A stretch of DNA of 64,000 bases from assembly GCF_010119975.1 (NCBI RefSeq), contig NZ_CP048222.1, forward strand, positions 3,676,501 to 3,740,500, written 5' to 3'. Made by a program: the position numbers and the translations under genes. Below, piece by piece: positions 1 through 64,000 of the stretch. The notes beneath the pieces were generated by a model. The model worked only from the letters and a program-made list of their open reading frames with translations. It was not told the DNA's origin and did no database searches. This DNA comes from Rhodocytophaga rosea. Lineage in GTDB: Bacteria > Bacteroidota > Bacteroidia > Cytophagales > 172606-1. The first letter of the stretch is position 1, and every line of letters begins with the position of its first letter.

Positions 1-2664
1 ACCGAAAGACATAGCACCAGTAGCAAAACGCCGGAAGATGCTTTCTTTACTTTCTACTTCTTCTATTGGAATAGACTTGCGCTTTTTAAACTCCAGCATA
101 CCTCTTAAGGTAAGGGCTTTCTCTATCTGGTCGTTTATTTTCTGAGCGTATTTTTTGTATAAGTTATAATCTCCACGTTTGGTAGAATACTGAAGTAAAT
201 GGATTGTTTCCGGATTGAACAAGTGCGCTTCACCAGTACGTTTCCACTGCATTACTCCACCTACTTCCAGACGTGAATTCTGAATAGGCTTCAGAGGGAA
301 GGCTAATCTGTGTTTAATTAAAGCTTCGTTGGCAATTCCATCAAAATCCAGGCCTTCAATTCTGGAAATGGTTCCAGTAAAGCATTTTTCAATTACATAA
401 CTATTAATACCCAATGCTTCGAAAATCTGGGCACCCTGGTAAGACTGAAGCGTAGAAATTCCCATTTTAGAGAATATCTTCAATAACCCATATCCAATCG
501 CTTTTATATAATTATAGTGCGCCTGGGCTTCACTGATATTTTCAGGTAATAAATTATCCCGCTTGAATGAAGAAATAGTTTCAAAAGCGATATACGGATT
601 AATCGCAGAAACACCATAGCCAATTAAAGTAGCGAAATGATGGGTTTCCCGCACATCGCCGGCTTCCACAATCAGACTTGCTTTGGTACGCAGGCACTTT
701 CTGATCAAATGATGGTGTATAGCTCCTGCCGCAAGCAAGGATGGAATCGCTACATTCTTCTTGTCAAAATTTTTATCGGAAATAATCAGAATATTACAAC
801 CATCCAACACGGCTTGTTCTGCTTCCGCACAAAGTTTATCTATGGCTTTTTCCAGAACACCTTTTTTGCCTTCAGCAGGAAAAATGGCATCCAGCGTTTT
901 GGATTTAAAGTCAGGATGACTGATGTATTTGAGTTTATTTAAATCGTCGTTAACTAACACCGGATGCGACAAGTGCATTTGTTTGCAATGGTCAGGTGTT
1001 TCAACCAATATATTATGAGTAGGCCCAATGGTAGTAAACAAAGACATGACCATACGTTCGCGGATGGGATCGATAGGAGGATTGCTTACCTGGGCAAACA
1101 GCTGCTTAAAATAGTTGGATAAGTGCTGGCTCTGAGAAGACAAAACAGCAAGCGGCGTATCTGTTCCCATAGAACTGATTGGTTCTTGTGCAGAAAGGGC
1201 CATTGGCTGCAAAATCACTTTTAAATCTTCAGCCGTATAGCCAAATGCCTGCTGGCGGTGCACCAGGGTTTCATGGTCTAGCTGATAGGTAAGCTGCTTG
1301 GGTCCAGGTAACTGGTCTAAGCTTACTTTGTTTTTCTGAAGCCACTTGCCATAGGATTGCTGGGCACATAGATCTCTCTTCAATTCATCATCGCTAATGA
1401 TGCGGCCTTGCGTAAGATCAGCTACAAACATTTTACCTGGTTGCAGCCGTCCTTTTAATATTACTTTAGATTGGTCTACTACTAATGCACCAGCTTCAGA
1501 AGCCATAATGAGATAATCATCACTGGTCAGGCAATATCTGGAAGGGCGTAAACCATTTCTATCCAACGTTGCACCTACCAGATTTCCATCTGTAAAACAG
1601 ACAGCAGCCGGACCATCCCAGGGTTCCATCATGGAGGCATGATATTCATAAAATGCCTTCTTTTCTTCAGACATTAACTTATCTTCCTGCCAGGCTTCCG
1701 GAATCAGCATCATTAAGGCATGGGCAATAGAACGGCCGCCTAACACCAGTAATTCTACCAGGCTATCCAGGTTAGCTGAATCAGAATCGTTGGGGTTACA
1801 GATAGGCAGTAACATCTGGATTTCTTCATCAGTAAAAAAGGATGAGTGCAGAATAGCTTCCTTAGATTTCATCCAATTGATATTTCCCCGGATGGTATTG
1901 ATTTCTCCGTTATGGGCAATATAGCGGAATGGCTGAGCCAGCTTCCACTTAGGAAACGTATTGGTAGAAAACCTGGAATGTATCAGCGCCAGTCCGGAAA
2001 TCAACCGGGAATCCTGTAAATCAGGAAAATAATTCCTCAGTTGTACGGTGCGTAACTGACCTTTGTATACAATGGTTTTACAAGAAAAGGAAGCAAAGTA
2101 AAAAGACTCATCATTGCCTACCATGTTATTGATAGCATGCGTAGCATAATTCTTCAATAAGTATAGTCTTCTTTCCAGTTTACCCGGATCATTATATATT
2201 TGAGTAGGCTTTACAAATACCTGTTCAATCTTAGGCTCACCGGCTAGGGCAGAAGGTCCAACAACTTTATTATATACCGGTACTTCCCGATAACCCAGCA
2301 GTTCAAATCCTACTTCTTTAATGTGTTTATTAAACATCCGTCTACATTTTTCACGGATATTATAATCAGCTGAGAAAAACAACATTCCTACTCCATATTC
2401 ACCTGCTTCCGGTAGTTCAAATCCTTCTTCCCTGCATTTATCTTTTAAAAATGTATGAGGAATCTGTAATAATATGCCTGCTCCATCACCAGACTCCGGA
2501 TCACATCCGCAAGCGCCTCTATGCTCCATATTTTCCAGCATAGTAATCGCATCCTCCACGATTTTATGTGATTTTATTCCCTTTAGGTGTGCTACAAATC
2601 CGGTTCCACAAGAGTCATGTTCTAAAATAGGAACATACAAGGTTTTTTGGTTTTCTTCTTTCAT
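1..2664 (-). CDS. gltB: Glutamate synthase large subunit, 5' part (runs off the window)
   Basis: The first 888 codons of the large (alpha) subunit of glutamate synthase, which makes two glutamates from glutamine and 2-oxoglutarate in ammonium assimilation. I read it from the ATG at 2664. The N-terminus has HDSCGTGF, placing the class II amidotransferase nucleophile at Cys19 behind an 18-residue propeptide; in this family the propeptide is removed so that Cys becomes residue 1. HRGACGCDPESGDGAG follows, then the long glutaminase domain to about residue 400 and the central domain. The frame is open to base 1, where it reads TGAMSFG at the start of the FMN/synthase domain. That domain and the Fe-S cluster cysteines lie outside the window, so the family's usual length of about 1500 residues cannot be checked. 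No gltD is visible here. The function is clear from the motifs. Confidence 0.96.
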   Translation of the reverse strand, partial: MKEENQKTLYVPILEHDSCGTGFVAHLKGIKSHKIVEDAITMLENMEHRGACGCDPESGDGAGILLQIPHTFLKDKCREEGFELPEAGEYGVGMLFFSADYNIREKCRRMFNKHIKEVGFELLGYREVPVYNKVVGPSALAGEPKIEQVFVKPTQIYNDPGKLERRLYLLKNYATHAINNMVGNDESFYFASFSCKTIVYKGQLRTVQLRNYFPDLQDSRLISGLALIHSRFSTNTFPKWKLAQPFRYIAHNGEINTIRGNINWMKSKEAILHSSFFTDEEIQMLLPICNPNDSDSANLDSLVELLVLGGRSIAHALMMLIPEAWQEDKLMSEEKKAFYEYHASMMEPWDGPAAVCFTDGNLVGATLDRNGLRPSRYCLTSDDYLIMASEAGALVVDQSKVILKGRLQPGKMFVADLTQGRIISDDELKRDLCAQQSYGKWLQKNKVSLDQLPGPKQLTYQLDHETLVHRQQAFGYTAEDLKVILQPMALSAQEPISSMGTDTPLAVLSSQSQHLSNYFKQLFAQVSNPPIDPIRERMVMSLFTTIGPTHNILVETPDHCKQMHLSHPVLVNDDLNKLKYISHPDFKSKTLDAIFPAEGKKGVLEKAIDKLCAEAEQAVLDGCNILIISDKNFDKKNVAIPSLLAAGAIHHHLIRKCLRTKASLIVEAGDVRETHHFATLIGYGVSAINPYIAFETISSFKRDNLLPENISEAQAHYNYIKAIGYGLLKIFSKMGISTLQSYQGAQIFEALGINSYVIEKCFTGTISRIEGLDFDGIANEALIKHRLAFPLKPIQNSRLEVGGVMQWKRTGEAHLFNPETIHLLQYSTKRGDYNLYKKYAQKINDQIEKALTLRGMLEFKKRKSIPIEEVESKESIFRRFATGAMSFG

Positions 2665-3481
2665 GGGAGTGCTTTGTTAAAATAGCTCTTCAGTGATCAA
2701 TAAGTATCGGTTTTCCGCTTAATAAGATTATTAAATAAACAAAAATTAAAAAAATGGGGTTCGTCTTTAAAAAATTTGTAATAAAGTGAGAATTTATTTG
2801 AAAATTAAATTTTTACAAAGAGAACCCACAAGATAGGAATTTTTAAATATACAAACACACAAAGACGAAAAAAAATTTCTTACTAAACCAAATTTTTGAT
2901 TACAAAGCGACTCTTATACAATTTCTTATTCTATATTTATTCATTTATATAAGAATAAAATATTGATATTTGAAATTTATTGAATTTTAAATATTTTAAT
3001 ATATGCTTGTACTTTATGTATAAAAATTGAGTATTTATACTCATAAATCAATTGGTATTTTGATAATTTAAAGAATTAATTGTACGTTTTACAGACCACA
3101 ATAGAATTATTACAGTTAATGATAATAGCTAAAATGACTGTAAGCCATACAAAATTGTAAGTGTAGAAATAAAATACAAATAAAATTTGCTTACACAGAA
3201 GAGAGAAGATTAAAAATACTATACAAAAAAATAAGCTCAGAAGTTTGGATCGAGGAAAATAAGGATACTATAAAAGATTCAATAAAACATTTTTCTATAA
3301 TCATCATCAGAAAAATAGTATGATTATGCCCATTTAAGAACTAGAAATTTTTGTTGTATTTTATATCAAATGAGCAGATAATAAATACAATGCTTTACAT
3401 AATTGAGGCAACATAGAATTATTGTGTTTTTTACAATAACGCTTTAATAATTCTGCAGCAAGAGAAATCCCTTTAAAGGAT
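2665..3481. other. Long AT-rich gap upstream of gltB
   Basis: About 800 bases with no plausible coding frame, extremely AT-rich compared with the flanking genes. It must hold the gltB promoter on its left side and the 3' end region of the MFS gene on its right. I see no strong hairpin, RNA gene or repeat array in it. Confidence 0.5.
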
Positions 3482-5137
3482 TTATGACTGTCCTTCCATA
3501 TTCTCAAAAGGAGGAGCAATATCTACATTAGGTGCTTTGGGAAAAGCGATATAATGGGTGACCCGTGGAGGAACTGACCCTGTATGAAAATGTATGACCC
3601 TGGTTTCGATAGCTAAATCTTCTTTGGTAAACCTATGATGCTGCCGCTGATGTTCTCCCCAGGTAGCCACATAAAAAAATTCAGTAATCCGGCTAGGATT
3701 AGTTACATCTGTGAAAACACCTGCACGTAATGCCCCATCCCGTAAGCGAAGGCGGACCAACTGATCAACGGCCTGACGGAAAGCAGGGATATCAGCTACT
3801 TTTACCATGTATTCCACCATTACTACTACTGGTCCATCATCCGGGTCAATATCGCCTTGAACGGTTGGTTCAGGCCAGTGTTCTGCCGGTGTTAAATTCA
3901 AATTTTCTGCCGGTGAAATCGGAAAAGGAATCGCCAGGAAAGCACTTAGCAGGAGCCAGACTGCTGCTGCCACTAAAGCTATCCAAAGGCTGAAATGATC
4001 AGCAAGTGTTCCCCAGGTTACACTTCCTAAAGCCATACCTCCCTGAAACACCAGCATATAAATACTTAAAACCCGAGCTTGCACCCATTTTGGCAGATTC
4101 AGTTGTACGGTTGTGTTAAAACTGGTCATAATCATCAGCCAGGCCATTCCAGATAAAAACATTACCGGATACAGCCAGTATGCAGCAGGAAAAAATGCCA
4201 GAGATAGATTGGTGCCAGTAAAAATAACAATAGCAATTAACACCCGCTGGTTCACGGTGAATCGCCGGTTGATTATACCTGTCGTAAAAGCACCACTTAC
4301 TGCACCGGCGCCCAGCCAGGAGAGCATTACCCCATACGCACTTGAATCTAACTGAAGTCTCCGGGCGACCACAATAGAAAGCAAAGCCCACATAGCACTG
4401 GCCCCAAATGAGAAACTAAACGCCCTAATAAGGATCGCATAAATTGCTGGTGAATACTGTACATACCGAACACCCGCCCGTAAGGCACCAATAAAATTTT
4501 CTGCAGGAACACTCGAAACGGCTACTTTTCGTTTCCAGGAATAAATCACAATCCAGGTACCCAGAAAAGAAACCCCATTGAGCAGAAAAACATAGCCTGG
4601 TGAAAAATACGAAATGATTACGCCGCCGATTGCCGGACCAACAGCTCTGGCTACGTTAATACTTACCCCATTTAAAGTGAGTGCAAAAGGCAATACCGGT
4701 CGGGGAATGAGTTCAGGGGTAATGGTTTGCCATACAGGGCCATTTAAGGCTGCGCCCATACCTAATAAAAATGTAAATGATAATACACCCAATGCAGATA
4801 TATTGCCCATTAATGTAAGGGTACCTAGCAATGTAGCCATACAAGCCATAAATCCCTGCGTAAACAGCAACATTCTCCTCCGGTCGGTAAGATCGGCAAG
4901 TGCCCCTGCAGGTACACTCAATAAGAATGAAGGTAAACTGGTAGCTGTCTGCATAAGGGCAACCAGCAATGTAGAAGTAGTTAGAATAGTTACAAGCCAG
5001 ACACCAGCCACATTCTGCATCCAGGTACCTATGTTAGATACCAGCGAAGCAATCCAGATAGCCCGGAACAGGGAAAAGGTAAAGGGAGTCCATAAACTTA
5101 TTTTTGAGTCAGGTACAGGAGAGGGTGGCGCAATCAT
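3482..5137 (-). CDS. MFS exporter (MFS_3/EntS type) with C-terminal ABM-like domain
   Basis: A 551-residue inner-membrane transporter. Residues about 20-420 hold some twelve hydrophobic helices. The loop LADLTDRRRMLLF at about residue 82 is the typical MFS loop 2-3 motif. The sequence matches the MFS_3 'transmembrane secretion effector' / EntS-like family. After the last helix an acidic linker leads to a soluble domain (about 435-535) with VVVMVEYMVKVADIPAFRQA and WGEHQRQHHRFTKED, resembling the dimeric alpha-beta barrel of antibiotic-biosynthesis monooxygenase (ABM)-like proteins. This fusion is known in the family. It probably exports a small hydrophobic compound, but the substrate cannot be told. 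It is a single gene, and its promoter must lie in the gap right of 5137. Confidence 0.85.
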   Translation of the reverse strand: MIAPPSPVPDSKISLWTPFTFSLFRAIWIASLVSNIGTWMQNVAGVWLVTILTTSTLLVALMQTATSLPSFLLSVPAGALADLTDRRRMLLFTQGFMACMATLLGTLTLMGNISALGVLSFTFLLGMGAALNGPVWQTITPELIPRPVLPFALTLNGVSINVARAVGPAIGGVIISYFSPGYVFLLNGVSFLGTWIVIYSWKRKVAVSSVPAENFIGALRAGVRYVQYSPAIYAILIRAFSFSFGASAMWALLSIVVARRLQLDSSAYGVMLSWLGAGAVSGAFTTGIINRRFTVNQRVLIAIVIFTGTNLSLAFFPAAYWLYPVMFLSGMAWLMIMTSFNTTVQLNLPKWVQARVLSIYMLVFQGGMALGSVTWGTLADHFSLWIALVAAAVWLLLSAFLAIPFPISPAENLNLTPAEHWPEPTVQGDIDPDDGPVVVMVEYMVKVADIPAFRQAVDQLVRLRLRDGALRAGVFTDVTNPSRITEFFYVATWGEHQRQHHRFTKEDLAIETRVIHFHTGSVPPRVTHYIAFPKAPNVDIAPPFENMEGQS

Positions 5138-5310
5138 ACTGCTTACTTATATCTTTAGGCTGGTTAGAATGGAAATGCTTCAGACAAAGTAAAGAACTCA
5201 TACGAATATCTAATGAAGTGGTTTCCTTAGAATGAACAGGAAGAAATTCTGCTTAAAGTAAATAGTAACTCGAAACAGTAACAAGATTTTAGCTGAGTAA
5301 ATAAAAAATT

Positions 5311-5345
5311 GAGCCATCCGATACAAACATTGTAAACGATGGCTC
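5311..5345 (-). terminator. Hairpin terminator of the small membrane protein gene
   Basis: GAGCCATC (5311-5318) pairs with GATGGCTC (5338-5345). Read on the minus strand, the stem is followed by AATTTTTTATT, a good intrinsic-terminator tail. It lies about 70 bases past the stop of the minus-strand membrane gene at 5416. Confidence 0.7.
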
Positions 5346-5415
5346 CGGAAACTCAATACAAAATTAATAATACCTGCTTTAAGGTAACTAGCGCATATCG
5401 GCTGAATGAAAGTAG

Positions 5416-5931
5416 TTACTCAAAAGCCTGGTAACTGGTGGTATCCGGTGAGGCAAGTTTATAATTCAGGCAGATAGTCGAAAGTGTAAGAATCAGCAGC
5501 AGCAGTGCAGGTAGTAACAAATACAAAGGACTTCCCAGAATCAAATGAACACTAAATACTGCAATGCTCATAAGAGTTAATCCTAGCTGAGCCGCAAAAC
5601 TGGTAACAGGAAATAATTGAATCAGTGCCAGCAAGGTAGCAATAATACTCATCCCATATAGAAAAGAAACGGGTATACCGCTTTGAAAACTGAAAAGATA
5701 TACCGGAATATCAGCAATCCACAATAAAATACCACCCAGGATGAATACCAGAGATACCATAATCTGCAATATGGTATACACTACTTTCATTTTCAGGTAA
5801 GCAGATAGACTTTTAGTTGTGGATTCGTTTGGCTCCGGCTTACTGGGCTGAACAAATAAATTAAGATAATGCGGAGCCATAGATGTAGACTCATAATTTT
5901 TGGAAGAATGTATATTTGATCTCGTAAGCAT
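5416..5931 (-). CDS. Small four-helix membrane protein, unknown function
   Basis: I do not recognise a family. From the ATG at 5931 the protein is 171 residues (MLTRSNIHSS...). A further ATG at 5880 is possible, and a longer frame reaches 5997. A polar N-terminal tail of about 45 residues is followed by four hydrophobic segments (MVSLVFILGGILLWIA, SFLYGMSIIATLLALIQL, LTLMSIAVFSVHLILG, LLLPALLLLILTLSTICL). The layout resembles DoxX-like four-helix proteins, but I see no diagnostic motif. It stands alone on the minus strand with its own terminator downstream. Confidence 0.6.
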   Translation of the reverse strand: MLTRSNIHSSKNYESTSMAPHYLNLFVQPSKPEPNESTTKSLSAYLKMKVVYTILQIMVSLVFILGGILLWIADIPVYLFSFQSGIPVSFLYGMSIIATLLALIQLFPVTSFAAQLGLTLMSIAVFSVHLILGSPLYLLLPALLLLILTLSTICLNYKLASPDTTSYQAFE

Positions 5932-6378
5932 ATCCGTCGGTGATTTGTTGAAATAAATGTAAAGGATTATCAGAAAATGCTGCGACGAAATAGACAATTT
6001 GGGTAAATCAATAGACCAGTGACACCAGTTTGCCTTTTTTTGACGTATGAGCAGGCGTCCAAAATAGAAATTTACCTGGCATCAGTACGTTATAGATTCC
6101 TTATTCTAATAGTATACATCTATTTTACTCCATTTCGGAATATAAATACTTACTCTCCAAATATCCATTTTATTTATGCTAAAGCCCGGTTTATACGCCA
6201 ATTGCTAAATTTTGCTAAGCAGAGCTAACGTATATTCTTATATTATAATAAATTTGAACTAAATTAGGTTTTAACACGAACCTGCCGTTTACCGTAAGAT
6301 TAACGGTGCATCGCACGTCTAAAAATAATACGCTGATAGCTGCGTTTAACAAAAACTGATAACTCTAAAAGGAATTAT
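5932..6378. other. Divergent intergenic region upstream of rpoN
   Basis: About 450 bases between the minus-strand membrane protein and rpoN. It must contain both promoters. I find no convincing operator or coding frame: a 69-codon plus-strand frame at 6019-6228 has no family resemblance. The AAAAGGA just before the rpoN ATG is a plausible ribosome binding site. Confidence 0.4.
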
Positions 6379-7842
6379 ATGCAGAAGCTTGGTTTAAATC
6401 AGTCGCTTAGCCAGAAACTTTCACCCCAGCAGATACAATTTATCAAACTGTTGCAGATTCCTACGGCCGAACTGGATGCCCGGATAGAGGAAGAACTGGA
6501 AATAAATCCGGCATTGGAAGAAGGCAGAGAAGAGATAGCAGACGACAATGCAGAACCGGAGGCTGATTACGATGATAATGACGATGATGATAGTTTTGAT
6601 GATGGTATGAATGATGATTTAAATGTGGACGATTACCTGCGTGACGATGACATAAGTGGCTATAAAATGCAGGGCGATGGCGGTGGAGACGATGAAGACC
6701 GGGAAATGCCCATTGCCATGACTTCTACTTTAACGGATGCTTTATTAACCCAGCTTGGTTTCCTGCGTTTAGATGAACGTCAAACCATTATCGGCCGTCA
6801 GCTGATTGGAAGTATAGACAATGATGGCTACATCCGCCGCGAACTGGAAGCGATTGTAAATGACCTGGCCTTTTCGCAGAATATAGAAACTACTACGGAA
6901 GAGGTAGAAGATATTTTGTTTAAAGTCCAGACGTTTGACCCGGCTGGCATTGCTGCCCGTAACTTACAGGAATGTTTATTACTACAGTTAGACCGTAAAG
7001 ATCATCACAATCCAGTGGTTACCTATGCCATCAAAATCATAGACGACCAGTTTGAAGAATTTACAAAAAAACACTACGATAAAATCCAGAAGCGGCTCAA
7101 CATTAATGAGGAAGAAATGAAAGAAGCCGTAAATATTATTACCAAGCTCAATCCCAAACCAGGAGGAACTGCCAGCGGCGACGTTCGTACACAATACCTC
7201 ATTCCGGATTTTTTGCTGATCAACAACAATGGAAAACTTGAATTATCGCTGAATTCCCGCAATGCACCAGAACTTAAAATCAGCCGTTCGTATGCCGAAA
7301 TGCTGGATACCTATGATAAAAGCAACAAAAAGGACAAAGGTATCCGTGAAACGGTAACTTTTGTGAAACAGAAACTGGATGCTGCCAAATGGTTTATCGA
7401 TGCGATTAAACAAAGGCAGCAAACCCTGCTCCGGACAATGAACGCTATTATTCAATACCAGTACGATTTCTTTTTAACTGGCGACGAAAGTAGGCTGCGT
7501 CCCATGATCCTGAAAGATATTGCCCATTCCATTGACATGGATATTTCAACTGTTTCCAGGGTAGCCAACAGTAAAGCCGTTCAAACAGAATTTGGTATTT
7601 ATCCTTTAAAGTATTTCTTCTCTGAGGGCATTGCCACTGATTCTGGCGAAGATGTAAGCAGCCGGGAGGTGAAATATATTCTCAAAGAACTGATAGATAA
7701 TGAAGACAAACGGGTGCCCCTATCAGATGATAAACTGGAGAAAATATTGAATGAGAAAGGCTATAATATCGCCCGCCGAACTGTAGCTAAATACCGCGAA
7801 CAACTTAATATTCCGGTAGCCCGTCTTCGCAAAGAACTTTAA
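6379..7842 (+). CDS. rpoN: RNA polymerase sigma-54 factor
   Basis: Sigma-54 (487 residues) directs core RNA polymerase to -24/-12 promoters and needs enhancer-binding AAA activators. Region I is clear at the N-terminus (LNQSLSQKLSPQQIQFIKLLQIPTAELDARIEEELEINPALEE, quoted here in overlapping sense: LNQSLSQKLSP then QIQFIKLLQIP then EEELEINPALEE). A very acidic region II follows at about 54-90. The helix-turn-helix is near residue 375 (DIAHSIDMDISTVSRVANSK). The RpoN box ARRTVAKYREQL is near residue 465, complete and close to the C-terminus. No sigma-54 activator is encoded in this window. A PAP2-like gene follows 30 bases downstream and is probably co-transcribed. Confidence 0.97.
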   Translation: MQKLGLNQSLSQKLSPQQIQFIKLLQIPTAELDARIEEELEINPALEEGREEIADDNAEPEADYDDNDDDDSFDDGMNDDLNVDDYLRDDDISGYKMQGDGGGDDEDREMPIAMTSTLTDALLTQLGFLRLDERQTIIGRQLIGSIDNDGYIRRELEAIVNDLAFSQNIETTTEEVEDILFKVQTFDPAGIAARNLQECLLLQLDRKDHHNPVVTYAIKIIDDQFEEFTKKHYDKIQKRLNINEEEMKEAVNIITKLNPKPGGTASGDVRTQYLIPDFLLINNNGKLELSLNSRNAPELKISRSYAEMLDTYDKSNKKDKGIRETVTFVKQKLDAAKWFIDAIKQRQQTLLRTMNAIIQYQYDFFLTGDESRLRPMILKDIAHSIDMDISTVSRVANSKAVQTEFGIYPLKYFFSEGIATDSGEDVSSREVKYILKELIDNEDKRVPLSDDKLEKILNEKGYNIARRTVAKYREQLNIPVARLRKEL

Positions 7843-7872
7843 AAAATTAATGGTTTCTGGTTAACTTGCCGG

Positions 7873-8562
7873 ATGGATAATACAAAATACGTGTTTGAAG
7901 ATTCCACTATCCAAGAGTTTAATCATTCACACCCTACACCTGTGTTGAATAGATTCGCCCTGGCACTTTCTGCCTTGCTGCATCCTTTGCTGATGCCAAC
8001 CCTTCTATTTTCTATTTTACTTTACTTTTCCCCAGCAATATTCGGAATCGCCAACGAAGCTATGCAATGGCGCCTGTTGATGCTGATTGCCTTTACTACT
8101 TTCCTGATTCCGCTGTTAAGTATGCTGCTAATGTTTAGGGTACGTTCTATTTCCAGTTTAACCCTGGATAACAAAAATGAACGGTTTATGCCCTTTCTCA
8201 TTACTACTTTATTTTATATGGTTACTACTTACCTGTTTCTCAGGCAGATGCAAGGCTATTTTACGATGATTGTGGTTCTGAGCAGTATTACTTTTTCTAT
8301 TGCTCTGGTTACCCTGATTACCGTTTTCTGGAAGATTAGTGCACATAGTGTAGGCATTTGTGGAATGATAGGTTTCTTGTTCGGTTTTTATCAGAAGTAT
8401 GCCGATCCACAGTTATTCTATCCGATTCTGGTTGTAATTCTTTTAGCCGGACTGCTGATGAGCGCCAGATTATACCTGAATGCCCATACGCCTGCTCAGG
8501 TGTTTGCAGGCGGTTTATTAGGATTAGTTATTAGTTTTGCTACCGTATACTTGCTGGTTTGA
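7873..8562 (+). CDS. PAP2-family-like membrane phosphatase
   Basis: A 229-residue protein with about six hydrophobic helices. The C-terminal half carries recognisable PAP2 motifs: KISAHSVG near residue 153 corresponds to the SGH motif, and SARLYLNAHTPAQVFAGG near residue 196 corresponds to the SRxxLxxH..D/A..AG motif with its catalytic His. The first PAP2 motif (KxxxxxxRP) is only weakly represented by LDNKNERFMPF near residue 98. It could act on a lipid or isoprenoid phosphate, or be a degenerate member with a structural role. It is likely co-transcribed with rpoN, 30 bases upstream, and converges with the response regulator 12 bases away. Confidence 0.72.
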   Translation: MDNTKYVFEDSTIQEFNHSHPTPVLNRFALALSALLHPLLMPTLLFSILLYFSPAIFGIANEAMQWRLLMLIAFTTFLIPLLSMLLMFRVRSISSLTLDNKNERFMPFLITTLFYMVTTYLFLRQMQGYFTMIVVLSSITFSIALVTLITVFWKISAHSVGICGMIGFLFGFYQKYADPQLFYPILVVILLAGLLMSARLYLNAHTPAQVFAGGLLGLVISFATVYLLV

Positions 8563-8574
8563 TGATAGGTTTAT

Positions 8575-9318
8575 TCAAAGCCAGCCAAACCGTTCTAGTA
8601 ATTTCTCCTTCTGCTGGCGGGCTACCGGAATACTTTTCCCATTAGATAGCAACAAATAGATACCTTCTCCTTTGATGAGTTTTTGAATATGCGACAGGTT
8701 TACCAGGTATTGCCTGTGTACCCGTATAAAATCGTGGGGCTCCAGCACTTCCTGTACATCTCCTAAGGTTTTAGATACTAAGTATTGTTCTCCGTTTTCC
8801 AGGTAACAGCGGGTATAATTACTATCAGACTCGCAATAAATAATTTGTCGTATATCTGCGAACACCAGTCCGTGGGCATGAGGAAGCGCAATGCGCTGTG
8901 GATGATTATTTCCAGACAAAGTATAATGCTGGCGGAGGAGTTCAAGCTGTGCTGGGTTCACTTTATTGTACTGTTCGGCTTTTCGTACTGCTGCTACCAG
9001 ATCAATCGTGTCTACTGGCTTCAGCAGGTAATCGAGGGCACTAAAGCGGAAAGCCTTTACCGCATACTGATCATAAGCGGTAATGAAAATAATGGCAAAA
9101 GAAATCTCTCCAATCTTTTCCAGTAACTGAAATCCATTCATCACAGGCATTTCAATATCGAGAAATACCAGTGCCGGTTTAAGTGTCCGGATAGCTTTCA
9201 GCCCCTCAGCGCTATCTGTATATTGTCCAACCACTTCCACCTCCGGACAGTGCCTGCCAAGTTGCAAAGCCAACAGTTGAATGTTGTCAGGCTCATCGTC
9301 AATCAGAATAGCTCGCAT
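8575..9318 (-). CDS. LytTR-family response regulator
   Basis: A 247-residue regulator. The receiver domain (1-120) has the acidic pair at Asp7/Asp8, phospho-acceptor Asp54 in FLDIEMP, a Thr in IIFITAYDQY and the conserved Lys in LLKPVD. A linker leads to a LytTR DNA-binding domain (about 145-245) with IIYCESDSNYTRCYL, the FIRVHRQYLVNLSHI core and VARQQKEKLLERF at the end. It lies 38 bases downstream of the histidine kinase, so the two form a two-component operon transcribed kinase first. The target genes are unknown. The family controls envelope or exopolysaccharide functions in many Bacteroidota. Confidence 0.94.
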   Translation of the reverse strand: MRAILIDDEPDNIQLLALQLGRHCPEVEVVGQYTDSAEGLKAIRTLKPALVFLDIEMPVMNGFQLLEKIGEISFAIIFITAYDQYAVKAFRFSALDYLLKPVDTIDLVAAVRKAEQYNKVNPAQLELLRQHYTLSGNNHPQRIALPHAHGLVFADIRQIIYCESDSNYTRCYLENGEQYLVSKTLGDVQEVLEPHDFIRVHRQYLVNLSHIQKLIKGEGIYLLLSNGKSIPVARQQKEKLLERFGWL

Positions 9319-9356
9319 AGAGAATAATTCACTTTAAAAATGATAAATGCAATCAT

Positions 9357-11387
9357 TCAGGAAACAGGTATCTCCAGCACCACTTTCGTGCCGCAAGGCT
9401 CACCAAAACTATCTATCATATCCAGAATTTGCGTTTGTGTATGAGTGTTATAGAGTTCGTTAATCATCCGGATGCGGTCGGCAGTTACCTGCATTCCAAA
9501 AGATTTCTGTTTCCCGGCTGACTTACTTTTAAGCTGTGCTGCCTTGGCCCTACCTACACCATCGTCGGTAATTTCAATGCGAAGCAGATGTTCTGTGGGC
9601 TGAGATAGATGTATAGTGACTTTACCGCCTTCGGTCTTGTGCATCAGCCCGTGCCAGATGGCATTTTCTACGTAAGGCTGAAGAAGTAGAGGAGGTATTT
9701 TCAGGTACTGGCTATCTACCTCTGTAGAAAGGTCAATCGTAAACTTTACTTTATGTTTGAAACGCATGGCTTCTAATTCTATGTAGAGTTGCAGCGCTTC
9801 CAGTTCGTTGCGGAGCGTAACCAGTTCAGCACGCGAGTTTTCTAATACCAGCCGGATAAGCCGGGCAAACTTTGTTAAATACTCTGAGGCCTGCTCAGAA
9901 TCATTTTGCAGGGTATAGAGCTTAATGGAGTTCAGGCAATTAAAAATAAAATGCGGATTCATTTGTGCCCGTAAGGCAATCATCTCGCTGTCGGCCAGTT
10001 TGCGCTCAAATTCAGTTTCCATTTGTTGTAGCCGCTGTGCTTCCAGTTGACGGTTTTGCTCCTGAATTTCCTGGGTACGGTTTACTAACTGCATTTCCAG
10101 TTCCCGGGCATAATTTTCTTGTATCTGCCGTTTTTCAAGTTCAATCAGCCTTCCCCGGTAAGCTAAGGCCAGAATAAAACATAAGGCTTCCAGAGACAGG
10201 CCTACCAGCATCCAGAAAGGGAAAAGATTTACAAAGCTGTCCAGTTGAGGAGATAAATCAGCAAAATTGAAATTTATCTGCATCGGCAACAGGGTAAAGC
10301 ATAACAAACTCAGTATGCCTGCCAGGATATAATATCTGAGAGGGGAGCGGCTTTTTATTACCAGTCCAATTAAAAACAGAGTGGTTAATCCCGAAGGTAA
10401 AAGTCCATATGCATAAATCATATTATTTTCAAAAAGGGGCCACCCTCTAACAGAATCCATCAGACTAATCAATTCTTGAAGTATCAGTATACTAAGCATT
10501 ATTCTGACTGCCCAGATAGAAAGAGTCGATTGTAAACGGATAGCTGCTATTTTGAAAATAAACAGGCTGTAAAAAATGGTAATAACAGCTGGATGCAAGG
10601 GACCTGGATAGTAAGGATTAAGTGTAGGATAATGCTGAAAAAGCAGGCGTAAGCCAAAACGGTTATCCACAGAATGGAAACAAATCAGTAGAGAGCAGAA
10701 AACATATAAAAAGTAATAAAGGTATACTCTGTCATGAGTAAGGAGAAAGGAATACAAAGCATAGAGTGACATAAACAGCAGGCAACCCAGCAGCACACCC
10801 ATAGCTGCGAGCAATGGGTAATGCATCACCGCATGGTCATAATTATTTTCTATACTCTCACTAGGGGTATGTATTTCCGAACTGACAGGAAAAATACTCA
10901 CCTGAAAATCTACTACCCGTACAAAATAGGTTTGTGTAGCTAAAGGAGGAATGCGTAGCAAGGTTTCATGGCGGTAAGGCTTGCGAGGTTTGCTACCCTT
11001 TATCAATCCACCGGGAATTATTTGTCCTACATGGTTTATTAACTTATTGTTTTCGTAAGTGGTAATAATAGAATGCATCCCGGTCCGGTGGTACAGGTGT
11101 AAGGTATCATGAGGGTGTGTGTTCTGAATTGTAAACCTTAGCCAGGTAACAATCACTGAACGCTCAGAAAAGGAAGTCCTTTCATTGCGTTTTTGAGAAA
11201 AAGGCTGAAAATGCCTGGCTTGTATGACTGATAAAGGTAAAGTATCACCAGAATTATCTTGATAGAACCAGGTGTAAGCAGATAGGTCGGTTAGAGGCTC
11301 GTTCAACTTCCCATGCAATACAAGCGGATTCTGCGCAAAAGCAACAGAAACGGATACTAATAAATAAAATGATATAAGTAAACGCAT
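9357..11387 (-). CDS. 7TMR-DISM sensor histidine kinase (LytS/YehU type)
   Basis: Partner kinase of the LytTR regulator. I chose the ATG at 11387 because it starts a clean signal peptide (MRLLISFYLLVSVSVAFAQ); frames open back to 11507 but would put about 40 polar residues ahead of it. Order of domains: an extracytoplasmic 7TMR-DISM extracellular domain to about residue 180, seven transmembrane helices (about 190-400), a coiled-coil (EIQEQNRQLEAQRLQQMETE region), then the His_kinase domain with QMNPHFIFNCLNSI around residue 475. The ATPase N-box PYVENAIWHGL is near residue 570 and the G-box ITDDGVGR follows. It senses an unknown periplasmic ligand, probably a carbohydrate-type molecule as for other DISM receptors (inference). 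Confidence 0.92.
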   Translation of the reverse strand: MRLLISFYLLVSVSVAFAQNPLVLHGKLNEPLTDLSAYTWFYQDNSGDTLPLSVIQARHFQPFSQKRNERTSFSERSVIVTWLRFTIQNTHPHDTLHLYHRTGMHSIITTYENNKLINHVGQIIPGGLIKGSKPRKPYRHETLLRIPPLATQTYFVRVVDFQVSIFPVSSEIHTPSESIENNYDHAVMHYPLLAAMGVLLGCLLFMSLYALYSFLLTHDRVYLYYFLYVFCSLLICFHSVDNRFGLRLLFQHYPTLNPYYPGPLHPAVITIFYSLFIFKIAAIRLQSTLSIWAVRIMLSILILQELISLMDSVRGWPLFENNMIYAYGLLPSGLTTLFLIGLVIKSRSPLRYYILAGILSLLCFTLLPMQINFNFADLSPQLDSFVNLFPFWMLVGLSLEALCFILALAYRGRLIELEKRQIQENYARELEMQLVNRTQEIQEQNRQLEAQRLQQMETEFERKLADSEMIALRAQMNPHFIFNCLNSIKLYTLQNDSEQASEYLTKFARLIRLVLENSRAELVTLRNELEALQLYIELEAMRFKHKVKFTIDLSTEVDSQYLKIPPLLLQPYVENAIWHGLMHKTEGGKVTIHLSQPTEHLLRIEITDDGVGRAKAAQLKSKSAGKQKSFGMQVTADRIRMINELYNTHTQTQILDMIDSFGEPCGTKVVLEIPVS

Positions 11388-11695
11388 AGAGTCAGCAGAC
11401 GAATTAAACAAGGTACTCCTAAACCAGCGCATTATCCAGGGAGTTGAGCTAAACAGACAATTATATTGAGGGAAGGGCGCCCTTTTTTGAGCAAACTGCT
11501 GTTGCAATACTTTATTCTTGTTTAAACAGAAAACTTACCATTCACGCATTCTTTTCCGCAGATAAACCCGGTAAGCTGGCATTCCCTGGGTTGAAGTGAT
11601 AATTTTCCTTTCAAGGTATAGCTATAAATAAAAAATAGACATAGCCTGTCTTTAAAACATCAGAATCAATATTTATCATTCAACTTGTTATACCT

Positions 11696-12256
11696 ATGAA
11701 ACGTAGAAAATTTTTACAAGCCAGCCTGATTGCCGCTCCTCTGGCAGCTAATGTCCCTATTTCTGTTCCGGATGAAAGAAAGAATAAAGCCTTTAAAGTA
11801 AGTGCTGGCGAAGGAAGATATCATGGCCATATTCAAATAAAGGGTCTCAACCGGAATAGTCTGGATTTGAAGGTATCCGGAAAAGATACTGCTGGTGATC
11901 TGGCTATTTACCAGTCGACTCTAATGTCTCCAAAGAGTGGTCCGCCCTTGCACATACATTTTTATCAGGATGAAATTTTTTATGTACTGGAGGGAGAATA
12001 CCTGTTTCAGGTAGGAGAGGAAAAATACGAGCTGAAACCCGGAGATACTATATTTCTGCCCCGGAATGTACCCCATACCTGGGTTCAACTGCACGATACC
12101 GGGAAAATGCTTGTGGTTTTACAGCCTGCCGGAAAAATGGAGGAATTCTTTTTAAAAGTAGCTTCCTTGGATCATGAAGCTACCCCTGGAGAGATGGCTA
12201 AAATTATAGAAGCCCATGATCAGAAAGTAGTAGGTCCTCCTTTAAAGGTTGACTGA
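11696..12256 (+). CDS. Exported cupin-domain protein
   Basis: A 186-residue protein opening with MKRRKFLQASLIAAPLAANV, a twin-arginine-like export signal (RRKFLQ). A single cupin barrel spans about 60-165. GPPLHIHFYQDEIFYVLEGEY near residue 82 gives the His-x-His and Glu metal ligands, and FLPRNVPHTW near 118 gives the second His. It is therefore probably a metal-binding beta-barrel; the substrate is unknown. Such TAT-exported cupins in Bacteroidota are often annotated as quercetin-2,3-dioxygenase-like, but nothing here proves dioxygenase activity. It is divergent from the histidine kinase operon. Confidence 0.85.
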   Translation: MKRRKFLQASLIAAPLAANVPISVPDERKNKAFKVSAGEGRYHGHIQIKGLNRNSLDLKVSGKDTAGDLAIYQSTLMSPKSGPPLHIHFYQDEIFYVLEGEYLFQVGEEKYELKPGDTIFLPRNVPHTWVQLHDTGKMLVVLQPAGKMEEFFLKVASLDHEATPGEMAKIIEAHDQKVVGPPLKVD

Positions 12257-12338
12257 GGACTATGTTATGGATAAAGATTAATTAGGTATCCATAAGTGTT
12301 TTATCCAATACTATTACTATATGTAGTAAGGGATTTGG

Positions 12339-12533
12339 TTAGTCTGCTGCCTGAAAAGCTTCATAATCTTCCCGGTTCCGGAATTCAAAAATACTGATCA
12401 CTATAATCTGATTGGTGTTCATCTGCTGCGAAACCTGATCACGGATGTACTGTTGTGCCGGAAACTGGTTACCAGTGATACACAGGTTTCCAAAACCTTC
12501 CGGATGGGCATAACTTACAAAAAAATATCGCAT
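12339..12533 (-). CDS. Small hypothetical protein (64 aa)
   Basis: I do not recognise a named family. MRYFFVSYAHPEGFGNLCI at the start and VISIFEFRNREDYEAF at the end look like a compact alpha/beta single-domain protein. It has ordinary codon use, an ATG start and no signal peptide. It sits alone between the convergent cupin gene and the divergent SDR gene. Its composition and well-formed secondary-structure pattern make it more likely real than not. Confidence 0.6.
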   Translation of the reverse strand: MRYFFVSYAHPEGFGNLCITGNQFPAQQYIRDQVSQQMNTNQIIVISIFEFRNREDYEAFQAAD

Positions 12534-12738
12534 AATATTTTATAATTAAAATTGAATGTGAAGCCTATCTTAGGATACAAGCAAATACTTGAAATTACAA
12601 ATAGCTGATATTGATAAACTACCTGCTCAGCTCAAAGATATTTAACAGCATTTGTAAAAATGGGGTTTGCCTGGATAAAAAATAAAAACTTCTGCTTGGG
12701 TAGAAGAGTTTACATAGCAAAAACTAAACCCACGAACT

Positions 12739-13617
12739 ATGACTGGCAGAATTTGTATGATTACTGGAGCAAATTCAGGTATTGGAAAAGTTACCGCTCT
12801 GGAACTGGCAAAACAGGGCATGGAAATTATTATGGTATGCCGGGATAATAAAAGAGGAGAGGAAGCCCGGAAGGAAATCATAGCACAAAGCAATAACCAG
12901 AAGGTACACTTGTACCAATGTGATCTTGGCATACAGGCCGATATTGTAAAGCTGGTACAGAAAATTCAGCAGGATTTTACATCTCTGGATATTCTCATTA
13001 ACAATGCAGGATTAGTTTTAACAGAACGTCAAACCACTCAGGACGGTTATGAAGCCACTTTTGCTATTAATCATCTAGGGCCATTTCTGCTCACCAATCT
13101 ATTATTAGAACTGCTCAAAAAAGGCAAAGAACCCCGTATTATTACGGTTTCTTCTGAAGCACATCGTTTGGCCAGACTCAATTTTAATAACCTTGCTTCA
13201 CCCGCCAATTATGGCGCCTGGGTAGCTTATGGAAATTCTAAACTGGCCAATATTCTTTTTACAAAATATCTGGCTGAACTGGTTTCACCTTTCGGCATTA
13301 CGGCCAACTGCCTGCATCCTGGGGTGGTAGCAACCAGGTTTGGTAAGGGAAACAGTGGTTGGATTGGTACATTTTTCAGTATATTCAGTCCTTTTCTGAT
13401 TACTGCCCAAAAAGGAGCTGAAACAACTGTTTATCTGGCTACTTCACCGGAAGTGAAACAAATAACAGGAGAATATTTTAATAAAAAGAAACCGAAAACA
13501 CCCAGCAAAGAAGCCTTAAGCCGCTATAATGCCGAGAAATTATGGGAGCTGAGTATTAACCTTACCAATCTGGAAAAACATTTGTCAACCGTAAAAATGC
13601 TTAGTGAATCGAATTAA
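12739..13617 (+). CDS. Short-chain dehydrogenase/reductase (retinol dehydrogenase-like)
   Basis: A 292-residue cytoplasmic SDR. The Rossmann glycine motif TGANSGIG is at about residues 7-14, followed by VCRDNKRGEE, whose Arg suggests NADP(H) preference. NNAG lies near residue 87, the catalytic Ser in VSSEAH near 136, and YGNSKLAN near 163 supplies Tyr and Lys. NCLHPGVVATRFG follows, as in the RDH/WW-oxidoreductase-like branch. The substrate is unknown. It is monocistronic. The ATG at 12739 directly precedes the Rossmann fold, so no N-terminal extension is needed. Confidence 0.9.
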   Translation: MTGRICMITGANSGIGKVTALELAKQGMEIIMVCRDNKRGEEARKEIIAQSNNQKVHLYQCDLGIQADIVKLVQKIQQDFTSLDILINNAGLVLTERQTTQDGYEATFAINHLGPFLLTNLLLELLKKGKEPRIITVSSEAHRLARLNFNNLASPANYGAWVAYGNSKLANILFTKYLAELVSPFGITANCLHPGVVATRFGKGNSGWIGTFFSIFSPFLITAQKGAETTVYLATSPEVKQITGEYFNKKKPKTPSKEALSRYNAEKLWELSINLTNLEKHLSTVKMLSESN

Positions 13618-13994
13618 GTATTGTTTGATAACATTTCTAAAAATAATCCGGTAATGAAAAGTACTTCACATAAAAGAAAAACGGATTATGAGATTTTTAT
13701 CAACGAGAGTCCATAGGGTCACATATGCCTCCTTTACCTGGTATAATGCCCAAAGACATAGACCAGATTGGCATCCGGGCGAATGTAAGCATTACCCATT
13801 TACCTCTCGGAGAACATATACTGTTTATTAGCAATAAGTTTGAAAAAGAAATGAATTCCCAGATTCCATTCTGGAAGGAGTAATTTTTATTAAGGGAAAT
13901 ATAATTAGCTGGTCTGAAAACCTACAGAAAATTCGTATTTTTACAGCATATTTTTGGTTAGAAAATCATATTCATCCCCTCAAACAAGCTGCTT
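13618..13994. other. Gap between SDR gene and purQ, with a doubtful short frame
   Basis: About 375 bases. The only notable item is an ATG frame of 52 codons at 13725-13883 (MPPLPGIMPKDIDQIGIRAN...WKE). A second short frame just upstream, starting MKSTSHKRKTDYEIF, ends in a stop at about 13714. They could be remnants of one decayed gene, but I recognise neither. The purQ promoter should lie in the right half. Confidence 0.35.
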
Positions 13995-14687
13995 ATGAAA
14001 TTTGGCATCGTTATTTTTCCTGGTTCCAACTGCGATGAAGATATTATTTATACCCTGCATCATACCTTGGGTCAGGAAGTGGTAAAACTCTGGCACAAAG
14101 ACACCGATTTGCAAGGATGCGAGTGTATTGTGTTGCCTGGAGGATTTTCGTATGGAGATTACCTTCGTTCCGGTGCTATTGCTAGGTTTTCGCCCATTAT
14201 GGAAAAAGTAATAGAACATGCCAATAATGGCGGTTATCTGATTGGAATATGTAATGGTTTTCAAATACTCACCGAAGCAGGTTTGTTGCCAGGTGCTTTA
14301 CTCCATAACATTGGTCAGAAATTTATTTGTAGAAATGTGTATCTGAAGCCAGAATCTCAATCAGCCGCTTTAACCAGCCGTCTGGATGCCAGTAAAGCCT
14401 ACAAAATTCCAATAGCCCATGCCGAAGGCCGCTATTATGCCGATGGGCAAACCTTGCAGCAATTAAAAGACAACGACCAGATTTTATTCCGCTATTGCAA
14501 CGAAAATGGACAAGTAGACGAAGCCGCTAATCCCAATGGTTCGGCCGAAAATATTGCCGGTATTTGTAATGTCCAGAAAAATGTGTTTGGCATGATGCCT
14601 CATCCCGAAAGAGCCGCTGAGTCAGCCTTAGGCAATACAGACGGCAAAGCCATTCTGGAAGGATTATTAACACAGGTGCTGGCATAA
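13995..14687 (+). CDS. purQ: Phosphoribosylformylglycinamidine synthase subunit PurQ
   Basis: The glutaminase subunit of FGAM synthase (230 residues). It releases ammonia from glutamine for PurL in purine biosynthesis. The class I glutamine amidotransferase triad is intact: nucleophile Cys86 in GICNGFQIL, and His/Glu at about 203/205 in MMPHPERAAE. The N-terminus KFGIVIFPGSNCDED and the oxyanion-loop LPGGFSYGDYLRSG are diagnostic. A separate PurQ implies a multi-subunit enzyme with PurS and small PurL encoded elsewhere; neither is in this window. An IS630 element now lies 26 bases past the stop codon. Confidence 0.96.
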   Translation: MKFGIVIFPGSNCDEDIIYTLHHTLGQEVVKLWHKDTDLQGCECIVLPGGFSYGDYLRSGAIARFSPIMEKVIEHANNGGYLIGICNGFQILTEAGLLPGALLHNIGQKFICRNVYLKPESQSAALTSRLDASKAYKIPIAHAEGRYYADGQTLQQLKDNDQILFRYCNENGQVDEAANPNGSAENIAGICNVQKNVFGMMPHPERAAESALGNTDGKAILEGLLTQVLA

Positions 14688-14763
14688 AATAGTCTCTGGT
14701 CTTTAGAAGGTAAGTAAGAGTACACAATTAAGTATAAGATTTTGGCAAATTGTATCTTTGCTT

Positions 14764-15195
14764 ATGCGTTATATCAAGAAGATTACAGACAAGCAAAAAC
14801 AAGACTTAGAGAAGATTCATAAAGATAGTAAAAGTTATCAGGAACGTAACCGTTGCCAATGTATACTGTTATCCAATCAAGGCTATCAAGTACAGAAGTT
14901 AGCAAGCATTTTTCAAGTAAGTCAGTTAAGTATTTATAAGTGGTTTGATCGCTTTGAGAAAACAGGTGTGGTAGGGTTAAAGAACCAAAAAGGGAAAGGC
15001 AGAAAACCCATCCTTACTACCAGTAATGCTACCCATGTTGAAGTAGTGGAAAATAGCATAGAGAAAGAAAAACAACAACTTAAATTAGCTAAGCGAGAGA
15101 TAGAAGCTAAATTAGGCACGGCTATGAGTGAGATGACCTTGAAGCGGTTTTTAAAAAAATTGACTACCGATGGAAACGTTTCCGTAAATGGATAA
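14764..15195 (+). CDS. IS630 transposase, N-terminal frame (OrfA)
   Basis: 143 residues from the ATG at 14764 (a TTG lies two codons upstream). It holds the helix-turn-helix DNA-binding region of IS630 transposases: RCQCILLSNQGYQVQKLASIF, given in part as VQKLASIFQVSQLSIYKWFDRF, is split here into VQKLASIF and SQLSIYKWFDRF. GVVGLKNQKGKGRKP then matches the typical linker. Near the end, TLKRFLKK reads through TTTTTA followed by A AAA AAA (A7 at 15153-15159). A -1 slip there continues as IDYRWKRFRKWIKP, exactly the expected family sequence, and joins it to OrfB. Without slippage the frame ends 12 codons later. Confidence 0.85.
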   Translation: MRYIKKITDKQKQDLEKIHKDSKSYQERNRCQCILLSNQGYQVQKLASIFQVSQLSIYKWFDRFEKTGVVGLKNQKGKGRKPILTTSNATHVEVVENSIEKEKQQLKLAKREIEAKLGTAMSEMTLKRFLKKLTTDGNVSVNG

Positions 15196-15809
15196 AGCCA
15201 TTGCAAAACAAAGAAGCATATGAGCAGAAAGTCAAGCGATTACATGCTTTGCTTTATTTGGCACAGACAGGCAGTATAGATTTATATTTTGGAGACGAAT
15301 CAGGGTTTTGCCTTACCCCTTGTGTACCTTATGGATGGATCAAAAAAGGCGAACACGCCCCTATTTTATCCCAAAGAAGTACAAGGATAAATGTATTTGG
15401 CTTGTTAAGTACAAATAATGAGTTGCTTACTTATCAGAAAAGTGGGAGTCTAAACGCTGACTTTATCATTGAATGTGTAGAGGCCTTCTCAACATCTATT
15501 TCCAAGTTTACTGTCATAGTCTTAGACAACGCCTCCTGGCATACATGTGGCCTATGGGAAGTCAAAAAAGAAGAATGGGAACAGAAAGGATTATACATCT
15601 TTTTGCTGCCTAAGTATAGTCCTCATCTTAACAGGATCGAACGATTTTGGAAGCAGGTGAAATATCATTGGCTCAAAGCCGAAGACTATCTGTCTGTAGA
15701 AGCGCTTAAGGAGGCACTTTATACCATCTTTTCAGGATTGGGTACTTACTTTAAACTTGATTTTAAAAAACTTGAAGTAGATGAAAATATTATACTTAAT
15801 TGTGTTTAA
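15154..15809 (+). CDS. IS630 transposase, catalytic frame (OrfB, DDE domain)
   Basis: The catalytic half, which makes sense only as a -1 fusion with OrfA; the first in-frame start-like codon is near 15201. The family sequence begins before it, at DYRWKRFRKWIKP. The DDE residues are in YFGDESGFCL (first Asp), VIVLDNASWHT (second Asp) and SPHLNRIERFWKQVK (Glu). Together the two frames give about 350 residues, the normal length for an IS630 transposase. The stop codon lies inside the right terminal repeat. The domain shows no internal stop or deletion. Confidence 0.85.
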
Positions 15810-15865
15810 TTACTTAACAAGAAATAACTATAGACTAATGACCAGAGACTAAACACTATCTTTAT

Positions 15866-18259
15866 TTATCCTGCTGCATATGCTTGTACCATCTCCATGA
15901 TTTGCTTGGTAGAAGATTTTTTCTTGGGTTCTGTTTCAGCCAGATTTACTTCTACACGGATGGCTTTTAAGCCTTGCACTCCTTGGAGATCTTCTAATTC
16001 GACCCGCTCAATTTTGCCGGTGAGCAGATTTTTATCCTGCAAGTATTCAATATAATCATTGTATTCAAAAGCTTCGTTAGCCTGGGAATATATAATTACA
16101 ATTTTACCTGGCTGGGTGAGCCTTTCATTCGTCCCTTTAATTACCGCTTTATCAATACGCTTTTTGATAATCTCATAGCGGATGTTATAGGCTCCATCCA
16201 CATCGAAATGCCGCTCGTCCATACGGAACCGGATAGATAAGGGCAGATTATGGGACAATATCAGTTGCGTAGTTTCGAGAGGTATTTTTAGCTGGGATTT
16301 TAATGCTTTGGTACGCTTAGCGATTTCGCACATGGTAATAAGTTGCCATAAGCGGAGGTTTTTCAGGTAAATCGGATGAAAACTCATCTCTTCTACCAGT
16401 GAAGCACCGATATACATATTGTATTCAATTCCATCCGTTTTATATTTCTCGAAATAATGCGGGAACATCTGTTGCGCTTTTACTTCTTCTTCCTCGATAT
16501 ACGCCGAAAGTGTTTCATTGATCTGGGTAAGGCTGTCTTCAAAATCTTTTCTCTTCTGATATACCACGCCCAGTTCCGGATCAAGCGCATGCCAGTAACT
16601 TTCAATATCGGCCTGTAAAATAGGCTGTGCTTCAGATAAATGTTCGATCACTGGCTCAATTTCCCGCTTCAGAAAATCGTGCACGGTAATTTCAGCATCT
16701 GATAATAAGCCATTTTTTATCCGCTCTATGTGTTTGGCTGTGGCCAGATTCAGTTTTTCCAGAATAGGCAATGACTGATATTTGAGCGCTTCTTCCAGCA
16801 AACGTTTAGCTAAGGAAAGCTGCATAGTTAAATCCTGTTGAATAGCCTTGTTGCGCTCAATGGACGAATTCCGGATATCAGAAGCACCATACAAAGGATA
16901 TACTTCATTAAATACGATAGGCTCTATTTCTACGGTTTCTCCTTTATCCTGTTTTTCCAGCAGGTTCATAGCCGCTTCCGTAAACCGCCATTCCACACTG
17001 GGATGTATGGCAGTGAATTTTTCTTTCACTACGGCTTCAATGCGGGCCTCCTGTTCTTCAAAGCTGCGTTTTACAGCCAGTGCGAACATAGGCAATGTTT
17101 CTTCCAGTTTCAGCAGGCTTAGGCTATGCAAATCACGGGCATAGGGAGAACCTAATTCCAGTACACCAATCATCACTTCGTCATAAAATAAGGGAATAAA
17201 TACCATGTTGCGGATATCCTGCCCGATAAACTGGTCTTTTACGTCCTGGGCCACAGGCGCAGTAGCCAGGTCCTCAATAATCAAAGGTTTGGCCTGTTCC
17301 ATAAAATTCCGGTAAAATTCGTGCATACCCATCGAACAGCTCATGCCTTGTATATCCCTGAAAATAAAACTATGGCATATTTTCTGGCCAAAATTCACCA
17401 TTGTATTACGCCTTTTTTGAAAAGCGCCAATACCTAATTTCAACTCCGGACGGTTAAGCAGATTTCTGACTTTACGCTGAATCTGGGTGAACTTCTCATC
17501 TGAAATGATAGATTCTTTTTCGAGCAGGTTATACTTAAGCGAGGATAAAATTTGCTGATCGGAAATATCTGTCAGGCTAAATATCATAAAACCACTGAAC
17601 TCAAACTGCTCCGGACCCAGATGCTTCATCCACAAATCCATATCCTGGAAATTATTGAGCAGGTGTTGAATTTCTTCGGGAGAAAGTTTCCTGGGCGTAC
17701 CAATGGCTTTCACTTCCACAAACCGGGCATCCACCGTCATTTTATAATATTTATCCAGACCGGTTACGGCATCTGTTACCTGGAAACTGGAAGTTTTATC
17801 AAGCGATACCTCTATTCCATAAAACTGTTTCAGAATTAATGAACAAGCATAAAATACTTTGCTTCCCATCATTTTCTGAGTATCGAGGCTAGGCGGATAC
17901 TGGATGTGGCTGTCCTTATTAAGCATACTGGCTGCGAAAGTAGGCGTATGATAGAAACTGTAATTTCCGAAAGGGGTAATGGCAGCACTCAGGTTTGTTG
18001 CATGAGTCACCTGCGGAAAAACAGCTGACATGAGCAATTCAATTGTGTCTTTATACCGTTCAATTACAGATACATCCGTAATTGCTTCGAGTAGTTCGGG
18101 TGCAGTTTCTACCAGTTTTTCTGCTTCACGGGCAAGCGCAGCCACCAATGGATTTTTATCCTGGGCTTTTTGTTGCCAGTATTTAATAATAGGCACCAGG
18201 CAGAGGGAGGATTTATAGGGGAACTCAGTGCAACTTAGTTTAAGTGTAGCGTTGATCAT
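15866..18259 (-). CDS. GAF-domain protein, 797 residues
   Basis: A large cytoplasmic protein with one recognisable domain. A GAF domain spans about residues 290-440 (GMSCSMGMHEFYRNF, then PLIIEDLA, IGQDIRNMVFIPLFYDE and GVLELGSP). The N-terminal 280 residues include TAVDARFVEVKAI-like sequence and the C-terminal half is helical, with no kinase, GGDEF or HTH motif. It is therefore a possible small-molecule sensor whose output is unknown. Similar-length GAF proteins occur across Bacteroidota. It is convergent with purQ, and the IS630 copy sits between the two. There is no signal peptide. Confidence 0.75.
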   Translation of the reverse strand: MINATLKLSCTEFPYKSSLCLVPIIKYWQQKAQDKNPLVAALAREAEKLVETAPELLEAITDVSVIERYKDTIELLMSAVFPQVTHATNLSAAITPFGNYSFYHTPTFAASMLNKDSHIQYPPSLDTQKMMGSKVFYACSLILKQFYGIEVSLDKTSSFQVTDAVTGLDKYYKMTVDARFVEVKAIGTPRKLSPEEIQHLLNNFQDMDLWMKHLGPEQFEFSGFMIFSLTDISDQQILSSLKYNLLEKESIISDEKFTQIQRKVRNLLNRPELKLGIGAFQKRRNTMVNFGQKICHSFIFRDIQGMSCSMGMHEFYRNFMEQAKPLIIEDLATAPVAQDVKDQFIGQDIRNMVFIPLFYDEVMIGVLELGSPYARDLHSLSLLKLEETLPMFALAVKRSFEEQEARIEAVVKEKFTAIHPSVEWRFTEAAMNLLEKQDKGETVEIEPIVFNEVYPLYGASDIRNSSIERNKAIQQDLTMQLSLAKRLLEEALKYQSLPILEKLNLATAKHIERIKNGLLSDAEITVHDFLKREIEPVIEHLSEAQPILQADIESYWHALDPELGVVYQKRKDFEDSLTQINETLSAYIEEEEVKAQQMFPHYFEKYKTDGIEYNMYIGASLVEEMSFHPIYLKNLRLWQLITMCEIAKRTKALKSQLKIPLETTQLILSHNLPLSIRFRMDERHFDVDGAYNIRYEIIKKRIDKAVIKGTNERLTQPGKIVIIYSQANEAFEYNDYIEYLQDKNLLTGKIERVELEDLQGVQGLKAIRVEVNLAETEPKKKSSTKQIMEMVQAYAAG

Positions 18260-18769
18260 AGCGAACGTATATGTAGGTTTCCTGGTTTTTTAGGTGGAAC
18301 AAAGAATGCTATAAAATAATTTTCATTTCTCCGAAAATACTAGTTATACTGCATTGCTTTGTTCCTGGGATACAAGCTTTTACAAGTGAATCCTATCCCA
18401 TACTCACACAAATATCTGTACGGGTGAAGACGTTTTACAAGGTTCTATATTGTAAACATCCGAGAATTTAGAATCCAGGCAGGTTATGTTAACTTCTTAC
18501 TACCCGATGACCGTGTGGATATTCACTATGATGTTTAATTTTTAAGGAAGCGGCTAATTGAAATAAGGAAAGCGTTTTTCTGATTAAATGGTATTTAATC
18601 ACCCGATAAAATGAAAGATCAGCTTCGGGGCAGATCTAAAGTAACTTGTATTGATAACGATTAATTGATAGGGCAAGAGCGTAGGACAATCAGGTGTTAA
18701 AAGGCCATACGAAAATATCATACGCTCTTGTTGGAGGTATAGTTGAAATGGCTGAGGATTGCAAGCAAC
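18260..18769. other. Intergenic region with a 10-bp inverted repeat
   Basis: About 510 bases without a gene. CAAGAGCGTA (18674-18683) pairs perfectly with TACGCTCTTG (18721-18730) across a 37-base loop. It lies just past the 3' end of the minus-strand small gene at 18770, so it may terminate that transcript, although no T-run follows. The left part should hold the promoter of the GAF gene. Confidence 0.4.
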
Positions 18770-18985
18770 CTAGCTTCTGTATGCACCAGAGCTATATTTA
18801 TATTCTACTACATTATACGTAGAATATGTGTCCTGTTCATATCTTTTTAATTCGGCCATGAGGATTGCATTGGCTTCTGCAACGGTTGGAGCATTGGCAC
18901 TAATATGTGGCAATTGCTCTACATATACCAGGCATCCTTCTGTCAGATCCTGAGTAATTACAATGGAAATGTCATTTTTAATCAT
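18770..18985 (-). CDS. Small HicB-like protein
   Basis: 71 residues. The segment ISIVITQDLTEGCLVYVEQ, followed by LPHISANAPTVAEANAILMAEL, follows the beta-beta-alpha pattern of partial RNase H-fold HicB antitoxin domains ('..vayvpelPgv.a.GdTveEA...i..ai'). There is no C-terminal DNA-binding domain and no HicA-like toxin next to it, so it may be a stand-alone HicB-fold protein rather than a working antitoxin. The ATG at 18985 is the only sensible start. Confidence 0.5.
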   Translation of the reverse strand: MIKNDISIVITQDLTEGCLVYVEQLPHISANAPTVAEANAILMAELKRYEQDTYSTYNVVEYKYSSGAYRS

Positions 18986-19373
18986 AGCGGTATTGATTAA
19001 GGTTAAAACTTGAAAATTACTTGAGAAACCGAGAGAATTAAAGGCAGATAAAAAGAAGTAATTGTGACTTAATATATAAATTTATTGAATAATTACAAAA
19101 ATATCTAGTAATAATTTTATTTACAATCGTATAAATACAGTCTTTTAAAATTCAGTATTTGTACATGGAACATATTTATTTGGATATTTTCTCCCGATTA
19201 TGAAAATAATTTTTGAGTTAAGCATGATACTTCAGAAAAAAGTAAGCACTTTGATTACATAGGAATTAAAGATTCATACCCGATGATAATTACCTGATAG
19301 AAATTACGCCAACATGTTTGGATATAGCCTGAGAATATTGTTTTATTGTCATCAGCATTTGCACGATTAAATT
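18986..19373. other. Divergent intergenic region upstream of eboE
   Basis: About 390 AT-rich bases between the small HicB-like gene (minus) and eboE (plus). Both promoters should lie here. I see no coding frame, hairpin or repeat. Confidence 0.35.
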
Positions 19374-20588
19374 ATGCGTATCGGAAATACTATTCACCTT
19401 ACTTACTGCACCAACATCCACCCCGGTGAAAGCTGGGCACAGGTATTTGACACGCTCAAAACCTATCTGCTTCCTCTCAAAGAAAGATTGTCGCCGGATG
19501 CCGATATGGGCATTGGATTGCGTTTATCAGACCTGGCTAGCCGCGAACTAATAGAACCAGTAGAACTACATGCATTTAAACAATGGCTGGAGACTCATCA
19601 CTTATATGTATTTACTATGAATGGTTTTCCCTATGGTGGGTTTCATGGACAGGTAGTGAAAGACAATGTCTACAAACCAGACTGGACTACCCTGGAACGT
19701 TTGGAATATACCATCCGGCTGGCTCGTATTTTGGCGCAGTTGCTGCCTGCCGGTATAGAAGGAGGAATTTCTACATCTCCCATTTCATATAAACCCTGGT
19801 TTGAAGGAAATAAACAGGCCATGAACGAGGCATTTGAAATAGGGGCACTTCATTTAACCAAAGTAGCAGAAGCACTAACGCACCTGGGTATTGAAACTGG
19901 CCGGAGCATCCATATTGATATTGAACCGGAACCAGACTGCCTAATCGAGAATACAACCGAACTGATTGATTTTTTTCAGCATAAACTATTGCCTATTGGG
20001 AGTGGCTACCTGATGGAAAAAATGGCCATCACCTCTGCCGTAGCCGAAGAAGTATTACTCAAACGCATACAGGTATGTTATGATGTATGTCATTTTGCTG
20101 TAGAATATGAAACCCCGGCCTTGGTATTCGACCGGCTGGCACAGGCAAATATTAATATTGGTAAGATACAGATCAGTGCTGCCTTAAAAGCGCAGTTACC
20201 TCATGAAAAGATTGCCAGAGAAGCCATTGCCCGGCGTTTTCAGTCACTGGCAGAATCTACCTATCTGCACCAGGTAATCGCCCGCAACAGCGACGAAACC
20301 TTTACTTTTTATCCCGATTTACCACAAGCACTGCCACATATTTACGAAGCACAGGCTGAAGAGTGGCGAACGCACTTTCACGTACCTGTTTTTGTGAGCG
20401 ATTATGAAAATCTGCAATCCACTCAGGATGAAATTATAGAAGTACTCCGCCTCAACCAAAGCCGGCAGCTCACCCAGCATCTGGAAGTAGAAACCTATAC
20501 CTGGGAAGTATTACCCACTTCTATTAAAGTGGATTTGTATCATTCTATTGCCAGAGAAATGGAATGGGTAAAGCAGCAGTTATCCTAG
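19374..20588 (+). CDS. eboE: EboE-type TIM-barrel protein ('metabolite traffic protein EboE')
   Basis: A 404-residue cytoplasmic protein that strongly resembles EboE. The N-terminus HLTYCTNIHPGESW, the segment GIGLRLSDLASRELIEP, the stretch HHLYVFTMNGFPYGGFHGQV and VCYDVCHFAVEYE are hallmarks of this xylose-isomerase-like TIM barrel family. Its catalytic activity is unestablished. In cyanobacteria the ebo genes are needed to move a scytonemin precursor to the periplasm. The usual partners eboA-D and eboF are absent here: the neighbours are a small HicB-like gene and a T9SS-domain gene. Either the ebo genes are split in this genome or this is an orphan. The symbol rests on family resemblance only. 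Confidence 0.85.
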   Translation: MRIGNTIHLTYCTNIHPGESWAQVFDTLKTYLLPLKERLSPDADMGIGLRLSDLASRELIEPVELHAFKQWLETHHLYVFTMNGFPYGGFHGQVVKDNVYKPDWTTLERLEYTIRLARILAQLLPAGIEGGISTSPISYKPWFEGNKQAMNEAFEIGALHLTKVAEALTHLGIETGRSIHIDIEPEPDCLIENTTELIDFFQHKLLPIGSGYLMEKMAITSAVAEEVLLKRIQVCYDVCHFAVEYETPALVFDRLAQANINIGKIQISAALKAQLPHEKIAREAIARRFQSLAESTYLHQVIARNSDETFTFYPDLPQALPHIYEAQAEEWRTHFHVPVFVSDYENLQSTQDEIIEVLRLNQSRQLTQHLEVETYTWEVLPTSIKVDLYHSIAREMEWVKQQLS

Positions 20589-20724
20589 TAATATTTTTTA
20601 AAACAGAAAGGTTGCAAAAATCAATACAATCCCTTGCAACCGAAGGCGTATTTCCCGGGTCAATAGGATATGTTGCACCAGTAAGTGCATGTATCGCTAT
20701 TCACCTTTTAAGCCGCCTATACCT

Positions 20725-21114
20725 ATGAAACCCTATGTATTGATCGCTCTACTTTTGATGTTGAGTGCCAAGCAGATATTAGCTCAGACTTCCTCTGAAT
20801 TATCCTTTCACCAAAATTACAGAAATAAGCCAGAAGGAGGCAGTGAACAAATACAAGTAAAAACCTTTCCCAATCCTTTTGCAGAACAAATACAATTTCA
20901 ATTCGATATCATAGAGCTATCCCAGGTTAGTATTACAGTATTTGATATTACAGGAAATAAAATTGCTGTGCTGATGGATAAAATGTTAGAAAAGGAATCC
21001 TATAAGCTAAACTGGAAACCTTCGCAACAATTATCTGGAATGTACATATATGTGTTCTCTGCCGGTAAAACCCGAAAAACTGGTAAAATTCTGCTATTAA
21101 ATAAGCGCATTTGA
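20725..21114 (+). CDS. Secreted protein consisting of a T9SS type A sorting domain
   Basis: 129 residues from the ATG at 20725; an in-frame ATG at 20689 would put polar residues before the signal peptide. MKPYVLIALLLMLSAKQILAQ is a good Sec signal. After about 30 linker residues the rest is a T9SS type A sorting domain: VKTFPNPFAEQIQFQF, ITVFDITGNKIAVL, KLNWKPSQQLSGMYIYVFSAGK and a final TGKILLLNK. This domain normally forms the C-terminus of a much larger cargo protein. Here there is almost no cargo, so this may be a remnant, a spacer-like protein or a small surface peptide. Confidence 0.82.
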   Translation: MKPYVLIALLLMLSAKQILAQTSSELSFHQNYRNKPEGGSEQIQVKTFPNPFAEQIQFQFDIIELSQVSITVFDITGNKIAVLMDKMLEKESYKLNWKPSQQLSGMYIYVFSAGKTRKTGKILLLNKRI

Positions 21115-21177
21115 TCTCACATATTATGAAGATAAATGAGTGGCGAATGGGTTTAAAAAAATTATTCATGTTAGTGT

Positions 21178-21732
21178 ATGAAAAAAATAACTGTCTTTTG
21201 TGGCTCCAATGCCGGAAATATTGAAGCATACATAAAGGTTACAGATCAACTTGCTCGTGTGCTGGTAGAACAGGGAATTAGTTTAATATATGGAGCCGGT
21301 AAGGTAGGCCTAATGGGCAGGCTGGCAGATGGTGTATTGCGAAGGGGAGGCGAAGTAATTGGGGTAATTCCCGAAAAATTGGTGCGAAAAGAGGGGGTAC
21401 ATAAAGGTATATCGGTGCTGCATATTGTAAAAACCATGCATGAAAGAAATGCTTTAATGGCCGAACTTTGCGATGGTTTTATTGCCCTCCCAGGCGGAAA
21501 GATAGAAGAAATTATAGAATTGTTTACCTGGTCACAAGCAGGAGATCATAATAAAGCTTGCGGATTGCTGAATATAGATGGTTATTATGATAAACGGCTG
21601 GCGTTTATGCAAGTGATGACTGATGATAAATTCCCGAAAGCCAAAAGCGAAGATATGCTGATTATCGAAAAAAATCCTGTAGTGATGATTCAGCAAATGC
21701 AAGAAATGGAATTAGAACATGTAGTCAAATAG
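21178..21732 (+). CDS. LOG-family Rossmann-fold protein (TIGR00730) with altered signature
   Basis: A 184-residue LOG/YgdH-like protein; active members remove ribose 5-phosphate from purine nucleotides. ITVFCGSNAGN and GISLIYGAGKVGLMGRLADGVLRRGGEVIGVIP match the family. Arg90 in MHERNALM is present. The catalytic signature, normally PGGxGTxxE, reads PGGKIEE at residues 105-111, so two residues (the GT) are missing while a Glu remains. The nucleotide shows a clean six-base shortening with no frameshift. Activity is therefore doubtful. It is followed by a strong terminator. Confidence 0.85.
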   Translation: MKKITVFCGSNAGNIEAYIKVTDQLARVLVEQGISLIYGAGKVGLMGRLADGVLRRGGEVIGVIPEKLVRKEGVHKGISVLHIVKTMHERNALMAELCDGFIALPGGKIEEIIELFTWSQAGDHNKACGLLNIDGYYDKRLAFMQVMTDDKFPKAKSEDMLIIEKNPVVMIQQMQEMELEHVVK

Positions 21733-21770
21733 CTGTAGAATAATTTGAAAATACACACTAAATATAAAAA

Positions 21771-21796
21771 GAGGCTACTAGGGTAGCCTCTTTTTT
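21771..21796 (+). terminator. Intrinsic terminator after the LOG-family gene
   Basis: The perfect 8-bp stem GAGGCTAC / GTAGCCTC has a 4-base loop and is followed by six T residues. Confidence 0.9.
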
Positions 21797-21874
21797 ATTG
21801 ATCACAAGTTTATAATCCGTGTTGTTGAGTTATAAATTTTAACAAACAATAAATAGCCAACAACATTTGAAAGG

Positions 21875-23602
21875 TTATTGTAACCATCCCTTCACATCAT
21901 CCAGACTTACGCCTTTTATTTCCAGTTTTAGTTTTTTACGTAAACCTCCCATGTCATTGAACAGTTTATTGGGATTGGCTGCTTTAAAATCTTGCAGGGT
22001 AGCAAAATTCAACTTCTGAATAACCGGAATCCATTCGGCCGGAACACCTAGTGCTAAATATTCTTCATCGGTAGGGGCTACAGACCTGGGTTCTGGTTTC
22101 ATTTGCGGGAAGAATAACACTTCCTGAATAGAAGGAGAATTGGTCATAATCATGCTGAGGCGGTCGATGCCAATACCCAGCCCGGCTGTAGGCGGCATTC
22201 CATATTCCAGAGCACGTAGAAAATCTTCATCCAGTACCATTGCTTCCACATCGCCTCTTTTGCCCAACTCCAGTTGTTCTTCAAAACGTTTCCGCTGATC
22301 TATAGGGTCGTTGAGTTCAGAAAAAGCATTACATATCTCTTTCCCATTACAAATGGCTTCAAACCGCTCAACTAAGCCTTCTTTGGTCCGGTGTTTTTTA
22401 GCTAGTGGCGACATTTCTACCGGATAATCAGTAATAAACGTAGGTTGAATCAGGCGGTGTTCGCAGGTTTCGCCAAAAATCTCATCTATTAGTTTGCCTT
22501 TTCCCATGGTTTCATCTACCGGGACTTTGAGCTGTTGGGCAGTTTTACGAAGCCCTTCTTCATCCATTTGAGAAATATCAATACCGGTAAAATGCTGAAT
22601 GGCTTCAAACATAGTAAAGCGTTTCCAGGGACGCTGAAAATTAATAAGATGCTCGCCTACCTGTACTTCGGTAGTGCCATGCAAATCCATCGCTACTTTT
22701 TCTACCATTTCTTCCACCAGGTCCATCATCCAGTTGTAATCTTTATAGGCTACATACAGTTCCACCTGCGTAAATTCCGGGTTATGAAAACGGCTCATTC
22801 CTTCGTTACGGAAATCTTTGGCAAATTCATATACGCCATCAAAACCACCTACAATCAAGCGCTTCAGATATAACTCATTGGCGATCCGCAGATACAAAGT
22901 CATATCCAGGGTATTGTGGTGCGTTTTAAATGGACGGGCAGCGGCACCTCCATATAAAGGCTGTAAAATAGGGGTTTCTACTTCCATGTATCCCCGGTTA
23001 TTCAAGTATTGCCGCATGGAATTGGTCAGCTGGGTTCGTTTTCTGAATGTCTCCCGTACTTCCGGATTCACAATCAAATCAACATATCGCTGGCGGTAAC
23101 GCTGTTCCGGGTCAGAAAATTCATCATATGTTTTTTCATTGCCTTGTTCATCCACTTCACGCTTTACAATAGGAATTGGTTTAAGCGATTTGGTAAGCAC
23201 TTTCAGGCTAGTTACATGAATAGAAATTTCTCCGGTCTGGGTGGTGAAAACATAGCCTTTCACCCCAATAATATCTCCTATATCGAGCAGTTTCTTAAAA
23301 ACCGTATTGTATAGAGTTTTGTCTTCGTCGGGGCAAATATCATCCCGGCGCACATAAATCTGAATGCGGCCAGTGGCATCCTGAATTTCAGCAAAGGAAG
23401 CACTTCCCATAATGCGGAAGTTCATAATACGCCCGGCAATAGAAATATCCTTATAGTCAGTTTTGTGGGTAGTGTAGTTTTTGTTTATGTCTTCGGCTGT
23501 TACATTTACCTCAAACAATTCGGAAGGGTAAGGCTCGATGCCCATTTTCAGCAACTCTTCTCGTTTTTCACGTCTTTTAATTTCCTGTTCGCTTAATTGC
23601 AT
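21875..23602 (-). CDS. lysS: Lysyl-tRNA synthetase, class II
   Basis: 575 residues from the ATG at 23602 ([21 protein letters not shown]); the frame is open further back only through a TTG at 23623. The N-terminal OB-fold anticodon-binding domain includes [22 protein letters not shown]. Class II motif 2 is [18 protein letters not shown], and motif 3 is [26 protein letters not shown]. Beyond motif 3 lies an extra segment of about 70 residues ([19 protein letters not shown]...KGWLQ), as in other Bacteroidota LysRS; its role is unknown to me. A hairpin separates it from the upstream protease gene, so it probably has its own promoter. Confidence 0.97.
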
Positions 23603-23678
23603 AATCTTTCTATTTTCCTGCAAAACTATAAGGATAGCGGAGAAATGTAAAACAATGGTACAATTTTATAGAAATACA

Positions 23679-23711
23679 AAACCCGCTAAGTTTCAAAAAC
23701 CTAACGGGTTT
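23679..23711 (-). terminator. Hairpin terminator of the M48 protease gene
   Basis: AAACCCGCTAAG (23679-23690) pairs with CCTAACGGGTTT (23700-23711) apart from a small internal mismatch. It sits just past the stop of the minus-strand protease gene at 23734. Confidence 0.65.
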
Positions 23712-23733
23712 CAAAATGTTTAGTTTCTATTCA

Positions 23734-25194
23734 TTATTTTTCCAGCACTTTCACCAGCATTCCACTCTCCACTTTGTCTTCAGGCTGCATACCGTTCAGA
23801 ATGGCTAATTCCTGAATTTTATCTTGATGTACTTTCAAGTCAGCTAGAGCTTGTGCCAGCGTTCCATTGCGCTTTACAGATTTAATCCGGATGCGGTCTG
23901 GTTTGCGGTTAATTTTTTCAGGGTCATTCAACTTCCGGAAGTTGGTAATTACGGTGTTGAAGGTGTTAAAATAATTATTAAAATTAGTCGTGCTTGTTAT
24001 ACCCATCATCTGGTAAATATTTTCGCCATACTGGATCAGATAAATGAGTGCCCGTACGTCCTGTTGCTGCTGTTGTCCCTGTTGTTGCTGTGGCTGGGGT
24101 TGTGCAATTATAGCAATAGCCGGAAGGCCGTTTACATTTTCCTGCTTCGATTCAATCACGGTGAGCTGGTTATTCTGTACCAGACTCTGGGCAGCGGCTT
24201 CCAACGATTGTCCTTGTGCCAGGGTCATGGCCATCATGGCATCGCCTTCTTTGGGAGCCATTTGCACTTGCTGAGGTGTATTCTGGAAAGCCCAGGTAGG
24301 CGGAATAGGAAACTGGAATTTTAATACCGGGTGGTAGAAAACATTATTTTCTACAAAACCTTGTTTGGGATCGTCGCCATAAATAATACCATCAATCATT
24401 TTCAGATACGAATTCCTGTTTACTTTCAAACTGGTAGCATCTGTTTTTTTCTTCCAGTCAGTTGCCAGCTTTTGTACATCCCGGTATCTATCCTGTGGAT
24501 TGGGATGGGTAGAAAGAAAATCGGGTGCTTCCTCAGCGCCACTCTGTTTAGAAATTCTGTCCAGTGTCTGGAAAAAATCAGCCATTTCCTGGGCATCATA
24601 GCCAATTTTAGTGGAATATTCTACCCCCAGCTTATCAGACTGGCGCTCATCGTCCCGGCCAAATTTGAGAAAAAGCAAACTTAATCCTTGCTGGGCTACA
24701 TCGGCATACTGGGCAAATTCCGGCGAAACAATCATACCAGCAACCAATCCTACTTGTGCCAGCATGGCTTTGCTATATTGTTTGGCAGAGTGCCTGGCGG
24801 TAACATGTCCGATCTCATGTCCTAATACCCCGGCAAATTCAGCTTCATTGTTAAAATGCGCCATAATTCCCCTGGTGAAATACACATATCCGCCAGGAAC
24901 CGCAAAGGCATTCACTACCGGCGAATCCACTATTTTGAATTGATATTTCAAATCTTTGCGGTGTGAAACAGCCGCCATTTGCTGTCCTTTCTCCTCAATA
25001 AAGCGTTGCAGAGATTTATCCTCATACAGCCCAAAGTAATTAATAATCTCCGGATCGGATTGCTGGCCCATCGCTACTTCCTGCCCCTTCGACATCAGCA
25101 TAAAATCCTTCTTTCCGGTGACCGGATTGGTGGCACAAGCCGATAGCAATAGCATGACTATGGTTGTGCAAAATAGTATAAAACGTTTTTCCAT
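23734..25194 (-). CDS. M48-family metalloprotease lipoprotein
   Basis: A BepA/LoiP-like envelope protease. I start at the ATG at 25194, giving MEKRFILFCTTIVMLLLSACATNPVTG, a lipoprotein signal with the lipobox Cys; the longer frame to 25242 hides it. The zinc site GHEIGHVTARHSAKQ is near residue 123, with a Glu ligand in DDERQSDKLGVEY. The domain runs to about residue 260 and ends with FLSTHPNPQDRY, as in the BepA branch. The C-terminal part is a second domain with a Gln-rich linker (QPQPQQQQGQQQQQ) and a short LysM-like tail (KVHQDKIQELAILNGMQPED). It probably maintains outer-membrane protein quality. Residue total about 486. Confidence 0.92.
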   Translation of the reverse strand: MEKRFILFCTTIVMLLLSACATNPVTGKKDFMLMSKGQEVAMGQQSDPEIINYFGLYEDKSLQRFIEEKGQQMAAVSHRKDLKYQFKIVDSPVVNAFAVPGGYVYFTRGIMAHFNNEAEFAGVLGHEIGHVTARHSAKQYSKAMLAQVGLVAGMIVSPEFAQYADVAQQGLSLLFLKFGRDDERQSDKLGVEYSTKIGYDAQEMADFFQTLDRISKQSGAEEAPDFLSTHPNPQDRYRDVQKLATDWKKKTDATSLKVNRNSYLKMIDGIIYGDDPKQGFVENNVFYHPVLKFQFPIPPTWAFQNTPQQVQMAPKEGDAMMAMTLAQGQSLEAAAQSLVQNNQLTVIESKQENVNGLPAIAIIAQPQPQQQQGQQQQQDVRALIYLIQYGENIYQMMGITSTTNFNNYFNTFNTVITNFRKLNDPEKINRKPDRIRIKSVKRNGTLAQALADLKVHQDKIQELAILNGMQPEDKVESGMLVKVLEK

Positions 25195-25473
25195 AAAAAA
25201 TTCAAAAAATAGGTGAGCAATTAGGTTAAAAGGTGTACTCAAAAAATGCTTTATGTAGCTTGTAACGAAAATACAGCATTTGAGTTATTGGATTTATCGG
25301 AGATAAGGGTATTGAAAATGAGTTAATTAACTCATTGTAATTGTCAGTATAGTTTACCTGTCCGAAATTATAAGTTTAGATGCTATACAAATATTTCCCT
25401 TCGACTGATAAAAATAAGCTATCTCTAAAATTTAGAATACCTGTGTATATTGCATCTTTACCTGAACAAGCTT

Positions 25474-26283
25474 ATGCAGATTCCTAAACTACAACATACC
25501 CAAAGCGGAAACTTCTTTCTCATTGCCGGACCCTGTGCTATTGAAGGCCGGGATATTGCCCTGGAAATTGCAGATAAGATCAAGAAAATTACCGACAGGC
25601 TGGAAATTCCTTATATTTTCAAAGGATCATTCCGGAAGGCAAACCGCACCAAACTCAATTCATTCACCGGCATCGGCGATATTGCTGCCCTGGAAATTTT
25701 GAAAGAAGTAGGAGACACATTTAATCTGCCCACGATCACCGATATTCACGAGACAGAACATGCCGCGATGGCTGCAAAATATGTGGATGTACTACAGATT
25801 CCTGCTTTTTTATGCCGCCAGACGGATCTGCTGGTTGCTGCCGCCGAAACCGGAAAAGCAGTGAATGTGAAAAAAGGCCAGTTCTTGTCCGGACAAGCGA
25901 TGCATTTTGCGGTAGAAAAAATCCGTTCTGTTGGCAATAATGTGGTTTTCCTCACCGACCGGGGAAATTCATTTGGCTATTCCGACCTGGTGGTGGATTT
26001 CCGCAATATTCCTGAAATGCAAGCCAATCAGGTACCAGTGGTAATGGATTGCACCCATTCTTTACAACAGCCCAACCAGAGTTCCGGCATTACGGGCGGC
26101 AAACCGGCTCTCATCGAAACTATTGCCAAAGCAGCGATTGCCGTAGGTGCCGATGGATTATTTATAGAAACCCATCCACGATTGTCTGAAGCCAAATCAG
26201 ATGCGGCCAATATGCTACCCTTAGATAAGCTGGAGAATCTGCTTGAAAAGCTGGTAAAAATCAGAAAAGCTGTAGTAGCTTGA
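25474..26283 (+). CDS. kdsA: 3-deoxy-8-phosphooctulonate synthase (KDO-8-P synthase)
   Basis: Makes KDO-8-phosphate from arabinose 5-phosphate and phosphoenolpyruvate for lipopolysaccharide. The enzyme is a cytoplasmic TIM barrel of 269 residues from the ATG at 25474; a TTG eight codons upstream is less likely. Motifs: LIAGPCAIEGRDIALEIA near the start, FKGSFRKANRTK, LQIPAFLCRQTDLLVAAA, KKGQFLSG, LTDRGNSFGY and VMDCTHSLQQP. The Cys in DCTHS is typical, and the Asn/Cys position that separates metal-dependent from metal-independent forms would need alignment. It converges with the DUF4293 gene across a shared terminator. Confidence 0.96.
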   Translation: MQIPKLQHTQSGNFFLIAGPCAIEGRDIALEIADKIKKITDRLEIPYIFKGSFRKANRTKLNSFTGIGDIAALEILKEVGDTFNLPTITDIHETEHAAMAAKYVDVLQIPAFLCRQTDLLVAAAETGKAVNVKKGQFLSGQAMHFAVEKIRSVGNNVVFLTDRGNSFGYSDLVVDFRNIPEMQANQVPVVMDCTHSLQQPNQSSGITGGKPALIETIAKAAIAVGADGLFIETHPRLSEAKSDAANMLPLDKLENLLEKLVKIRKAVVA

Positions 26284-26299
26284 AAGAACAATAAGGAAT

Positions 26300-26339
26300 A
26301 AAGGCTAGGTATCAAGAATGATTTTGATAACTAGCCTTT
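26300..26339. terminator. Bidirectional terminator between kdsA and the DUF4293 gene
   Basis: AAAGGCTAGGTATCAA (26300-26315) pairs with TTGATAACTAGCCTTT (26324-26339) with one mismatch. A-rich and T-rich flanks on both sides fit termination of both convergent genes. Confidence 0.8.
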
Positions 26340-26364
26340 TCATATTTAATCGGGTTTGTTTTTA

Positions 26365-26838
26365 CTACCGCATGCGGTCGGCAGAGCGCACCAGGTTTTC
26401 GTCGCGGCGGATAAAGCGGTTAGCCAGAATATTACAGATCATAGCGGCTATTGGTAAGTACAATCCCATGGAATAAGAACCGTATTGAGGTTCGGCAAAT
26501 AAGGTTTCGGCATCCCTGGAAATGTACAGATGCAAACCCAGTACACCAGCCATTAGGAGAGAATTCAATGCACCTAATTTTATTTGTAATAGTCTGTTTT
26601 TAAATCTGGTAATAGAATAAAAAGCCACCAGAGCAGAAACTATCGCCAGAATCGCAATATAATACACCGGTTTAGAACTGATCACCTCTCCATTCTTCAC
26701 ATGCGTCAGGTAAAAAGCATTTAAGGTAATCTGTTCGCTGGTGGTAGCATTGATTTTCTGCCAGCTTGTAAACAACAAACTCAGAATCATACAGGCTCCC
26801 AGCACAAACAGAAAAATAGACTGCACTCTTTGTATCAT
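26365..26838 (-). CDS. DUF4293-family membrane protein
   Basis: 157 residues from the ATG at 26838 (MIQRVQSIFLFVLGACMILSL); a frame extends eight codons further back. The start MIQRxQSIFLF, four transmembrane segments and the pattern SVFYxITRFKNRLLQIKLGALNSLL (here FYSITRFKNRLLQIKLG) match DUF4293, a Bacteroidota-specific family of unknown function. The helices are at about 8-26, 57-75, 88-105 and 125-143. The polar stretch between helices 1 and 2 probably faces the periplasm. There are no catalytic motifs. Confidence 0.8.
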   Translation of the reverse strand: MIQRVQSIFLFVLGACMILSLLFTSWQKINATTSEQITLNAFYLTHVKNGEVISSKPVYYIAILAIVSALVAFYSITRFKNRLLQIKLGALNSLLMAGVLGLHLYISRDAETLFAEPQYGSYSMGLYLPIAAMICNILANRFIRRDENLVRSADRMR

Positions 26839-27089
26839 AATCTCTAAAATTAACTGCTGCAAAAGTAGAATTTAGAATCGAGAATCGAAAGTGTAATTAT
26901 GTTTGACTAGCATATAGCTATGAGTGTTACAGATAGGTGAAAGTAACAAGAACTTTGCTGAACTTTCCGGCTATCTGATTTAAATGATTGTGCTTAGTTT
27001 TGCCATAAAATCAGATGATAGGTATCAATTTATGTAAGTGTGTATGAAATAATCACTATATTTTGTCCGGACTAAAAACCATTCGAAGC

Positions 27090-27962
27090 ATGAAAAATAT
27101 ACTGGTGCCTACAGATTTTTCGCAGCAAGCCAACAATGCATTAACCGTAGCTTGTGCCATTGCCCGCAAAAGCGGCAGCAACATTCATTTGTTACATGTA
27201 TTAGATGTTTCCTTAGGAGGTGGATTTAATTTTAGTACCATGGGTGAACCCAGCGGGTATACTACGATGGACCAGGTTTATGTTTTGCAACTGAGAGATA
27301 TTACCAGTCAGCGTCTGGCAGAATTAGCTCAGAAAAATAGCGGCGATGGCTTTACAATTTTGCCTGAGGTACAAGTTGGAAATATATTCAGCACGGTTAC
27401 TGCCTATGTAAAAGAACACGATATTGATCTGATTGTGATGGGTACCAAAGGTTCAAGCGGGATTGAAGAGTTCTTTGTAGGATCTAATACTGAAAAAATC
27501 GTACGCAGGGCAGCTTGTCCGGTGCTGAGTGTAAAAAATGTATTACCTGGTTTTTCTATCCGGAACATTGCATTTGCATCTAATTTTGAAAAAGATCAGC
27601 TCATTGCAGTGAGTAAGTTAAAGCGGTTTCAGGAATTATTTGATGCACAGTTACACCTGGTATATATCAATGTGCCCAATTATTTTGTAAACTCCCGGGC
27701 GATCCGTATCCGCATGAATGAGTTTGTTCAGAAATACCAGCTAACAAATTATAATTTCGCAGTATATGATGATAATACCGAAGAAGATGGCATCATTCAC
27801 TTTGCAGAAGAGATCCATGCAGACATTATTGCGGTAGCTACGCATGGACGAACCGGACTAGCCCATTTACTGAGTGGAAGTATTGCCGAAGATATTGTCA
27901 ATCATGCCAACCGCCCGGTGCTTACCTTTAATCTGAGGGAGTTTATTGAGCAGCCTGGTTAA
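27090..27962 (+). CDS. Tandem-domain universal stress protein
   Basis: 290 residues from the ATG at 27090 (MKNILVPTDFSQQANNAL); the open frame starts nine codons earlier. Two Usp domains occupy about 1-150 and 155-290. The first has GTKGSSGIEEFFVGSNTEKIV, and the second has ATHGRTGLAHLLSGSIAEDIV. Both fit the ATP-binding pattern G-2x-G-9x-G-S/T, so both domains may bind ATP. The tandem layout is common in Bacteroidota. The physiological trigger is unknown. It is monocistronic. Confidence 0.92.
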   Translation: MKNILVPTDFSQQANNALTVACAIARKSGSNIHLLHVLDVSLGGGFNFSTMGEPSGYTTMDQVYVLQLRDITSQRLAELAQKNSGDGFTILPEVQVGNIFSTVTAYVKEHDIDLIVMGTKGSSGIEEFFVGSNTEKIVRRAACPVLSVKNVLPGFSIRNIAFASNFEKDQLIAVSKLKRFQELFDAQLHLVYINVPNYFVNSRAIRIRMNEFVQKYQLTNYNFAVYDDNTEEDGIIHFAEEIHADIIAVATHGRTGLAHLLSGSIAEDIVNHANRPVLTFNLREFIEQPG

Positions 27963-28118
27963 ATAGTAACAGATAATTCGAGAATTCTATGAAGTAGCAC
28001 TCTAGCAATACGTTTTTGTTGATGAAAACATAGATGAATCTCAACAATTAAAACGATTCATGAATAGAGGCAGTAGATTTTCAGCAGAAGTCAATATATT
28101 TATAAAAAACTTTAATTC

Positions 28119-28664
28119 ATGAACCGATATATTAAAATGGGAGTGGCAGCCTTTTTCTGCCTGCAAATCGTAAGTGGATGTTCTGAGAAAACCGCTAAAA
28201 AGGGAGATACCACAGAAGCTACAGGCGCATCCGGAAGCAGTTCGTTATTTGGTAAGAATACTGAAGAAAAAGTAGATGATTTTCTGAGTGATTATGTAAA
28301 AGACCTGAGGGCTGCTATGGATGAAGCAGATGATCAGAAAGCTATATCCAAGCTCAAAGATATGAAAGCGGAATTTGAACCCAGAGCTGCTGAACTGAAA
28401 GCTGAGGTAGAAGAGTGGGAGAAATCTCTGTCAGAATCTGATAAAGAAGCATTAGAAAAGAAGATGGAAAATAAACCCTATATCAAAGAGCTAATTACTT
28501 TAGGTTTTACAGCCGCAGGCCGGTTTAATAAAACACCAGAGTTACAACAAGCTTTTGAAGACCTTAACAGCAGTATGGATTTTGGTGATTTTAATGATGA
28601 AGGTGATGAGATAGAAGACGAAGGCGAAGTAGAAGAAATTCCTGAAGAAGAAAGTAGTAATTAG
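28119..28664 (+). CDS. Acidic helical lipoprotein, unknown function
   Basis: 181 residues with a lipobox (FFCLQIVSGCSEK), Cys21 being the probable acylation site. The mature part begins with a Ser/Gly/Thr-rich linker. The helical core (about 45-150) contains VDDFLSDYVKDLRAAMDEADDQKAI and KMENKPYIKELITLGFTAAGRF, split here for length. A strongly acidic tail (EGDEIEDEGEVEEIPEEESSN) ends it. I recognise no family with certainty. It is probably anchored in the outer membrane. A very long perfect terminator follows. Confidence 0.72.
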   Translation: MNRYIKMGVAAFFCLQIVSGCSEKTAKKGDTTEATGASGSSSLFGKNTEEKVDDFLSDYVKDLRAAMDEADDQKAISKLKDMKAEFEPRAAELKAEVEEWEKSLSESDKEALEKKMENKPYIKELITLGFTAAGRFNKTPELQQAFEDLNSSMDFGDFNDEGDEIEDEGEVEEIPEEESSN

Positions 28665-28670
28665 AAGTTT

Positions 28671-28728
28671 ACATAATCAAAATACAAAAGGCTGCACATT
28701 AAGGCAGCCTTTTGTATTTTGATTATGT
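28671..28728. terminator. Perfect 25-bp palindromic terminator
   Basis: The arm at 28671-28695 (ACATAATC...AAAGGCTGC) is the exact reverse complement of 28704-28728, with an 8-base loop. The stem base is AT-rich and the top GC-rich (AAAAGGCTGC/GCAGCCTTTT). It is symmetrical and so can terminate in both directions. It is unusually long for an intrinsic terminator. Confidence 0.88.
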
Positions 28729-28882
28729 TATATTATTGTTTTATAATAATTGCTTTTATTGAAATTAAATTTTAATTACATTCAAATTATTAAAATAAAA
28801 TATAAGCTTATATATTAATATGCAAAATTAAATATTATATCAAATGCTGTAAAGATTATATTTCTAAATAGACCTAAACCTC

Positions 28883-31534
28883 ATGAAACACTATTCAACC
28901 AATAAATCAGCTAAATTATTACTCATATTGCTGGCCTTTCTAAGCCAAATAGCCCTGGCACAAGTACCCAAGCCATCCGACGTATTCGGATTTGAGGTCG
29001 GAGCCGATTACAAAGTAGCTGATTACAGCCAGATGCTTGACTATTACAGCCGCCTGGACAAAGCCAGCGATCGGGTACAAATGATTGAAATTGGCAAATC
29101 TGTATTAGGCAAACCGATGTTGCTACTGTTTATTTCAACTGAAGAAAACCTGAAGCAACTCGAAAAATGGCGCAGCATCAGCGAACAGCTTTCCAGAGCC
29201 AGAATAGACGATAATAAAGCAAAACAACTGGTAAATGAAGGCAAAGCCATTGTGTGGATAGACGGCGGTATGCATGCTTCCGAAAAAGCCCACGGCCAGA
29301 TGACCTCCGAACTTGCTTACCGGATTGCTACCGAAGAAACGGCTGAAATGAAAAAAATCCGCGAAAATGTAATTACCCTACTCATGCCAGTCATGAATCC
29401 GGATGGAATGGACATTGTCGTAAACTGGTACAAAGCGGTATTTGGAACACCTTACGAAACCACCAACCCACCCTGGTTATACCACCATTATGTAGGCCAC
29501 GATAACAACCGGGACTGGTTTATGAACAATATGCCGGAGTCCAAAGCCGTTTCAGAAATGCTGTACAATAAATGGTATCCGCAGATTGTCTATAACCATC
29601 ACCAGTCTTCGCCTTCCTGGACCCGTATATTCCTGCCTCCCTTTGCCAATCCGGTCAATCCGAACATTCATCCTGGCGTAACTACTGGTGTAAATATCGT
29701 AGGTACTGCTATGGCCAACCGTTTTGCCATGAATAAAATGCCTGGCGTTGTTTCCCAGCTTACGTTCAGCATGTGGTGGAATGGAGGTATGCGTACAGCA
29801 CCTTATTTTCATAACCAGATTGGTATTCTCACTGAAACGGCTCATACGTCACCCACTCCCAGATTTTATCCGCCAGATTCTTTACCTAAAGCAGTTGGCC
29901 GGGGAGTTACTGCACCTACCGATGCTACTAATATTTTCTATCCCTATCCCTGGAAAGGCGGAGAATCTCACTTTAGAGAGGCGGTGGATTATATGCTCAT
30001 GGCAACCATGGCTGTACTCGATCTGGCTGCTGACCGCCGGGAAGAGTATTTGTACAATATTTACCGGATGGGAAGGGATGCCATCGAAGCTAAAGACGGT
30101 CTGTTTGCTTATGTTATTCCGGCTGATCAATGGGACAAAGGGGAAGCAAGGAATTTAATAAATGTGCTAAGGCAGGGTGGGGTAGAAGTGCATCAGGTAA
30201 CTAAAGCTTTCCAGGCCAATAATACAACTTATCCGGCTGGCTCTTTTATCATTTATGGAGCGCAGGCTTTCCGTCCCTATGTGATCGATTTGTTTGAAAA
30301 ACAGGTACATCCCAATCAACGCTTGTATCCTGGTGGGCCGCCCATTCCCCCCTACGATTTAGCAGGCTGGACACTTTCTATGCAAATGGGCGTAAAAGTA
30401 GATAAGATCAAAACTTCCTTCGAAGCCAAAACGGAAGAAATCAAAGACAGACTGGCTACTCCTGCCGGACAAGTGGCTGGTAAAGCCGGATTTGGCTATC
30501 TTTTGAGCCGGAAAGAAAATGCCAGTGTAATGGCTGTCAATAAATTGTTGACTGCCGGAGAAAGTGTATACATTGCTGACTCTGGGTTCTCTTCAGGTAA
30601 ACAAAACTACGAGCCAGGTGCTTTCATTGTAGAAAAAGGCTCTGCTACAGAGACCAAAGTGAAAAGTCTGTCAACAGAATTAGGGATTGACTTTTTAAGT
30701 GTAGATGCCAAACCTGGCGTGAATCTAAGGAAATTGAAACCGGTAAAAATAGGTTTATACAAATCCTGGGAAGAAAATATGGACGAAGGCTGGACCCGCT
30801 GGCTGATGGAAACTTACTCCTTTGCGGTAGACACCCTGCATGATAAAGACCTGCTCAGCAAAGATTTAAAACAATACCAGGCCATCATCATTCCCGACCA
30901 GACAGTACATGAAATTCTGAATGGACATGCCCCTGGCACTATGCCTGAGCCTTATGTTGGCGGTGTAGGACTGGAAGGTTCTCTGGCACTTAAAAAATAT
31001 GTAACGCAGGGCGGAAATCTCATCACCTTCGATGGAGCAAGTGATTTTGCCATCGAGCAATTTGGCTTACCGCTGAAAAATACAGTAGCTGGTTTGTCTT
31101 CTCAGCAATTTTTTATTCCTGGTTCCCTCATCCGGACCAATGTAGATGTAAAACATCCGCTGGCTTTTGGTATGCAGCCGGAAGTAGCCGCTTCATTCAA
31201 TAACAGCCGGGCATTTGAAGTAGTGAAAAAAGTACGCGAAGGCGAAGGGGGTAAAGAGGAAACCAAACTTGCGCCAGAACCACCAGTTGAAGTCATTGCT
31301 ACCTATGCTAAAAAAGATCTGTTAATGAGTGGATGGGCTTTGAATGAAGATAAATACATTGCCGGGAAAGCTGCCGTTGTGCGTGTGAAACAGGGAAGCG
31401 GCAACATAGTATTATTCGGCTTCCGTCCGCAATTCCGTGGACAACCCAGGGCAACTTACAAACTGATTTTCAATGCGATCTATGGAGCACCCACTGAAAA
31501 AGTAAATGCTACAAGTACTGCTGTGGAAGATTAA
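28883..31534 (+). CDS. M14-family zinc carboxypeptidase, secreted
   Basis: 883 residues with a Sec signal (LLLILLAFLSQIALAQ). The M14 domain covers about 40-400. The first zinc motif is GGMHASEKAHGQM near residue 130 (HxxE), and the third ligand His is likely in YNHHQSSPSW. The catalytic Glu is probably in GILTETAHT near residue 317. The C-terminal part (about 400-870) is an alpha/beta region with a class I amidotransferase-like look (AIIIPDQTVHEIL, LKKYVTQGGNLITFDGASDF), as in other long Bacteroidota M14 enzymes. It probably digests peptides in the periplasm or outside the cell. An M20 peptidase follows. Confidence 0.9.
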   Translation: MKHYSTNKSAKLLLILLAFLSQIALAQVPKPSDVFGFEVGADYKVADYSQMLDYYSRLDKASDRVQMIEIGKSVLGKPMLLLFISTEENLKQLEKWRSISEQLSRARIDDNKAKQLVNEGKAIVWIDGGMHASEKAHGQMTSELAYRIATEETAEMKKIRENVITLLMPVMNPDGMDIVVNWYKAVFGTPYETTNPPWLYHHYVGHDNNRDWFMNNMPESKAVSEMLYNKWYPQIVYNHHQSSPSWTRIFLPPFANPVNPNIHPGVTTGVNIVGTAMANRFAMNKMPGVVSQLTFSMWWNGGMRTAPYFHNQIGILTETAHTSPTPRFYPPDSLPKAVGRGVTAPTDATNIFYPYPWKGGESHFREAVDYMLMATMAVLDLAADRREEYLYNIYRMGRDAIEAKDGLFAYVIPADQWDKGEARNLINVLRQGGVEVHQVTKAFQANNTTYPAGSFIIYGAQAFRPYVIDLFEKQVHPNQRLYPGGPPIPPYDLAGWTLSMQMGVKVDKIKTSFEAKTEEIKDRLATPAGQVAGKAGFGYLLSRKENASVMAVNKLLTAGESVYIADSGFSSGKQNYEPGAFIVEKGSATETKVKSLSTELGIDFLSVDAKPGVNLRKLKPVKIGLYKSWEENMDEGWTRWLMETYSFAVDTLHDKDLLSKDLKQYQAIIIPDQTVHEILNGHAPGTMPEPYVGGVGLEGSLALKKYVTQGGNLITFDGASDFAIEQFGLPLKNTVAGLSSQQFFIPGSLIRTNVDVKHPLAFGMQPEVAASFNNSRAFEVVKKVREGEGGKEETKLAPEPPVEVIATYAKKDLLMSGWALNEDKYIAGKAAVVRVKQGSGNIVLFGFRPQFRGQPRATYKLIFNAIYGAPTEKVNATSTAVED

Positions 31535-31558
31535 TCATCAATAGTAGTACCATTTAAG

Positions 31559-31592
31559 AAAACCTCACATATTTTGTAGTTGTGAGGTTTTC
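31559..31592 (+). terminator. Terminator after the M14 peptidase gene
   Basis: GAAAACCTCAC (31559-31569) pairs with GTGAGGTTTTC (31582-31592) around a 12-base loop. It separates the two peptidase genes into different transcripts. Confidence 0.75.
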
Positions 31593-31622
31593 ACTTGATA
31601 ACTCATTTAATTTTTATCATCA

Positions 31623-32945
31623 ATGAAAAACAAACTCCTGATTTTACTTGCCTCATTTCTATATACATTATCTGTTCAGGCGCAGGATGCAGATGAAGGT
31701 CCACAGGAAAATGTAACAGTTGCGGTAAACAAACGCTACACCACTGAAATGAATAATCTGGCCAAACGTCCGGCAGTGAAACAGGCTTTTCAAGTGATTC
31801 TGGAGTTAGAACCGCAAACTACAAGGGAACTCATTATGCTCACAGAAATTCCGGCGCCTCCTTTTAAAGAAGAAATACGGGCACAGAAATATGCACAAAT
31901 GCTAAAAGAAGCTGGCGCAGATTCTGTATGGATAGATGAAGTTGGAAATGTAATTGCTAAACGCAAAGGCCATTCAGGTAAATCCACTGTTGCCCTGGAT
32001 GCCCATTTAGACACAGTTTTCCCGGAAGGAACCGATGTGAAAGTAAAACAAAAAGGAGATACCTTATTTGCCCCAGGTATCGGCGATGATACCCGTGGAC
32101 TGATTATGGTGCTTACCGTATTACGTGGACTCGAAAAAGCAAATATCGAAACGGAAGCAGATGTATTGTTCATTGGTACAGTAGGTGAAGAAGGTCTGGG
32201 TGATTTACGAGGAGTAAAACATTTATTTAGCGAAAACGGACCCAAGATTGATTCCTGGATTGCGGTAGATGGAGGAGAGTTAGGTGGTATTGCACATCGT
32301 GGGCTAGGTTCGCACCGCTACCGGGTTACTTTCAAAGGCCCTGGCGGACATTCCTGGGGCGCTTTTGGTATGGCTAATCCACATAATGCCCTATCTAGAG
32401 CCGTATATCATTTTACTACAGAAGCCGATAAATTTACTAGGGAAGGCATCAAAACCAGTTACAATGTAGGACGGATTGGTGGTGGTACATCTGTCAATTC
32501 TATTCCATTTGAATCGTGGATGGAGGTAGATATGCGTTCTGAGAGTCCGGAAAAGCTACAGGGTGTAGATGATATTCTGCAAAAAGCGATACAAAAAGGT
32601 TTGAAGGAAGAAAACCAGGCCAAACGAAGAGGGCCAGATTTAACTGTAGACATAAAAATGGTAGGCGATAGACCTTCCGGAAAAACTGATCCAACTATTA
32701 CGCTGGTTCAACGGACAATGGCTTCTGTACAGTATTTTAATGCAAAACCAGAATTACGGGCTGGTTCTACGGATTCCAATATTCCCATTTCCAAAGGTGT
32801 TCCGGCAGTAACTATCGGCAGAGGTGGCGTAGGAGGAGGTGCACACTCGTTAGGCGAATGGTGGATGAATAAAGATGGACACCTGGCCATTCAACAAGCT
32901 TTATTATTAGTATTGGCAGAAGCCGGAATGGCGAAGGGGAAGTAA
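31623..32945 (+). CDS. M20-family metallopeptidase, secreted
   Basis: 440 residues with a signal peptide (MKNKLLILLASFLYTLSVQAQ). M20 metal ligands are visible: His and Asp in VALDAHLDTVF near residue 124, an Asp in GIGDDTRGL, catalytic Glu-Glu in GTVGEEGLGDL near 190, an Asp in AVDGGELGG, and the terminal His in GGGAHSLGEWW near 410. The dimerisation domain lies between (about 215-330, starting YRVTFKGPGGHSWGAFG). It matches tripeptidase T-like M20 enzymes. It probably acts in the periplasm on peptides released by proteases such as the preceding M14 enzyme (inference). Confidence 0.92.
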   Translation: MKNKLLILLASFLYTLSVQAQDADEGPQENVTVAVNKRYTTEMNNLAKRPAVKQAFQVILELEPQTTRELIMLTEIPAPPFKEEIRAQKYAQMLKEAGADSVWIDEVGNVIAKRKGHSGKSTVALDAHLDTVFPEGTDVKVKQKGDTLFAPGIGDDTRGLIMVLTVLRGLEKANIETEADVLFIGTVGEEGLGDLRGVKHLFSENGPKIDSWIAVDGGELGGIAHRGLGSHRYRVTFKGPGGHSWGAFGMANPHNALSRAVYHFTTEADKFTREGIKTSYNVGRIGGGTSVNSIPFESWMEVDMRSESPEKLQGVDDILQKAIQKGLKEENQAKRRGPDLTVDIKMVGDRPSGKTDPTITLVQRTMASVQYFNAKPELRAGSTDSNIPISKGVPAVTIGRGGVGGGAHSLGEWWMNKDGHLAIQQALLLVLAEAGMAKGK

Positions 32946-32963
32946 AAAGTAGTAAAATATGTT

Positions 32964-32991
32964 AAAAGCTCATACAAAAGTATGGGCTTTT
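32964..32991 (+). terminator. Terminator after the M20 peptidase gene
   Basis: AAAAGCTCATAC pairs with GTATGGGCTTTT (one wobble pair) around a 4-base loop and is followed by CTCTTG. It lies about 20 bases past the stop codon. Confidence 0.75.
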
Positions 32992-33097
32992 CTCTTGTAG
33001 AATGCATCTTATAATTCATTTGATATATAGGTGAGAGAATGATGAGTAAATTATCCTATTATTTCATTCTATTTTGCTGCTTCAAACCTGTTTAGCC

Positions 33098-33649
33098 ATG
33101 ACAGAAAAGCGTATATTTGTAGGTATTCCTTCGCCAGATGAGTTAGCTCAACCACTGGCGGCTTGCCGTAATGCCTTACATCAACCTGAACTAGCCTGGG
33201 TGAGTACAGAAAATCTGCATATCACCTTACTGTTTATGGGTAATATATCATGTGGAGAAATAGATAATATTGCCGGAAAACTTGCGTCACTGGTTACCTT
33301 TCCAAGCTTCTGTTTGTGCTTTTCAGAAGTGCAGGTTATTAAGCGAGGGGGGAAAAGCCAATATGATCTGGGCAGCTTTTGAAGAAAGCCATGCATTTGT
33401 TTCTCTGGCTACACAAATCGCTCAAATAGTTGGTATTGCATCAATTATCCTCCTTTGCCACATATTACCCTCGCCAGAGTAAAGCGCAATAAAACAGTAA
33501 GTGTAGATAAAAATGTTTTTCCAGCTATCAATCATTTAAAAATCGCCGTGAAAAAATTCAATCTATATGAATCTAATCTTACGCCTCAGGGTTCGGTTTA
33601 TACTGTTTTAGGCGAATGGTATCTGAAAGATTCCGGTCATGATTGTTAA
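33098..33649 (+). pseudogene. thpR: RNA 2',3'-cyclic phosphodiesterase, twice frameshifted
   Basis: All parts of a ThpR/LigT 2H phosphoesterase are present but spread over two frames. From the ATG at 33098 the frame gives MTEKRIFVGIPSPDEL and the first HxT motif, ENLHITLLFMG. At GAGGGGGGAAAAGCC (about 33345-33357) the family sequence moves to another frame (KANMIWAAFEESHAF, LATQIAQIVGI). Near 33440 it returns to the first frame, giving NYPPLPHITLARVK with the second HxT motif and ending KDSGHDC at 33649. The first break is at a run of six G, where one extra G would explain it. Both motifs survive and the breaks compensate, so sequencing error or recent inactivation is possible. It is close to the next gene (its end lies inside that gene's open frame, before its real start). 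Confidence 0.82.
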
Positions 33650-33674
33650 CTTTGGGGATAATAAATATTGCCCT

Positions 33675-34568
33675 ATGACTCATTTTCGTGCCTTTATTTT
33701 TCTTTGGTGTTTAAGTTTTGTTTCGGTTGCTGTTTATGCCCAGGATGGGACTGTTTCTCAAAAAATTTCTACGGTTCCGCTTCCTTCAGAATTATACTTT
33801 GCCGGCGAAAAAGTGCCGTTAAATGATGTGGAAGTAAGAGAACGGCTGGAACGGGAACTCATCATCAATTGTTACAGACATTCTACTACGCTCATTATTC
33901 TCAAACGGGTATACCGCTGGCGGGAGAAAATGGAAGCCATTCTGGTAGAACAAGGAATTCCTACCGATTTTTTCTATCTGGCAGTAATTGAGAGTGAACT
34001 CGAACCCTATGCCGATTCAGGAAAAGCACATGGTTTCTGGCAGTTTACGGATGGTTCAGCGAAAGCCCAGCGTTTAGAAATTTCAAAATATGTAGACCAG
34101 CGGCGTGATCCAATCCTTTCTACCAAGGCTGCTGCCAGACATATTAAGAGCAATTACGATGAATTTAAAAGCTGGACACTCGCAGCAGCTGCCTATAATC
34201 TGGGAATGCCTACCTTGCGGAGGGTACGTAATTATCAGGAAGTGAATTCATACTACGATCTCTATCTGACTTCCGAAACAGCCCGCTATGTATTCCGGAT
34301 TCTGGCTATGAAACTCATTATCGAAAATCCTGAGAAATATGGATTTTATTTAAAGGGAGAAGATAAGTTGAAGCCCATGTCCACAAAAGCGTACAAAGTT
34401 GACCATACTATTGATAACATTGCAAAGTTTGCTTTAGATCAGAAAATCAATTATAAAATACTAAAGTTGTATAATCCATGGATCAAGTTCGATTCAAAGG
34501 ATGATTATAATTACCGTTTCGAAGTATTGCCCGGAAAATCCTACGAATTTCAGCTGCCTGTGCAGTAG
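33675..34568 (+). CDS. Lytic transglycosylase (SLT domain), exported
   Basis: 297 residues from the ATG at 33675, which opens a clean signal peptide (MTHFRAFIFLWCLSFVSVAVYAQ); the longer frame to 33639 overlaps thpR. The SLT domain (about 80-220) has FFYLAVIESELEPYADSGKAHG, split as AVIESELEPYA and KAHGFWQFT. The catalytic Glu is the one in IESE, GFWQFTDGSA corresponds to the GLMQ-type motif, and AAAAYNLGMPTLRR is the AYN motif. The C-terminal portion (about 240-297) resembles a degraded LysM-like segment. It cleaves peptidoglycan in the periplasm and is most like the MltD-type catalytic domain. Confidence 0.9.
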   Translation: MTHFRAFIFLWCLSFVSVAVYAQDGTVSQKISTVPLPSELYFAGEKVPLNDVEVRERLERELIINCYRHSTTLIILKRVYRWREKMEAILVEQGIPTDFFYLAVIESELEPYADSGKAHGFWQFTDGSAKAQRLEISKYVDQRRDPILSTKAAARHIKSNYDEFKSWTLAAAAYNLGMPTLRRVRNYQEVNSYYDLYLTSETARYVFRILAMKLIIENPEKYGFYLKGEDKLKPMSTKAYKVDHTIDNIAKFALDQKINYKILKLYNPWIKFDSKDDYNYRFEVLPGKSYEFQLPVQ

Positions 34569-34597
34569 CAGATAATTATTTTACTTTATAAATTGGT

Positions 34598-34631
34598 AAG
34601 GCCAATACTTGATCAAAAGAGTATTGGCCTT
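34598..34631 (+). terminator. Terminator after the transglycosylase gene
   Basis: AAGGCCAATACT (34598-34609) pairs perfectly with AGTATTGGCCTT (34620-34631) around a 10-base loop. Confidence 0.8.
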
Positions 34632-34725
34632 TGTATAAATAGATCTCTCAAATTTTTCTATTCATCAGAACCTTTATAACCTTTCAATAACATTGGCAGT
34701 ATAACTTAGCTATAAGTTTACTGCC

Positions 34726-35127
34726 ATGACCGAAAAAAAACTAAGAAAAATTATAGCACTGGCCATTGTTGTAGGTGCCATCATGGCGCTTTTTGATATG
34801 GCGTATGGTACTACTATCCTACTTGGAGGATTAGCCGCATTTCTGTTGTTGAAATTAATTAAACTAATCGCTAAGAAAAAATATACCTGGACTACCCTGC
34901 ATGTAGTTCAACTCATATTTATTTTGATTGCCCTGGCTTCCCTGGCTTTGCGTTATTATGAATACCCTTATGGCCGGGTTGTATTTATAATCGCCTTTCT
35001 GGCAGAATCACTGGTTTCGGCTAAGATCATGTTAAATGAAAAGTTTGGCAACGACAATGTGAATAACTTTTTCAGAATGGTGAAGCAGTTCCTACTAGCA
35101 CAACGGCAAGGCAGCAGGAGAATATAA
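34726..35127 (+). CDS. Small membrane protein, unknown function
   Basis: 133 residues, no family recognised. The polar start MTEKKLRK is followed by hydrophobic segments at about 9-25, 28-48 (TTILLGGLAAFLLLKLIKLIA), 58-76 and 84-98. A basic and polar C-terminal tail (NEKFGNDNVNNFFRMVKQF) probably lies in the cytoplasm. The gene lies 141 bases before the SpmA/SpmB fusion gene and could share its transcript. Confidence 0.65.
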   Translation: MTEKKLRKIIALAIVVGAIMALFDMAYGTTILLGGLAAFLLLKLIKLIAKKKYTWTTLHVVQLIFILIALASLALRYYEYPYGRVVFIIAFLAESLVSAKIMLNEKFGNDNVNNFFRMVKQFLLAQRQGSRRI

Positions 35128-35268
35128 ATCGTATGAAAACCCTTAAATCCTAACATCTGGTAAGCGGCTTATTGGAGATGTTACTAAGAAAGATAATAAT
35201 ATTTTAGTAGTATTATGGGATAATCAGGTAGGTACTTGCCTGGCTAATCTTTCTCTAAATCTGTTCCC

Positions 35269-36501
35269 ATGGTACTCAACTACATCTGGATATTTTTCTT
35301 CCTGATTGCATTTGGCATTGCCCTTTTTCGTCTCATTTTCCTAAACGATACAGAAATATTTCCTAAGCTGGTAGCCAGTACCTTCGACAATTCAAAGCTG
35401 GGTTTCGAAATATCGCTGGGATTAACCGGGGTAATGACCTTATGGCTGGGTTTAATGCGGGTGGGTGAAAAGGGAGGAGCCATTGGGTTTCTAACCAGAC
35501 TAGTAAATCCGTTTTTCAGCCGCTTATTTCCTGAAATTCCCAAAAATCATCCGGTAATGGGTGCCATTCTGATGAATTTTTCCGCCAATATGCTAGGTCT
35601 GGATAATGCGGCTACTCCGTTGGGACTAAAAGCCATGCAAGGCATGCAAGACCTGAATCCTGTAAAAGATACTGCTTCTAATGCCCAGATTATGTTTCTG
35701 GTACTGAATACTTCCGGGCTTACTCTCATTCCGCTTACCATTATGACCTATCGTGCCCAGCAAGGTGCTGTAGATCCCTCTGATGTGTTTATTCCTATTT
35801 TGCTGGCTACTTTTTGTTCTACCCTTACCGGAATTATTGTGGTTTCTATTTACCAGAAGATCAATCTTTTTAACCGGGTTTTATTAACGTACCTTATTTC
35901 TATTATCGCTGGTCTGGCAGCTTTGATCTATTATTTCTCTATTATCCCACAGGAACGGGTGAGCTTAATCTCATCAGTTGCCAGTAATGTAATTTTATTT
36001 ACGGTGATCGTTTCCTTTATTGCTTCGGCCTTTTTTAAAAAAATAAATGTGTATGATGCTTTTATTGAGGGGGCGAAAGAAGGTTTTAGCGTAGCCATTA
36101 ATATTATTCCTTATCTGGTAGCTATTCTGGTTGGAATTGGTGTATTCCGGGTATCAGGTGCGCTAAATATTGTAGTTGATGGCTTGGGTGCTTTTTTTAA
36201 ATTCCTGGGATTCAATACAGATTTTGTTCCGGCTTTGCCTGTTGCCTTAATGATGCCCCTCAGTGGCGGAGGTGCCAGAGGGATGATGGTAGATATTCTC
36301 AAAACCTATGGAGCTGATTCATTTGCCGGACGAACCGCTTCAATTCTAAATGGAGCTACAGAAACTACCTTTTATGTGCTCGCTGTATACTTTGGTTCAG
36401 TAGGTGTAAGAAAAACCAGGTATGCCGTTACCTGTGGATTAATGGCTGACTTGGCTGGTGTTACGGCGGCAATCTTATTATCATATCTGTTCTTTCACTA
36501 A
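35269..36501 (+). CDS. Fused SpmA/SpmB-like nucleoside-recognition (Gate) domain protein
   Basis: A 410-residue membrane protein in which an SpmA-like half (about 1-200) and an SpmB-like half (about 215-410) are joined. The first Gate-domain repeat includes MGAILMNFSANMLGLDNAATPLGLKAM, given in part as NMLGLDNAATPLGLKAM. The second includes IPYLVAILVGIGVFRVSGAL and GGGARGMMVDILKTYG. SGGGARGMM and NGATETTFYVLAVYFGSVGV match SpmB. In Bacillus the separate proteins affect spore core dehydration. Here, in a presumed non-sporulating organism, the role must be different, perhaps transport. About ten helices. Confidence 0.85.
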   Translation: MVLNYIWIFFFLIAFGIALFRLIFLNDTEIFPKLVASTFDNSKLGFEISLGLTGVMTLWLGLMRVGEKGGAIGFLTRLVNPFFSRLFPEIPKNHPVMGAILMNFSANMLGLDNAATPLGLKAMQGMQDLNPVKDTASNAQIMFLVLNTSGLTLIPLTIMTYRAQQGAVDPSDVFIPILLATFCSTLTGIIVVSIYQKINLFNRVLLTYLISIIAGLAALIYYFSIIPQERVSLISSVASNVILFTVIVSFIASAFFKKINVYDAFIEGAKEGFSVAINIIPYLVAILVGIGVFRVSGALNIVVDGLGAFFKFLGFNTDFVPALPVALMMPLSGGGARGMMVDILKTYGADSFAGRTASILNGATETTFYVLAVYFGSVGVRKTRYAVTCGLMADLAGVTAAILLSYLFFH

Positions 36502-36524
36502 TAGAACATAGTGTGATGTATAGA

Positions 36525-36569
36525 AATGGCATCCGGAGGATTGTAAATTTTGATCTTCCAGATGCCATT
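36525..36569. terminator. Bidirectional terminator between convergent genes
   Basis: AATGGCATC (36525-36533) pairs with GATGCCATT (36561-36569); the inner GGAGGAT/ATCTTCC bases extend the stem after one mismatch. A T-run follows on the plus strand. Confidence 0.72.
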
Positions 36570-36607
36570 ATTGTTTTTACACATCAGCCAGTAAATTTTG
36601 AGAACCT

Positions 36608-37825
36608 CTATGGATTAGCAATCCCATACACCAGGCGATAATATCTTTTCTGCATAGATGTAAAATACAAGGTGGTATACACTACGCAAATTCCTAGTAT
36701 AGCTGGTACTAATAGATTTTCCAGATACACATAACTTGCCACAGAAAGCAGAATCATCCGGATAAATTCGAGATAAAAAATATAAGACCGCTGTTCAAGT
36801 ATAGCCCCACAATTAATAAGCGTAATAAGTATAAACAACGTGGATACAATCATAAAAGGAATAGTCAGGTAATGTTCAAAGAGAATAACGCAAAACAATG
36901 CTGCCAGACTAATTACCAGTTGTGTAGTTACATATCCCCTGAGATTGATGGTGAATTTTACCTGCTTTTTCGGCTGTAAAAAGGTTTTTTCCAGTGCTGC
37001 TCTAATGTGGCCAGGTACATGTTCGGGTTTACTGAAAAGCAACTTTACTTTATTCCATATTCCTCTGGTTTGTTTTACCGCTGTAAACAGTTCCATCGTA
37101 AAATGAAAATGCTGCCACAAGAAACTCTTGCTTTCCAAAGGCTTGGTGAGGCCATATACAGGCTCTTCTTTCTCTTCGGCATACGTCCCAAAAAGTTTGT
37201 CCCAGATGATGAGCATATCTCCATAGTTTTTGTCCAGGTATTGCTCATTGGAGGCATGATGCACCCGGTGATGCGAGGGTGTAACGATAATATGTTCTAA
37301 AATGCCAAGTTTACCCACCATCCTGGTGTGCAGGAAGAAAGCATAGGCGCCATGGATGAGTAACATAATGGCTAACATCGATGCGGGAAAACCAACAAGC
37401 GGCAATACACACCAGAAACCAGTGCGGATAAAATACTGGAACACGGTGATCCGGGCGGAAACGGTAAAGTTAAATTCCTCGCTCTGATGGTGTACAATGT
37501 GTGCGCTCCAGAACAGGTTTACTTCATGCCCGAAGCGGTGATACCAGTACCAGACGAGGTCAACGAGCATAAAGAGAATGATCCAGGTGTATACATTTTC
37601 AGGAATATCGAGTAAGGCATAGTTCCGGTGGATATAATCGAAAACCTGGTAGAAAATGCCTACAACAAATAAATTTAACAGACGTTCGGCAATGCCTACG
37701 CTAATGTTCAGAATGGAATCGTCATAGGAGAAATAGGCTTTGTTCTGTTTTTTAGCGGCCAGGTATTCTATGCCTACCATCATGAGAAACCCAGGCACAA
37801 CAAGAGCTAAATAGTTAAGGTGCAT
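36608..37825 (-). CDS. Sterol desaturase / fatty acid hydroxylase family protein
   Basis: A 405-residue di-iron membrane oxygenase. The histidine boxes are WYHRFGHEVNLFWSAHIVHHQSEEFN (given in part: HRFGHEVN, HIVHHQSE), then HGAYAFFLHTRMVGK and HRVHHASNEQYLDKNYG. These match the HxxxH / HxxHH / HxxHH pattern of the superfamily. About eight hydrophobic segments surround them, with four more helices after residue 290 that go beyond the basic domain. The substrate (lipid, carotenoid or sterol-like) is unknown. The ATG at 37825 is a good start. It is monocistronic. Confidence 0.88.
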   Translation of the reverse strand: MHLNYLALVVPGFLMMVGIEYLAAKKQNKAYFSYDDSILNISVGIAERLLNLFVVGIFYQVFDYIHRNYALLDIPENVYTWIILFMLVDLVWYWYHRFGHEVNLFWSAHIVHHQSEEFNFTVSARITVFQYFIRTGFWCVLPLVGFPASMLAIMLLIHGAYAFFLHTRMVGKLGILEHIIVTPSHHRVHHASNEQYLDKNYGDMLIIWDKLFGTYAEEKEEPVYGLTKPLESKSFLWQHFHFTMELFTAVKQTRGIWNKVKLLFSKPEHVPGHIRAALEKTFLQPKKQVKFTINLRGYVTTQLVISLAALFCVILFEHYLTIPFMIVSTLFILITLINCGAILEQRSYIFYLEFIRMILLSVASYVYLENLLVPAILGICVVYTTLYFTSMQKRYYRLVYGIANP

Positions 37826-38307
37826 GTGATTAGTTTAATAGACTGTTAATGGTGAACTTAAAAGAAGCCAGGTAAGTGTGAAAGTATTAATTTAATGCTA
37901 TAAAAAGGTATGCTTCTGTTATATTAAAGTGATAAAACTCAATCCATTTCTTCTTATATTGAGTAAGCAAGTAATGAGCTTATAAACAGTATATTACTAA
38001 CAACATCGGTTCAAGGAAAGCGTTCTGTGATGCATATATTCTGATAGTTCAGCAGGTTTTTTGTGAAAGCAGGATTCACCAATTAATACAATGCAAATCT
38101 ATAAGTATTCATGATATTACCAAGAATAGTCTAGTAAAATAGTATAGTTTACATCATTTCATGGAAAATTTATAAAGTATATGCCTGAACCAGTACTGGA
38201 TAAATTTGTTGCGAAAGGGTCTTTAACAAGTTATTAACAAGAATTAGCAGGGCATTAACACCTGCTTTACTAAGAGTTGTGGATCTTGGAAGTTTTAAAA
38301 TCCTTGT
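37826..38307. other. Divergent intergenic region
   Basis: About 480 AT-rich bases between the sterol desaturase gene and the next plus-strand membrane gene. There is no coding frame, strong hairpin or repeat. TAAATTTG at 38201-38208 fits the Bacteroidota -7 consensus TAnnTTTG, but no -33 TTTG lies at the right distance, so I do not call a promoter. Confidence 0.35.
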
Positions 38308-38931
38308 ATGTATTTCTCACAGAACTTCTTCCGGGCAGCAGGCATCTGTTCTATATTGTCGGCAGTGAGTACCCTGTTACTTATTTTCATTCCTGAGTGT
38401 TATACACCGCCTTCTAATTTTGATGAACAAGTAGCTTTGCACACAAATCCTTATTACATCGGACGCTTGTGGATACATATTCTTCATCCTGTTTTAGTGC
38501 TGACAGCGGCATTTGGTGTAGTCGCCAGGAAACACGCAGCGTCTACTGGTTCGGCAGTACTGGGTTTTCTGTTTTTTACCTTATGGGGATTTACTGAAAT
38601 TATTCAGCAATCGCTTAACTTATTTGCCAATAATTATACCTGGAGAGCCGCTTATGCTGCCGCAACTGACAATGCTACCAGAACCCTATTAAAAACACAG
38701 ATCATAGGGTTTGAAGCAATATGGGATGGACTTTTCTTTGCCTTACTGCTTGGATTCTTTCTTTCAAATGTGTCATATGGCATTGCTACTTATCAAGGCA
38801 AAGGGCTGGAGAAAATAGTAAGTATCTGTTTCTTTGCGGGTGCAGGTCTTACAGCTTTAAGTTTGATAGGGAATTATGGAGGTCCGCAGTTAATGGCTGG
38901 GTTTATGTCTTTTTTATATCCGTTTATATAA
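38308..38931 (+). CDS. Membrane protein, unknown function (207 aa)
   Basis: No secure family; the arrangement of about six helices is loosely like DUF4386-type proteins. Hydrophobic segments lie near 8-28, 52-72, 82-102, 137-155 and 165-200. A large polar loop between helices 1 and 2 (PECYTPPSNFDEQVALHTNP) and another around NNYTWRAAYAAATDNATR may be periplasmic. The ATG at 38308 is directly usable. It converges with the oxidase gene 51 bases away. Confidence 0.65.
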   Translation: MYFSQNFFRAAGICSILSAVSTLLLIFIPECYTPPSNFDEQVALHTNPYYIGRLWIHILHPVLVLTAAFGVVARKHAASTGSAVLGFLFFTLWGFTEIIQQSLNLFANNYTWRAAYAAATDNATRTLLKTQIIGFEAIWDGLFFALLLGFFLSNVSYGIATYQGKGLEKIVSICFFAGAGLTALSLIGNYGGPQLMAGFMSFLYPFI

Positions 38932-38982
38932 CCCATATCCTGGCTGTTGATTGGCATATGGCTATGGCGAGATCCTCAGCCA

Positions 38983-40260
38983 TTAGTGAACTACCGTAAA
39001 GTTCCCGAAGCGGTTGAGAGAGAATAAGGTAGGCAGGTTTTGTTGGCCGAGAATGATCTGTGCGGCCATTTCTCCCAGAGCAGGTCCCATTTTAAAGCCA
39101 TGTCCTGAGCCGCCTCCTATCAGCCATGTATTGCTTGCCTGCGGATGTATATCCACAAGGAAGTTGCCATCCGGTGAATTGGGATACTGGCACACCCGGC
39201 TTTCGGTAAGTGGTGCGCCTTTTAAAGCCGGAAAACGGTGTGCTAAAAATGCCTTTGCCCTGTCTAATTCTGCTTTGGTAATGATACGTTCGCCATGCGT
39301 AGGATCAAACAGTTCTCCACCTCCTTTGCGGTCATAAGCCGTTTTAAATCCCCGGTGTGTACTTCCGGGAATTCCATAATACACCGTATCCTGGATATTC
39401 CAGTCAATCCATACGGGCAGGTTCTCGAAAAGAGATGATTGTGCAGCCGGCGTACCGAAATAATACACCTCCTGACGGGCTGAATACAAGATATGGCCTG
39501 TTACTTCCGGGAATAATTGCCCCAGCCAGGGACCACAGGCAAATACATAGGCATCGGCTTGCAAGGTATTTCCATCAGAAAGCTGTATCTCCTTCAACTT
39601 GTTTCCTTCTATTTTTCCTGGCAGGGCTGAAAGTTGTGTATATATGCCTCCTTCCTGCACAAAAGCTTCGGCAACTGCCTGGCATGATTCCCTAGCCTTG
39701 AGATACCCGGCTTCTTTTTCGAGGAAAACATGGTTCAGATCGGCCACATGAATGGCAGGATAGCGGTTTTCTGCTTCCTGCACAGACATTTTCTCATAAC
39801 TTAGCCCGTTCTTTTCCAGTAAAGGCAGGGCTGCATCAATGGTTTCGTCGTGCGGTTGATATAGGAACCATAATAAGCCCGTCTTGAATAAAAGCTTTTT
39901 GCTGGTTTGCTTTTCAAAATCCTGCCACAAACTGATCGCCCGCAAAGTAAGATCAAAATACATCTGGTTGGCTCCATACATACAGCGGATCACCCTGGTT
40001 TCGTCGCCGGAACTCGACCGTGAATTGCCTGCTCCCCAGGCATCGAGCAAGGTAACTTGTAAGCCTTGCCTGAGCAGTTGCAAAGCTGTCCATCCGCCGA
40101 ATGCACCCGCACCTATTACAACTATATGGGTATGCAAAGAAGGAATAATGGCAACAGATTTTACTTTTTCCTGGAAACCTGCTTTTACTTCCGGAGCAAA
40201 AGTAGCCAGTTCAGCCTGATGTAGTGTATGGAGAGGCTTATTCTCTGAGATTGTTGACAT
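38983..40260 (-). CDS. FAD-dependent amine oxidase (monomeric sarcosine oxidase / SolA-like)
   Basis: 425 residues. The dinucleotide motif VVIGAGAFGGWTALQLLRQG lies around residue 47, after a 40-residue N-terminal extension. NSRSSSGDETRVIR is the MSOX/SolA hallmark. FACGPWLGQLFPEV and the C-terminal WLIGGGSGHGFKMGPALGEMAA complete the FAD-binding fold. The family oxidises N-methyl amino acids to the free amine, formaldehyde and peroxide, with FAD covalently bound to a Cys; SRVCQYPNSPDGNFLVD probably supplies it. The true substrate is unknown. It is a single gene. The adjacent region to its right is the 21-bp repeat array. Confidence 0.88.
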   Translation of the reverse strand: MSTISENKPLHTLHQAELATFAPEVKAGFQEKVKSVAIIPSLHTHIVVIGAGAFGGWTALQLLRQGLQVTLLDAWGAGNSRSSSGDETRVIRCMYGANQMYFDLTLRAISLWQDFEKQTSKKLLFKTGLLWFLYQPHDETIDAALPLLEKNGLSYEKMSVQEAENRYPAIHVADLNHVFLEKEAGYLKARESCQAVAEAFVQEGGIYTQLSALPGKIEGNKLKEIQLSDGNTLQADAYVFACGPWLGQLFPEVTGHILYSARQEVYYFGTPAAQSSLFENLPVWIDWNIQDTVYYGIPGSTHRGFKTAYDRKGGGELFDPTHGERIITKAELDRAKAFLAHRFPALKGAPLTESRVCQYPNSPDGNFLVDIHPQASNTWLIGGGSGHGFKMGPALGEMAAQIILGQQNLPTLFSLNRFGNFTVVH

Positions 40261-40447
40261 AGGTACACAAAACAGATGCTCAAGTTACAGCAAATCATTT
40301 AAACATTCTGGATGCAAACTAGAGAAAAAGCAAACAAGCATACCAGTAAGGCTATTGTTAGGGGTAGTTGATATAACTGAATTATATAGGATGGTACTTA
40401 AGAAATAGAGTGATCGTTTTAGTAGGCCAGTAATTGATTCAGGGTTG

Positions 40448-40825
40448 CTATGCACTAAAGCAGCAGGACTGTGTACTTGTTCAGCTAACCTCTCAACTCA
40501 TTCAGCTAAGCTATGTATACATTCAGCAAACCTTTGCACACATTCAGAAAGGCTATGTACAAGATCAGCAAGCTACTGCACATATTCAGCGAACTTGTGT
40601 ACACATTCAGATTTGCTGTGTGCAAGATCAGCAAACCTCTGCACACATTCAGCAAGGCTGTGTATAAAATCAGCAAGCCTTTGCAAGAACTCAGTAAGGC
40701 TATGTACATTTTCAGCAAAGCTGGTAATTAAACAAGCTTAACTGTGTATAAAATCAGCTTAGCTTTGTACACATTCAGCAAGGCTGTGCAAGGTTTTAAC
40801 TTAGCTATAACTTCTGCAAAGCTAC
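40448..40825. repeat. Tandem array of about eighteen degenerate 21-bp units
   Basis: Units of exactly 21 bp follow each other without spacers at 40448, 40469, 40490, 40511, 40532 and so on to about 40825. The unit begins CTNTG, continues TACACA or a variant, and has the near-invariant core TTCAGCAA or ATCAGCAA, ending GG/GC. Units differ at 3-8 positions. The unit at 40721 has lost the core but keeps the length. Because 21 is a multiple of three and the unit lacks stops, open frames of 60-98 codons appear on both strands; I regard them as artefacts. Twenty-one bp is two DNA helical turns, so the core faces the same side throughout. It is not a CRISPR array. Confidence 0.9.
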
Positions 40826-40969
40826 CTCCGGATTGAAGTTGAGTCAAACCTGTTAATACCTGATATACTAAAGGCTGATGGTAATTAAAAGTTTGTGAAC
40901 AAATGTACAATGAGATTTTTTGAAAAGCAGATGAATCGAAAAGTTGCGTGTATTTCTATATATTAGAGC

Positions 40970-41002
40970 ATAAACGCACCATATAACTAGAATTGCGTTT
41001 AT
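40970..41002. repeat. 9-bp inverted repeat upstream of the DUF6794-like gene
   Basis: ATAAACGCA (40970-40978) pairs exactly with TGCGTTTAT (40994-41002) across a 15-base loop. It could be an operator or the end of an inserted segment. No T-run follows. Confidence 0.5.
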
Positions 41003-41073
41003 TTACATATTATGAGCCATAAAAGAAAAAATTCAAACTTCTCGTTAGATTTTAAAAATGACAATCAGGTGAA

Positions 41074-41745
41074 ATGGTAAAAAAGACTTTAACTATACTG
41101 TTGATTTTGCCAATTATGTTTAGTTGTTCCATTCTATTTGACTCCTATAAATCAGAAATAGATGGAGTCTACATTCCAAAAAATTTATCTCAAGCACTTT
41201 CAGAAGCTGATGAGTTTTATTCTGACTCAACAAAAGCTGAAATTATTAAAATGACTGAAGATGAATTTATTGGACGATATCATATGGGAACTGGACTTTG
41301 GATGAGAAATAACTGGGCATTATGGAAAGGTTCGCGTTTAAGTCGATACTTCAATCGTAAAGGAATTAAACATCCAGATGATATGTCCGGAATAATACTA
41401 ACCAGTTATCACCGTCAGTTGACCGGAAAAGAGATTAATTTAAAAGAACAAATTTCCAGTTATAAAGAGTACTGGAAAGAAGCACAAAAGATTAATAAAC
41501 TTGTTCAGCTTCCGAAGAAATCAAAACATCCAGCAGACAGTTTAGAATTTGGATATTCAATAGGGTATAACAATGGAACTACCAAGTCTTTATTGCATCT
41601 TCAAACTAACTCGAAAACCGACTCAATTTGGATTTATGATTACTTATATGGCTGGAAAAAGATTGGCAAAAAAATGGAGTCTAACTTGAAAAGCACGAAT
41701 AAATTTAAACCGGATTCCTTACTCAATGTCATTTTTAAGGAATGA
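41074..41745 (+). CDS. DUF6794-like lipoprotein
   Basis: 223 residues with a lipobox (LLILPIMFSCSILF), Cys18. The mature part reads IPKNLSQALSEADEFYSDS, then MGTGLWMRNNWALWKGSRLSRYF, given in part as GLWMRNNWALWKGS, and KHPDDMSGIILTSYHRQLTGKEI. This matches my recollection of DUF6794, whose function is unknown. A good ribosome binding site (AGGTGA) precedes the ATG. The gene is clearly more AT-rich than its neighbours and flanked by short inverted repeats, so it may have arrived by transfer. GTCTAAC follows the stop codon at once. Confidence 0.72.
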   Translation: MVKKTLTILLILPIMFSCSILFDSYKSEIDGVYIPKNLSQALSEADEFYSDSTKAEIIKMTEDEFIGRYHMGTGLWMRNNWALWKGSRLSRYFNRKGIKHPDDMSGIILTSYHRQLTGKEINLKEQISSYKEYWKEAQKINKLVQLPKKSKHPADSLEFGYSIGYNNGTTKSLLHLQTNSKTDSIWIYDYLYGWKKIGKKMESNLKSTNKFKPDSLLNVIFKE

Positions 41746-42037
41746 ACGTCTAACAAAATAACGGCTCATAACACCATACAGTCCGTTAACTGTGGCTTTC
41801 TAAGCGCATTGCATCACCGCAATCGCCATCAGTTTCCGGCTGTATTTGTTCCATTACTAAATATATACAGTGAAAAGAATATGTATGGAAGCAGTATTAA
41901 GATAATGTTTATCTGCTTCATTTACCGTCATAACAAAAATGCCAGCTATATGGAAACATTTCTATCTATTCATAAGCGAGCCAATGGGCTTTATTAGGGA
42001 TGGATTCCAGAGGAATAAGTAGATAAATTAAACTGGT

Positions 42038-42090
42038 TTCTGTTTAAACGATTTTCAAAAACAGAAGCAAATCTCATCTTCCGGATGAGA
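42038..42090. repeat. Two adjacent short hairpins
   Basis: TTCTGTTT (42038-42045) pairs with AAACAGAA (42059-42066). TCTCATC (42072-42078) pairs with GATGAGA (42084-42090) around a 5-base loop. They sit back to back in non-coding DNA and might belong to one structured transcript. Confidence 0.45.
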
Positions 42091-42162
42091 AGAGAACAAA
42101 ATACTTTGTGAATCAAAACTCTTTCTACAAAGTTATTCTCAAAAGGGAGTTACTTTTATCAA

Positions 42163-42196
42163 TTGATTTGCTTCACTTCCAAGTGAAGCAAATCAA
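42163..42196. repeat. Perfect 16-bp palindrome
   Basis: TTGATTTGCTTCACTT (42163-42178) and AAGTGAAGCAAATCAA (42181-42196) are exact reverse complements separated by CC only. It could be a regulator-binding palindrome, a cruciform or a terminator. It lies about 290 bases upstream of the methyltransferase gene and has no T-run. Confidence 0.6.
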
Positions 42197-42481
42197 AAAT
42201 GAACTTTACTTGAATTGCAAGCATGAAAGAGTTTAATTGCATATGTGGCCATTGAGAGTAATCAATGAGATAGTAACTGATTTAAAATAGAATAAATAAC
42301 AGCTAAGTCAGCTATAAGGCTGCCACTGCGCAGATCCACAGTTTGTTATCTTAACCACAAATAATAAAATAAACGTACAAGAGAATACAACCATTACCTC
42401 AGTTTGACCGCTGATGCATATGCTTCCCATTGAAATGGTCTTTTTCCAAAAGGAATTCTGCAAACCAAACCTGCCTATATC

Positions 42482-43387
42482 ATGAAATCACAATTGAAAA
42501 AGTTAAAACATATCTGGGTTCTTAATTTCCTGAGAAGAACTTTCAATGCCACCCGATACTACAACAAGAAATATATGGAAATTATCAAATGGGGCATAGC
42601 ATCGAATGAAGACACTAATTATACATATGATCTGACAGAAGGTAACATGTTATACCTGGCTCATATTATTTCTTTTGTTGTTCAAAAAGATAATAAAACC
42701 ATCCTGGCTTTCATCAATGAAGCACAGAATGACACCTTCTTAAAAGATCATATCATCAGGGAGATACAACAGTCAGATCTGAAGAAGTTTGCAGACCAGC
42801 AGATTCGCTTTGGCCGGCGAATGGGATGGTATGCTATGATCAGAGCTTTAAAACCCAGAACAGTGGTTGAGACCGGAGTTGATAAAGGATTAGGGTCTGT
42901 AATAATATGTGCTGCCTTACTCAAAAATAAAGAAGAAGGATTCGAAGGAAGGTATTATGGGACAGATATTAATCCAAAAGCAGGTTATTTACTAACAGGC
43001 AAATACCGGCAGGTGGGAGAAATCTTGTATGGAGATTCAATAGCGTCTTTATCAACCTTTAAAGATACTATTGATATATTTATTAATGACAGCGATCATT
43101 CTGCGGATTATGAGTACAGAGAATATCTCACCATAAAGCATTTATTAACCGATGACTCTATCATTTTAGGCGATAATTCTCATAGTACCGATAAACTTGC
43201 TATTTTCTCCACAGAAGAAGAAAGGAATTTTTTGTTTTTTCAGGAATCACCCCTTAATCATTGGTATCCTGGCGGCGGAATAGGTATATCATTTAAAACA
43301 CCAAAAACCTCCCGGCAGGCACAAAATAAAATAACTCCTGAATCTAATACCGACAATACAGTATCCATGCAGGCAGCCAGTAATTGA
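42482..43387 (+). CDS. Class I SAM-dependent methyltransferase-like protein
   Basis: 301 residues. After a basic helical N-terminus (about 1-110), the Rossmann-like core starts at RTVVETGVDKGLGSVIICAAL (SAM-binding motif I, VETGVDKG near residue 139). RYYGTDINPKAG is the acidic loop after beta 2, and DTIDIFINDSDHSADY gives motif IV. ILGDNSHSTD follows. The pattern fits the Methyltransf_24 / cephalosporin-hydroxylase-like group. The substrate is unknown; such proteins often modify surface sugars or secondary metabolites. The gene is monocistronic and converges with rlmB across 10 bases. Confidence 0.78.
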   Translation: MKSQLKKLKHIWVLNFLRRTFNATRYYNKKYMEIIKWGIASNEDTNYTYDLTEGNMLYLAHIISFVVQKDNKTILAFINEAQNDTFLKDHIIREIQQSDLKKFADQQIRFGRRMGWYAMIRALKPRTVVETGVDKGLGSVIICAALLKNKEEGFEGRYYGTDINPKAGYLLTGKYRQVGEILYGDSIASLSTFKDTIDIFINDSDHSADYEYREYLTIKHLLTDDSIILGDNSHSTDKLAIFSTEEERNFLFFQESPLNHWYPGGGIGISFKTPKTSRQAQNKITPESNTDNTVSMQAASN

Positions 43388-43397
43388 TTTTCCTATA

Positions 43398-44216
43398 TTA
43401 CCTAATATTCACCCGTTGCCTAACGGCTTCATAAATAACTACCCCGGCAGCTACTGAAACATTCAGCGAAGCAATATTGCCACTCATGGGAATACTGGCC
43501 AGCTGGTCTGCTTTTTTGATCAGATCCTGTGAGATGCCGTCTTCTTCTGAACCCAGCAGAATGGCTGAGGGAACAGAGAAATCGGCTGTATATAAGTTGT
43601 GTTCTGCTTTTTCTGTACAGGCGATCACCCGGACACCGCTTTGTTGAAGGTAGGTAAGGGTATCCTTCAAGTTTTCTTCCCGGCAAACCGGTAAAAAGTT
43701 CAGGGCACCGGAAGACGTTTTAATCGCATCGCTGGTGATCTGGGCAGCACCTCTGGAAGGAATAACTATGGCATGTACGCCAGCACATTCTGCGGTACGG
43801 GCAATGGCACCAAAATTCCGTACATCAGTAATGCGGTCGAGAATGAGCAGCAAAGGAACTTCGCCTTTTTCGAATATACTGCTCAATACATTGTGTAAGG
43901 CAGCATACCGGATAGCCGAAATAAAACAAATCGCTCCCTGATGATTCTTGCGGGTGATACTATCTAATTTCTGGGAAGGTACCCTGGAAATAGGCACGTT
44001 ATGTTCCTGCGCAACCTGTAACAGTTCAGCAATCAATGGAGAGTTACCCAATTCCCGCTGGATGAGTAGTTTATCTATTTCATTGCCAGCCTTAATGGTT
44101 TCGATTACCGCACGGATACCAAATACTACTTCTTTGGGATCTGGCTTAGGTTTGGTAAAATGCTGCCTTGGTTTTGTGTTACTGAAATCTGTCTTTCTGC
44201 GATCCCTGTTCTCCAT
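43398..44216 (-). CDS. rlmB: 23S rRNA (guanosine-2'-O-)-methyltransferase RlmB (TrmH/SpoU family)
   Basis: 272 residues. The N-terminal substrate-binding domain (about 30-105) includes VVFGIRAVIETIKAGNEIDKLLIQ, in part FGIRAVIETIKAG. The SPOUT domain shows motif 1 (DVRNFGAIARTAECAGVHAIVIP), motif 2 (AILLGSEEDGIS) and motif 3 (IPMSGNIASLNVSVAAGVVIYE). This is the knotted SAM-binding fold. By family, the target is the ribose of G2251 in 23S rRNA. A 30-residue basic N-terminal tail precedes the domain. It lies downstream of the GWxTD gene but behind a terminator. Confidence 0.92.
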   Translation of the reverse strand: MENRDRRKTDFSNTKPRQHFTKPKPDPKEVVFGIRAVIETIKAGNEIDKLLIQRELGNSPLIAELLQVAQEHNVPISRVPSQKLDSITRKNHQGAICFISAIRYAALHNVLSSIFEKGEVPLLLILDRITDVRNFGAIARTAECAGVHAIVIPSRGAAQITSDAIKTSSGALNFLPVCREENLKDTLTYLQQSGVRVIACTEKAEHNLYTADFSVPSAILLGSEEDGISQDLIKKADQLASIPMSGNIASLNVSVAAGVVIYEAVRQRVNIR

Positions 44217-44260
44217 TGTAATTTTTAAGATGGTTTACTTTACTTTTTGTTATAAATTAA

Positions 44261-44282
44261 AAAAGCCCGTTTAAGGGCTTTT
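44261..44282 (-). terminator. Terminator after the GWxTD gene
   Basis: AAAAGCCC (44261-44268) pairs with GGGCTTTT (44275-44282) with a 6-base loop. On the minus strand it is followed by TTTTAATTTA. It lies just past the stop of the gene at 44289. Confidence 0.82.
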
Positions 44283-44288
44283 AACGTT

Positions 44289-45536
44289 TTATCGTTCAAC
44301 TATGCCTGTCCTCCATTCTTCTACAGTCGGGTACCAGATCGGTTCATATTCTACATAGCGCATCAATTCATAATGGTCATCCACAAACTGATTGGGCCTT
44401 TTCACAAAAGTAAAGTTAATTTCTGAGAAGTTAGCATTCTGCGTATAGGTCCATACTTCTTTTTCACGGGTACGGGTAATCTGGTCGGGCTTACCAAACA
44501 CAATGTGCACCATGCCCATGTCTGTTTTCCAGCCTTCTTTATAGGTCGTAAATTGTTGATTTGCCTGGGCTACTCTGCGATAATACGCCCGGATGGTACG
44601 TCGGGCTTTCGATTCATTATTTCCGGCTAAGCGCAGCCAGTAAGTGTCGAGTGTTCGTTTAGGCGCCTGCGTAGATACCAGCTCTTTGATCTCGTTATTG
44701 GTACTGATATAAATAAGCGGCTTTACCAGATCGTCTGGCCTGGTCATTCTGGGAAAACGTTTGTCTACAATCAACATTCCAATGCCATTCACCGCATTGG
44801 TATCTTCACGGAAGAAATACAAACCAGGCGCTGCTAATACAAACAGTGCATTGGTAGGCAGTGTAAACATGGTATCCACCTGAAGTGTTTTAGTAACGTT
44901 TTTGCCAGCTGTAGCCATAGGAGATAAAGCCGGATCGAAGTTATGCGTATAGCGGTAAACGGTCATCTGTTTGCGTACGCCATTTAAGCTCTTAATCTGC
45001 AAGGTATCCTGCTGATAGAAATAGGTTTTCATACCCGGAAACTCGCTGTTACTTTTAAACACCGCATATTTTTCATGAAACTTACCAGACATAGGTTTTA
45101 ATGCAACCATGTGTGTTACTCTTTGTCCGGTACGGGTATCGGTTGCATGCAAGGTAAGTACAGCATTTGGCAAGGTGAGTTTTACCACATCTAAGTGAAA
45201 GGCCATCGAGCCAGGACCAGTTTTTTGGAGGGTTTGTTCAGTTACAGCCAAGGTCCGGCTGGCAATCACCTCTTTACTAGTATAGTCGGGAGTAATGATA
45301 TACCCTAAACTAAACTCTTTAATAAACCGTTGAACAGGCTGTTCATCATATATGCGCCGCCATTCGATCGTAACATAAACCCGGGAGGTAGAATCATTAT
45401 CGAGTACTTTACTCTGAAAAATCAGAGGAGCTTCATTGCCAAAATTTTCATCTTGTTGCTGGCTTGTCCGTTCGCCTGACCTGCGGGCACAGGCCCCAAG
45501 TAGGAGAAGCATCGCAAAAACAAATATGTTTTTCAT
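44289..45536 (-). CDS. GWxTD-domain lipoprotein
   Basis: 415 residues with a lipobox (AMLLLLGACARRS), Cys16. The C-terminal GWxTD domain is evident: FTTYKEGWKTDMGMVHIVFGKPDQI near residue 335, then EVWTYTQNANFSEINFTFVKR. The N-terminal and middle part (about 30-300) is beta-rich and probably an extracytoplasmic module. GWxTD proteins are common in Bacteroidota and Acidobacteriota, and their function is not settled. It is likely outer-membrane anchored. Single gene with its own terminator. Confidence 0.88.
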   Translation of the reverse strand: MKNIFVFAMLLLLGACARRSGERTSQQQDENFGNEAPLIFQSKVLDNDSTSRVYVTIEWRRIYDEQPVQRFIKEFSLGYIITPDYTSKEVIASRTLAVTEQTLQKTGPGSMAFHLDVVKLTLPNAVLTLHATDTRTGQRVTHMVALKPMSGKFHEKYAVFKSNSEFPGMKTYFYQQDTLQIKSLNGVRKQMTVYRYTHNFDPALSPMATAGKNVTKTLQVDTMFTLPTNALFVLAAPGLYFFREDTNAVNGIGMLIVDKRFPRMTRPDDLVKPLIYISTNNEIKELVSTQAPKRTLDTYWLRLAGNNESKARRTIRAYYRRVAQANQQFTTYKEGWKTDMGMVHIVFGKPDQITRTREKEVWTYTQNANFSEINFTFVKRPNQFVDDHYELMRYVEYEPIWYPTVEEWRTGIVER

Positions 45537-45728
45537 GGATAAGTGGTTATATTTGTATTTTAAACTATTTCGTTGATGGTATATAAGCGTTTGTGTTAGA
45601 GGCTAATGAATACAAAGATTTTCTGTATAGTTTTGTAGAAAAAATCTAAAAAATCCGTTAGTATCTGCAAACATAAGATTATAAAACTGTAACCATTCAG
45701 GGTCTCAATTGCAATTAACTAATTTACG

Positions 45729-46520
45729 ATGAATTCCATAAATCCCCTATATACCGAACCTGCAAAAATAGCGCAACTAGCTTCTGATTTTCAGAACGGT
45801 GTACCTTACAAGCATATTGTTGCCGATAACTTCCTGAAAGAAGATATTGCCAACCAGATGTATGATAATTTTCCATCTATTGAAAAGCTGGCCAAACATT
45901 ATAAAGGCTTGAACGAAAATAAGTCAGAAGGTTCAAATTTTTCTGACTTTCATCCGGTATTTGCGCAGGTACGAAAAGACTTTATGTCGCCTGAATTTTC
46001 CAAGTGGATGGAAACCGTAACAGGTATAAAAGATGTATTTATTACCGACGATAACCTGGGTACTGGTCTGCACCAGGGCACGGATGGCAGCTTTCTCGAC
46101 ATACATGTGGATTTTAATATTCACCATATCAAGAACGTACACCGCCGACTGAATATGCTTATTTACCTGAACAAAAACTGGAAGCCGGAATATGGTGGTG
46201 CCATGGAAATGTGGAATGCAGACATGAGTAAACTGGTAAAAGCAGTACCCTGCGATTTTAACCGCTGCCTGGTGTTCGAAACCAGTGAAATTTCTTACCA
46301 TGGCTATTCTAAAATCACCTTGCCTCCCGGCGTAACCCGTAGATCATTTTATACCTATTTCTATACTAAGCTTCCAGCCAATGCTTCGCTGAAATACCAT
46401 GATACCGTATTTAAAGCCAAGCCAGAAGATACTGCCTTTAAAAAAGTTGGCACTACCGTAAAGGAAAGCCTGAAAAACACAATTAAGGCGCAGCTCAAAA
46501 AAATGGGAATCAAATTTTAA
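45729..46520 (+). CDS. 2-oxoglutarate/Fe(II)-dependent oxygenase (prolyl 4-hydroxylase-like)
   Basis: 263 residues. The double-stranded beta-helix carries HVDFN near residue 125 (His-x-Asp), the distal His in EISYHGY near 190, and the 2-oxoglutarate Arg in VTRRSFYTY near 204. RRLNMLIYLNKNWKPEYGGAMEMW is typical of the 2OG-FeII_Oxy_3 group often linked to glycan or surface-modification loci. The substrate is unknown. It lies 127 bases before a methyltransferase gene on the same strand, with a long inverted repeat between, so co-transcription is uncertain. Confidence 0.88.
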   Translation: MNSINPLYTEPAKIAQLASDFQNGVPYKHIVADNFLKEDIANQMYDNFPSIEKLAKHYKGLNENKSEGSNFSDFHPVFAQVRKDFMSPEFSKWMETVTGIKDVFITDDNLGTGLHQGTDGSFLDIHVDFNIHHIKNVHRRLNMLIYLNKNWKPEYGGAMEMWNADMSKLVKAVPCDFNRCLVFETSEISYHGYSKITLPPGVTRRSFYTYFYTKLPANASLKYHDTVFKAKPEDTAFKKVGTTVKESLKNTIKAQLKKMGIKF

Positions 46521-46526
46521 ATTAGA

Positions 46527-46625
46527 ACAAAGTATTAAGTAGTAAGATTTAATTTTTAAAATTAATGCGCTCTGATACTTATTAAAAAGAAGCAGTAGAA
46601 AAACGCTCGCTACTTAATACTTTGT
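46527..46625. repeat. 16-bp perfect inverted repeat between two genes
   Basis: ACAAAGTATTAAGTAG (46527-46542) is exactly complementary to 46610-46625. The 67 bases between include a smaller A/T-rich pairing. It follows the oxygenase gene and precedes the methyltransferase gene. It might be a terminator-like or dispersed palindromic element; no other copy was noticed in this window. Confidence 0.6.
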
Positions 46626-46647
46626 ACTCAATACTCACTACTAATCA

Positions 46648-47421
46648 ATGGCTTTCAGTACCACAGAAATTACGTCTAATAGCATTGTTTCCGACAATCC
46701 GGTTCACCAGCGGTTGTTTTTTGCCTATGAGCAGGCGGCGCGCATGATCAGTGGCGATCTGCTGGAAATCGGGTGTGGGGTAGGAAGAGGGCTGGATGTA
46801 CTGGCCGATAATTGCCGGCAGTATACAGGCATCGATAAAAATGAAGAATTGCTTAATAACCTGCGGAAAGTATATCCCCGTTTACATTTTATTGGCCAGA
46901 ACATTCCTCCCCTCACTGGTATTGCTGATAATAGTTTTGATTTTGTAGTGACCTTTCAGGTGATTGAGCATATCGAAAACGACGATTTGTTCATTAAAGA
47001 AATTTACCGGGTATTAAAGCCTGGCGGAAAACTGATCCTGACCACTCCCAACATCAAACTTTCACTTACCCGTAATCCCTGGCATATCCGGGAATATACA
47101 GCACTCGGACTGCAAAAACTCATTCATACTTATTTCACTAAGTTGAACAGGCAAGGCGTGCATGGGAACAAAAAGGTGATGGCTTATTATGAGAAGAACA
47201 GGAAATCTGTAGAGAAGATCACCCGTTTTGATATTTTTAACCTGCAATACAAACTGCCCCGTACCTGGCTGCAAGTCCCTTACGATATTCTCAACCGCAT
47301 GAACCGAAAATCGCTCATGGACAAAAACGACCAGCTGGTAAATGATATCAATTTCGACGATTATTTCCTGAGTCCGGATGTGGAAAATTGCCTGGACTTT
47401 TTTTATATCGCCCAGAAGTAA
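46648..47421 (+). CDS. Class I SAM-dependent methyltransferase
   Basis: 257 residues. Motif I is GDLLEIGCGVGRGLDVLA near residue 36, the acidic loop is YTGIDKNEELL, motif II is FDFVVTFQVIEHIEND near 97 and motif III is RVLKPGGKLILTTPN near 118. This is the Methyltransf_11/25 fold. The C-terminal 110 residues form a family-specific cap (YFTKLNRQGVHGNKKVMAYY). The substrate is unknown; the neighbouring 2OG oxygenase suggests surface or natural-product modification, but this is only context. It converges with the FAD oxidoreductase, which ends directly at its stop. Confidence 0.88.
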   Translation: MAFSTTEITSNSIVSDNPVHQRLFFAYEQAARMISGDLLEIGCGVGRGLDVLADNCRQYTGIDKNEELLNNLRKVYPRLHFIGQNIPPLTGIADNSFDFVVTFQVIEHIENDDLFIKEIYRVLKPGGKLILTTPNIKLSLTRNPWHIREYTALGLQKLIHTYFTKLNRQGVHGNKKVMAYYEKNRKSVEKITRFDIFNLQYKLPRTWLQVPYDILNRMNRKSLMDKNDQLVNDINFDDYFLSPDVENCLDFFYIAQK

Positions 47422-48624
47422 TTATCTATCGAACCGGAATAATTGGACATCGGCATTGGGCCTACCTGCATACAAATCTTTGATAATATCAGCAGCAATC
47501 ATACTGAAAATAATGCCATTGCCTCCAAAACCTAAGGCAAAGTAACAACCAGGGAAATCCGGATGTTCACCGATATAAGGCAATCCATCTTTGGTTTCTC
47601 CGAAGGTGCCTGCCCAGGTAAAATCCGGATAAATAGTCAGCTCAGGAAATAAGTGGTTAAACTTTTTCAATAAAGCTTTTTGCTTTTTTTCAATACGGGC
47701 ATCCCGTTTCTGAGGATTTACAAAATTATCATCTTCCCCTCCAATCAGAATACGGTTGTCATCCGTTGTACGCAGGTATAAATAAGGCGTTTGAGTTTCC
47801 CACAAAATGGCTTCCTTAAGAAAATCAGGAATAGCTTCCAGGGGTTCGCTCACCATAGCATAAGTACTTTTTAATTTGACAACCATCTCCGGAAGGAAAT
47901 TCTGTGTTTCGTAGCCGGTACAGAATACGGCTTTTTTTGCCTGAATGGTTTGGTTGGTGTCTGTTTGTAAAGTTAAACTCTGCTTATGAAATTGAATCTC
48001 GTTAATCTGTGTGCTGTCGAATATACGTAAGCCAAATTGCTGACTGTAATTATATAAATGATGCGCCAGGGCATAGGCATCTAACTGGGCAGCTTCCTCT
48101 GACAAGATAGCTGCTGGTGACTCAAAGTTAAATCGTTCTCTGATCTGACTCGCTTCCAGATAGGTTACAGCAATGCCGTATTTCGTCCTGGCTTCAAATT
48201 CTTTTTCTATAAAATCAATGTATTTGTTATTACTGGCGTAGTACAAGCTTTTTTTTCGCTCAAATCCACATTCGGCATCAGTTTCTTGTACTACTTTTTC
48301 TATTTTTCCAATTGCCTCCACACACAATTTGTAACTGCGTACCGCCTCTTGTTCGCCAATATATGTAATCAGCTTGTGCAAAGGAACATCAATTTCATAT
48401 TGCAGAATAGAAGTACTGGCCGAAGTGCTGCCAGTGCCCACATCTCTCTTGTCTATAACAATTACATTTGCTCCAGTTTGTACGAGAGAATAGGCCATTA
48501 AAGCACCTGTAATTCCACCGCCTACGATGGCAATGTCGCATTGTATATCTTTCCGCAGTGAAGGATAAGACGCAATTAAGCCATCTCTGACCAGCCAGAA
48601 AGGGTGTTCTGATTTTAAGTCCAT
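47422..48624 (-). CDS. FAD-dependent oxidoreductase (DAO family)
   Basis: 400 residues. The GxGxxG motif is IAIVGGGITGALMAYSLVQTG near residue 30, followed by VIDKRDVGTGSTSASTSILQY, as in DAO-family glycine/D-amino acid oxidase-like enzymes. KAVFCTGYETQ and the C-terminal YFALGFGGNGIIFSMIAADII complete the FAD site. There is no C-terminal Rieske domain, which some relatives carry. The substrate is unknown. The gene is divergent from asnB. Confidence 0.85.
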   Translation of the reverse strand: MDLKSEHPFWLVRDGLIASYPSLRKDIQCDIAIVGGGITGALMAYSLVQTGANVIVIDKRDVGTGSTSASTSILQYEIDVPLHKLITYIGEQEAVRSYKLCVEAIGKIEKVVQETDAECGFERKKSLYYASNNKYIDFIEKEFEARTKYGIAVTYLEASQIRERFNFESPAAILSEEAAQLDAYALAHHLYNYSQQFGLRIFDSTQINEIQFHKQSLTLQTDTNQTIQAKKAVFCTGYETQNFLPEMVVKLKSTYAMVSEPLEAIPDFLKEAILWETQTPYLYLRTTDDNRILIGGEDDNFVNPQKRDARIEKKQKALLKKFNHLFPELTIYPDFTWAGTFGETKDGLPYIGEHPDFPGCYFALGFGGNGIIFSMIAADIIKDLYAGRPNADVQLFRFDR

Positions 48625-48676
48625 TGGTGACAGGCGTTTTTAAGCCCTTTTTATGTAACTTGCTTTGATAGGGATT

Positions 48677-48716
48677 GTTTATTTTTAAATAAATTGCCTG
48701 TTTGCAGGCAAATAAA
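48677..48716. promoter_or_regulatory. Nested inverted repeat in the asnB divergent promoter region
   Basis: TTGCCTG and CAGGCAA form a hairpin with a 4-base loop, and TGTTTATTT on the left can pair with AAATAAACA on the right. It lies between the divergent FAD oxidoreductase gene and asnB, where an operator would be expected. No binding protein is known to me. Confidence 0.35.
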
Positions 48717-48770
48717 CAGCCCTGGTAACAATTATATTTCTGTAGTCAATCTTTTTAATGTAAAGAAAGT

Positions 48771-50672
48771 ATGTGTGGAATAACCGGCATCTATGCATTC
48801 AATGAAATAGGCAGATTTTTTTCTATTAACTTATTTGCTGCCAACGACATCCTGGCGCAACGGGGACCGGATTCCCAAGGCACTTTTACACATGGATATG
48901 TAGGCTTAGGACATAGGCGATTGTCTATTATCGATACCAGTTCAGATGGCCGCCAGCCCATGACCGATGAAAGCGGTCGCTATACCATTGTATTCAATGG
49001 AGAGATTTTTAACTTCCTGGAATTGCGCCAGCAATTAGAAGCCAAAGGACATACATTCAAATCTGGTTCAGATACAGAGGTATTATTAAAATTGTATATC
49101 TACGAACGGGAAAACTGCCTCAAACACTTGAATGGCTTTTTTGCATTTGCTATTTATGACCAGGAAAAAGGCAGTTTGTTTATTGCCAGAGACCGCATGG
49201 GTATTAAGCCGCTACTCTATTTTCAGGATGAGGATAAGTTGATTTTTGCCTCTGAAATGAAAGCCATGATCGCTTTTGGTATTTCTAAGGAAGTGGATTA
49301 TGTGTCGTTACAACAGTTTTTACAGCTCAATTATATACCAGCACCGCACACCATTTTTAAGCACGTCCGTAAACTGCTGCCAGGATATTACATGTACATT
49401 GAAGGCAAAACGGTTACCCAGAAACAATATTACCAGATTCCCCAGACTTATCACCGGTGGACGGCCAACCAGTTGAGTTACGAAAAAGTACAGGAGAAGC
49501 TGGTAGAATTACTGGATGAATCGGTGCGCAAACGACTGATTGCCGATGTGCCGCTTGGTGCTTTTCTGAGTGGAGGTATTGATTCTTCAGTAATTGTAGC
49601 GCTGGCTTCTCAGTATACCAGTCACTTGAATACATTTTCGATTGGTTACCGGGATGAGCCCTTTTTCGACGAAACCAAATATGCAAACCTGGTCGCTAAA
49701 AAATATAAAACAAATCATACGGTATTCTCTTTGTCCAACGACGACTTGTATGAGCATTTGTTTGATATGCTGGATTATACTGATGAACCTTTTGCTGACT
49801 CTTCGGCGCTGGCGGTGTATATCTTGAGTAAACGGACAAAAAAGAGGGTTACGGTCGCTTTATCCGGAGATGGTGCCGATGAAGTTTTTTCTGGCTATAA
49901 TAAGCATTTAGGAGAGTATAGAATCCGGGAAAGAGGCTTGCTTGCTGGCGCTGTTCAAGCCTTACAACCAGTGTGGAATGCACTGCCTAAATCGAGAAAT
50001 AGTGTAATTGGAAACAAAGTGCGGCAATTGCAGAAGTTTGCGGAAGGTATGCAGAAAAGCGACCAGGAGCGATACTGGCGTTTTTGCACCTTTGCCAGAG
50101 AAGAACAAGCCCGGAGTTTATTGAGCCAGCCAAGTGCGGTGCTGGCAGATGAGCAGGAGTTCGAGGAAAGAAAAAACCAGATACTTCGTTTTTTGGAAGA
50201 AGGAGGCGATTTTAACGAATTTTTGTATACGGATATGCACCTGGTATTGCCCAACGATATGCTTACTAAAGTAGACCTGATGTCGATGGCACATGGCCTG
50301 GAAGTACGGGTACCTTTTCTGGATTATACAATCGTGGATTTTGCTTTCTCCTTGCCAGCCGAATTCAAAATTGATGGGCGTATGAAAAAACGAATCGTAC
50401 AGGATGCATTCCGCAGCCGCTTACCTAAAGAATTATATAACCGCCCGAAACACGGCTTTGAAGTGCCGCTGCTCAAATGGATGCGCAACGAACTCCAACC
50501 CCTGATCTCCAACGACCTGCTGAAAGATGATTTTATTGAACAGCAAGGCATTTTTAATATAGATGAAATTAGGAATCTGAAAGAAAAGCTATTTTCCAGT
50601 AATCCCGAAGATGTACATGCCCGCATCTGGGGTTTGCTTGTGTTCCAGTACTGGTGGAAAAAGTATGTGTAA
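48771..50672 (+). CDS. asnB: Asparagine synthase (glutamine-hydrolysing)
   Basis: 633 residues. ATP-dependent amidation of aspartate with glutamine as nitrogen donor. Cys2 (MCGITGIYAF) is the class II glutaminase nucleophile, and the glutaminase domain (1-200) shows RGPDSQGT and FNGEIFNFLELR. The synthetase domain has the PP-loop SGGIDSSVIVALA near residue 266, and LPNDMLTKVDLMSMAHGLEVRVPFLD later. At 633 residues it belongs to the longer bacterial AsnB branch (TIGR01536). Such paralogues may also amidate surface glycans or natural products, so asparagine formation is likely but not certain. Confidence 0.93.
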   Translation: MCGITGIYAFNEIGRFFSINLFAANDILAQRGPDSQGTFTHGYVGLGHRRLSIIDTSSDGRQPMTDESGRYTIVFNGEIFNFLELRQQLEAKGHTFKSGSDTEVLLKLYIYERENCLKHLNGFFAFAIYDQEKGSLFIARDRMGIKPLLYFQDEDKLIFASEMKAMIAFGISKEVDYVSLQQFLQLNYIPAPHTIFKHVRKLLPGYYMYIEGKTVTQKQYYQIPQTYHRWTANQLSYEKVQEKLVELLDESVRKRLIADVPLGAFLSGGIDSSVIVALASQYTSHLNTFSIGYRDEPFFDETKYANLVAKKYKTNHTVFSLSNDDLYEHLFDMLDYTDEPFADSSALAVYILSKRTKKRVTVALSGDGADEVFSGYNKHLGEYRIRERGLLAGAVQALQPVWNALPKSRNSVIGNKVRQLQKFAEGMQKSDQERYWRFCTFAREEQARSLLSQPSAVLADEQEFEERKNQILRFLEEGGDFNEFLYTDMHLVLPNDMLTKVDLMSMAHGLEVRVPFLDYTIVDFAFSLPAEFKIDGRMKKRIVQDAFRSRLPKELYNRPKHGFEVPLLKWMRNELQPLISNDLLKDDFIEQQGIFNIDEIRNLKEKLFSSNPEDVHARIWGLLVFQYWWKKYV

Positions 50673-50683
50673 AAGCTGGTCCG

Positions 50684-51640
50684 TTACTGCCCTGGCATTG
50701 TATATTTTTTCTCAAGCGCAGATGGAATCAGATAGCGGAAAGCCAGGCTGGTTGAGTAAGAACGGGAATCGTTATTTCTGATCAGGGAACCTAGTCCATT
50801 TGTCCACATAAAGCGGAGTTTGTCATTCTGCCATCCCAGGTGAATACCTCCATCATTTAAGCCCCATATAAACTTTTGATACCTGAAATTCAGGATAAAT
50901 GCTTCCAGCCTGATTCTAAACCGATTTTCGTAATTGTCCTTATAAGCTCCCAGAACAAGCTGGGGTGTAAACGAAAATTTTGAGGAAGAACTCCGTTGGA
51001 ATGTGTAACCCAATTGAAGAAAAGAGCTATAATCGTTTATGATGTCCCAGGTTCTGGAAGAAGTTGTATCGCTAAAAAAGTTTTTGCCTCCCAAAGAAAC
51101 CGAATAGCCTATATAATATTTGTTGGAATTAAACAAAATGGCTGCTCCACTTGAAATAGTATGAGCCTGCACTTTTCTGAGTACAAGTACTCCGTCAACA
51201 TATCCTCCATAACGCAAGTTCCAGCTCTGGCTATAACCGAAATTGAGAGAGGGAGAGATCGTATATTTTCCTTTTATGGAAAATTTGGGTGCAATAGCAA
51301 GAGAAATATAGCCATTTCGTGGGTTTGCGTCAGGCCATCCACCACTTGCAGGCACATGTAAAGCAGAAAATCCGCTGGTGATGCCTATACCACTACGGAT
51401 AGTAGGAACAAACTGATCATATGTAGTACTCATCGTATAAGAGGTAGCTCTACTATCCTGAAAATATCTCTCATAACCTATCAACGAACTAATTCTGGAG
51501 TCTCCATTGGACCCAGCAAAAGAGCTGTTGTATTGCAAGGGCATTGTGCCAATTGGTATAGCACTCTGTCCGAAGCTGGCAACAGGCAAAAGAGTAACAA
51601 CCCAGATGAGACTGACTTTGATCCTGGTAACTACATTCAT
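50684..51640 (-). CDS. PorP/SprF-family type IX secretion membrane protein
   Basis: 318 residues with a signal peptide (IWVVTLLPVASFGQ). The mature protein begins AIPIGTMPLQYNSSFAGSNGDSRISS, which matches the conserved PorP/SprF opening (LYNPAFAGS..R). The rest is an alternating pattern typical of an outer-membrane beta-barrel (YISLAIAPKFSIKGKY, FKYIGYSVSLGGKNFF region). Family members partner with T9SS substrates in gliding or adhesin secretion. It is the last gene of the sigma/anti-sigma operon. Confidence 0.85.
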   Translation of the reverse strand: MNVVTRIKVSLIWVVTLLPVASFGQSAIPIGTMPLQYNSSFAGSNGDSRISSLIGYERYFQDSRATSYTMSTTYDQFVPTIRSGIGITSGFSALHVPASGGWPDANPRNGYISLAIAPKFSIKGKYTISPSLNFGYSQSWNLRYGGYVDGVLVLRKVQAHTISSGAAILFNSNKYYIGYSVSLGGKNFFSDTTSSRTWDIINDYSSFLQLGYTFQRSSSSKFSFTPQLVLGAYKDNYENRFRIRLEAFILNFRYQKFIWGLNDGGIHLGWQNDKLRFMWTNGLGSLIRNNDSRSYSTSLAFRYLIPSALEKKYTMPGQ

Positions 51641-51650
51641 ATAAAATTGG

Positions 51651-52388
51651 TTAAAAGTTATTGGTATTGAGCGGAACTACATAGGGCACCTGGCCTTTTG
51701 AAAACTCACTGGCTTTTCTTTGCTGCAAAGCTCTTTCTTTCATTCTGGCAATCTGTCGCCGCTCCTTTCCGGATAAAGTCCGGGCAGCCGGTTTTTTCTT
51801 CCATTGCATTTTTATTTCTTTCTGTGCCAGCAAAGCCAATTCATTTATCTCGTTTTTAGGTAAAGCCCGAAGTTTTAATACTGGCAAAGGGGTAACTACT
51901 ATCTGTTGAGGTGTCGCATAGGTCAGATTTGTTCGTGCGGGAATAGCCTGTATAAGCGGCATTTGTTTTATATGCTGTTTTACAGGCGTATTTTCATTGA
52001 GTCCTGGTGAAGTTACTGGTTGTTGAGTTTTTTCTGGTAATAAGGAAGAAACTGTATAAGTATGAAACATATACGGACTTTTAACAGCCAGAGGAACAGC
52101 AACCAGGCTAAGTAATGAAGCAAGCAAGGCTGCAATTATTGCTTGTAAGGATCCCAGTCTACGGATTGGCAATGCTTCCGGTTTCAGCAGGGTTAGTTCC
52201 AGGCTAGTAGTATCGTAGCTGTCAGCTTCTACGAAAGATTCACGCCAGTAAGATAGTTCAGTTTGCAGAGAAACGTCAGTTAATAACCTTGATTCCAGCT
52301 CCTTTGTCTCTTCCTGAGAAAGATTACCTTCCAGGTAGTTGAATAACAAAAGCTCATTTTCATCTGCTTCCTCGAAAACCGGCTTCAT
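51651..52388 (-). CDS. Anti-sigma-factor-like membrane protein
   Basis: 245 residues. The N-terminus (ENELLLFNYLEGNLSQEETKEL) has the look of a zinc-free anti-sigma domain common in Bacteroidota. One transmembrane helix lies at about residues 80-102 (SLQAIIAALLASLLSLVAVPLAV, in part AIIAALLASLLSLVAV). The extracytoplasmic part is basic and proline-rich. The gene begins 2 bases after the sigma-factor stop, which implies translational coupling. It probably holds the sigma factor at the membrane; this rests on position and topology, not a proven domain. Confidence 0.72.
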   Translation of the reverse strand: MKPVFEEADENELLLFNYLEGNLSQEETKELESRLLTDVSLQTELSYWRESFVEADSYDTTSLELTLLKPEALPIRRLGSLQAIIAALLASLLSLVAVPLAVKSPYMFHTYTVSSLLPEKTQQPVTSPGLNENTPVKQHIKQMPLIQAIPARTNLTYATPQQIVVTPLPVLKLRALPKNEINELALLAQKEIKMQWKKKPAARTLSGKERRQIARMKERALQQRKASEFSKGQVPYVVPLNTNNF

Positions 52389-52390
52389 AA

Positions 52391-52879
52391 TTAAAGTACA
52401 TTTGTCAGTTCACGTATAAAATTTTTTACTTTCTGTCTGGCTCTGAATAGGTATACTTTTACCTGTGCTTCAGTAAGTTCCAGAATATCGCCAATCTCCT
52501 TATATTCATATCCTTCCAGGTCCCTAAGCAAGAGAATAGATTTTTGCAACGGTGGAAGTTCATTGAGGGCTTTTTCTATAATAGCTTTGGTATCGAATTC
52601 ATTTTTCTGGTATACCTGTGGTGTATGTTCTGAGTGTTCCAGCTTTACTTTTCTGGAAGCAGCCGCCAGGTAATCGAGCATGGCACGGTGTGCCACAGAA
52701 AAAAGCCAGGGTTTTATTTTCTCCGGATTTATTTTCTCCCGGTGTTGCCATAATTTCAAATAACAATCCTGCACAATATCATGTACTGCTTCCTCATCCC
52801 GGAGGGATTTATGAAGAAACCTGGCTACAGATGTAGTGTATACTTTTACTGCCTGGTTATATGCCTCAACTGAAATCAT
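52391..52879 (-). CDS. ECF-family RNA polymerase sigma factor
   Basis: 162 residues. Region 2 includes EEAVHDIVQDCYLKLWQH and KPWLFSVAHRAMLDYL, and region 4 has LPPLQKSILLLRDLEGYEYKEI with the DNA-contact helix TEAQVKVYLFRARQKVKNF. It has no extra sensing domain. It forms a three-gene operon with a probable anti-sigma protein and a PorP/SprF-like protein. It may therefore control part of the T9SS envelope programme, as sigma factors linked to T9SS do in relatives (inference). The ATG at 52879 fits. Confidence 0.9.
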   Translation of the reverse strand: MISVEAYNQAVKVYTTSVARFLHKSLRDEEAVHDIVQDCYLKLWQHREKINPEKIKPWLFSVAHRAMLDYLAAASRKVKLEHSEHTPQVYQKNEFDTKAIIEKALNELPPLQKSILLLRDLEGYEYKEIGDILELTEAQVKVYLFRARQKVKNFIRELTNVL

Positions 52880-53025
52880 TCAGAAATACTCAATCTTGCT
52901 GGCTCTGTTGTATGACAGAAATAGAATCTAAAAGTTACAGGAAAGAAAAAATATTTCCGGCATGTATTACAACATTGCAACCAATTTGTTTGAAACGGAC
53001 TCCTGTTAATAAATAAACCATATCC

Positions 53026-53829
53026 ATGCATAAACTTTTTTCCTTGACTGCCGGCATGGGCTTATTATGTCTGGCAGTTTCCTGCAACACTGATGATGCA
53101 GCAGAGCCACAACAGCCTAAGAATGCTTGTCTAGTAACCAAAATGACAGTTGCCGGAACCGATGTGATCACTTACCAGTATGATTCCCAGAAAAGGCTGC
53201 AAAAAGCGGATTATTCGGGTGATGCGACAGAAGATAATTATTTTAAAGAATATGCTTACAATGCTGCCGGAAGGGTGATAAAGGAAACTTTTAAATCAGA
53301 CGATGGGGGTGACCTTAGTTATTTTACATTTGAATACGACGGCAATAATCTGCTCAGCAAGATTGCCTTTTATTCCCGGAATGCACCTACAAACGCAATA
53401 GTTCATCAATACAACAAGGTGATTGACTATAACGTCAGTAAACAAGTTGTGAAAGTGTCCACTTATGCGCCGGATAACAGTACTACGCCTTATCGATATG
53501 ATACCTATACCTATGATGCGAATCAGAATGTGAGTAAGATCCAGGAATATACCCAGCATAGTACAGGCGCAGTGAATGATGTATCCAGTGAGTATACCTA
53601 CGACAGTAAGAAAAACCCTAACCTGGGCGCTACTTTTCTGGGGGTTGGTGCTGAGACACATTCAAGGAATAATATTCTCTCTGAGAAAGTAACCTATTAC
53701 CTGTCGGGCCTGACAAAAAACTATACACATACCTATTTGTATAATGAGAAAGAATTTCCTGTGAAGGAAACTGTTAATACCGGATCCGAATCCTATCAGG
53801 TAGACCGGGAGTATAGCTGTAGTGAGTAG
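53026..53829 (+). CDS. Lipoprotein with YD-repeat-like sequence
   Basis: 267 residues, lipobox LLCLAVSCNTDD (Cys20). The mature part has repeated tyrosine-rich units such as TYQYDSQKRLQKADYSG, KEYAYNAAGRVIKETF, FEYDGNNLLSKIAF, YTYDANQNVSKIQEY and YTYDSKKN. This is the YD/RHS-like beta-hairpin pattern seen in DUF4595-type Bacteroidota lipoproteins. It is probably anchored in the outer membrane. Function unknown. Confidence 0.78.
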   Translation: MHKLFSLTAGMGLLCLAVSCNTDDAAEPQQPKNACLVTKMTVAGTDVITYQYDSQKRLQKADYSGDATEDNYFKEYAYNAAGRVIKETFKSDDGGDLSYFTFEYDGNNLLSKIAFYSRNAPTNAIVHQYNKVIDYNVSKQVVKVSTYAPDNSTTPYRYDTYTYDANQNVSKIQEYTQHSTGAVNDVSSEYTYDSKKNPNLGATFLGVGAETHSRNNILSEKVTYYLSGLTKNYTHTYLYNEKEFPVKETVNTGSESYQVDREYSCSE

Positions 53830-53834
53830 AAAAT

Positions 53835-53868
53835 AAAACAGCCACGCCTATTGAGATGTGGCTGTTTT
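53835..53868. terminator. Bidirectional terminator between two lipoprotein genes
   Basis: AAAACAGCCAC (53835-53845) pairs with GTGGCTGTTTT (53858-53868), with a 12-base loop. It serves the convergent genes ending at 53829 and 53884. Confidence 0.85.
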
Positions 53869-53883
53869 ATAAATGATTCAATG

Positions 53884-54909
53884 TTATTTGTCAAGTCTGC
53901 CGATTACTCTATCTACTATTTCTTTATCGGTTTTTTCTAACCGAAGTTTAATTGTCATATCTTTTGTAATTTTTATATTTGGAATCATTCCGAAATAAAT
54001 ATCATCTTCTTTAAAGTCAATTCCAATTATAGAAACCATTTGCCCTACAGGGACTCCTTCCATAGTGTTCTGGCTATCACTTTGAAGAATGGAGTTATAA
54101 TCTTTAAACACGCAAAAGACATAAGGATTTTGTATTTTGTTAGCTGCTATATGAACTGTAGTGAATTCCTGGAAATCAATAAAACGGTCACAATTTATCC
54201 ACTGTAATTTACTTGCACTAAACACTTTGTCTATTACTCTATCTCTGCTGTTTGTAGATGTTACATCCATCCAGGTAATAAATGAAAATGGGAGTGTATC
54301 ATTCGAATGTGTAAAAGTGACAATAGTATCTACATGTGTATAACCTCTGTTCCATTTGAGTGAATCAATTATAAAATCTTCATATGCATAATCACAATTT
54401 CCACAAGGAGAGCCTTTTAATATATGATTTATGAAAATATGGTAATTGGAAGTAGTCGTATCTAATACCCAATTAATTTTTTTGTTACTGAATGCACCAT
54501 AAAATACCTTATATTCCTCAGAGTTTATATTACCAGCAAAAGCAATTTCGATAGGTTTATTCAAGGCTAATTCAGTTTGATCATGTAAAGACTGAATGTA
54601 AACCATTCCTTTCGATTCTAAAATCCTATTATTTGATGTTGTACTTAACCCGGCTTTTATCATATCGGATTTTGTATACACCTCCTTTACAACAAATCTT
54701 ATAGAATCACTTTCAGACACAGTAAAAGAATGTTTAGGAATTTTAATTATTGTGCCGTCCTGACAAGTTATCGTTGTATCCTTCTCATTATTAATCTTAA
54801 ACTCTTGCTTATTAGTATCAAAAATTGATGATAAGTCTGCTCTCTCTTTATCTTTTGTATCGCAACCGACAATAAGTAGACTTATAAATATGATTGTGTA
54901 TTTTAACAT
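53884..54909 (-). CDS. Lipoprotein with a ZU5-like beta domain, unknown function
   Basis: 341 residues from the ATG at 54909, which opens a lipoprotein signal (MLKYTIIFISLLIVGCDTK, Cys16); the longer frame to 54939 buries it. CQDGTIIKIPKHSF, then VVKEVYTKSDMIKAGLSTTSNN and ILESKGMVYIQS follow the ZU5-like pattern often seen in Bacteroidota surface lipoproteins. The rest (about 150-340) is unrecognised. The gene is AT-rich and lies 7 bases past the ATPase gene's stop on the same strand, so it is the last gene of that run. Confidence 0.68.
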   Translation of the reverse strand: MLKYTIIFISLLIVGCDTKDKERADLSSIFDTNKQEFKINNEKDTTITCQDGTIIKIPKHSFTVSESDSIRFVVKEVYTKSDMIKAGLSTTSNNRILESKGMVYIQSLHDQTELALNKPIEIAFAGNINSEEYKVFYGAFSNKKINWVLDTTTSNYHIFINHILKGSPCGNCDYAYEDFIIDSLKWNRGYTHVDTIVTFTHSNDTLPFSFITWMDVTSTNSRDRVIDKVFSASKLQWINCDRFIDFQEFTTVHIAANKIQNPYVFCVFKDYNSILQSDSQNTMEGVPVGQMVSIIGIDFKEDDIYFGMIPNIKITKDMTIKLRLEKTDKEIVDRVIGRLDK

Positions 54910-54946
54910 TGTTATATAGCTGATTGAATCGTTATACACCAGACAT

Positions 54947-57900
54947 TTAATCTTCCTTCCTTGCCAGAATATTCTTAATGCCTTCCAGTTTGTCAGAAAT
55001 CACTTCCATGCTTACTACGACTTGGCCAACCTGGTTATCAGCACCTAGACCTTTGAGTTTTTTGTTTTTGAGGAAAGTTGTTTTGATATCTTCCCAGCGT
55101 TTTTGATCTGCAGCGGTGAGTTGTCCGGTGAGTTCTTTGAATTTGAGCAGGTTGGCTTCGGCACCAGTGGCTAACGTCTGGGCTTCGTTTTCATAATGCG
55201 AATTAATTACGGTACGGAGTTCCTGTTCATTCATCATAGCTACTACTTTATCAGCAATTTTATTCATGTTCCGGTAAGAACCTTGTAATTTGAAAGGCGG
55301 CTCTGTCCGGAACTCATCTGACTGGGCGGCAGAATAAATATATTCTTTGTTCACTTTCAGAATTATATCCCGGATAGCCAATAGTTTCTTTAGAATGGAT
55401 ACATACTCATTGATCTCTTCTGCGGCATGACTGGCTTCAAAAGTTAAACCATCTCTGATACCAGTTTGGGCAATTTTAATAAAGGTGAGTACATCTTTAT
55501 GACTTTTCATAGCCAGTTTTTGCAGCACCGGATTAGCTGTGAGGCAGTTTTCGAGATAACTGAGTTTAAAAGCTTCGTCGGAATCACCAATAATGTCGCC
55601 CAGGTTATAAATGTCTGCCCGGTTGGCCAGCATATCCGGAATCTGGAATTTGCTGCCGCTTTCAGTATAAGGGTTTCCAGCCATCACTACGCACACTTTT
55701 TTGCCCCGCAAATCATAAGTATGACTTTTCCCTTTATACACGCCTTCAATTTTCCGCTGCGCATCACAAAGAGAAATGAATTTCTGTAAAAACTCCGGAT
55801 TACAGTGCTGAATATCATCCAAATAGAGCATTACATTATCGCCCATTTCCAACGACAGATTGAGCTTTTCAATTTCTTCTCTGGCCGCTGCATTCGGTGC
55901 TTCAGCCGGATCGAGGGAAGTTACCTTATGCCCGATCGCTGGTCCATTGATTTTCATAAAGATAATTCCCAGGCGGTTGGCAATATATTCCATTAAAGTA
56001 GTTTTACCATATCCGGGAGGAGAGATCAGTAGCAGCATGCCCATCCGGTCGGTACGTTTATTGGCTCCAACGGTACCAATTTGTTTGGCTAGGTTGGCTC
56101 CGATTAATGGCAGGTAAACCTGGTCAATCAGTTTATTACGGACGAATGAAGTAAGTACATTTGACTTAAATTCATCTAGGCGTAGTTCCTCTTTGAAAGC
56201 GGCCACCATACTTTTTTTCAGCGCGGTATATTCCTGGAAACGGGGTACAATGTGTGCATCAAAGGTTTTCAGTTTTACCATGAATGCATTATAGTTGAGC
56301 AGGTATTTTCCTCCTTCTATTACGGCATGTGCTCCCTGTAAACCAGTAAGTTCTGTTTTTAAGGAAATACGGATGATCTTTTTCTGTTGCAATCCATCAG
56401 TAAACAAGAGTACAGCTGCTTCGTCCAGGTATTCCCGTTTTTCATCCAAATGGGTATGGTCAATAAAGGCATTGAGCCACTTTTTGATCAGTTTGAATTT
56501 CGCTACCTGGTTTTTCTCCAGAGATGCAACTGATTCTTCATAGGGCTGCGTATATTTTTTGTCTTTCAAATGTGCTAAAAAGCCTTCATATAGACCGGCC
56601 GCTTCGGCATCTACAATAAAATCATCGCTCCGGGTGAGTTCGTAAAACAAGTATTCGCCAGCCTCTGAGGCCAATGCCGTATCAAACAATCTGCTGTCAT
56701 TCGTAAAATTTGCTACTTCCTTCTGCACTTCCTCTACGAGCCCTTCGAACTGTTTGGTATCGGGGAAAACCTGTAAAATTACGCCTACTCCTTTTAAACG
56801 GCGGTGCAGAATTTCTTTAAACTCAGTAGGCGCGAATGCCTGCCAGTATAAGGAAGCACAAGCCCTGGCTTTAGATGGGTATTTGAGCAGGTCAATGTTG
56901 CTGGTAAGTTCTAGTAAAGCTTTCAGAATCAATTCTGCATCCTGATCGTGCACGCCTTTAATATATCCTTCATTGTACCTGGGAGCCATAAATTTCTGCA
57001 CATAGTCCAGCAACTCAGCATTAGTTAATAGCTGAAGTTCTTTGGTTGTGAGGTAGTGAAAACTTTGTCCCTGGCCATTTATATAGGTTCCTGTTTTTTC
57101 CTTTATAATAGTAGATTTCAGTATTTGGTAGGCTAAGTATTCTGCCCTGTATACCTCTGTATTTTCAGAAATTAAGGCTTGTTCCCACACATCTCTGGTC
57201 GAGAGAAAAGCAGTATCAGTAATTTTTTCAAAGAAATTAGTGCCTGTGAGGTGGTAAAACATATCACCTTGCTGATTCACAATACTCAAATCCAGAGGCT
57301 GTGTATTGGTAGAAAAGCGAAAATCGCCGAATTTAATCACCGATGATCCATCTACAAACAATTCCTGTTTATCTTTCAGTTGGCGCAGGGTTTCTTCCTG
57401 CACTGTTTTCAGGCGGCTTTGAATATCATCCGACTTTACAGTATCACCCATATCAGCCAGTTGCCGGATAATATCGCGGACTTTATCTACCATCAGGTCG
57501 GAAGCAAAATAGCCGTTGATCTCATTTACCATGGTAAACGTAGCGGCCCGGCTTTGTATGCCCTTCAAAATCCGTTCTGCCGATTGCATCAGAGCAATAG
57601 AACGTTTGTTTCTGGCTTCGGTTATGCTGAGTTTTTTGCTTTCGAAGGCATTGTATACTTCTTCCCGCTTCTGGGTGATCTTGTCAATAAAATCTTCAAA
57701 CTCGGAAAAACGACCTTCGAGTTCTTCCAGCTGCACCATCAGCTTGGTTACATATTCATCGCATTTTTCTGGAGTCTGGCTGATATCTAAATAATTGGCT
57801 ACCCCCTGATCTACGAGTTTGAGCTGGGAAGTGAACTCAGCCTTACCTTCTACTCCCAGTAATTCCTTCCGTTTTACCTTCAGCGCCGCCCTTATCTGGT

Positions 57901-59902
57901 TGAACTGGGCATAAATGGCAGAAATATTATCAATAATACGTGTAGTTTGAGTAGCATCTTCAATCTTGAGATTGCTCACTACATCAATCAGCATTTCCAG
58001 TTCGGTGGAAATAGCGGCAATATCTTCCTCTACTTTATTGGCTTCTATAACCTTTGCAATGCCGGCAATACTTTGATGGAGGGAACTAACTTTTGTCTGG
58101 TAAGGAGCCAGTGCATCGTCACGAAGCAAAAATACGACCGCATCGTTGGAGAGTTTAGCTGTGAGTGTTTCTATTTCTTTCTCCTTTTTTTCAATCAGAG
58201 GCAGATCGGTGTACTGGAGGTTTTTCAGGGAAATGGTTTCACCCCGCAATGACCGGAAAGAAGCCAGAAACTGCACAAAATGATTGATAGTATCAGACTG
58301 GCTCTTATTCAGCTCGGAAACCGTTTTGTTTACCTTTTGTACCACCCGGTCAATTTCTTCACTGGTATTCTTGCGGATACGGGTTACTTTCTCAAATTCT
58401 TCGATGGCCGAAGAAGCCGATTGCTTGATCTCCAGTAAAGGTTCCGCCAGTTGATAAGTTTCCGTGCGGTTGAGCCAGTGATAGGAATCTATAATGTCGG
58501 TGGTCATTTTCACCAGATCCATGTACAGATTCACATAGGTATCGTCCCGGTTAATGAGTGTAAGCAGTTCATTAGTTTCGGCCATGGCCCGTACGATATC
58601 TTTATTACCAATTTTATACAGATACGAGTCGCTGGTTTTTAAAATCGGATAATTAGGATCTACATAGGGGGTTTGCCAGATTTGTACGACATGGTGCTTT
58701 TTCTGCTCATTTTCAGCTTTAAAATAGCATAGTTCGCCGTTTTCAAAAATAGAATAGCCATGACATATAATCGGAATGGCTACTTTCTGCTCAATCAGAT
58801 TATAGGAAAGCAGTACATAGGTGCCGGTGTTCCGATTGTAAAAGACATATAAAAAATCTTCGCCATTGGGAGATGCAATCTTTTTTTCAAACAGCATATC
58901 CGACATCTGGTTGTCGAAAAGTTTGTACTCACCAGTTTGCAGATAATAACCGTTGGCAAAAATAATCCCATGATCGTCGGGCAATAGTACGCAGGAATCC
59001 TGGAGGGAATCTAGCCGCTGGGCATGACGTATTTTTTCGTTATAAACTATATAGCGGTATTTATGCTCCTGGAAAGGCTTTATCTTGAGTACCACAATAT
59101 TCCCGATGATGGTATAATGAATTTCGGCATCGTCCAGGGTTTGGTCTTTGTTTTCTACTTCCTCTGAGTAAATGCCCTGTCCAGTCGCCGTATTATTTTC
59201 TATTTTAATGGTGAGATCGCCACCAATAGTTTCTACAAAAACCCGGTCGGCAATAGAAATATGCGGAAATTTACCTTCCCGCCTGGCTTCCCGATTCGTA
59301 CGCTTCCACTTAAACTCATGCTGATCCGGATAGGTGAATTCATGGTCGCTGCGGTTATCTACATAAATCAATTTATCCTCCTGAATCGCCCATTTAAAAG
59401 TTTTGATATCACTGGGACTTTTTCCTACCCGGAACACCATGAATAATTTTAGGCCAATCACCGCAAATTTGGCAAATTGTGTTCCCCGGTAGTATTTGTA
59501 AAGGTTCTTAAAATCTTCCAGAAATCTGGGGTCATTCAACACATCTAAGGAAAGGTGATGAAATGTATGATTTTCATAGCGGTATACACTCAGTACATCA
59601 GCAAGGGTAGTTTCCGTTTTCAGCCCCATGTGTACATTATAGCCAAACAAAAACAGCGAATCGATGGCTACCATATCCACTGGAATGCAGTTGTGTTCAG
59701 TAGTAATCCGCTCAGTCGCCAGCAGCTTGGTTTCGATAGAACCAAAAACTTCCCGCCTTTCAGTATTTAATTTTTCCAGTCGGTTGCGCAGTTCATTACC
59801 TTGTTTGCGCAGCCGGTTGCGGATGATTTCATAGGTTCCTTCCTGCAGGCTTACTTCTTTTTCTTTGGATATATCTTTTACCGGAGGTGTTTCTACAGAC
59901 AT
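54947..59902 (-). CDS. Giant DUF3686-type AAA ATPase ('DNA repair ATPase')
   Basis: 1651 residues. The layout seen is: a short coiled start (20-55), a beta-rich region (about 60-480, FLFGYNVHMGLKTETTLADVL...), a long coiled-coil (about 480-860, IEEFEKVTRIRKNTSEEIDRVVQK), a helical region (860-1270) and one AAA module. Walker A is PPGYGKTT near residue 1300, Walker B is MLYLDDIQHC near 1345, sensor 1 lies in VVMAGNPYTESG near 1395, and DMLANRADIYNLGDI follows. It matches DUF3686 (PF12458), often named a DNA-repair ATPase; no repair motif is visible. Its neighbours are a flotillin and a YqiJ-like protein, which suggests a membrane-linked remodelling job. It is followed at 7 bases by a lipoprotein gene. 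Confidence 0.9.
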   Translation of the reverse strand: MSVETPPVKDISKEKEVSLQEGTYEIIRNRLRKQGNELRNRLEKLNTERREVFGSIETKLLATERITTEHNCIPVDMVAIDSLFLFGYNVHMGLKTETTLADVLSVYRYENHTFHHLSLDVLNDPRFLEDFKNLYKYYRGTQFAKFAVIGLKLFMVFRVGKSPSDIKTFKWAIQEDKLIYVDNRSDHEFTYPDQHEFKWKRTNREARREGKFPHISIADRVFVETIGGDLTIKIENNTATGQGIYSEEVENKDQTLDDAEIHYTIIGNIVVLKIKPFQEHKYRYIVYNEKIRHAQRLDSLQDSCVLLPDDHGIIFANGYYLQTGEYKLFDNQMSDMLFEKKIASPNGEDFLYVFYNRNTGTYVLLSYNLIEQKVAIPIICHGYSIFENGELCYFKAENEQKKHHVVQIWQTPYVDPNYPILKTSDSYLYKIGNKDIVRAMAETNELLTLINRDDTYVNLYMDLVKMTTDIIDSYHWLNRTETYQLAEPLLEIKQSASSAIEEFEKVTRIRKNTSEEIDRVVQKVNKTVSELNKSQSDTINHFVQFLASFRSLRGETISLKNLQYTDLPLIEKKEKEIETLTAKLSNDAVVFLLRDDALAPYQTKVSSLHQSIAGIAKVIEANKVEEDIAAISTELEMLIDVVSNLKIEDATQTTRIIDNISAIYAQFNQIRAALKVKRKELLGVEGKAEFTSQLKLVDQGVANYLDISQTPEKCDEYVTKLMVQLEELEGRFSEFEDFIDKITQKREEVYNAFESKKLSITEARNKRSIALMQSAERILKGIQSRAATFTMVNEINGYFASDLMVDKVRDIIRQLADMGDTVKSDDIQSRLKTVQEETLRQLKDKQELFVDGSSVIKFGDFRFSTNTQPLDLSIVNQQGDMFYHLTGTNFFEKITDTAFLSTRDVWEQALISENTEVYRAEYLAYQILKSTIIKEKTGTYINGQGQSFHYLTTKELQLLTNAELLDYVQKFMAPRYNEGYIKGVHDQDAELILKALLELTSNIDLLKYPSKARACASLYWQAFAPTEFKEILHRRLKGVGVILQVFPDTKQFEGLVEEVQKEVANFTNDSRLFDTALASEAGEYLFYELTRSDDFIVDAEAAGLYEGFLAHLKDKKYTQPYEESVASLEKNQVAKFKLIKKWLNAFIDHTHLDEKREYLDEAAVLLFTDGLQQKKIIRISLKTELTGLQGAHAVIEGGKYLLNYNAFMVKLKTFDAHIVPRFQEYTALKKSMVAAFKEELRLDEFKSNVLTSFVRNKLIDQVYLPLIGANLAKQIGTVGANKRTDRMGMLLLISPPGYGKTTLMEYIANRLGIIFMKINGPAIGHKVTSLDPAEAPNAAAREEIEKLNLSLEMGDNVMLYLDDIQHCNPEFLQKFISLCDAQRKIEGVYKGKSHTYDLRGKKVCVVMAGNPYTESGSKFQIPDMLANRADIYNLGDIIGDSDEAFKLSYLENCLTANPVLQKLAMKSHKDVLTFIKIAQTGIRDGLTFEASHAAEEINEYVSILKKLLAIRDIILKVNKEYIYSAAQSDEFRTEPPFKLQGSYRNMNKIADKVVAMMNEQELRTVINSHYENEAQTLATGAEANLLKFKELTGQLTAADQKRWEDIKTTFLKNKKLKGLGADNQVGQVVVSMEVISDKLEGIKNILARKED

Positions 59903-60100
59903 GGGAAATGGGAATTAGGAGATAAAAATTCTCTTGTGGGTAATAGAGATAAAATTTTTATTAAAGATTTCTCAGGAAATGATGATTAATTTATCATGGG
60001 TTATAGCATTCATATTTAATAGTACATATGAATCAGTTGCACAGAAAATGAAACTCACAAATATCAGAATTCTAATTATTTCTTTTATAACGTATCAAAA

Positions 60101-60167
60101 AAGCCCACCTAGCTGTGCCATTGCGCCAAGATCCTGCGGTGATGCAGGCAGGTTGTAGTTTGGGCTT
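60101..60167 (-). terminator. Long hairpin past the small gene, GC-rich core
   Basis: AAGCCCA (60101-60107) pairs with TGGGCTT (60161-60167). Inside, CCTGC and GCAGG form a second stem. On the minus strand the outer stem is followed by TTTTTTG, as for a terminator, about 15 bases past the stop of the 56-residue gene. The core is GC-rich compared with the surroundings. Confidence 0.6.
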
Positions 60168-60182
60168 GGTGTAAAGTATACT

Positions 60183-60353
60183 CTATTCAACATCTAAATC
60201 TTTGGCTTTAACTACAACAACCTGTCCGTTTTGTGAGAAAACAAGCTCGCCGTCTTCTTTTTGTTTTTTGCGGATAAGCCGTTCTACAGCCAAGTCAATT
60301 CCTTTTAAAATTTTGCTTCTTAGGTCAGTTATATTTAATTTATCTTTATTCAT
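60183..60353 (-). CDS. 56-residue partner protein of the zeta-like kinase
   Basis: A short gene read by eye. The product begins MNKDKLNITDLRSKILKGID, continues LAVERLIRKKQKEDGELVFSQ and ends VVVVKAKDLDVE: a helical first half and a beta hairpin in the second. Its ATG overlaps the end of the zeta-like gene by 8 bases (60346-60353), so translation is coupled. I recognise no family; position and size suggest an antitoxin or regulatory subunit, but toxin-first order is unusual for zeta systems, whose antitoxin normally precedes. Confidence 0.7.
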   Translation of the reverse strand: MNKDKLNITDLRSKILKGIDLAVERLIRKKQKEDGELVFSQNGQVVVVKAKDLDVE

Positions 60354-60921
60354 TACTCAAAGTCTTTAATTTATTCCAAATTTGTTCATTTTGGATGTTT
60401 ATCTCTTGGTCTTCTTGTCCCTCGGCCACTACTATATATGGATTTTGTGAATTATCAATAACTATCCAATAGTCGCAAATTGGGATGAATAGTTTAAAAA
60501 GATTATATATTCCTTTCTTATATCTTCTACGGATAACCTCTTCAGGAATATTATGCCCGCCTTCAGTCACTCTTCTTTTTACCCTAGCAATCGCTAATTC
60601 AGGAGAGTTTAACCAGAAGTATACTAAAGTAATGTTATATCCTTTTCCCTTGGCTACCTTAATTGTCTGCACATAGCTTCTGGTGGCTAATGTTGTTTCT
60701 ATGGCAAAGTCTTCTTGTTTTTTAAGTAACTCGTCAATTCTTTGTAACATTATTCTTCCTGCTTCAACAGCAACTTTTTCAGGCTGAAATGGAGAAAGTC
60801 CACGTGCGATTTCATCTGCATTAACAAATTCACGACAATCAAGCATTTCAGGAAGAACGGTAAAAGAAGCAGTTGTTTTTCCTGCACCATTACAGCCTGA
60901 TATGATGTATAAGTTTGGCAT
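60346..60921 (-). CDS. Zeta-toxin-like P-loop kinase (AAA_33 type)
   Basis: 191 residues. Walker A is GCNGAGKTT at residues 9-17. FVNADEIARGLSPFQPE gives the substrate-site Asp found in zeta toxins, AIETTLATRSY the Glu-Thr-Thr strand, and KRRVTEGGHNIPEEVIRRRY the lid with Arg residues. Zeta toxins phosphorylate UDP-N-acetylglucosamine; small stand-alone relatives of this length occur widely in Bacteroidota and cyanobacteria, with untested activity. It precedes and overlaps a 56-residue gene. The pair lies between the flotillin and the giant ATPase genes. Confidence 0.85.
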   Translation of the reverse strand: MPNLYIISGCNGAGKTTASFTVLPEMLDCREFVNADEIARGLSPFQPEKVAVEAGRIMLQRIDELLKKQEDFAIETTLATRSYVQTIKVAKGKGYNITLVYFWLNSPELAIARVKRRVTEGGHNIPEEVIRRRYKKGIYNLFKLFIPICDYWIVIDNSQNPYIVVAEGQEDQEINIQNEQIWNKLKTLSNE

Positions 60922-60999
60922 ATGTGAATCTTCCTACAATGAGCGTTAACCTATACTGAAGAAGACGGCTAAGAGGCTGAAGCAGTGGAGTTATTTCTA

Positions 61000-61292
61000 T
61001 TAATTTAGGAATGGCTCAAACATTATATGAACGATTATAGATGCCACTATCATAAAGGTATAAATAGAAGTCCACCACTTTGTATGTGAAGCTTTGTTAT
61101 ATAAAATAAATGAAATTATGTAGCTACATAACCTATTAAGCAGGAAGCTAGAAGTTGAAACAGAATCTTGCCGAATAAAATCTCAGACTCAAAAACATCC
61201 ATTAATATTTGAGAAATAACAGAAAAAACAAATAAAGCGATAATATATTTATACTTGAATATGATTTCTTTGATAACAGTTGAGTCAATCAT
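61000..61292 (-). pseudogene. Small membrane protein gene with a single-base frameshift
   Basis: From the ATG at 61292 the frame reads MIDSTVIKEIIFKYKYIIAL, ... LLASCLIGYVAT and stops at about residue 58. Moving to another frame near 61118-61130 continues the hydrophobic pattern, YIISFILYNKASHTKWWTSI then YTFMIVASIIVHIMFEPFLN, up to TAA at 61000. The total span of 293 bases is one short of a multiple of three, so one base is missing. The intact product would have about 97 residues and four helices. A real decay, a sequencing error or a frameshift are all possible. Confidence 0.6.
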
Positions 61293-61353
61293 AGGTTAGT
61301 CTTTTCTTATTTTTAATCCCACACAACATACGGATATATGCAACCTGATATGT

Positions 61354-61393
61354 AGTTGCGTACATTCATCCAAATAGACGAACGTACGCAACT
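61354..61393. repeat. 10-bp inverted repeat after the flotillin gene
   Basis: AGTTGCGTAC (61354-61363) pairs exactly with GTACGCAACT (61384-61393), with a 20-base loop. It lies just past the flotillin stop codon on the minus strand but has no T-run, so it may be a processing or partial termination signal. Confidence 0.5.
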
Positions 61394-61407
61394 GTAAACC
61401 TCAATAA

Positions 61408-63591
61408 TTACCAGATACCCAGGCTGTGGGCGGCATCGTCAGAAACGCCCTTCTTTTTGGCAGAGGAAAGCAGATTATTTAGCAAACTTTTGGATTCCTT
61501 ATCATCAGTCAGTTTTGACATTTGCAGGATCAGAGCAGCTACACTCAGGTTTTTTACGTCTTCAGAAGAGATGCCAAACTGGTCTACCAGGCGCTTGAGG
61601 CTTTGTTTAAAATGGGCTTCTTTGTCTTCTTTACCATTGCCATTTCCGAAGAAAGTGTTTTTTACATCCGTCAGGTTATGACTATTGCTTAGCAATCTAT
61701 CCACTGATTTACCGGTACTCACCGAATTGATGATTTTATCGAAGAACATAGTTTCACCACCCACAATATCAATTTTAGCAGATTTCAGGGCTTCGGCTAT
61801 TACTGTAGCCTGAGCATCAGCGATGTTTTTCTGAATGTTAATGGTAGCCAGTTCCACTTCTTTCTCTTTCTGCAATTTGAGCTTGAACTCTTCGTGTTCT
61901 TTGCCTATGCCGTCCATCTTCTTCATCGCATCTGCCTTGCTTTCAATACCTTTGGCTTCAGCTGTGAATTTCTCATGCATAATTTTGGCTTCGGTGAGGC
62001 CTTTCTTCTCTTCCGCCTGTGCTTTTATTTCGATTACATTTGCTTCGGCCAGACCTTTTTCTTTATTCACTTTAGCAGCTACAAGCCCTAATTTTTCATC
62101 GGCATCCGCCTGGGCTTTGGCCATTACTTCGATACTTTTGGCTTCGGCAATGGCTTTGTTTTCAATAATAGTAGCATCGGCTTTTCCTTCTTTTTCTTTG
62201 GCGAGAGCTTTGGCCTGCATTACCTGGGCTTCGGCGATACCTAAGGCAGCTGCTTTTGAAGTTTCCGCATCGGCCAGTATTTTCATAGCTTCTGCTTTTT
62301 TGCCGGCAGTTGCCTGTTCAGCATCAGCCTCAATCATGATACGTTTTGCCTTAAATTCAGCTGACTGGCGGTCGGCTTCAGCAGCTTTAATTTGTTGAAC
62401 CAATGCTTGTTCTGCAAGCATCTCTGCTTTTTTGATAGCCACTGCTTTTTCACGGTCTGCGAGGGCAAATGCCTGGGTATCTTTTATTTTTTCTTCTTCT
62501 GTCACCACTGCTTTCTGTACTACCACTCTTTCCCGGATCACTTCCTGAATGTTCTTGCGCTCTTCTTCTATAGCTTTTTCTTTGGCAATATCAGCAAGCG
62601 AAACAATACGCTGCTTTTCGGTTACTTCCAGCAAACGGTCTTTGTCTACACGTTCTGTTTCTACCGCTTCAATGCGCTCTTTGTTTTTGCGGGCTACAAT
62701 AATCTGGCGATCACGGTTTTCTTCAGCAATTCTGGATTCTTCTTCCGTCTGTATGCGGGCTTTTTCTGATTTTAGGCGTTCCTGTTGTTGAATTACCGCT
62801 GTTTCAGATTCTTCTCTGGCTTTAATAGAAGCAATTTCCCGTTTCTGCTTTTCTTCAGTTTCTGCCAGTTGCCGGTTTAGTTCCAGTATAGCTTCTTTGG
62901 CTTGTACGTTTTGCTGGGTAATGGTTTTTTCTTTTTCACGCTCAATGTGGTTAGAAAGAATTTTCTGTTTAGCCGTTAGTTCAATGATTTTTTTGATACC
63001 TTCTGCATCCAGAATATTGTTTTCATTGAGTTCTTCAATGTGGGTTTGCTCTAAGTAATCAATGGCGCAATCGTCGAGGATATATCCATTCAGATCAGTA
63101 CCGATAATTTGCAGAATTTCGTGCTTAAATAGTTCACGGGAATTATAGAGTTCAATGAATTCAAACTTTTTACCAACGGTTTTTAATGCTTCTGAAAATT
63201 TGGCATCAAATAGATCTTCTAGTGCCTGAGTGTCAGAAGCCCTGCGGCAGCCAATAGACTGGCCCACTTGAATTACGTCATCCTGGGTTTTATTTACTCG
63301 TACAAAGAAAGTTACTTTAATATCTGCCCGTAAGTTATCCTTACAAATAAGGCCTTCCTTTCCCTGCCTAGCAATCATTACCGTTTTTAAGGAAATGTCC
63401 ATGTGCTCCAGGCTATGTAGCACGGGAACAACGATCATTCCTGAAAATGAAACCTGTGTACCTCCGATACCAGTCCTGACTAAGGCCTGGCCTTGTTCGG
63501 CTTTACGGTACCATTTTGAGATCATGGCAATTATACCAATCAGGATAAATGCTATGATTACTAAACCTACAATTGTAATGTTGAAAACCAT
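61408..63591 (-). CDS. Flotillin-family protein (YqiK type)
   Basis: 727 residues. A single N-terminal transmembrane helix (about 4-25, ITIVGLVIIAFILIGIIAMI) is followed by the SPFH/band 7 domain (about 35-210, including EHMDISLKTVMIARQGKEG and LNGYILDDCAIDYLEQTHI). A very long Ala/Glu/Lys-rich coiled-coil spans about 215-610. The flotillin C-terminus carries AKIDIVGGETMFFDKIINSV. It scaffolds membrane microdomains. It lies 133 bases after a YqiJ-like OB-fold gene, as in E. coli yqiJ-yqiK, and upstream of the DUF3686 ATPase. It is longer than classic flotillins (about 500) but fits YqiK-like ones. Confidence 0.93.
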   Translation of the reverse strand: MVFNITIVGLVIIAFILIGIIAMISKWYRKAEQGQALVRTGIGGTQVSFSGMIVVPVLHSLEHMDISLKTVMIARQGKEGLICKDNLRADIKVTFFVRVNKTQDDVIQVGQSIGCRRASDTQALEDLFDAKFSEALKTVGKKFEFIELYNSRELFKHEILQIIGTDLNGYILDDCAIDYLEQTHIEELNENNILDAEGIKKIIELTAKQKILSNHIEREKEKTITQQNVQAKEAILELNRQLAETEEKQKREIASIKAREESETAVIQQQERLKSEKARIQTEEESRIAEENRDRQIIVARKNKERIEAVETERVDKDRLLEVTEKQRIVSLADIAKEKAIEEERKNIQEVIRERVVVQKAVVTEEEKIKDTQAFALADREKAVAIKKAEMLAEQALVQQIKAAEADRQSAEFKAKRIMIEADAEQATAGKKAEAMKILADAETSKAAALGIAEAQVMQAKALAKEKEGKADATIIENKAIAEAKSIEVMAKAQADADEKLGLVAAKVNKEKGLAEANVIEIKAQAEEKKGLTEAKIMHEKFTAEAKGIESKADAMKKMDGIGKEHEEFKLKLQKEKEVELATINIQKNIADAQATVIAEALKSAKIDIVGGETMFFDKIINSVSTGKSVDRLLSNSHNLTDVKNTFFGNGNGKEDKEAHFKQSLKRLVDQFGISSEDVKNLSVAALILQMSKLTDDKESKSLLNNLLSSAKKKGVSDDAAHSLGIW

Positions 63592-63724
63592 AAGTAAACT
63601 GAATTGAAATATGAAAAATTAGAAATAGATGAAAGGATAATGAATGATTAAAGCGTATGAATATATTATAGGATTTGATGCGTTTATTAAGTATGATAAT
63701 TTATGGGTTGAATTAGACTCTCAA

Positions 63725-64000
63725 TTATGCTTCTACTTCCTGCACTACATAGTAATTTTTATCTTTTTTAAACTCCAGCACCAACGCATTCTTGCCTTTT
63801 GCCAGAGATTCACCATCGCTTGTTTTTACATTCAACATTAATGTATTTCCTCTGGACCTAATGACAGCCTGACCCATTTTTTCAGCATTGGCTGGCAATA
63901 GTACAGTACATACCCTGCCTATCACTTCCTCTTGCTCAGGATCTTTATACAGATAACTGAACATTCTTACAAAAGGCATGGTAAGGAATTTAGCAACAAA
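63725..64000 (-). CDS. YqiJ/NfeD-like OB-fold protein, C-terminal part (runs off the window)
   Basis: The frame is open to the window edge, so only the last 91 codons are seen (FVAKFLTMPFVRMF...). EEVIGRVCTVLLPANAEKMG, then AVIRSRGNTLMLNVKTSDGE and GKNALVLEFKKDKNYYVVQEV form an OB-like beta barrel. This resembles the C-terminal domain of E. coli YqiJ, which follows a membrane segment, and NfeD proteins that pair with flotillins. The N-terminal helices would lie to the right. It lies 133 bases upstream of the flotillin gene. Confidence 0.72.
   Translation of the reverse strand, partial: FVAKFLTMPFVRMFSYLYKDPEQEEVIGRVCTVLLPANAEKMGQAVIRSRGNTLMLNVKTSDGESLAKGKNALVLEFKKDKNYYVVQEVEA

What the first reader, a model, noticed from the sequence alone, without database searches (positions are those of the whole stretch)
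54947..64000. Membrane-scaffold plus giant ATPase module: YqiJ-like, flotillin, DUF3686 ATPase
Seen: a YqiJ-like OB-fold protein, a 727-residue flotillin with a very long coiled-coil, and a 1651-residue protein with a beta-rich start, long coiled-coil and one AAA module, all on one strand. Established: NfeD/YqiJ proteins pair with flotillins, and DUF3686 ATPases are labelled 'DNA repair' mostly by annotation habit. Inference: the ATPase is a remodelling engine docked on a flotillin microdomain, possibly for stress or defence. Both big proteins have coiled-coils that could contact each other.
Basis: partly seen in the sequence, partly recalled or inferred. Interest (0 to 1): 0.7.

Follow-up and report, generated by a model that had tools for sequence, protein, structure and literature searches.

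The report
Flotillin scaffold paired with giant ATPase
A bacterium carries a membrane-scaffold protein (flotillin) beside a giant ATP-burning protein labelled 'DNA repair'; in two genome samples this kind of flotillin and the ATPase occur in exactly the same genomes, so a joint membrane machine is likely, although the gene cluster itself had already been described.

Summary
The cluster is not new: Ravi et al. 2024 (PMC11237479) describe a band-7/flotillin, YqiJ/YuaF and coiled-coil/beta-propeller AAA+ operon, with or without PspA and a CesT/Tir chaperone. New here is the strength of the pairing. In 296 Bacteroidota genomes and 199 genomes of the phylum of a planctomycete MAG, DUF3686 occurs in 8 and 30; a C-terminal module of this flotillin subfamily occurs in exactly the same 8 and 30 (adjacent, same strand, in 37 of 38) and in none of the other 457. 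Walker A and B are kept in 103 of 103 ATPases. PspA is commoner in ATPase genomes (24 of 30 against 37 of 169) in a phylum where 0 of 13 neighbourhoods showed it. Best reading: an ATP-driven machine on a flotillin scaffold, perhaps docked on the flotillin's C-terminal cap, for envelope stress. I found no support for phage defence.

The parts
63725..64000 (-). YqiJ/YuaF-type membrane protein with C-terminal OB fold, 227 aa; 5' part lies beyond the window (complete gene L002:10225-10908:-); three hydrophobic segments
61408..63591 (-). Flotillin, 727 aa: one N-terminal hydrophobic segment, SPFH/Band_7 domain, long charged region, C-terminal module
63082..63504 (-). SPFH/Band_7 domain (res 30-170)
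   Evidence: Pfam Band_7 E 1e-10
61411..61971 (-). Flotillin C-terminal module (res 541-727) with HEEF and IDIVGG motifs, found only in ATPase-bearing genomes in both samples; no Pfam family for most members
60346..60921 (-). Zeta-toxin-like kinase, 191 aa, between flotillin and ATPase; relatives in 595 plasmid records; absent from the same-genus locus L020
60183..60353 (-). 56-aa ORF overlapping the end of the kinase gene by 8 nt; possible antitoxin (inference)
   Evidence: no Pfam match
60101..60167 (-). Hairpin followed by a U run, possible terminator of the inserted cassette; fold not significant against shuffles (z -1.15)
54947..59902 (-). Giant AAA+ ATPase, 1651 aa (DUF3686 - helical region with DUF7902 - middle part - AAA+)
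58478..59794 (-). DUF3686 domain (res 37-475); probably the part that Ravi et al. call beta-propeller repeats; fold not confirmed here
   Evidence: PMC11237479
57863..58117 (-). DUF7902 (res 596-680) within the helical region
55658..56035 (-). AAA+ module (res 1290-1415): Walker A PPGYGKT, Walker B DDIQH, sensor-1 candidate GNPYTE; Arg-finger candidate DMLANRAD lies just after

Best explanation
This is the short (PspA-less) form of a known but, as far as I found, uncharacterised module: a YqiJ/YuaF-type OB-fold membrane protein, a dedicated flotillin subfamily and a giant AAA+ ATPase. The flotillin anchors in the membrane by its N-terminus and builds an oligomeric scaffold. Its C-terminal module (in human flotillin the C-terminus forms the narrow end of a cage) receives the ATPase. 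The ATPase uses ATP to remodel or extract clients at that membrane patch, with PspA and a CesT/Tir-type chaperone as partners encoded in the operon or elsewhere. Its likely occasion is envelope stress. Shown: gene order, conservation, genome-level co-occurrence of ATPase and flotillin C-module, intact ATPase motifs, PspA enrichment. Inferred: cage formation, docking site, client type, stress role.
For: Neighbourhood: flotillin at 84 of 87 loci with enough upstream sequence, OB gene 80 of 87, PspA (profile over 100 bits) 35 of 87, CesT/Tir (over 60 bits) 33 of 87. Adjacent flotillins seen in nine phyla. Co-occurrence of ATPase and C-module: same 8 of 296 genomes, same 30 of 199; same contig and strand, at most 1640 bases apart, in 37 of 38 (distances recomputed). 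The three loci without a nearby flotillin (L061, L072, L079) lie in genomes that carry a C-module flotillin elsewhere. The SPFH profile finds 36 further genomes of 296 without ATPase, all scoring lower (at most 243 bits against 354-385), none with the C-module. E. coli YqiK (553 aa, no ATPase beside it) aligns significantly only up to res 442 of the window flotillin. Walker A and B in 103 of 103 ATPases; two broken genes of the 105 loci were left out. ATPase and flotillin distance matrices agree (r 0.86, 79 loci). PspA in 24 of 30 ATPase-bearing against 37 of 169 other genomes (Fisher p 1.6e-9), while 0 of 13 planctomycete neighbourhoods with enough sequence show a PspA profile hit. Own genome has one PspA match (C1:8679001) beside a TY-Chap/YbjN/CesT-type gene. 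Published precedent: HflK/C cages hold AAA+ proteases; the human flotillin C-terminus forms the cage's narrow end (PMC11260169, passages).
Against: No structure or interaction data; structure prediction was off. The C-module may merely mark the flotillin clade that owns the ATPase, so co-occurrence does not prove contact there; its profile was built from ATPase-linked flotillins. The samples hold related genomes (the 8 Bacteroidota come from 5 genera), so the p-values overstate. L053's draft genome has the ATPase and no C-module match. In several gammaproteobacterial and deinococcal flotillins the module is shortened. PspA enrichment is not corrected for kinship, genome size or completeness, and 6 of the 30 ATPase-bearing genomes show no PspA. 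In this genome an inserted kinase cassette may uncouple transcription of flotillin and ATPase.
Confidence: 0.5

Rival explanations
1. The pairing is real but indirect: ATPase and flotillin serve one pathway (for example PspA-based membrane repair) without touching each other.
For: PspA and CesT/Tir sit in 35 and 33 of 87 operons and PspA is enriched in ATPase genomes, so PspA could be the common partner.
Against: PspA is missing from 52 of 87 neighbourhoods and from 6 of 30 ATPase-bearing genomes of the G331 phylum sample, whereas the flotillin C-module is missing from none of the 38 ATPase-bearing genomes of the two samples.
Confidence: 0.25
2. A DNA repair or nucleoid protein, as annotated: the ATPase acts on DNA and the flotillin only tethers it to the membrane.
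For: Pfam and record names; weak RuvB and clamp-loader similarity.
Against: In NCBIfam and PDB the similarity to RuvB and p97 spans about 30-70 residues around the P-loop; no DNA-binding domain found by Pfam or NCBIfam; the recurrent operon partners are flotillin, OB-fold membrane protein, PspA and CesT/Tir.
Confidence: 0.07
3. An anti-phage defence system.
For: Patchy distribution (8 of 296; 30 of 199); 12 records of the plasmid collection carry it, though some of these are of chromosome size (4.1 and 11.9 Mb); a zeta-like kinase lies inside this copy.
Against: No PADLOC match for five window proteins; no relative in the phage records; in a quick tree of 77 rows the 7 phylum groups need 6 changes, the least possible (26 of 74 inner branches weak, plasmid-borne members of three further phyla not included), so little transfer between those phyla; the kinase is absent from the same-genus locus. 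Neighbours were not scanned for defence genes.
Confidence: 0.06
4. Co-occurrence reflects operon inheritance only: an old gene cluster kept together by shared regulation, with independent functions.
For: Genes are adjacent in nearly all cases, so presence and absence are linked by single deletions; the tree is largely phylum-wise.
Against: Gaps of more than 350 nt between flotillin and ATPase, many with other genes in them, are tolerated in 23 of 88 loci without losing the pair; one pair is divergently arranged (L082), and in three genomes both partners are present but not neighbours (L061, L072, L079).
Confidence: 0.12

Closest known systems
CesT/Tir-PspA / band-7-flotillin / AAA+ (coiled coil + beta-propeller) / YqiJ-YuaF operons of Ravi et al. 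2024 (PMC11237479)
   Same: Same components; the paper says abbreviated operons with flotillin, YqiJ/YuaF and in some cases the ATPase are widespread in bacteria and archaea and might use PspA encoded elsewhere (section 19 read).
   Different: The window copy has no PspA dyad beside it and an inserted zeta-like cassette. Sections 18 and 19 do not report the strict co-occurrence, the C-terminal module or the divergent XRE-type regulator; the rest of the paper was seen only as passages, tables and supplements not at all. That its ATPase is DUF3686 is my identification from architecture and neighbours.
SPFH2/NfeD2 operons yqiJ-yqiK (E. coli) and yuaF-yuaG (B. subtilis)
   Same: OB-fold membrane protein with a flotillin.
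   Different: E. coli yqiK has no ATPase beside it; YqiK is 553 aa and its significant alignment stops before the C-terminal module.
HflK/HflC cage with FtsH
   Same: SPFH cage working with AAA+ hexamers (passage in PMC11260169).
   Different: FtsH is a membrane-anchored protease (recalled); here no protease domain and no hydrophobic segment in the ATPase.
ESCRT-III/Vps4
   Same: A PspA-family protein with an AAA+ motor is proposed for remodelling (PMC11237479 section 18).
   Different: This ATPase has DUF3686 and a different domain layout; flotillin, not PspA, is the constant partner.

Membership tests
Flotillin-YqiJ-AAA+ module (Ravi et al. 2024) | Membrane segment + band-7 + coiled coil + flotillin-type protein | tested here: met
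   Hydrophobic segment, Band_7, long charged region; coiled coil by composition only, no clear heptad signal
Flotillin-YqiJ-AAA+ module (Ravi et al. 2024) | YqiJ/YuaF-like 3-TM protein | tested here: met
   hhalign to YqiJ 96%, YuaF OB domain E 0.002, YqiJ_N in 10 of 40 family members scanned but not in the window's own protein, three hydrophobic segments
Flotillin-YqiJ-AAA+ module (Ravi et al. 2024) | AAA+ ATPase with coiled coil | tested here: met
Flotillin-YqiJ-AAA+ module (Ravi et al. 2024) | Beta-propeller repeats at the ATPase N-terminus | tested here: inconclusive
   Crude window-against-window profile comparison: the 15 best pairs were overlap artefacts; no solved relative of that part; prediction off
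Flotillin-YqiJ-AAA+ module (Ravi et al. 2024) | CesT/Tir-PspA dyad in the operon (full form) | tested here: not met
   Not beside this copy; PspA with a TY-Chap/CesT-type neighbour elsewhere in the genome; so the abbreviated form
Active AAA+ ATPase | Walker A, Walker B, sensor-1 Asn, Arg finger, sensor-2 Arg | tested here: met
   PPGYGKT and DDIQH in 103 of 103; GNPYTE in 100, DML(A/S)NR(A/S)D in 99, LQGSYR(N/D)M in 96 of 103 (broken genes L021 and L096 left out, some rows cut by contig ends); roles of the last three inferred from position; activity not measured
DNA repair ATPase | DNA-binding or nuclease domain, repair-gene neighbourhood | tested here: not met
   No such domain by Pfam or NCBIfam; no repair gene among recurrent neighbours by my reading of the 25 largest groups, which were not all scanned
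Anti-phage defence system | Known defence protein family | tested here: not met
   PADLOC: none for five window proteins (OB protein not scanned); an unknown system is not excluded

The most novel reading that the evidence does not exclude
The giant ATPase is a dedicated motor that caps the narrow, cytoplasmic end of a flotillin cage: an ATP-powered gate over a sealed membrane patch, the flotillin-branch counterpart of FtsH with HflK/C and of Vps4 with ESCRT-III, kept in at least nine phyla. The flotillin C-terminal module is its docking site.
Probability: 0.25. Interest if true: 0.8.

Novelty: new member of a known kind. Interest (0 to 1): 0.45.

Why it matters
Bacterial flotillins are studied as raft scaffolds, but what they act with is largely open. 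A strictly co-occurring AAA+ partner, with a conserved flotillin segment as candidate docking site, turns 'flotillin microdomain function' into a direct biochemical test, and questions a 'DNA repair' label that is used for this family in several phyla.

Tried and rejected
Structure prediction of the two ATPase halves: tool switched off, so no fold search. Beta-propeller test by comparing profile windows: the 15 best pairs were 7-column overlaps, inconclusive. Heptad test of the flotillin: no clear signal above shuffles. Sigma-70 promoter scan: 28 sites against 31.6 expected, uninformative. Rfam: nothing over threshold. An apparent giant ATPase fusion in one fetched record turned out to be a run of masked letters read as open frame; rejected. 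Phage defence considered and set aside for lack of support. The 351-aa ORF downstream of the ATPase (53884-54939) was considered as an operon member: only weak, below-cut-off Pfam similarity, and I did not see it in the 25 largest neighbour groups.

Of 12 plasmid records 11 were fetched (H3, a second Proteus record with the same score as H2, was not); all 11 have the flotillin upstream. 18 of 105 loci have less than 4.5 kb upstream and were left out of the 87. The alignments used only part of the loci: A5 35 rows and A6 33 rows of 88 flotillins, A7 40 of 81 OB proteins, the tree 77 rows.

Full report
What is there. On the minus strand, in transcription order: an OB-fold membrane protein (complete in L002:10225-10908, cut by the window end), a flotillin (61408-63591), a zeta-toxin-like kinase (60346-60921) with an overlapping 56-aa ORF (60183-60353), and the giant ATPase (54947-59902). 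The ATPase has DUF3686 (res 37-475), a helical region with DUF7902 (res 596-680) and a heptad signal in 8 of 12 windows between res 486 and 860, a weakly conserved middle part, and an AAA+ module. Walker A (PPGYGKT) and Walker B (DDIQH) are present in 103 of 103 ATPases; two broken genes of the 105 loci were left out. The second Asp of DDIQH stands where AAA+ proteins usually have Glu (recalled). All 41 relatives scanned match AAA_5 (dynein-related), AAA, AAA_22 and RuvB_N. No solved structure resembles the N-terminal half beyond a short match to TEX12, and the AAA part reaches p97 and RuvB only around the P-loop.

The OB protein. The window's own protein has no Pfam match, but a profile of 40 of 81 family members hits the YuaF OB domain (2k14, E 0.002) and aligns with E. 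coli YqiJ at 96% probability; 10 of the 40 match YqiJ_N, 2 NfeD. I take it for the NfeD2/YqiJ-type partner known from SPFH2 operons (PMC2636767, passages).

How often the genes go together. I collected 105 ATPase loci: 13 from Bacteroidota genomes, 11 from plasmid-collection records, 80 named genome contigs and the window's own. Of the 87 with at least 4.5 kb upstream, 84 have the flotillin (83 same strand), 80 the OB gene, 35 PspA and 33 a CesT/Tir-type gene. The phyla with an adjacent flotillin are Bacteroidota, Planctomycetota, Verrucomicrobiota, Kiritimatiellota, Bacillota, Thermodesulfobacteriota (names), and Pseudomonadota, Actinomycetota and Deinococcota. DUF3686 itself is patchy: 8 of 39 relatives, 3 of 8 in the family, 8 of 296 in the phylum, 30 of 199 in the phylum of a planctomycete MAG. 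For scale, the window's genome has seven Band_7 matches in 8.98 Mb, six over the cut-off, so a flotillin next to a given gene by chance would be rare.

The flotillin C-terminal module. The last 187 residues of the window flotillin are conserved across phyla, with HEE(F/Y) in 85 of 88 flotillins and a GG(E/D/S/Q) motif after two aliphatic residues in 88 of 88. No Pfam family matches more than 2 of the 35 members scanned. A profile of this module finds exactly the 8 of 296 and 30 of 199 genomes that have DUF3686, and none of the other 288 and 169. Module and DUF3686 lie on the same contig and strand, 128-1640 bases apart, in 37 of 38; in G331 they are on two contigs (distances). The SPFH part alone finds 44 of 296 genomes, with a clear step between the 8 ATPase genomes (354-385 bits) and the rest (at most 243 bits). 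The three ATPase loci without a nearby flotillin (L061, L072, L079) come from genomes that carry a C-module flotillin elsewhere; of the six genomes checked only the draft genome of L053 had no match. E. coli YqiK stops aligning significantly at res 442 of the window flotillin. Limits: the module profile was built from ATPase-linked flotillins, so the result shows that no close relative of the module was found without the ATPase in these samples; it does not show contact. The sampled genomes are related to each other (the 8 Bacteroidota belong to 5 genera).

Where the module might sit. In human flotillin the C-terminus forms the narrow end of a truncated-cone cage, with cap helices, a beta-strand that builds a barrel, and further helices; the wide end with the SPFH domains sits on the membrane (PMC11260169, passages). 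The module here reads as the same order, helix, short IDIVGG strand, helix (my reading of the sequence, no structure). That makes the narrow end my candidate for docking of the ATPase. HflK/C cages holding AAA+ proteases are a precedent for an SPFH-AAA+ machine (same passages).

Link to PspA. PspA occurs in 35 of 87 neighbourhoods. In the G331 phylum sample it occurs in 24 of 30 ATPase-bearing and 37 of 169 other genomes (23 of 30 and 30 of 169 over the Pfam cut-off; not corrected for kinship, size or completeness). Of 13 planctomycete loci with enough upstream sequence none has a hit to my PspA profile, although in the sampled genome G476 a PspA lies within 3 kb of the flotillin module. The window's genome has one PspA match, several megabases away, beside a TY-Chap/YbjN/CesT-type protein. 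This fits the suggestion of Ravi et al. that abbreviated operons may work with PspA encoded elsewhere.

Regulation and history. In 32 of the 35 loci with PspA a divergent gene of one family, mostly 200-270 aa, lies upstream; the three scanned have an XRE-type helix-turn-helix, and two of them match Peptidase_S24 just above or above the cut-off. The ATPase tree of 77 rows is close to phylum-wise (6 changes for 7 groups, the least possible; Bacteroidota and Planctomycetota each need 2; 26 of 74 inner branches weak; no plasmid-borne rows), and ATPase and flotillin distances agree (r 0.86, 79 loci): probably an old module, often lost.

What is known. Ravi et al. 2024 (PMC11237479; sections 18 and 19 read, passages) describe these operons and propose assembly of membrane-linked complexes in envelope stress. 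No paper in the library holds 'DUF3686', or 'DNA repair ATPase' with flotillin or SPFH. I saw no experiment on the ATPase in the listings. A 2026 study of nine SPFH proteins of Pseudomonas aeruginosa does not use the word ATPase (PMC13086221, term counts and passages). Tables and supplements were not read.

Verdict. A real, conserved and probably functionally coupled module, already described as a gene neighbourhood; a new member of a known kind. What this work adds is the strict pairing, the flotillin C-terminal module and the PspA enrichment. Mechanism remains inference.

Noticed in passing
window 59903-61407; gaps in L018-L129: The flotillin-ATPase gap is a site of small extra genes: over 350 nt in 23 of 88 loci against 6 of 149 for the other junctions of the operon (kinship not corrected). 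By eye the contents include IS200/REP-type transposases, GIY-YIG, DUF559 and GxxExxY genes besides the window's zeta-like kinase (labels other than the kinase are recalled, not scanned).
   Followed up: partly
L025:3843-4598, L031:2592-3377 and 30 other PspA-bearing loci: A divergent gene of one family lies upstream of the CesT/Tir-PspA dyad in 32 of 35 loci with PspA; three scanned have an XRE-type HTH, two of them an S24-like domain.
   Followed up: partly
L021:9138-13971: In a same-family genome the ATPase gene is broken into several open pieces while flotillin and OB genes look whole; decay or an assembly error.
   Followed up: no
window 53884-54939, minus strand: A 351-aa ORF with a lipoprotein-like start begins 7 nt after the ATPase stop; I did not see it among the recurrent neighbours.
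   Followed up: partly
L019:6474-7001; L067:14882-15262: Some ATPases carry a C-terminal extension of about 100-200 aa, with no Pfam match in these two.
   Followed up: no
L035, L066, L097, L117, L122, L124: A phospholipase-D-like gene (label recalled and from Ravi et al., not scanned) lies within the fetched stretch around the ATPase in six loci.
   Followed up: no
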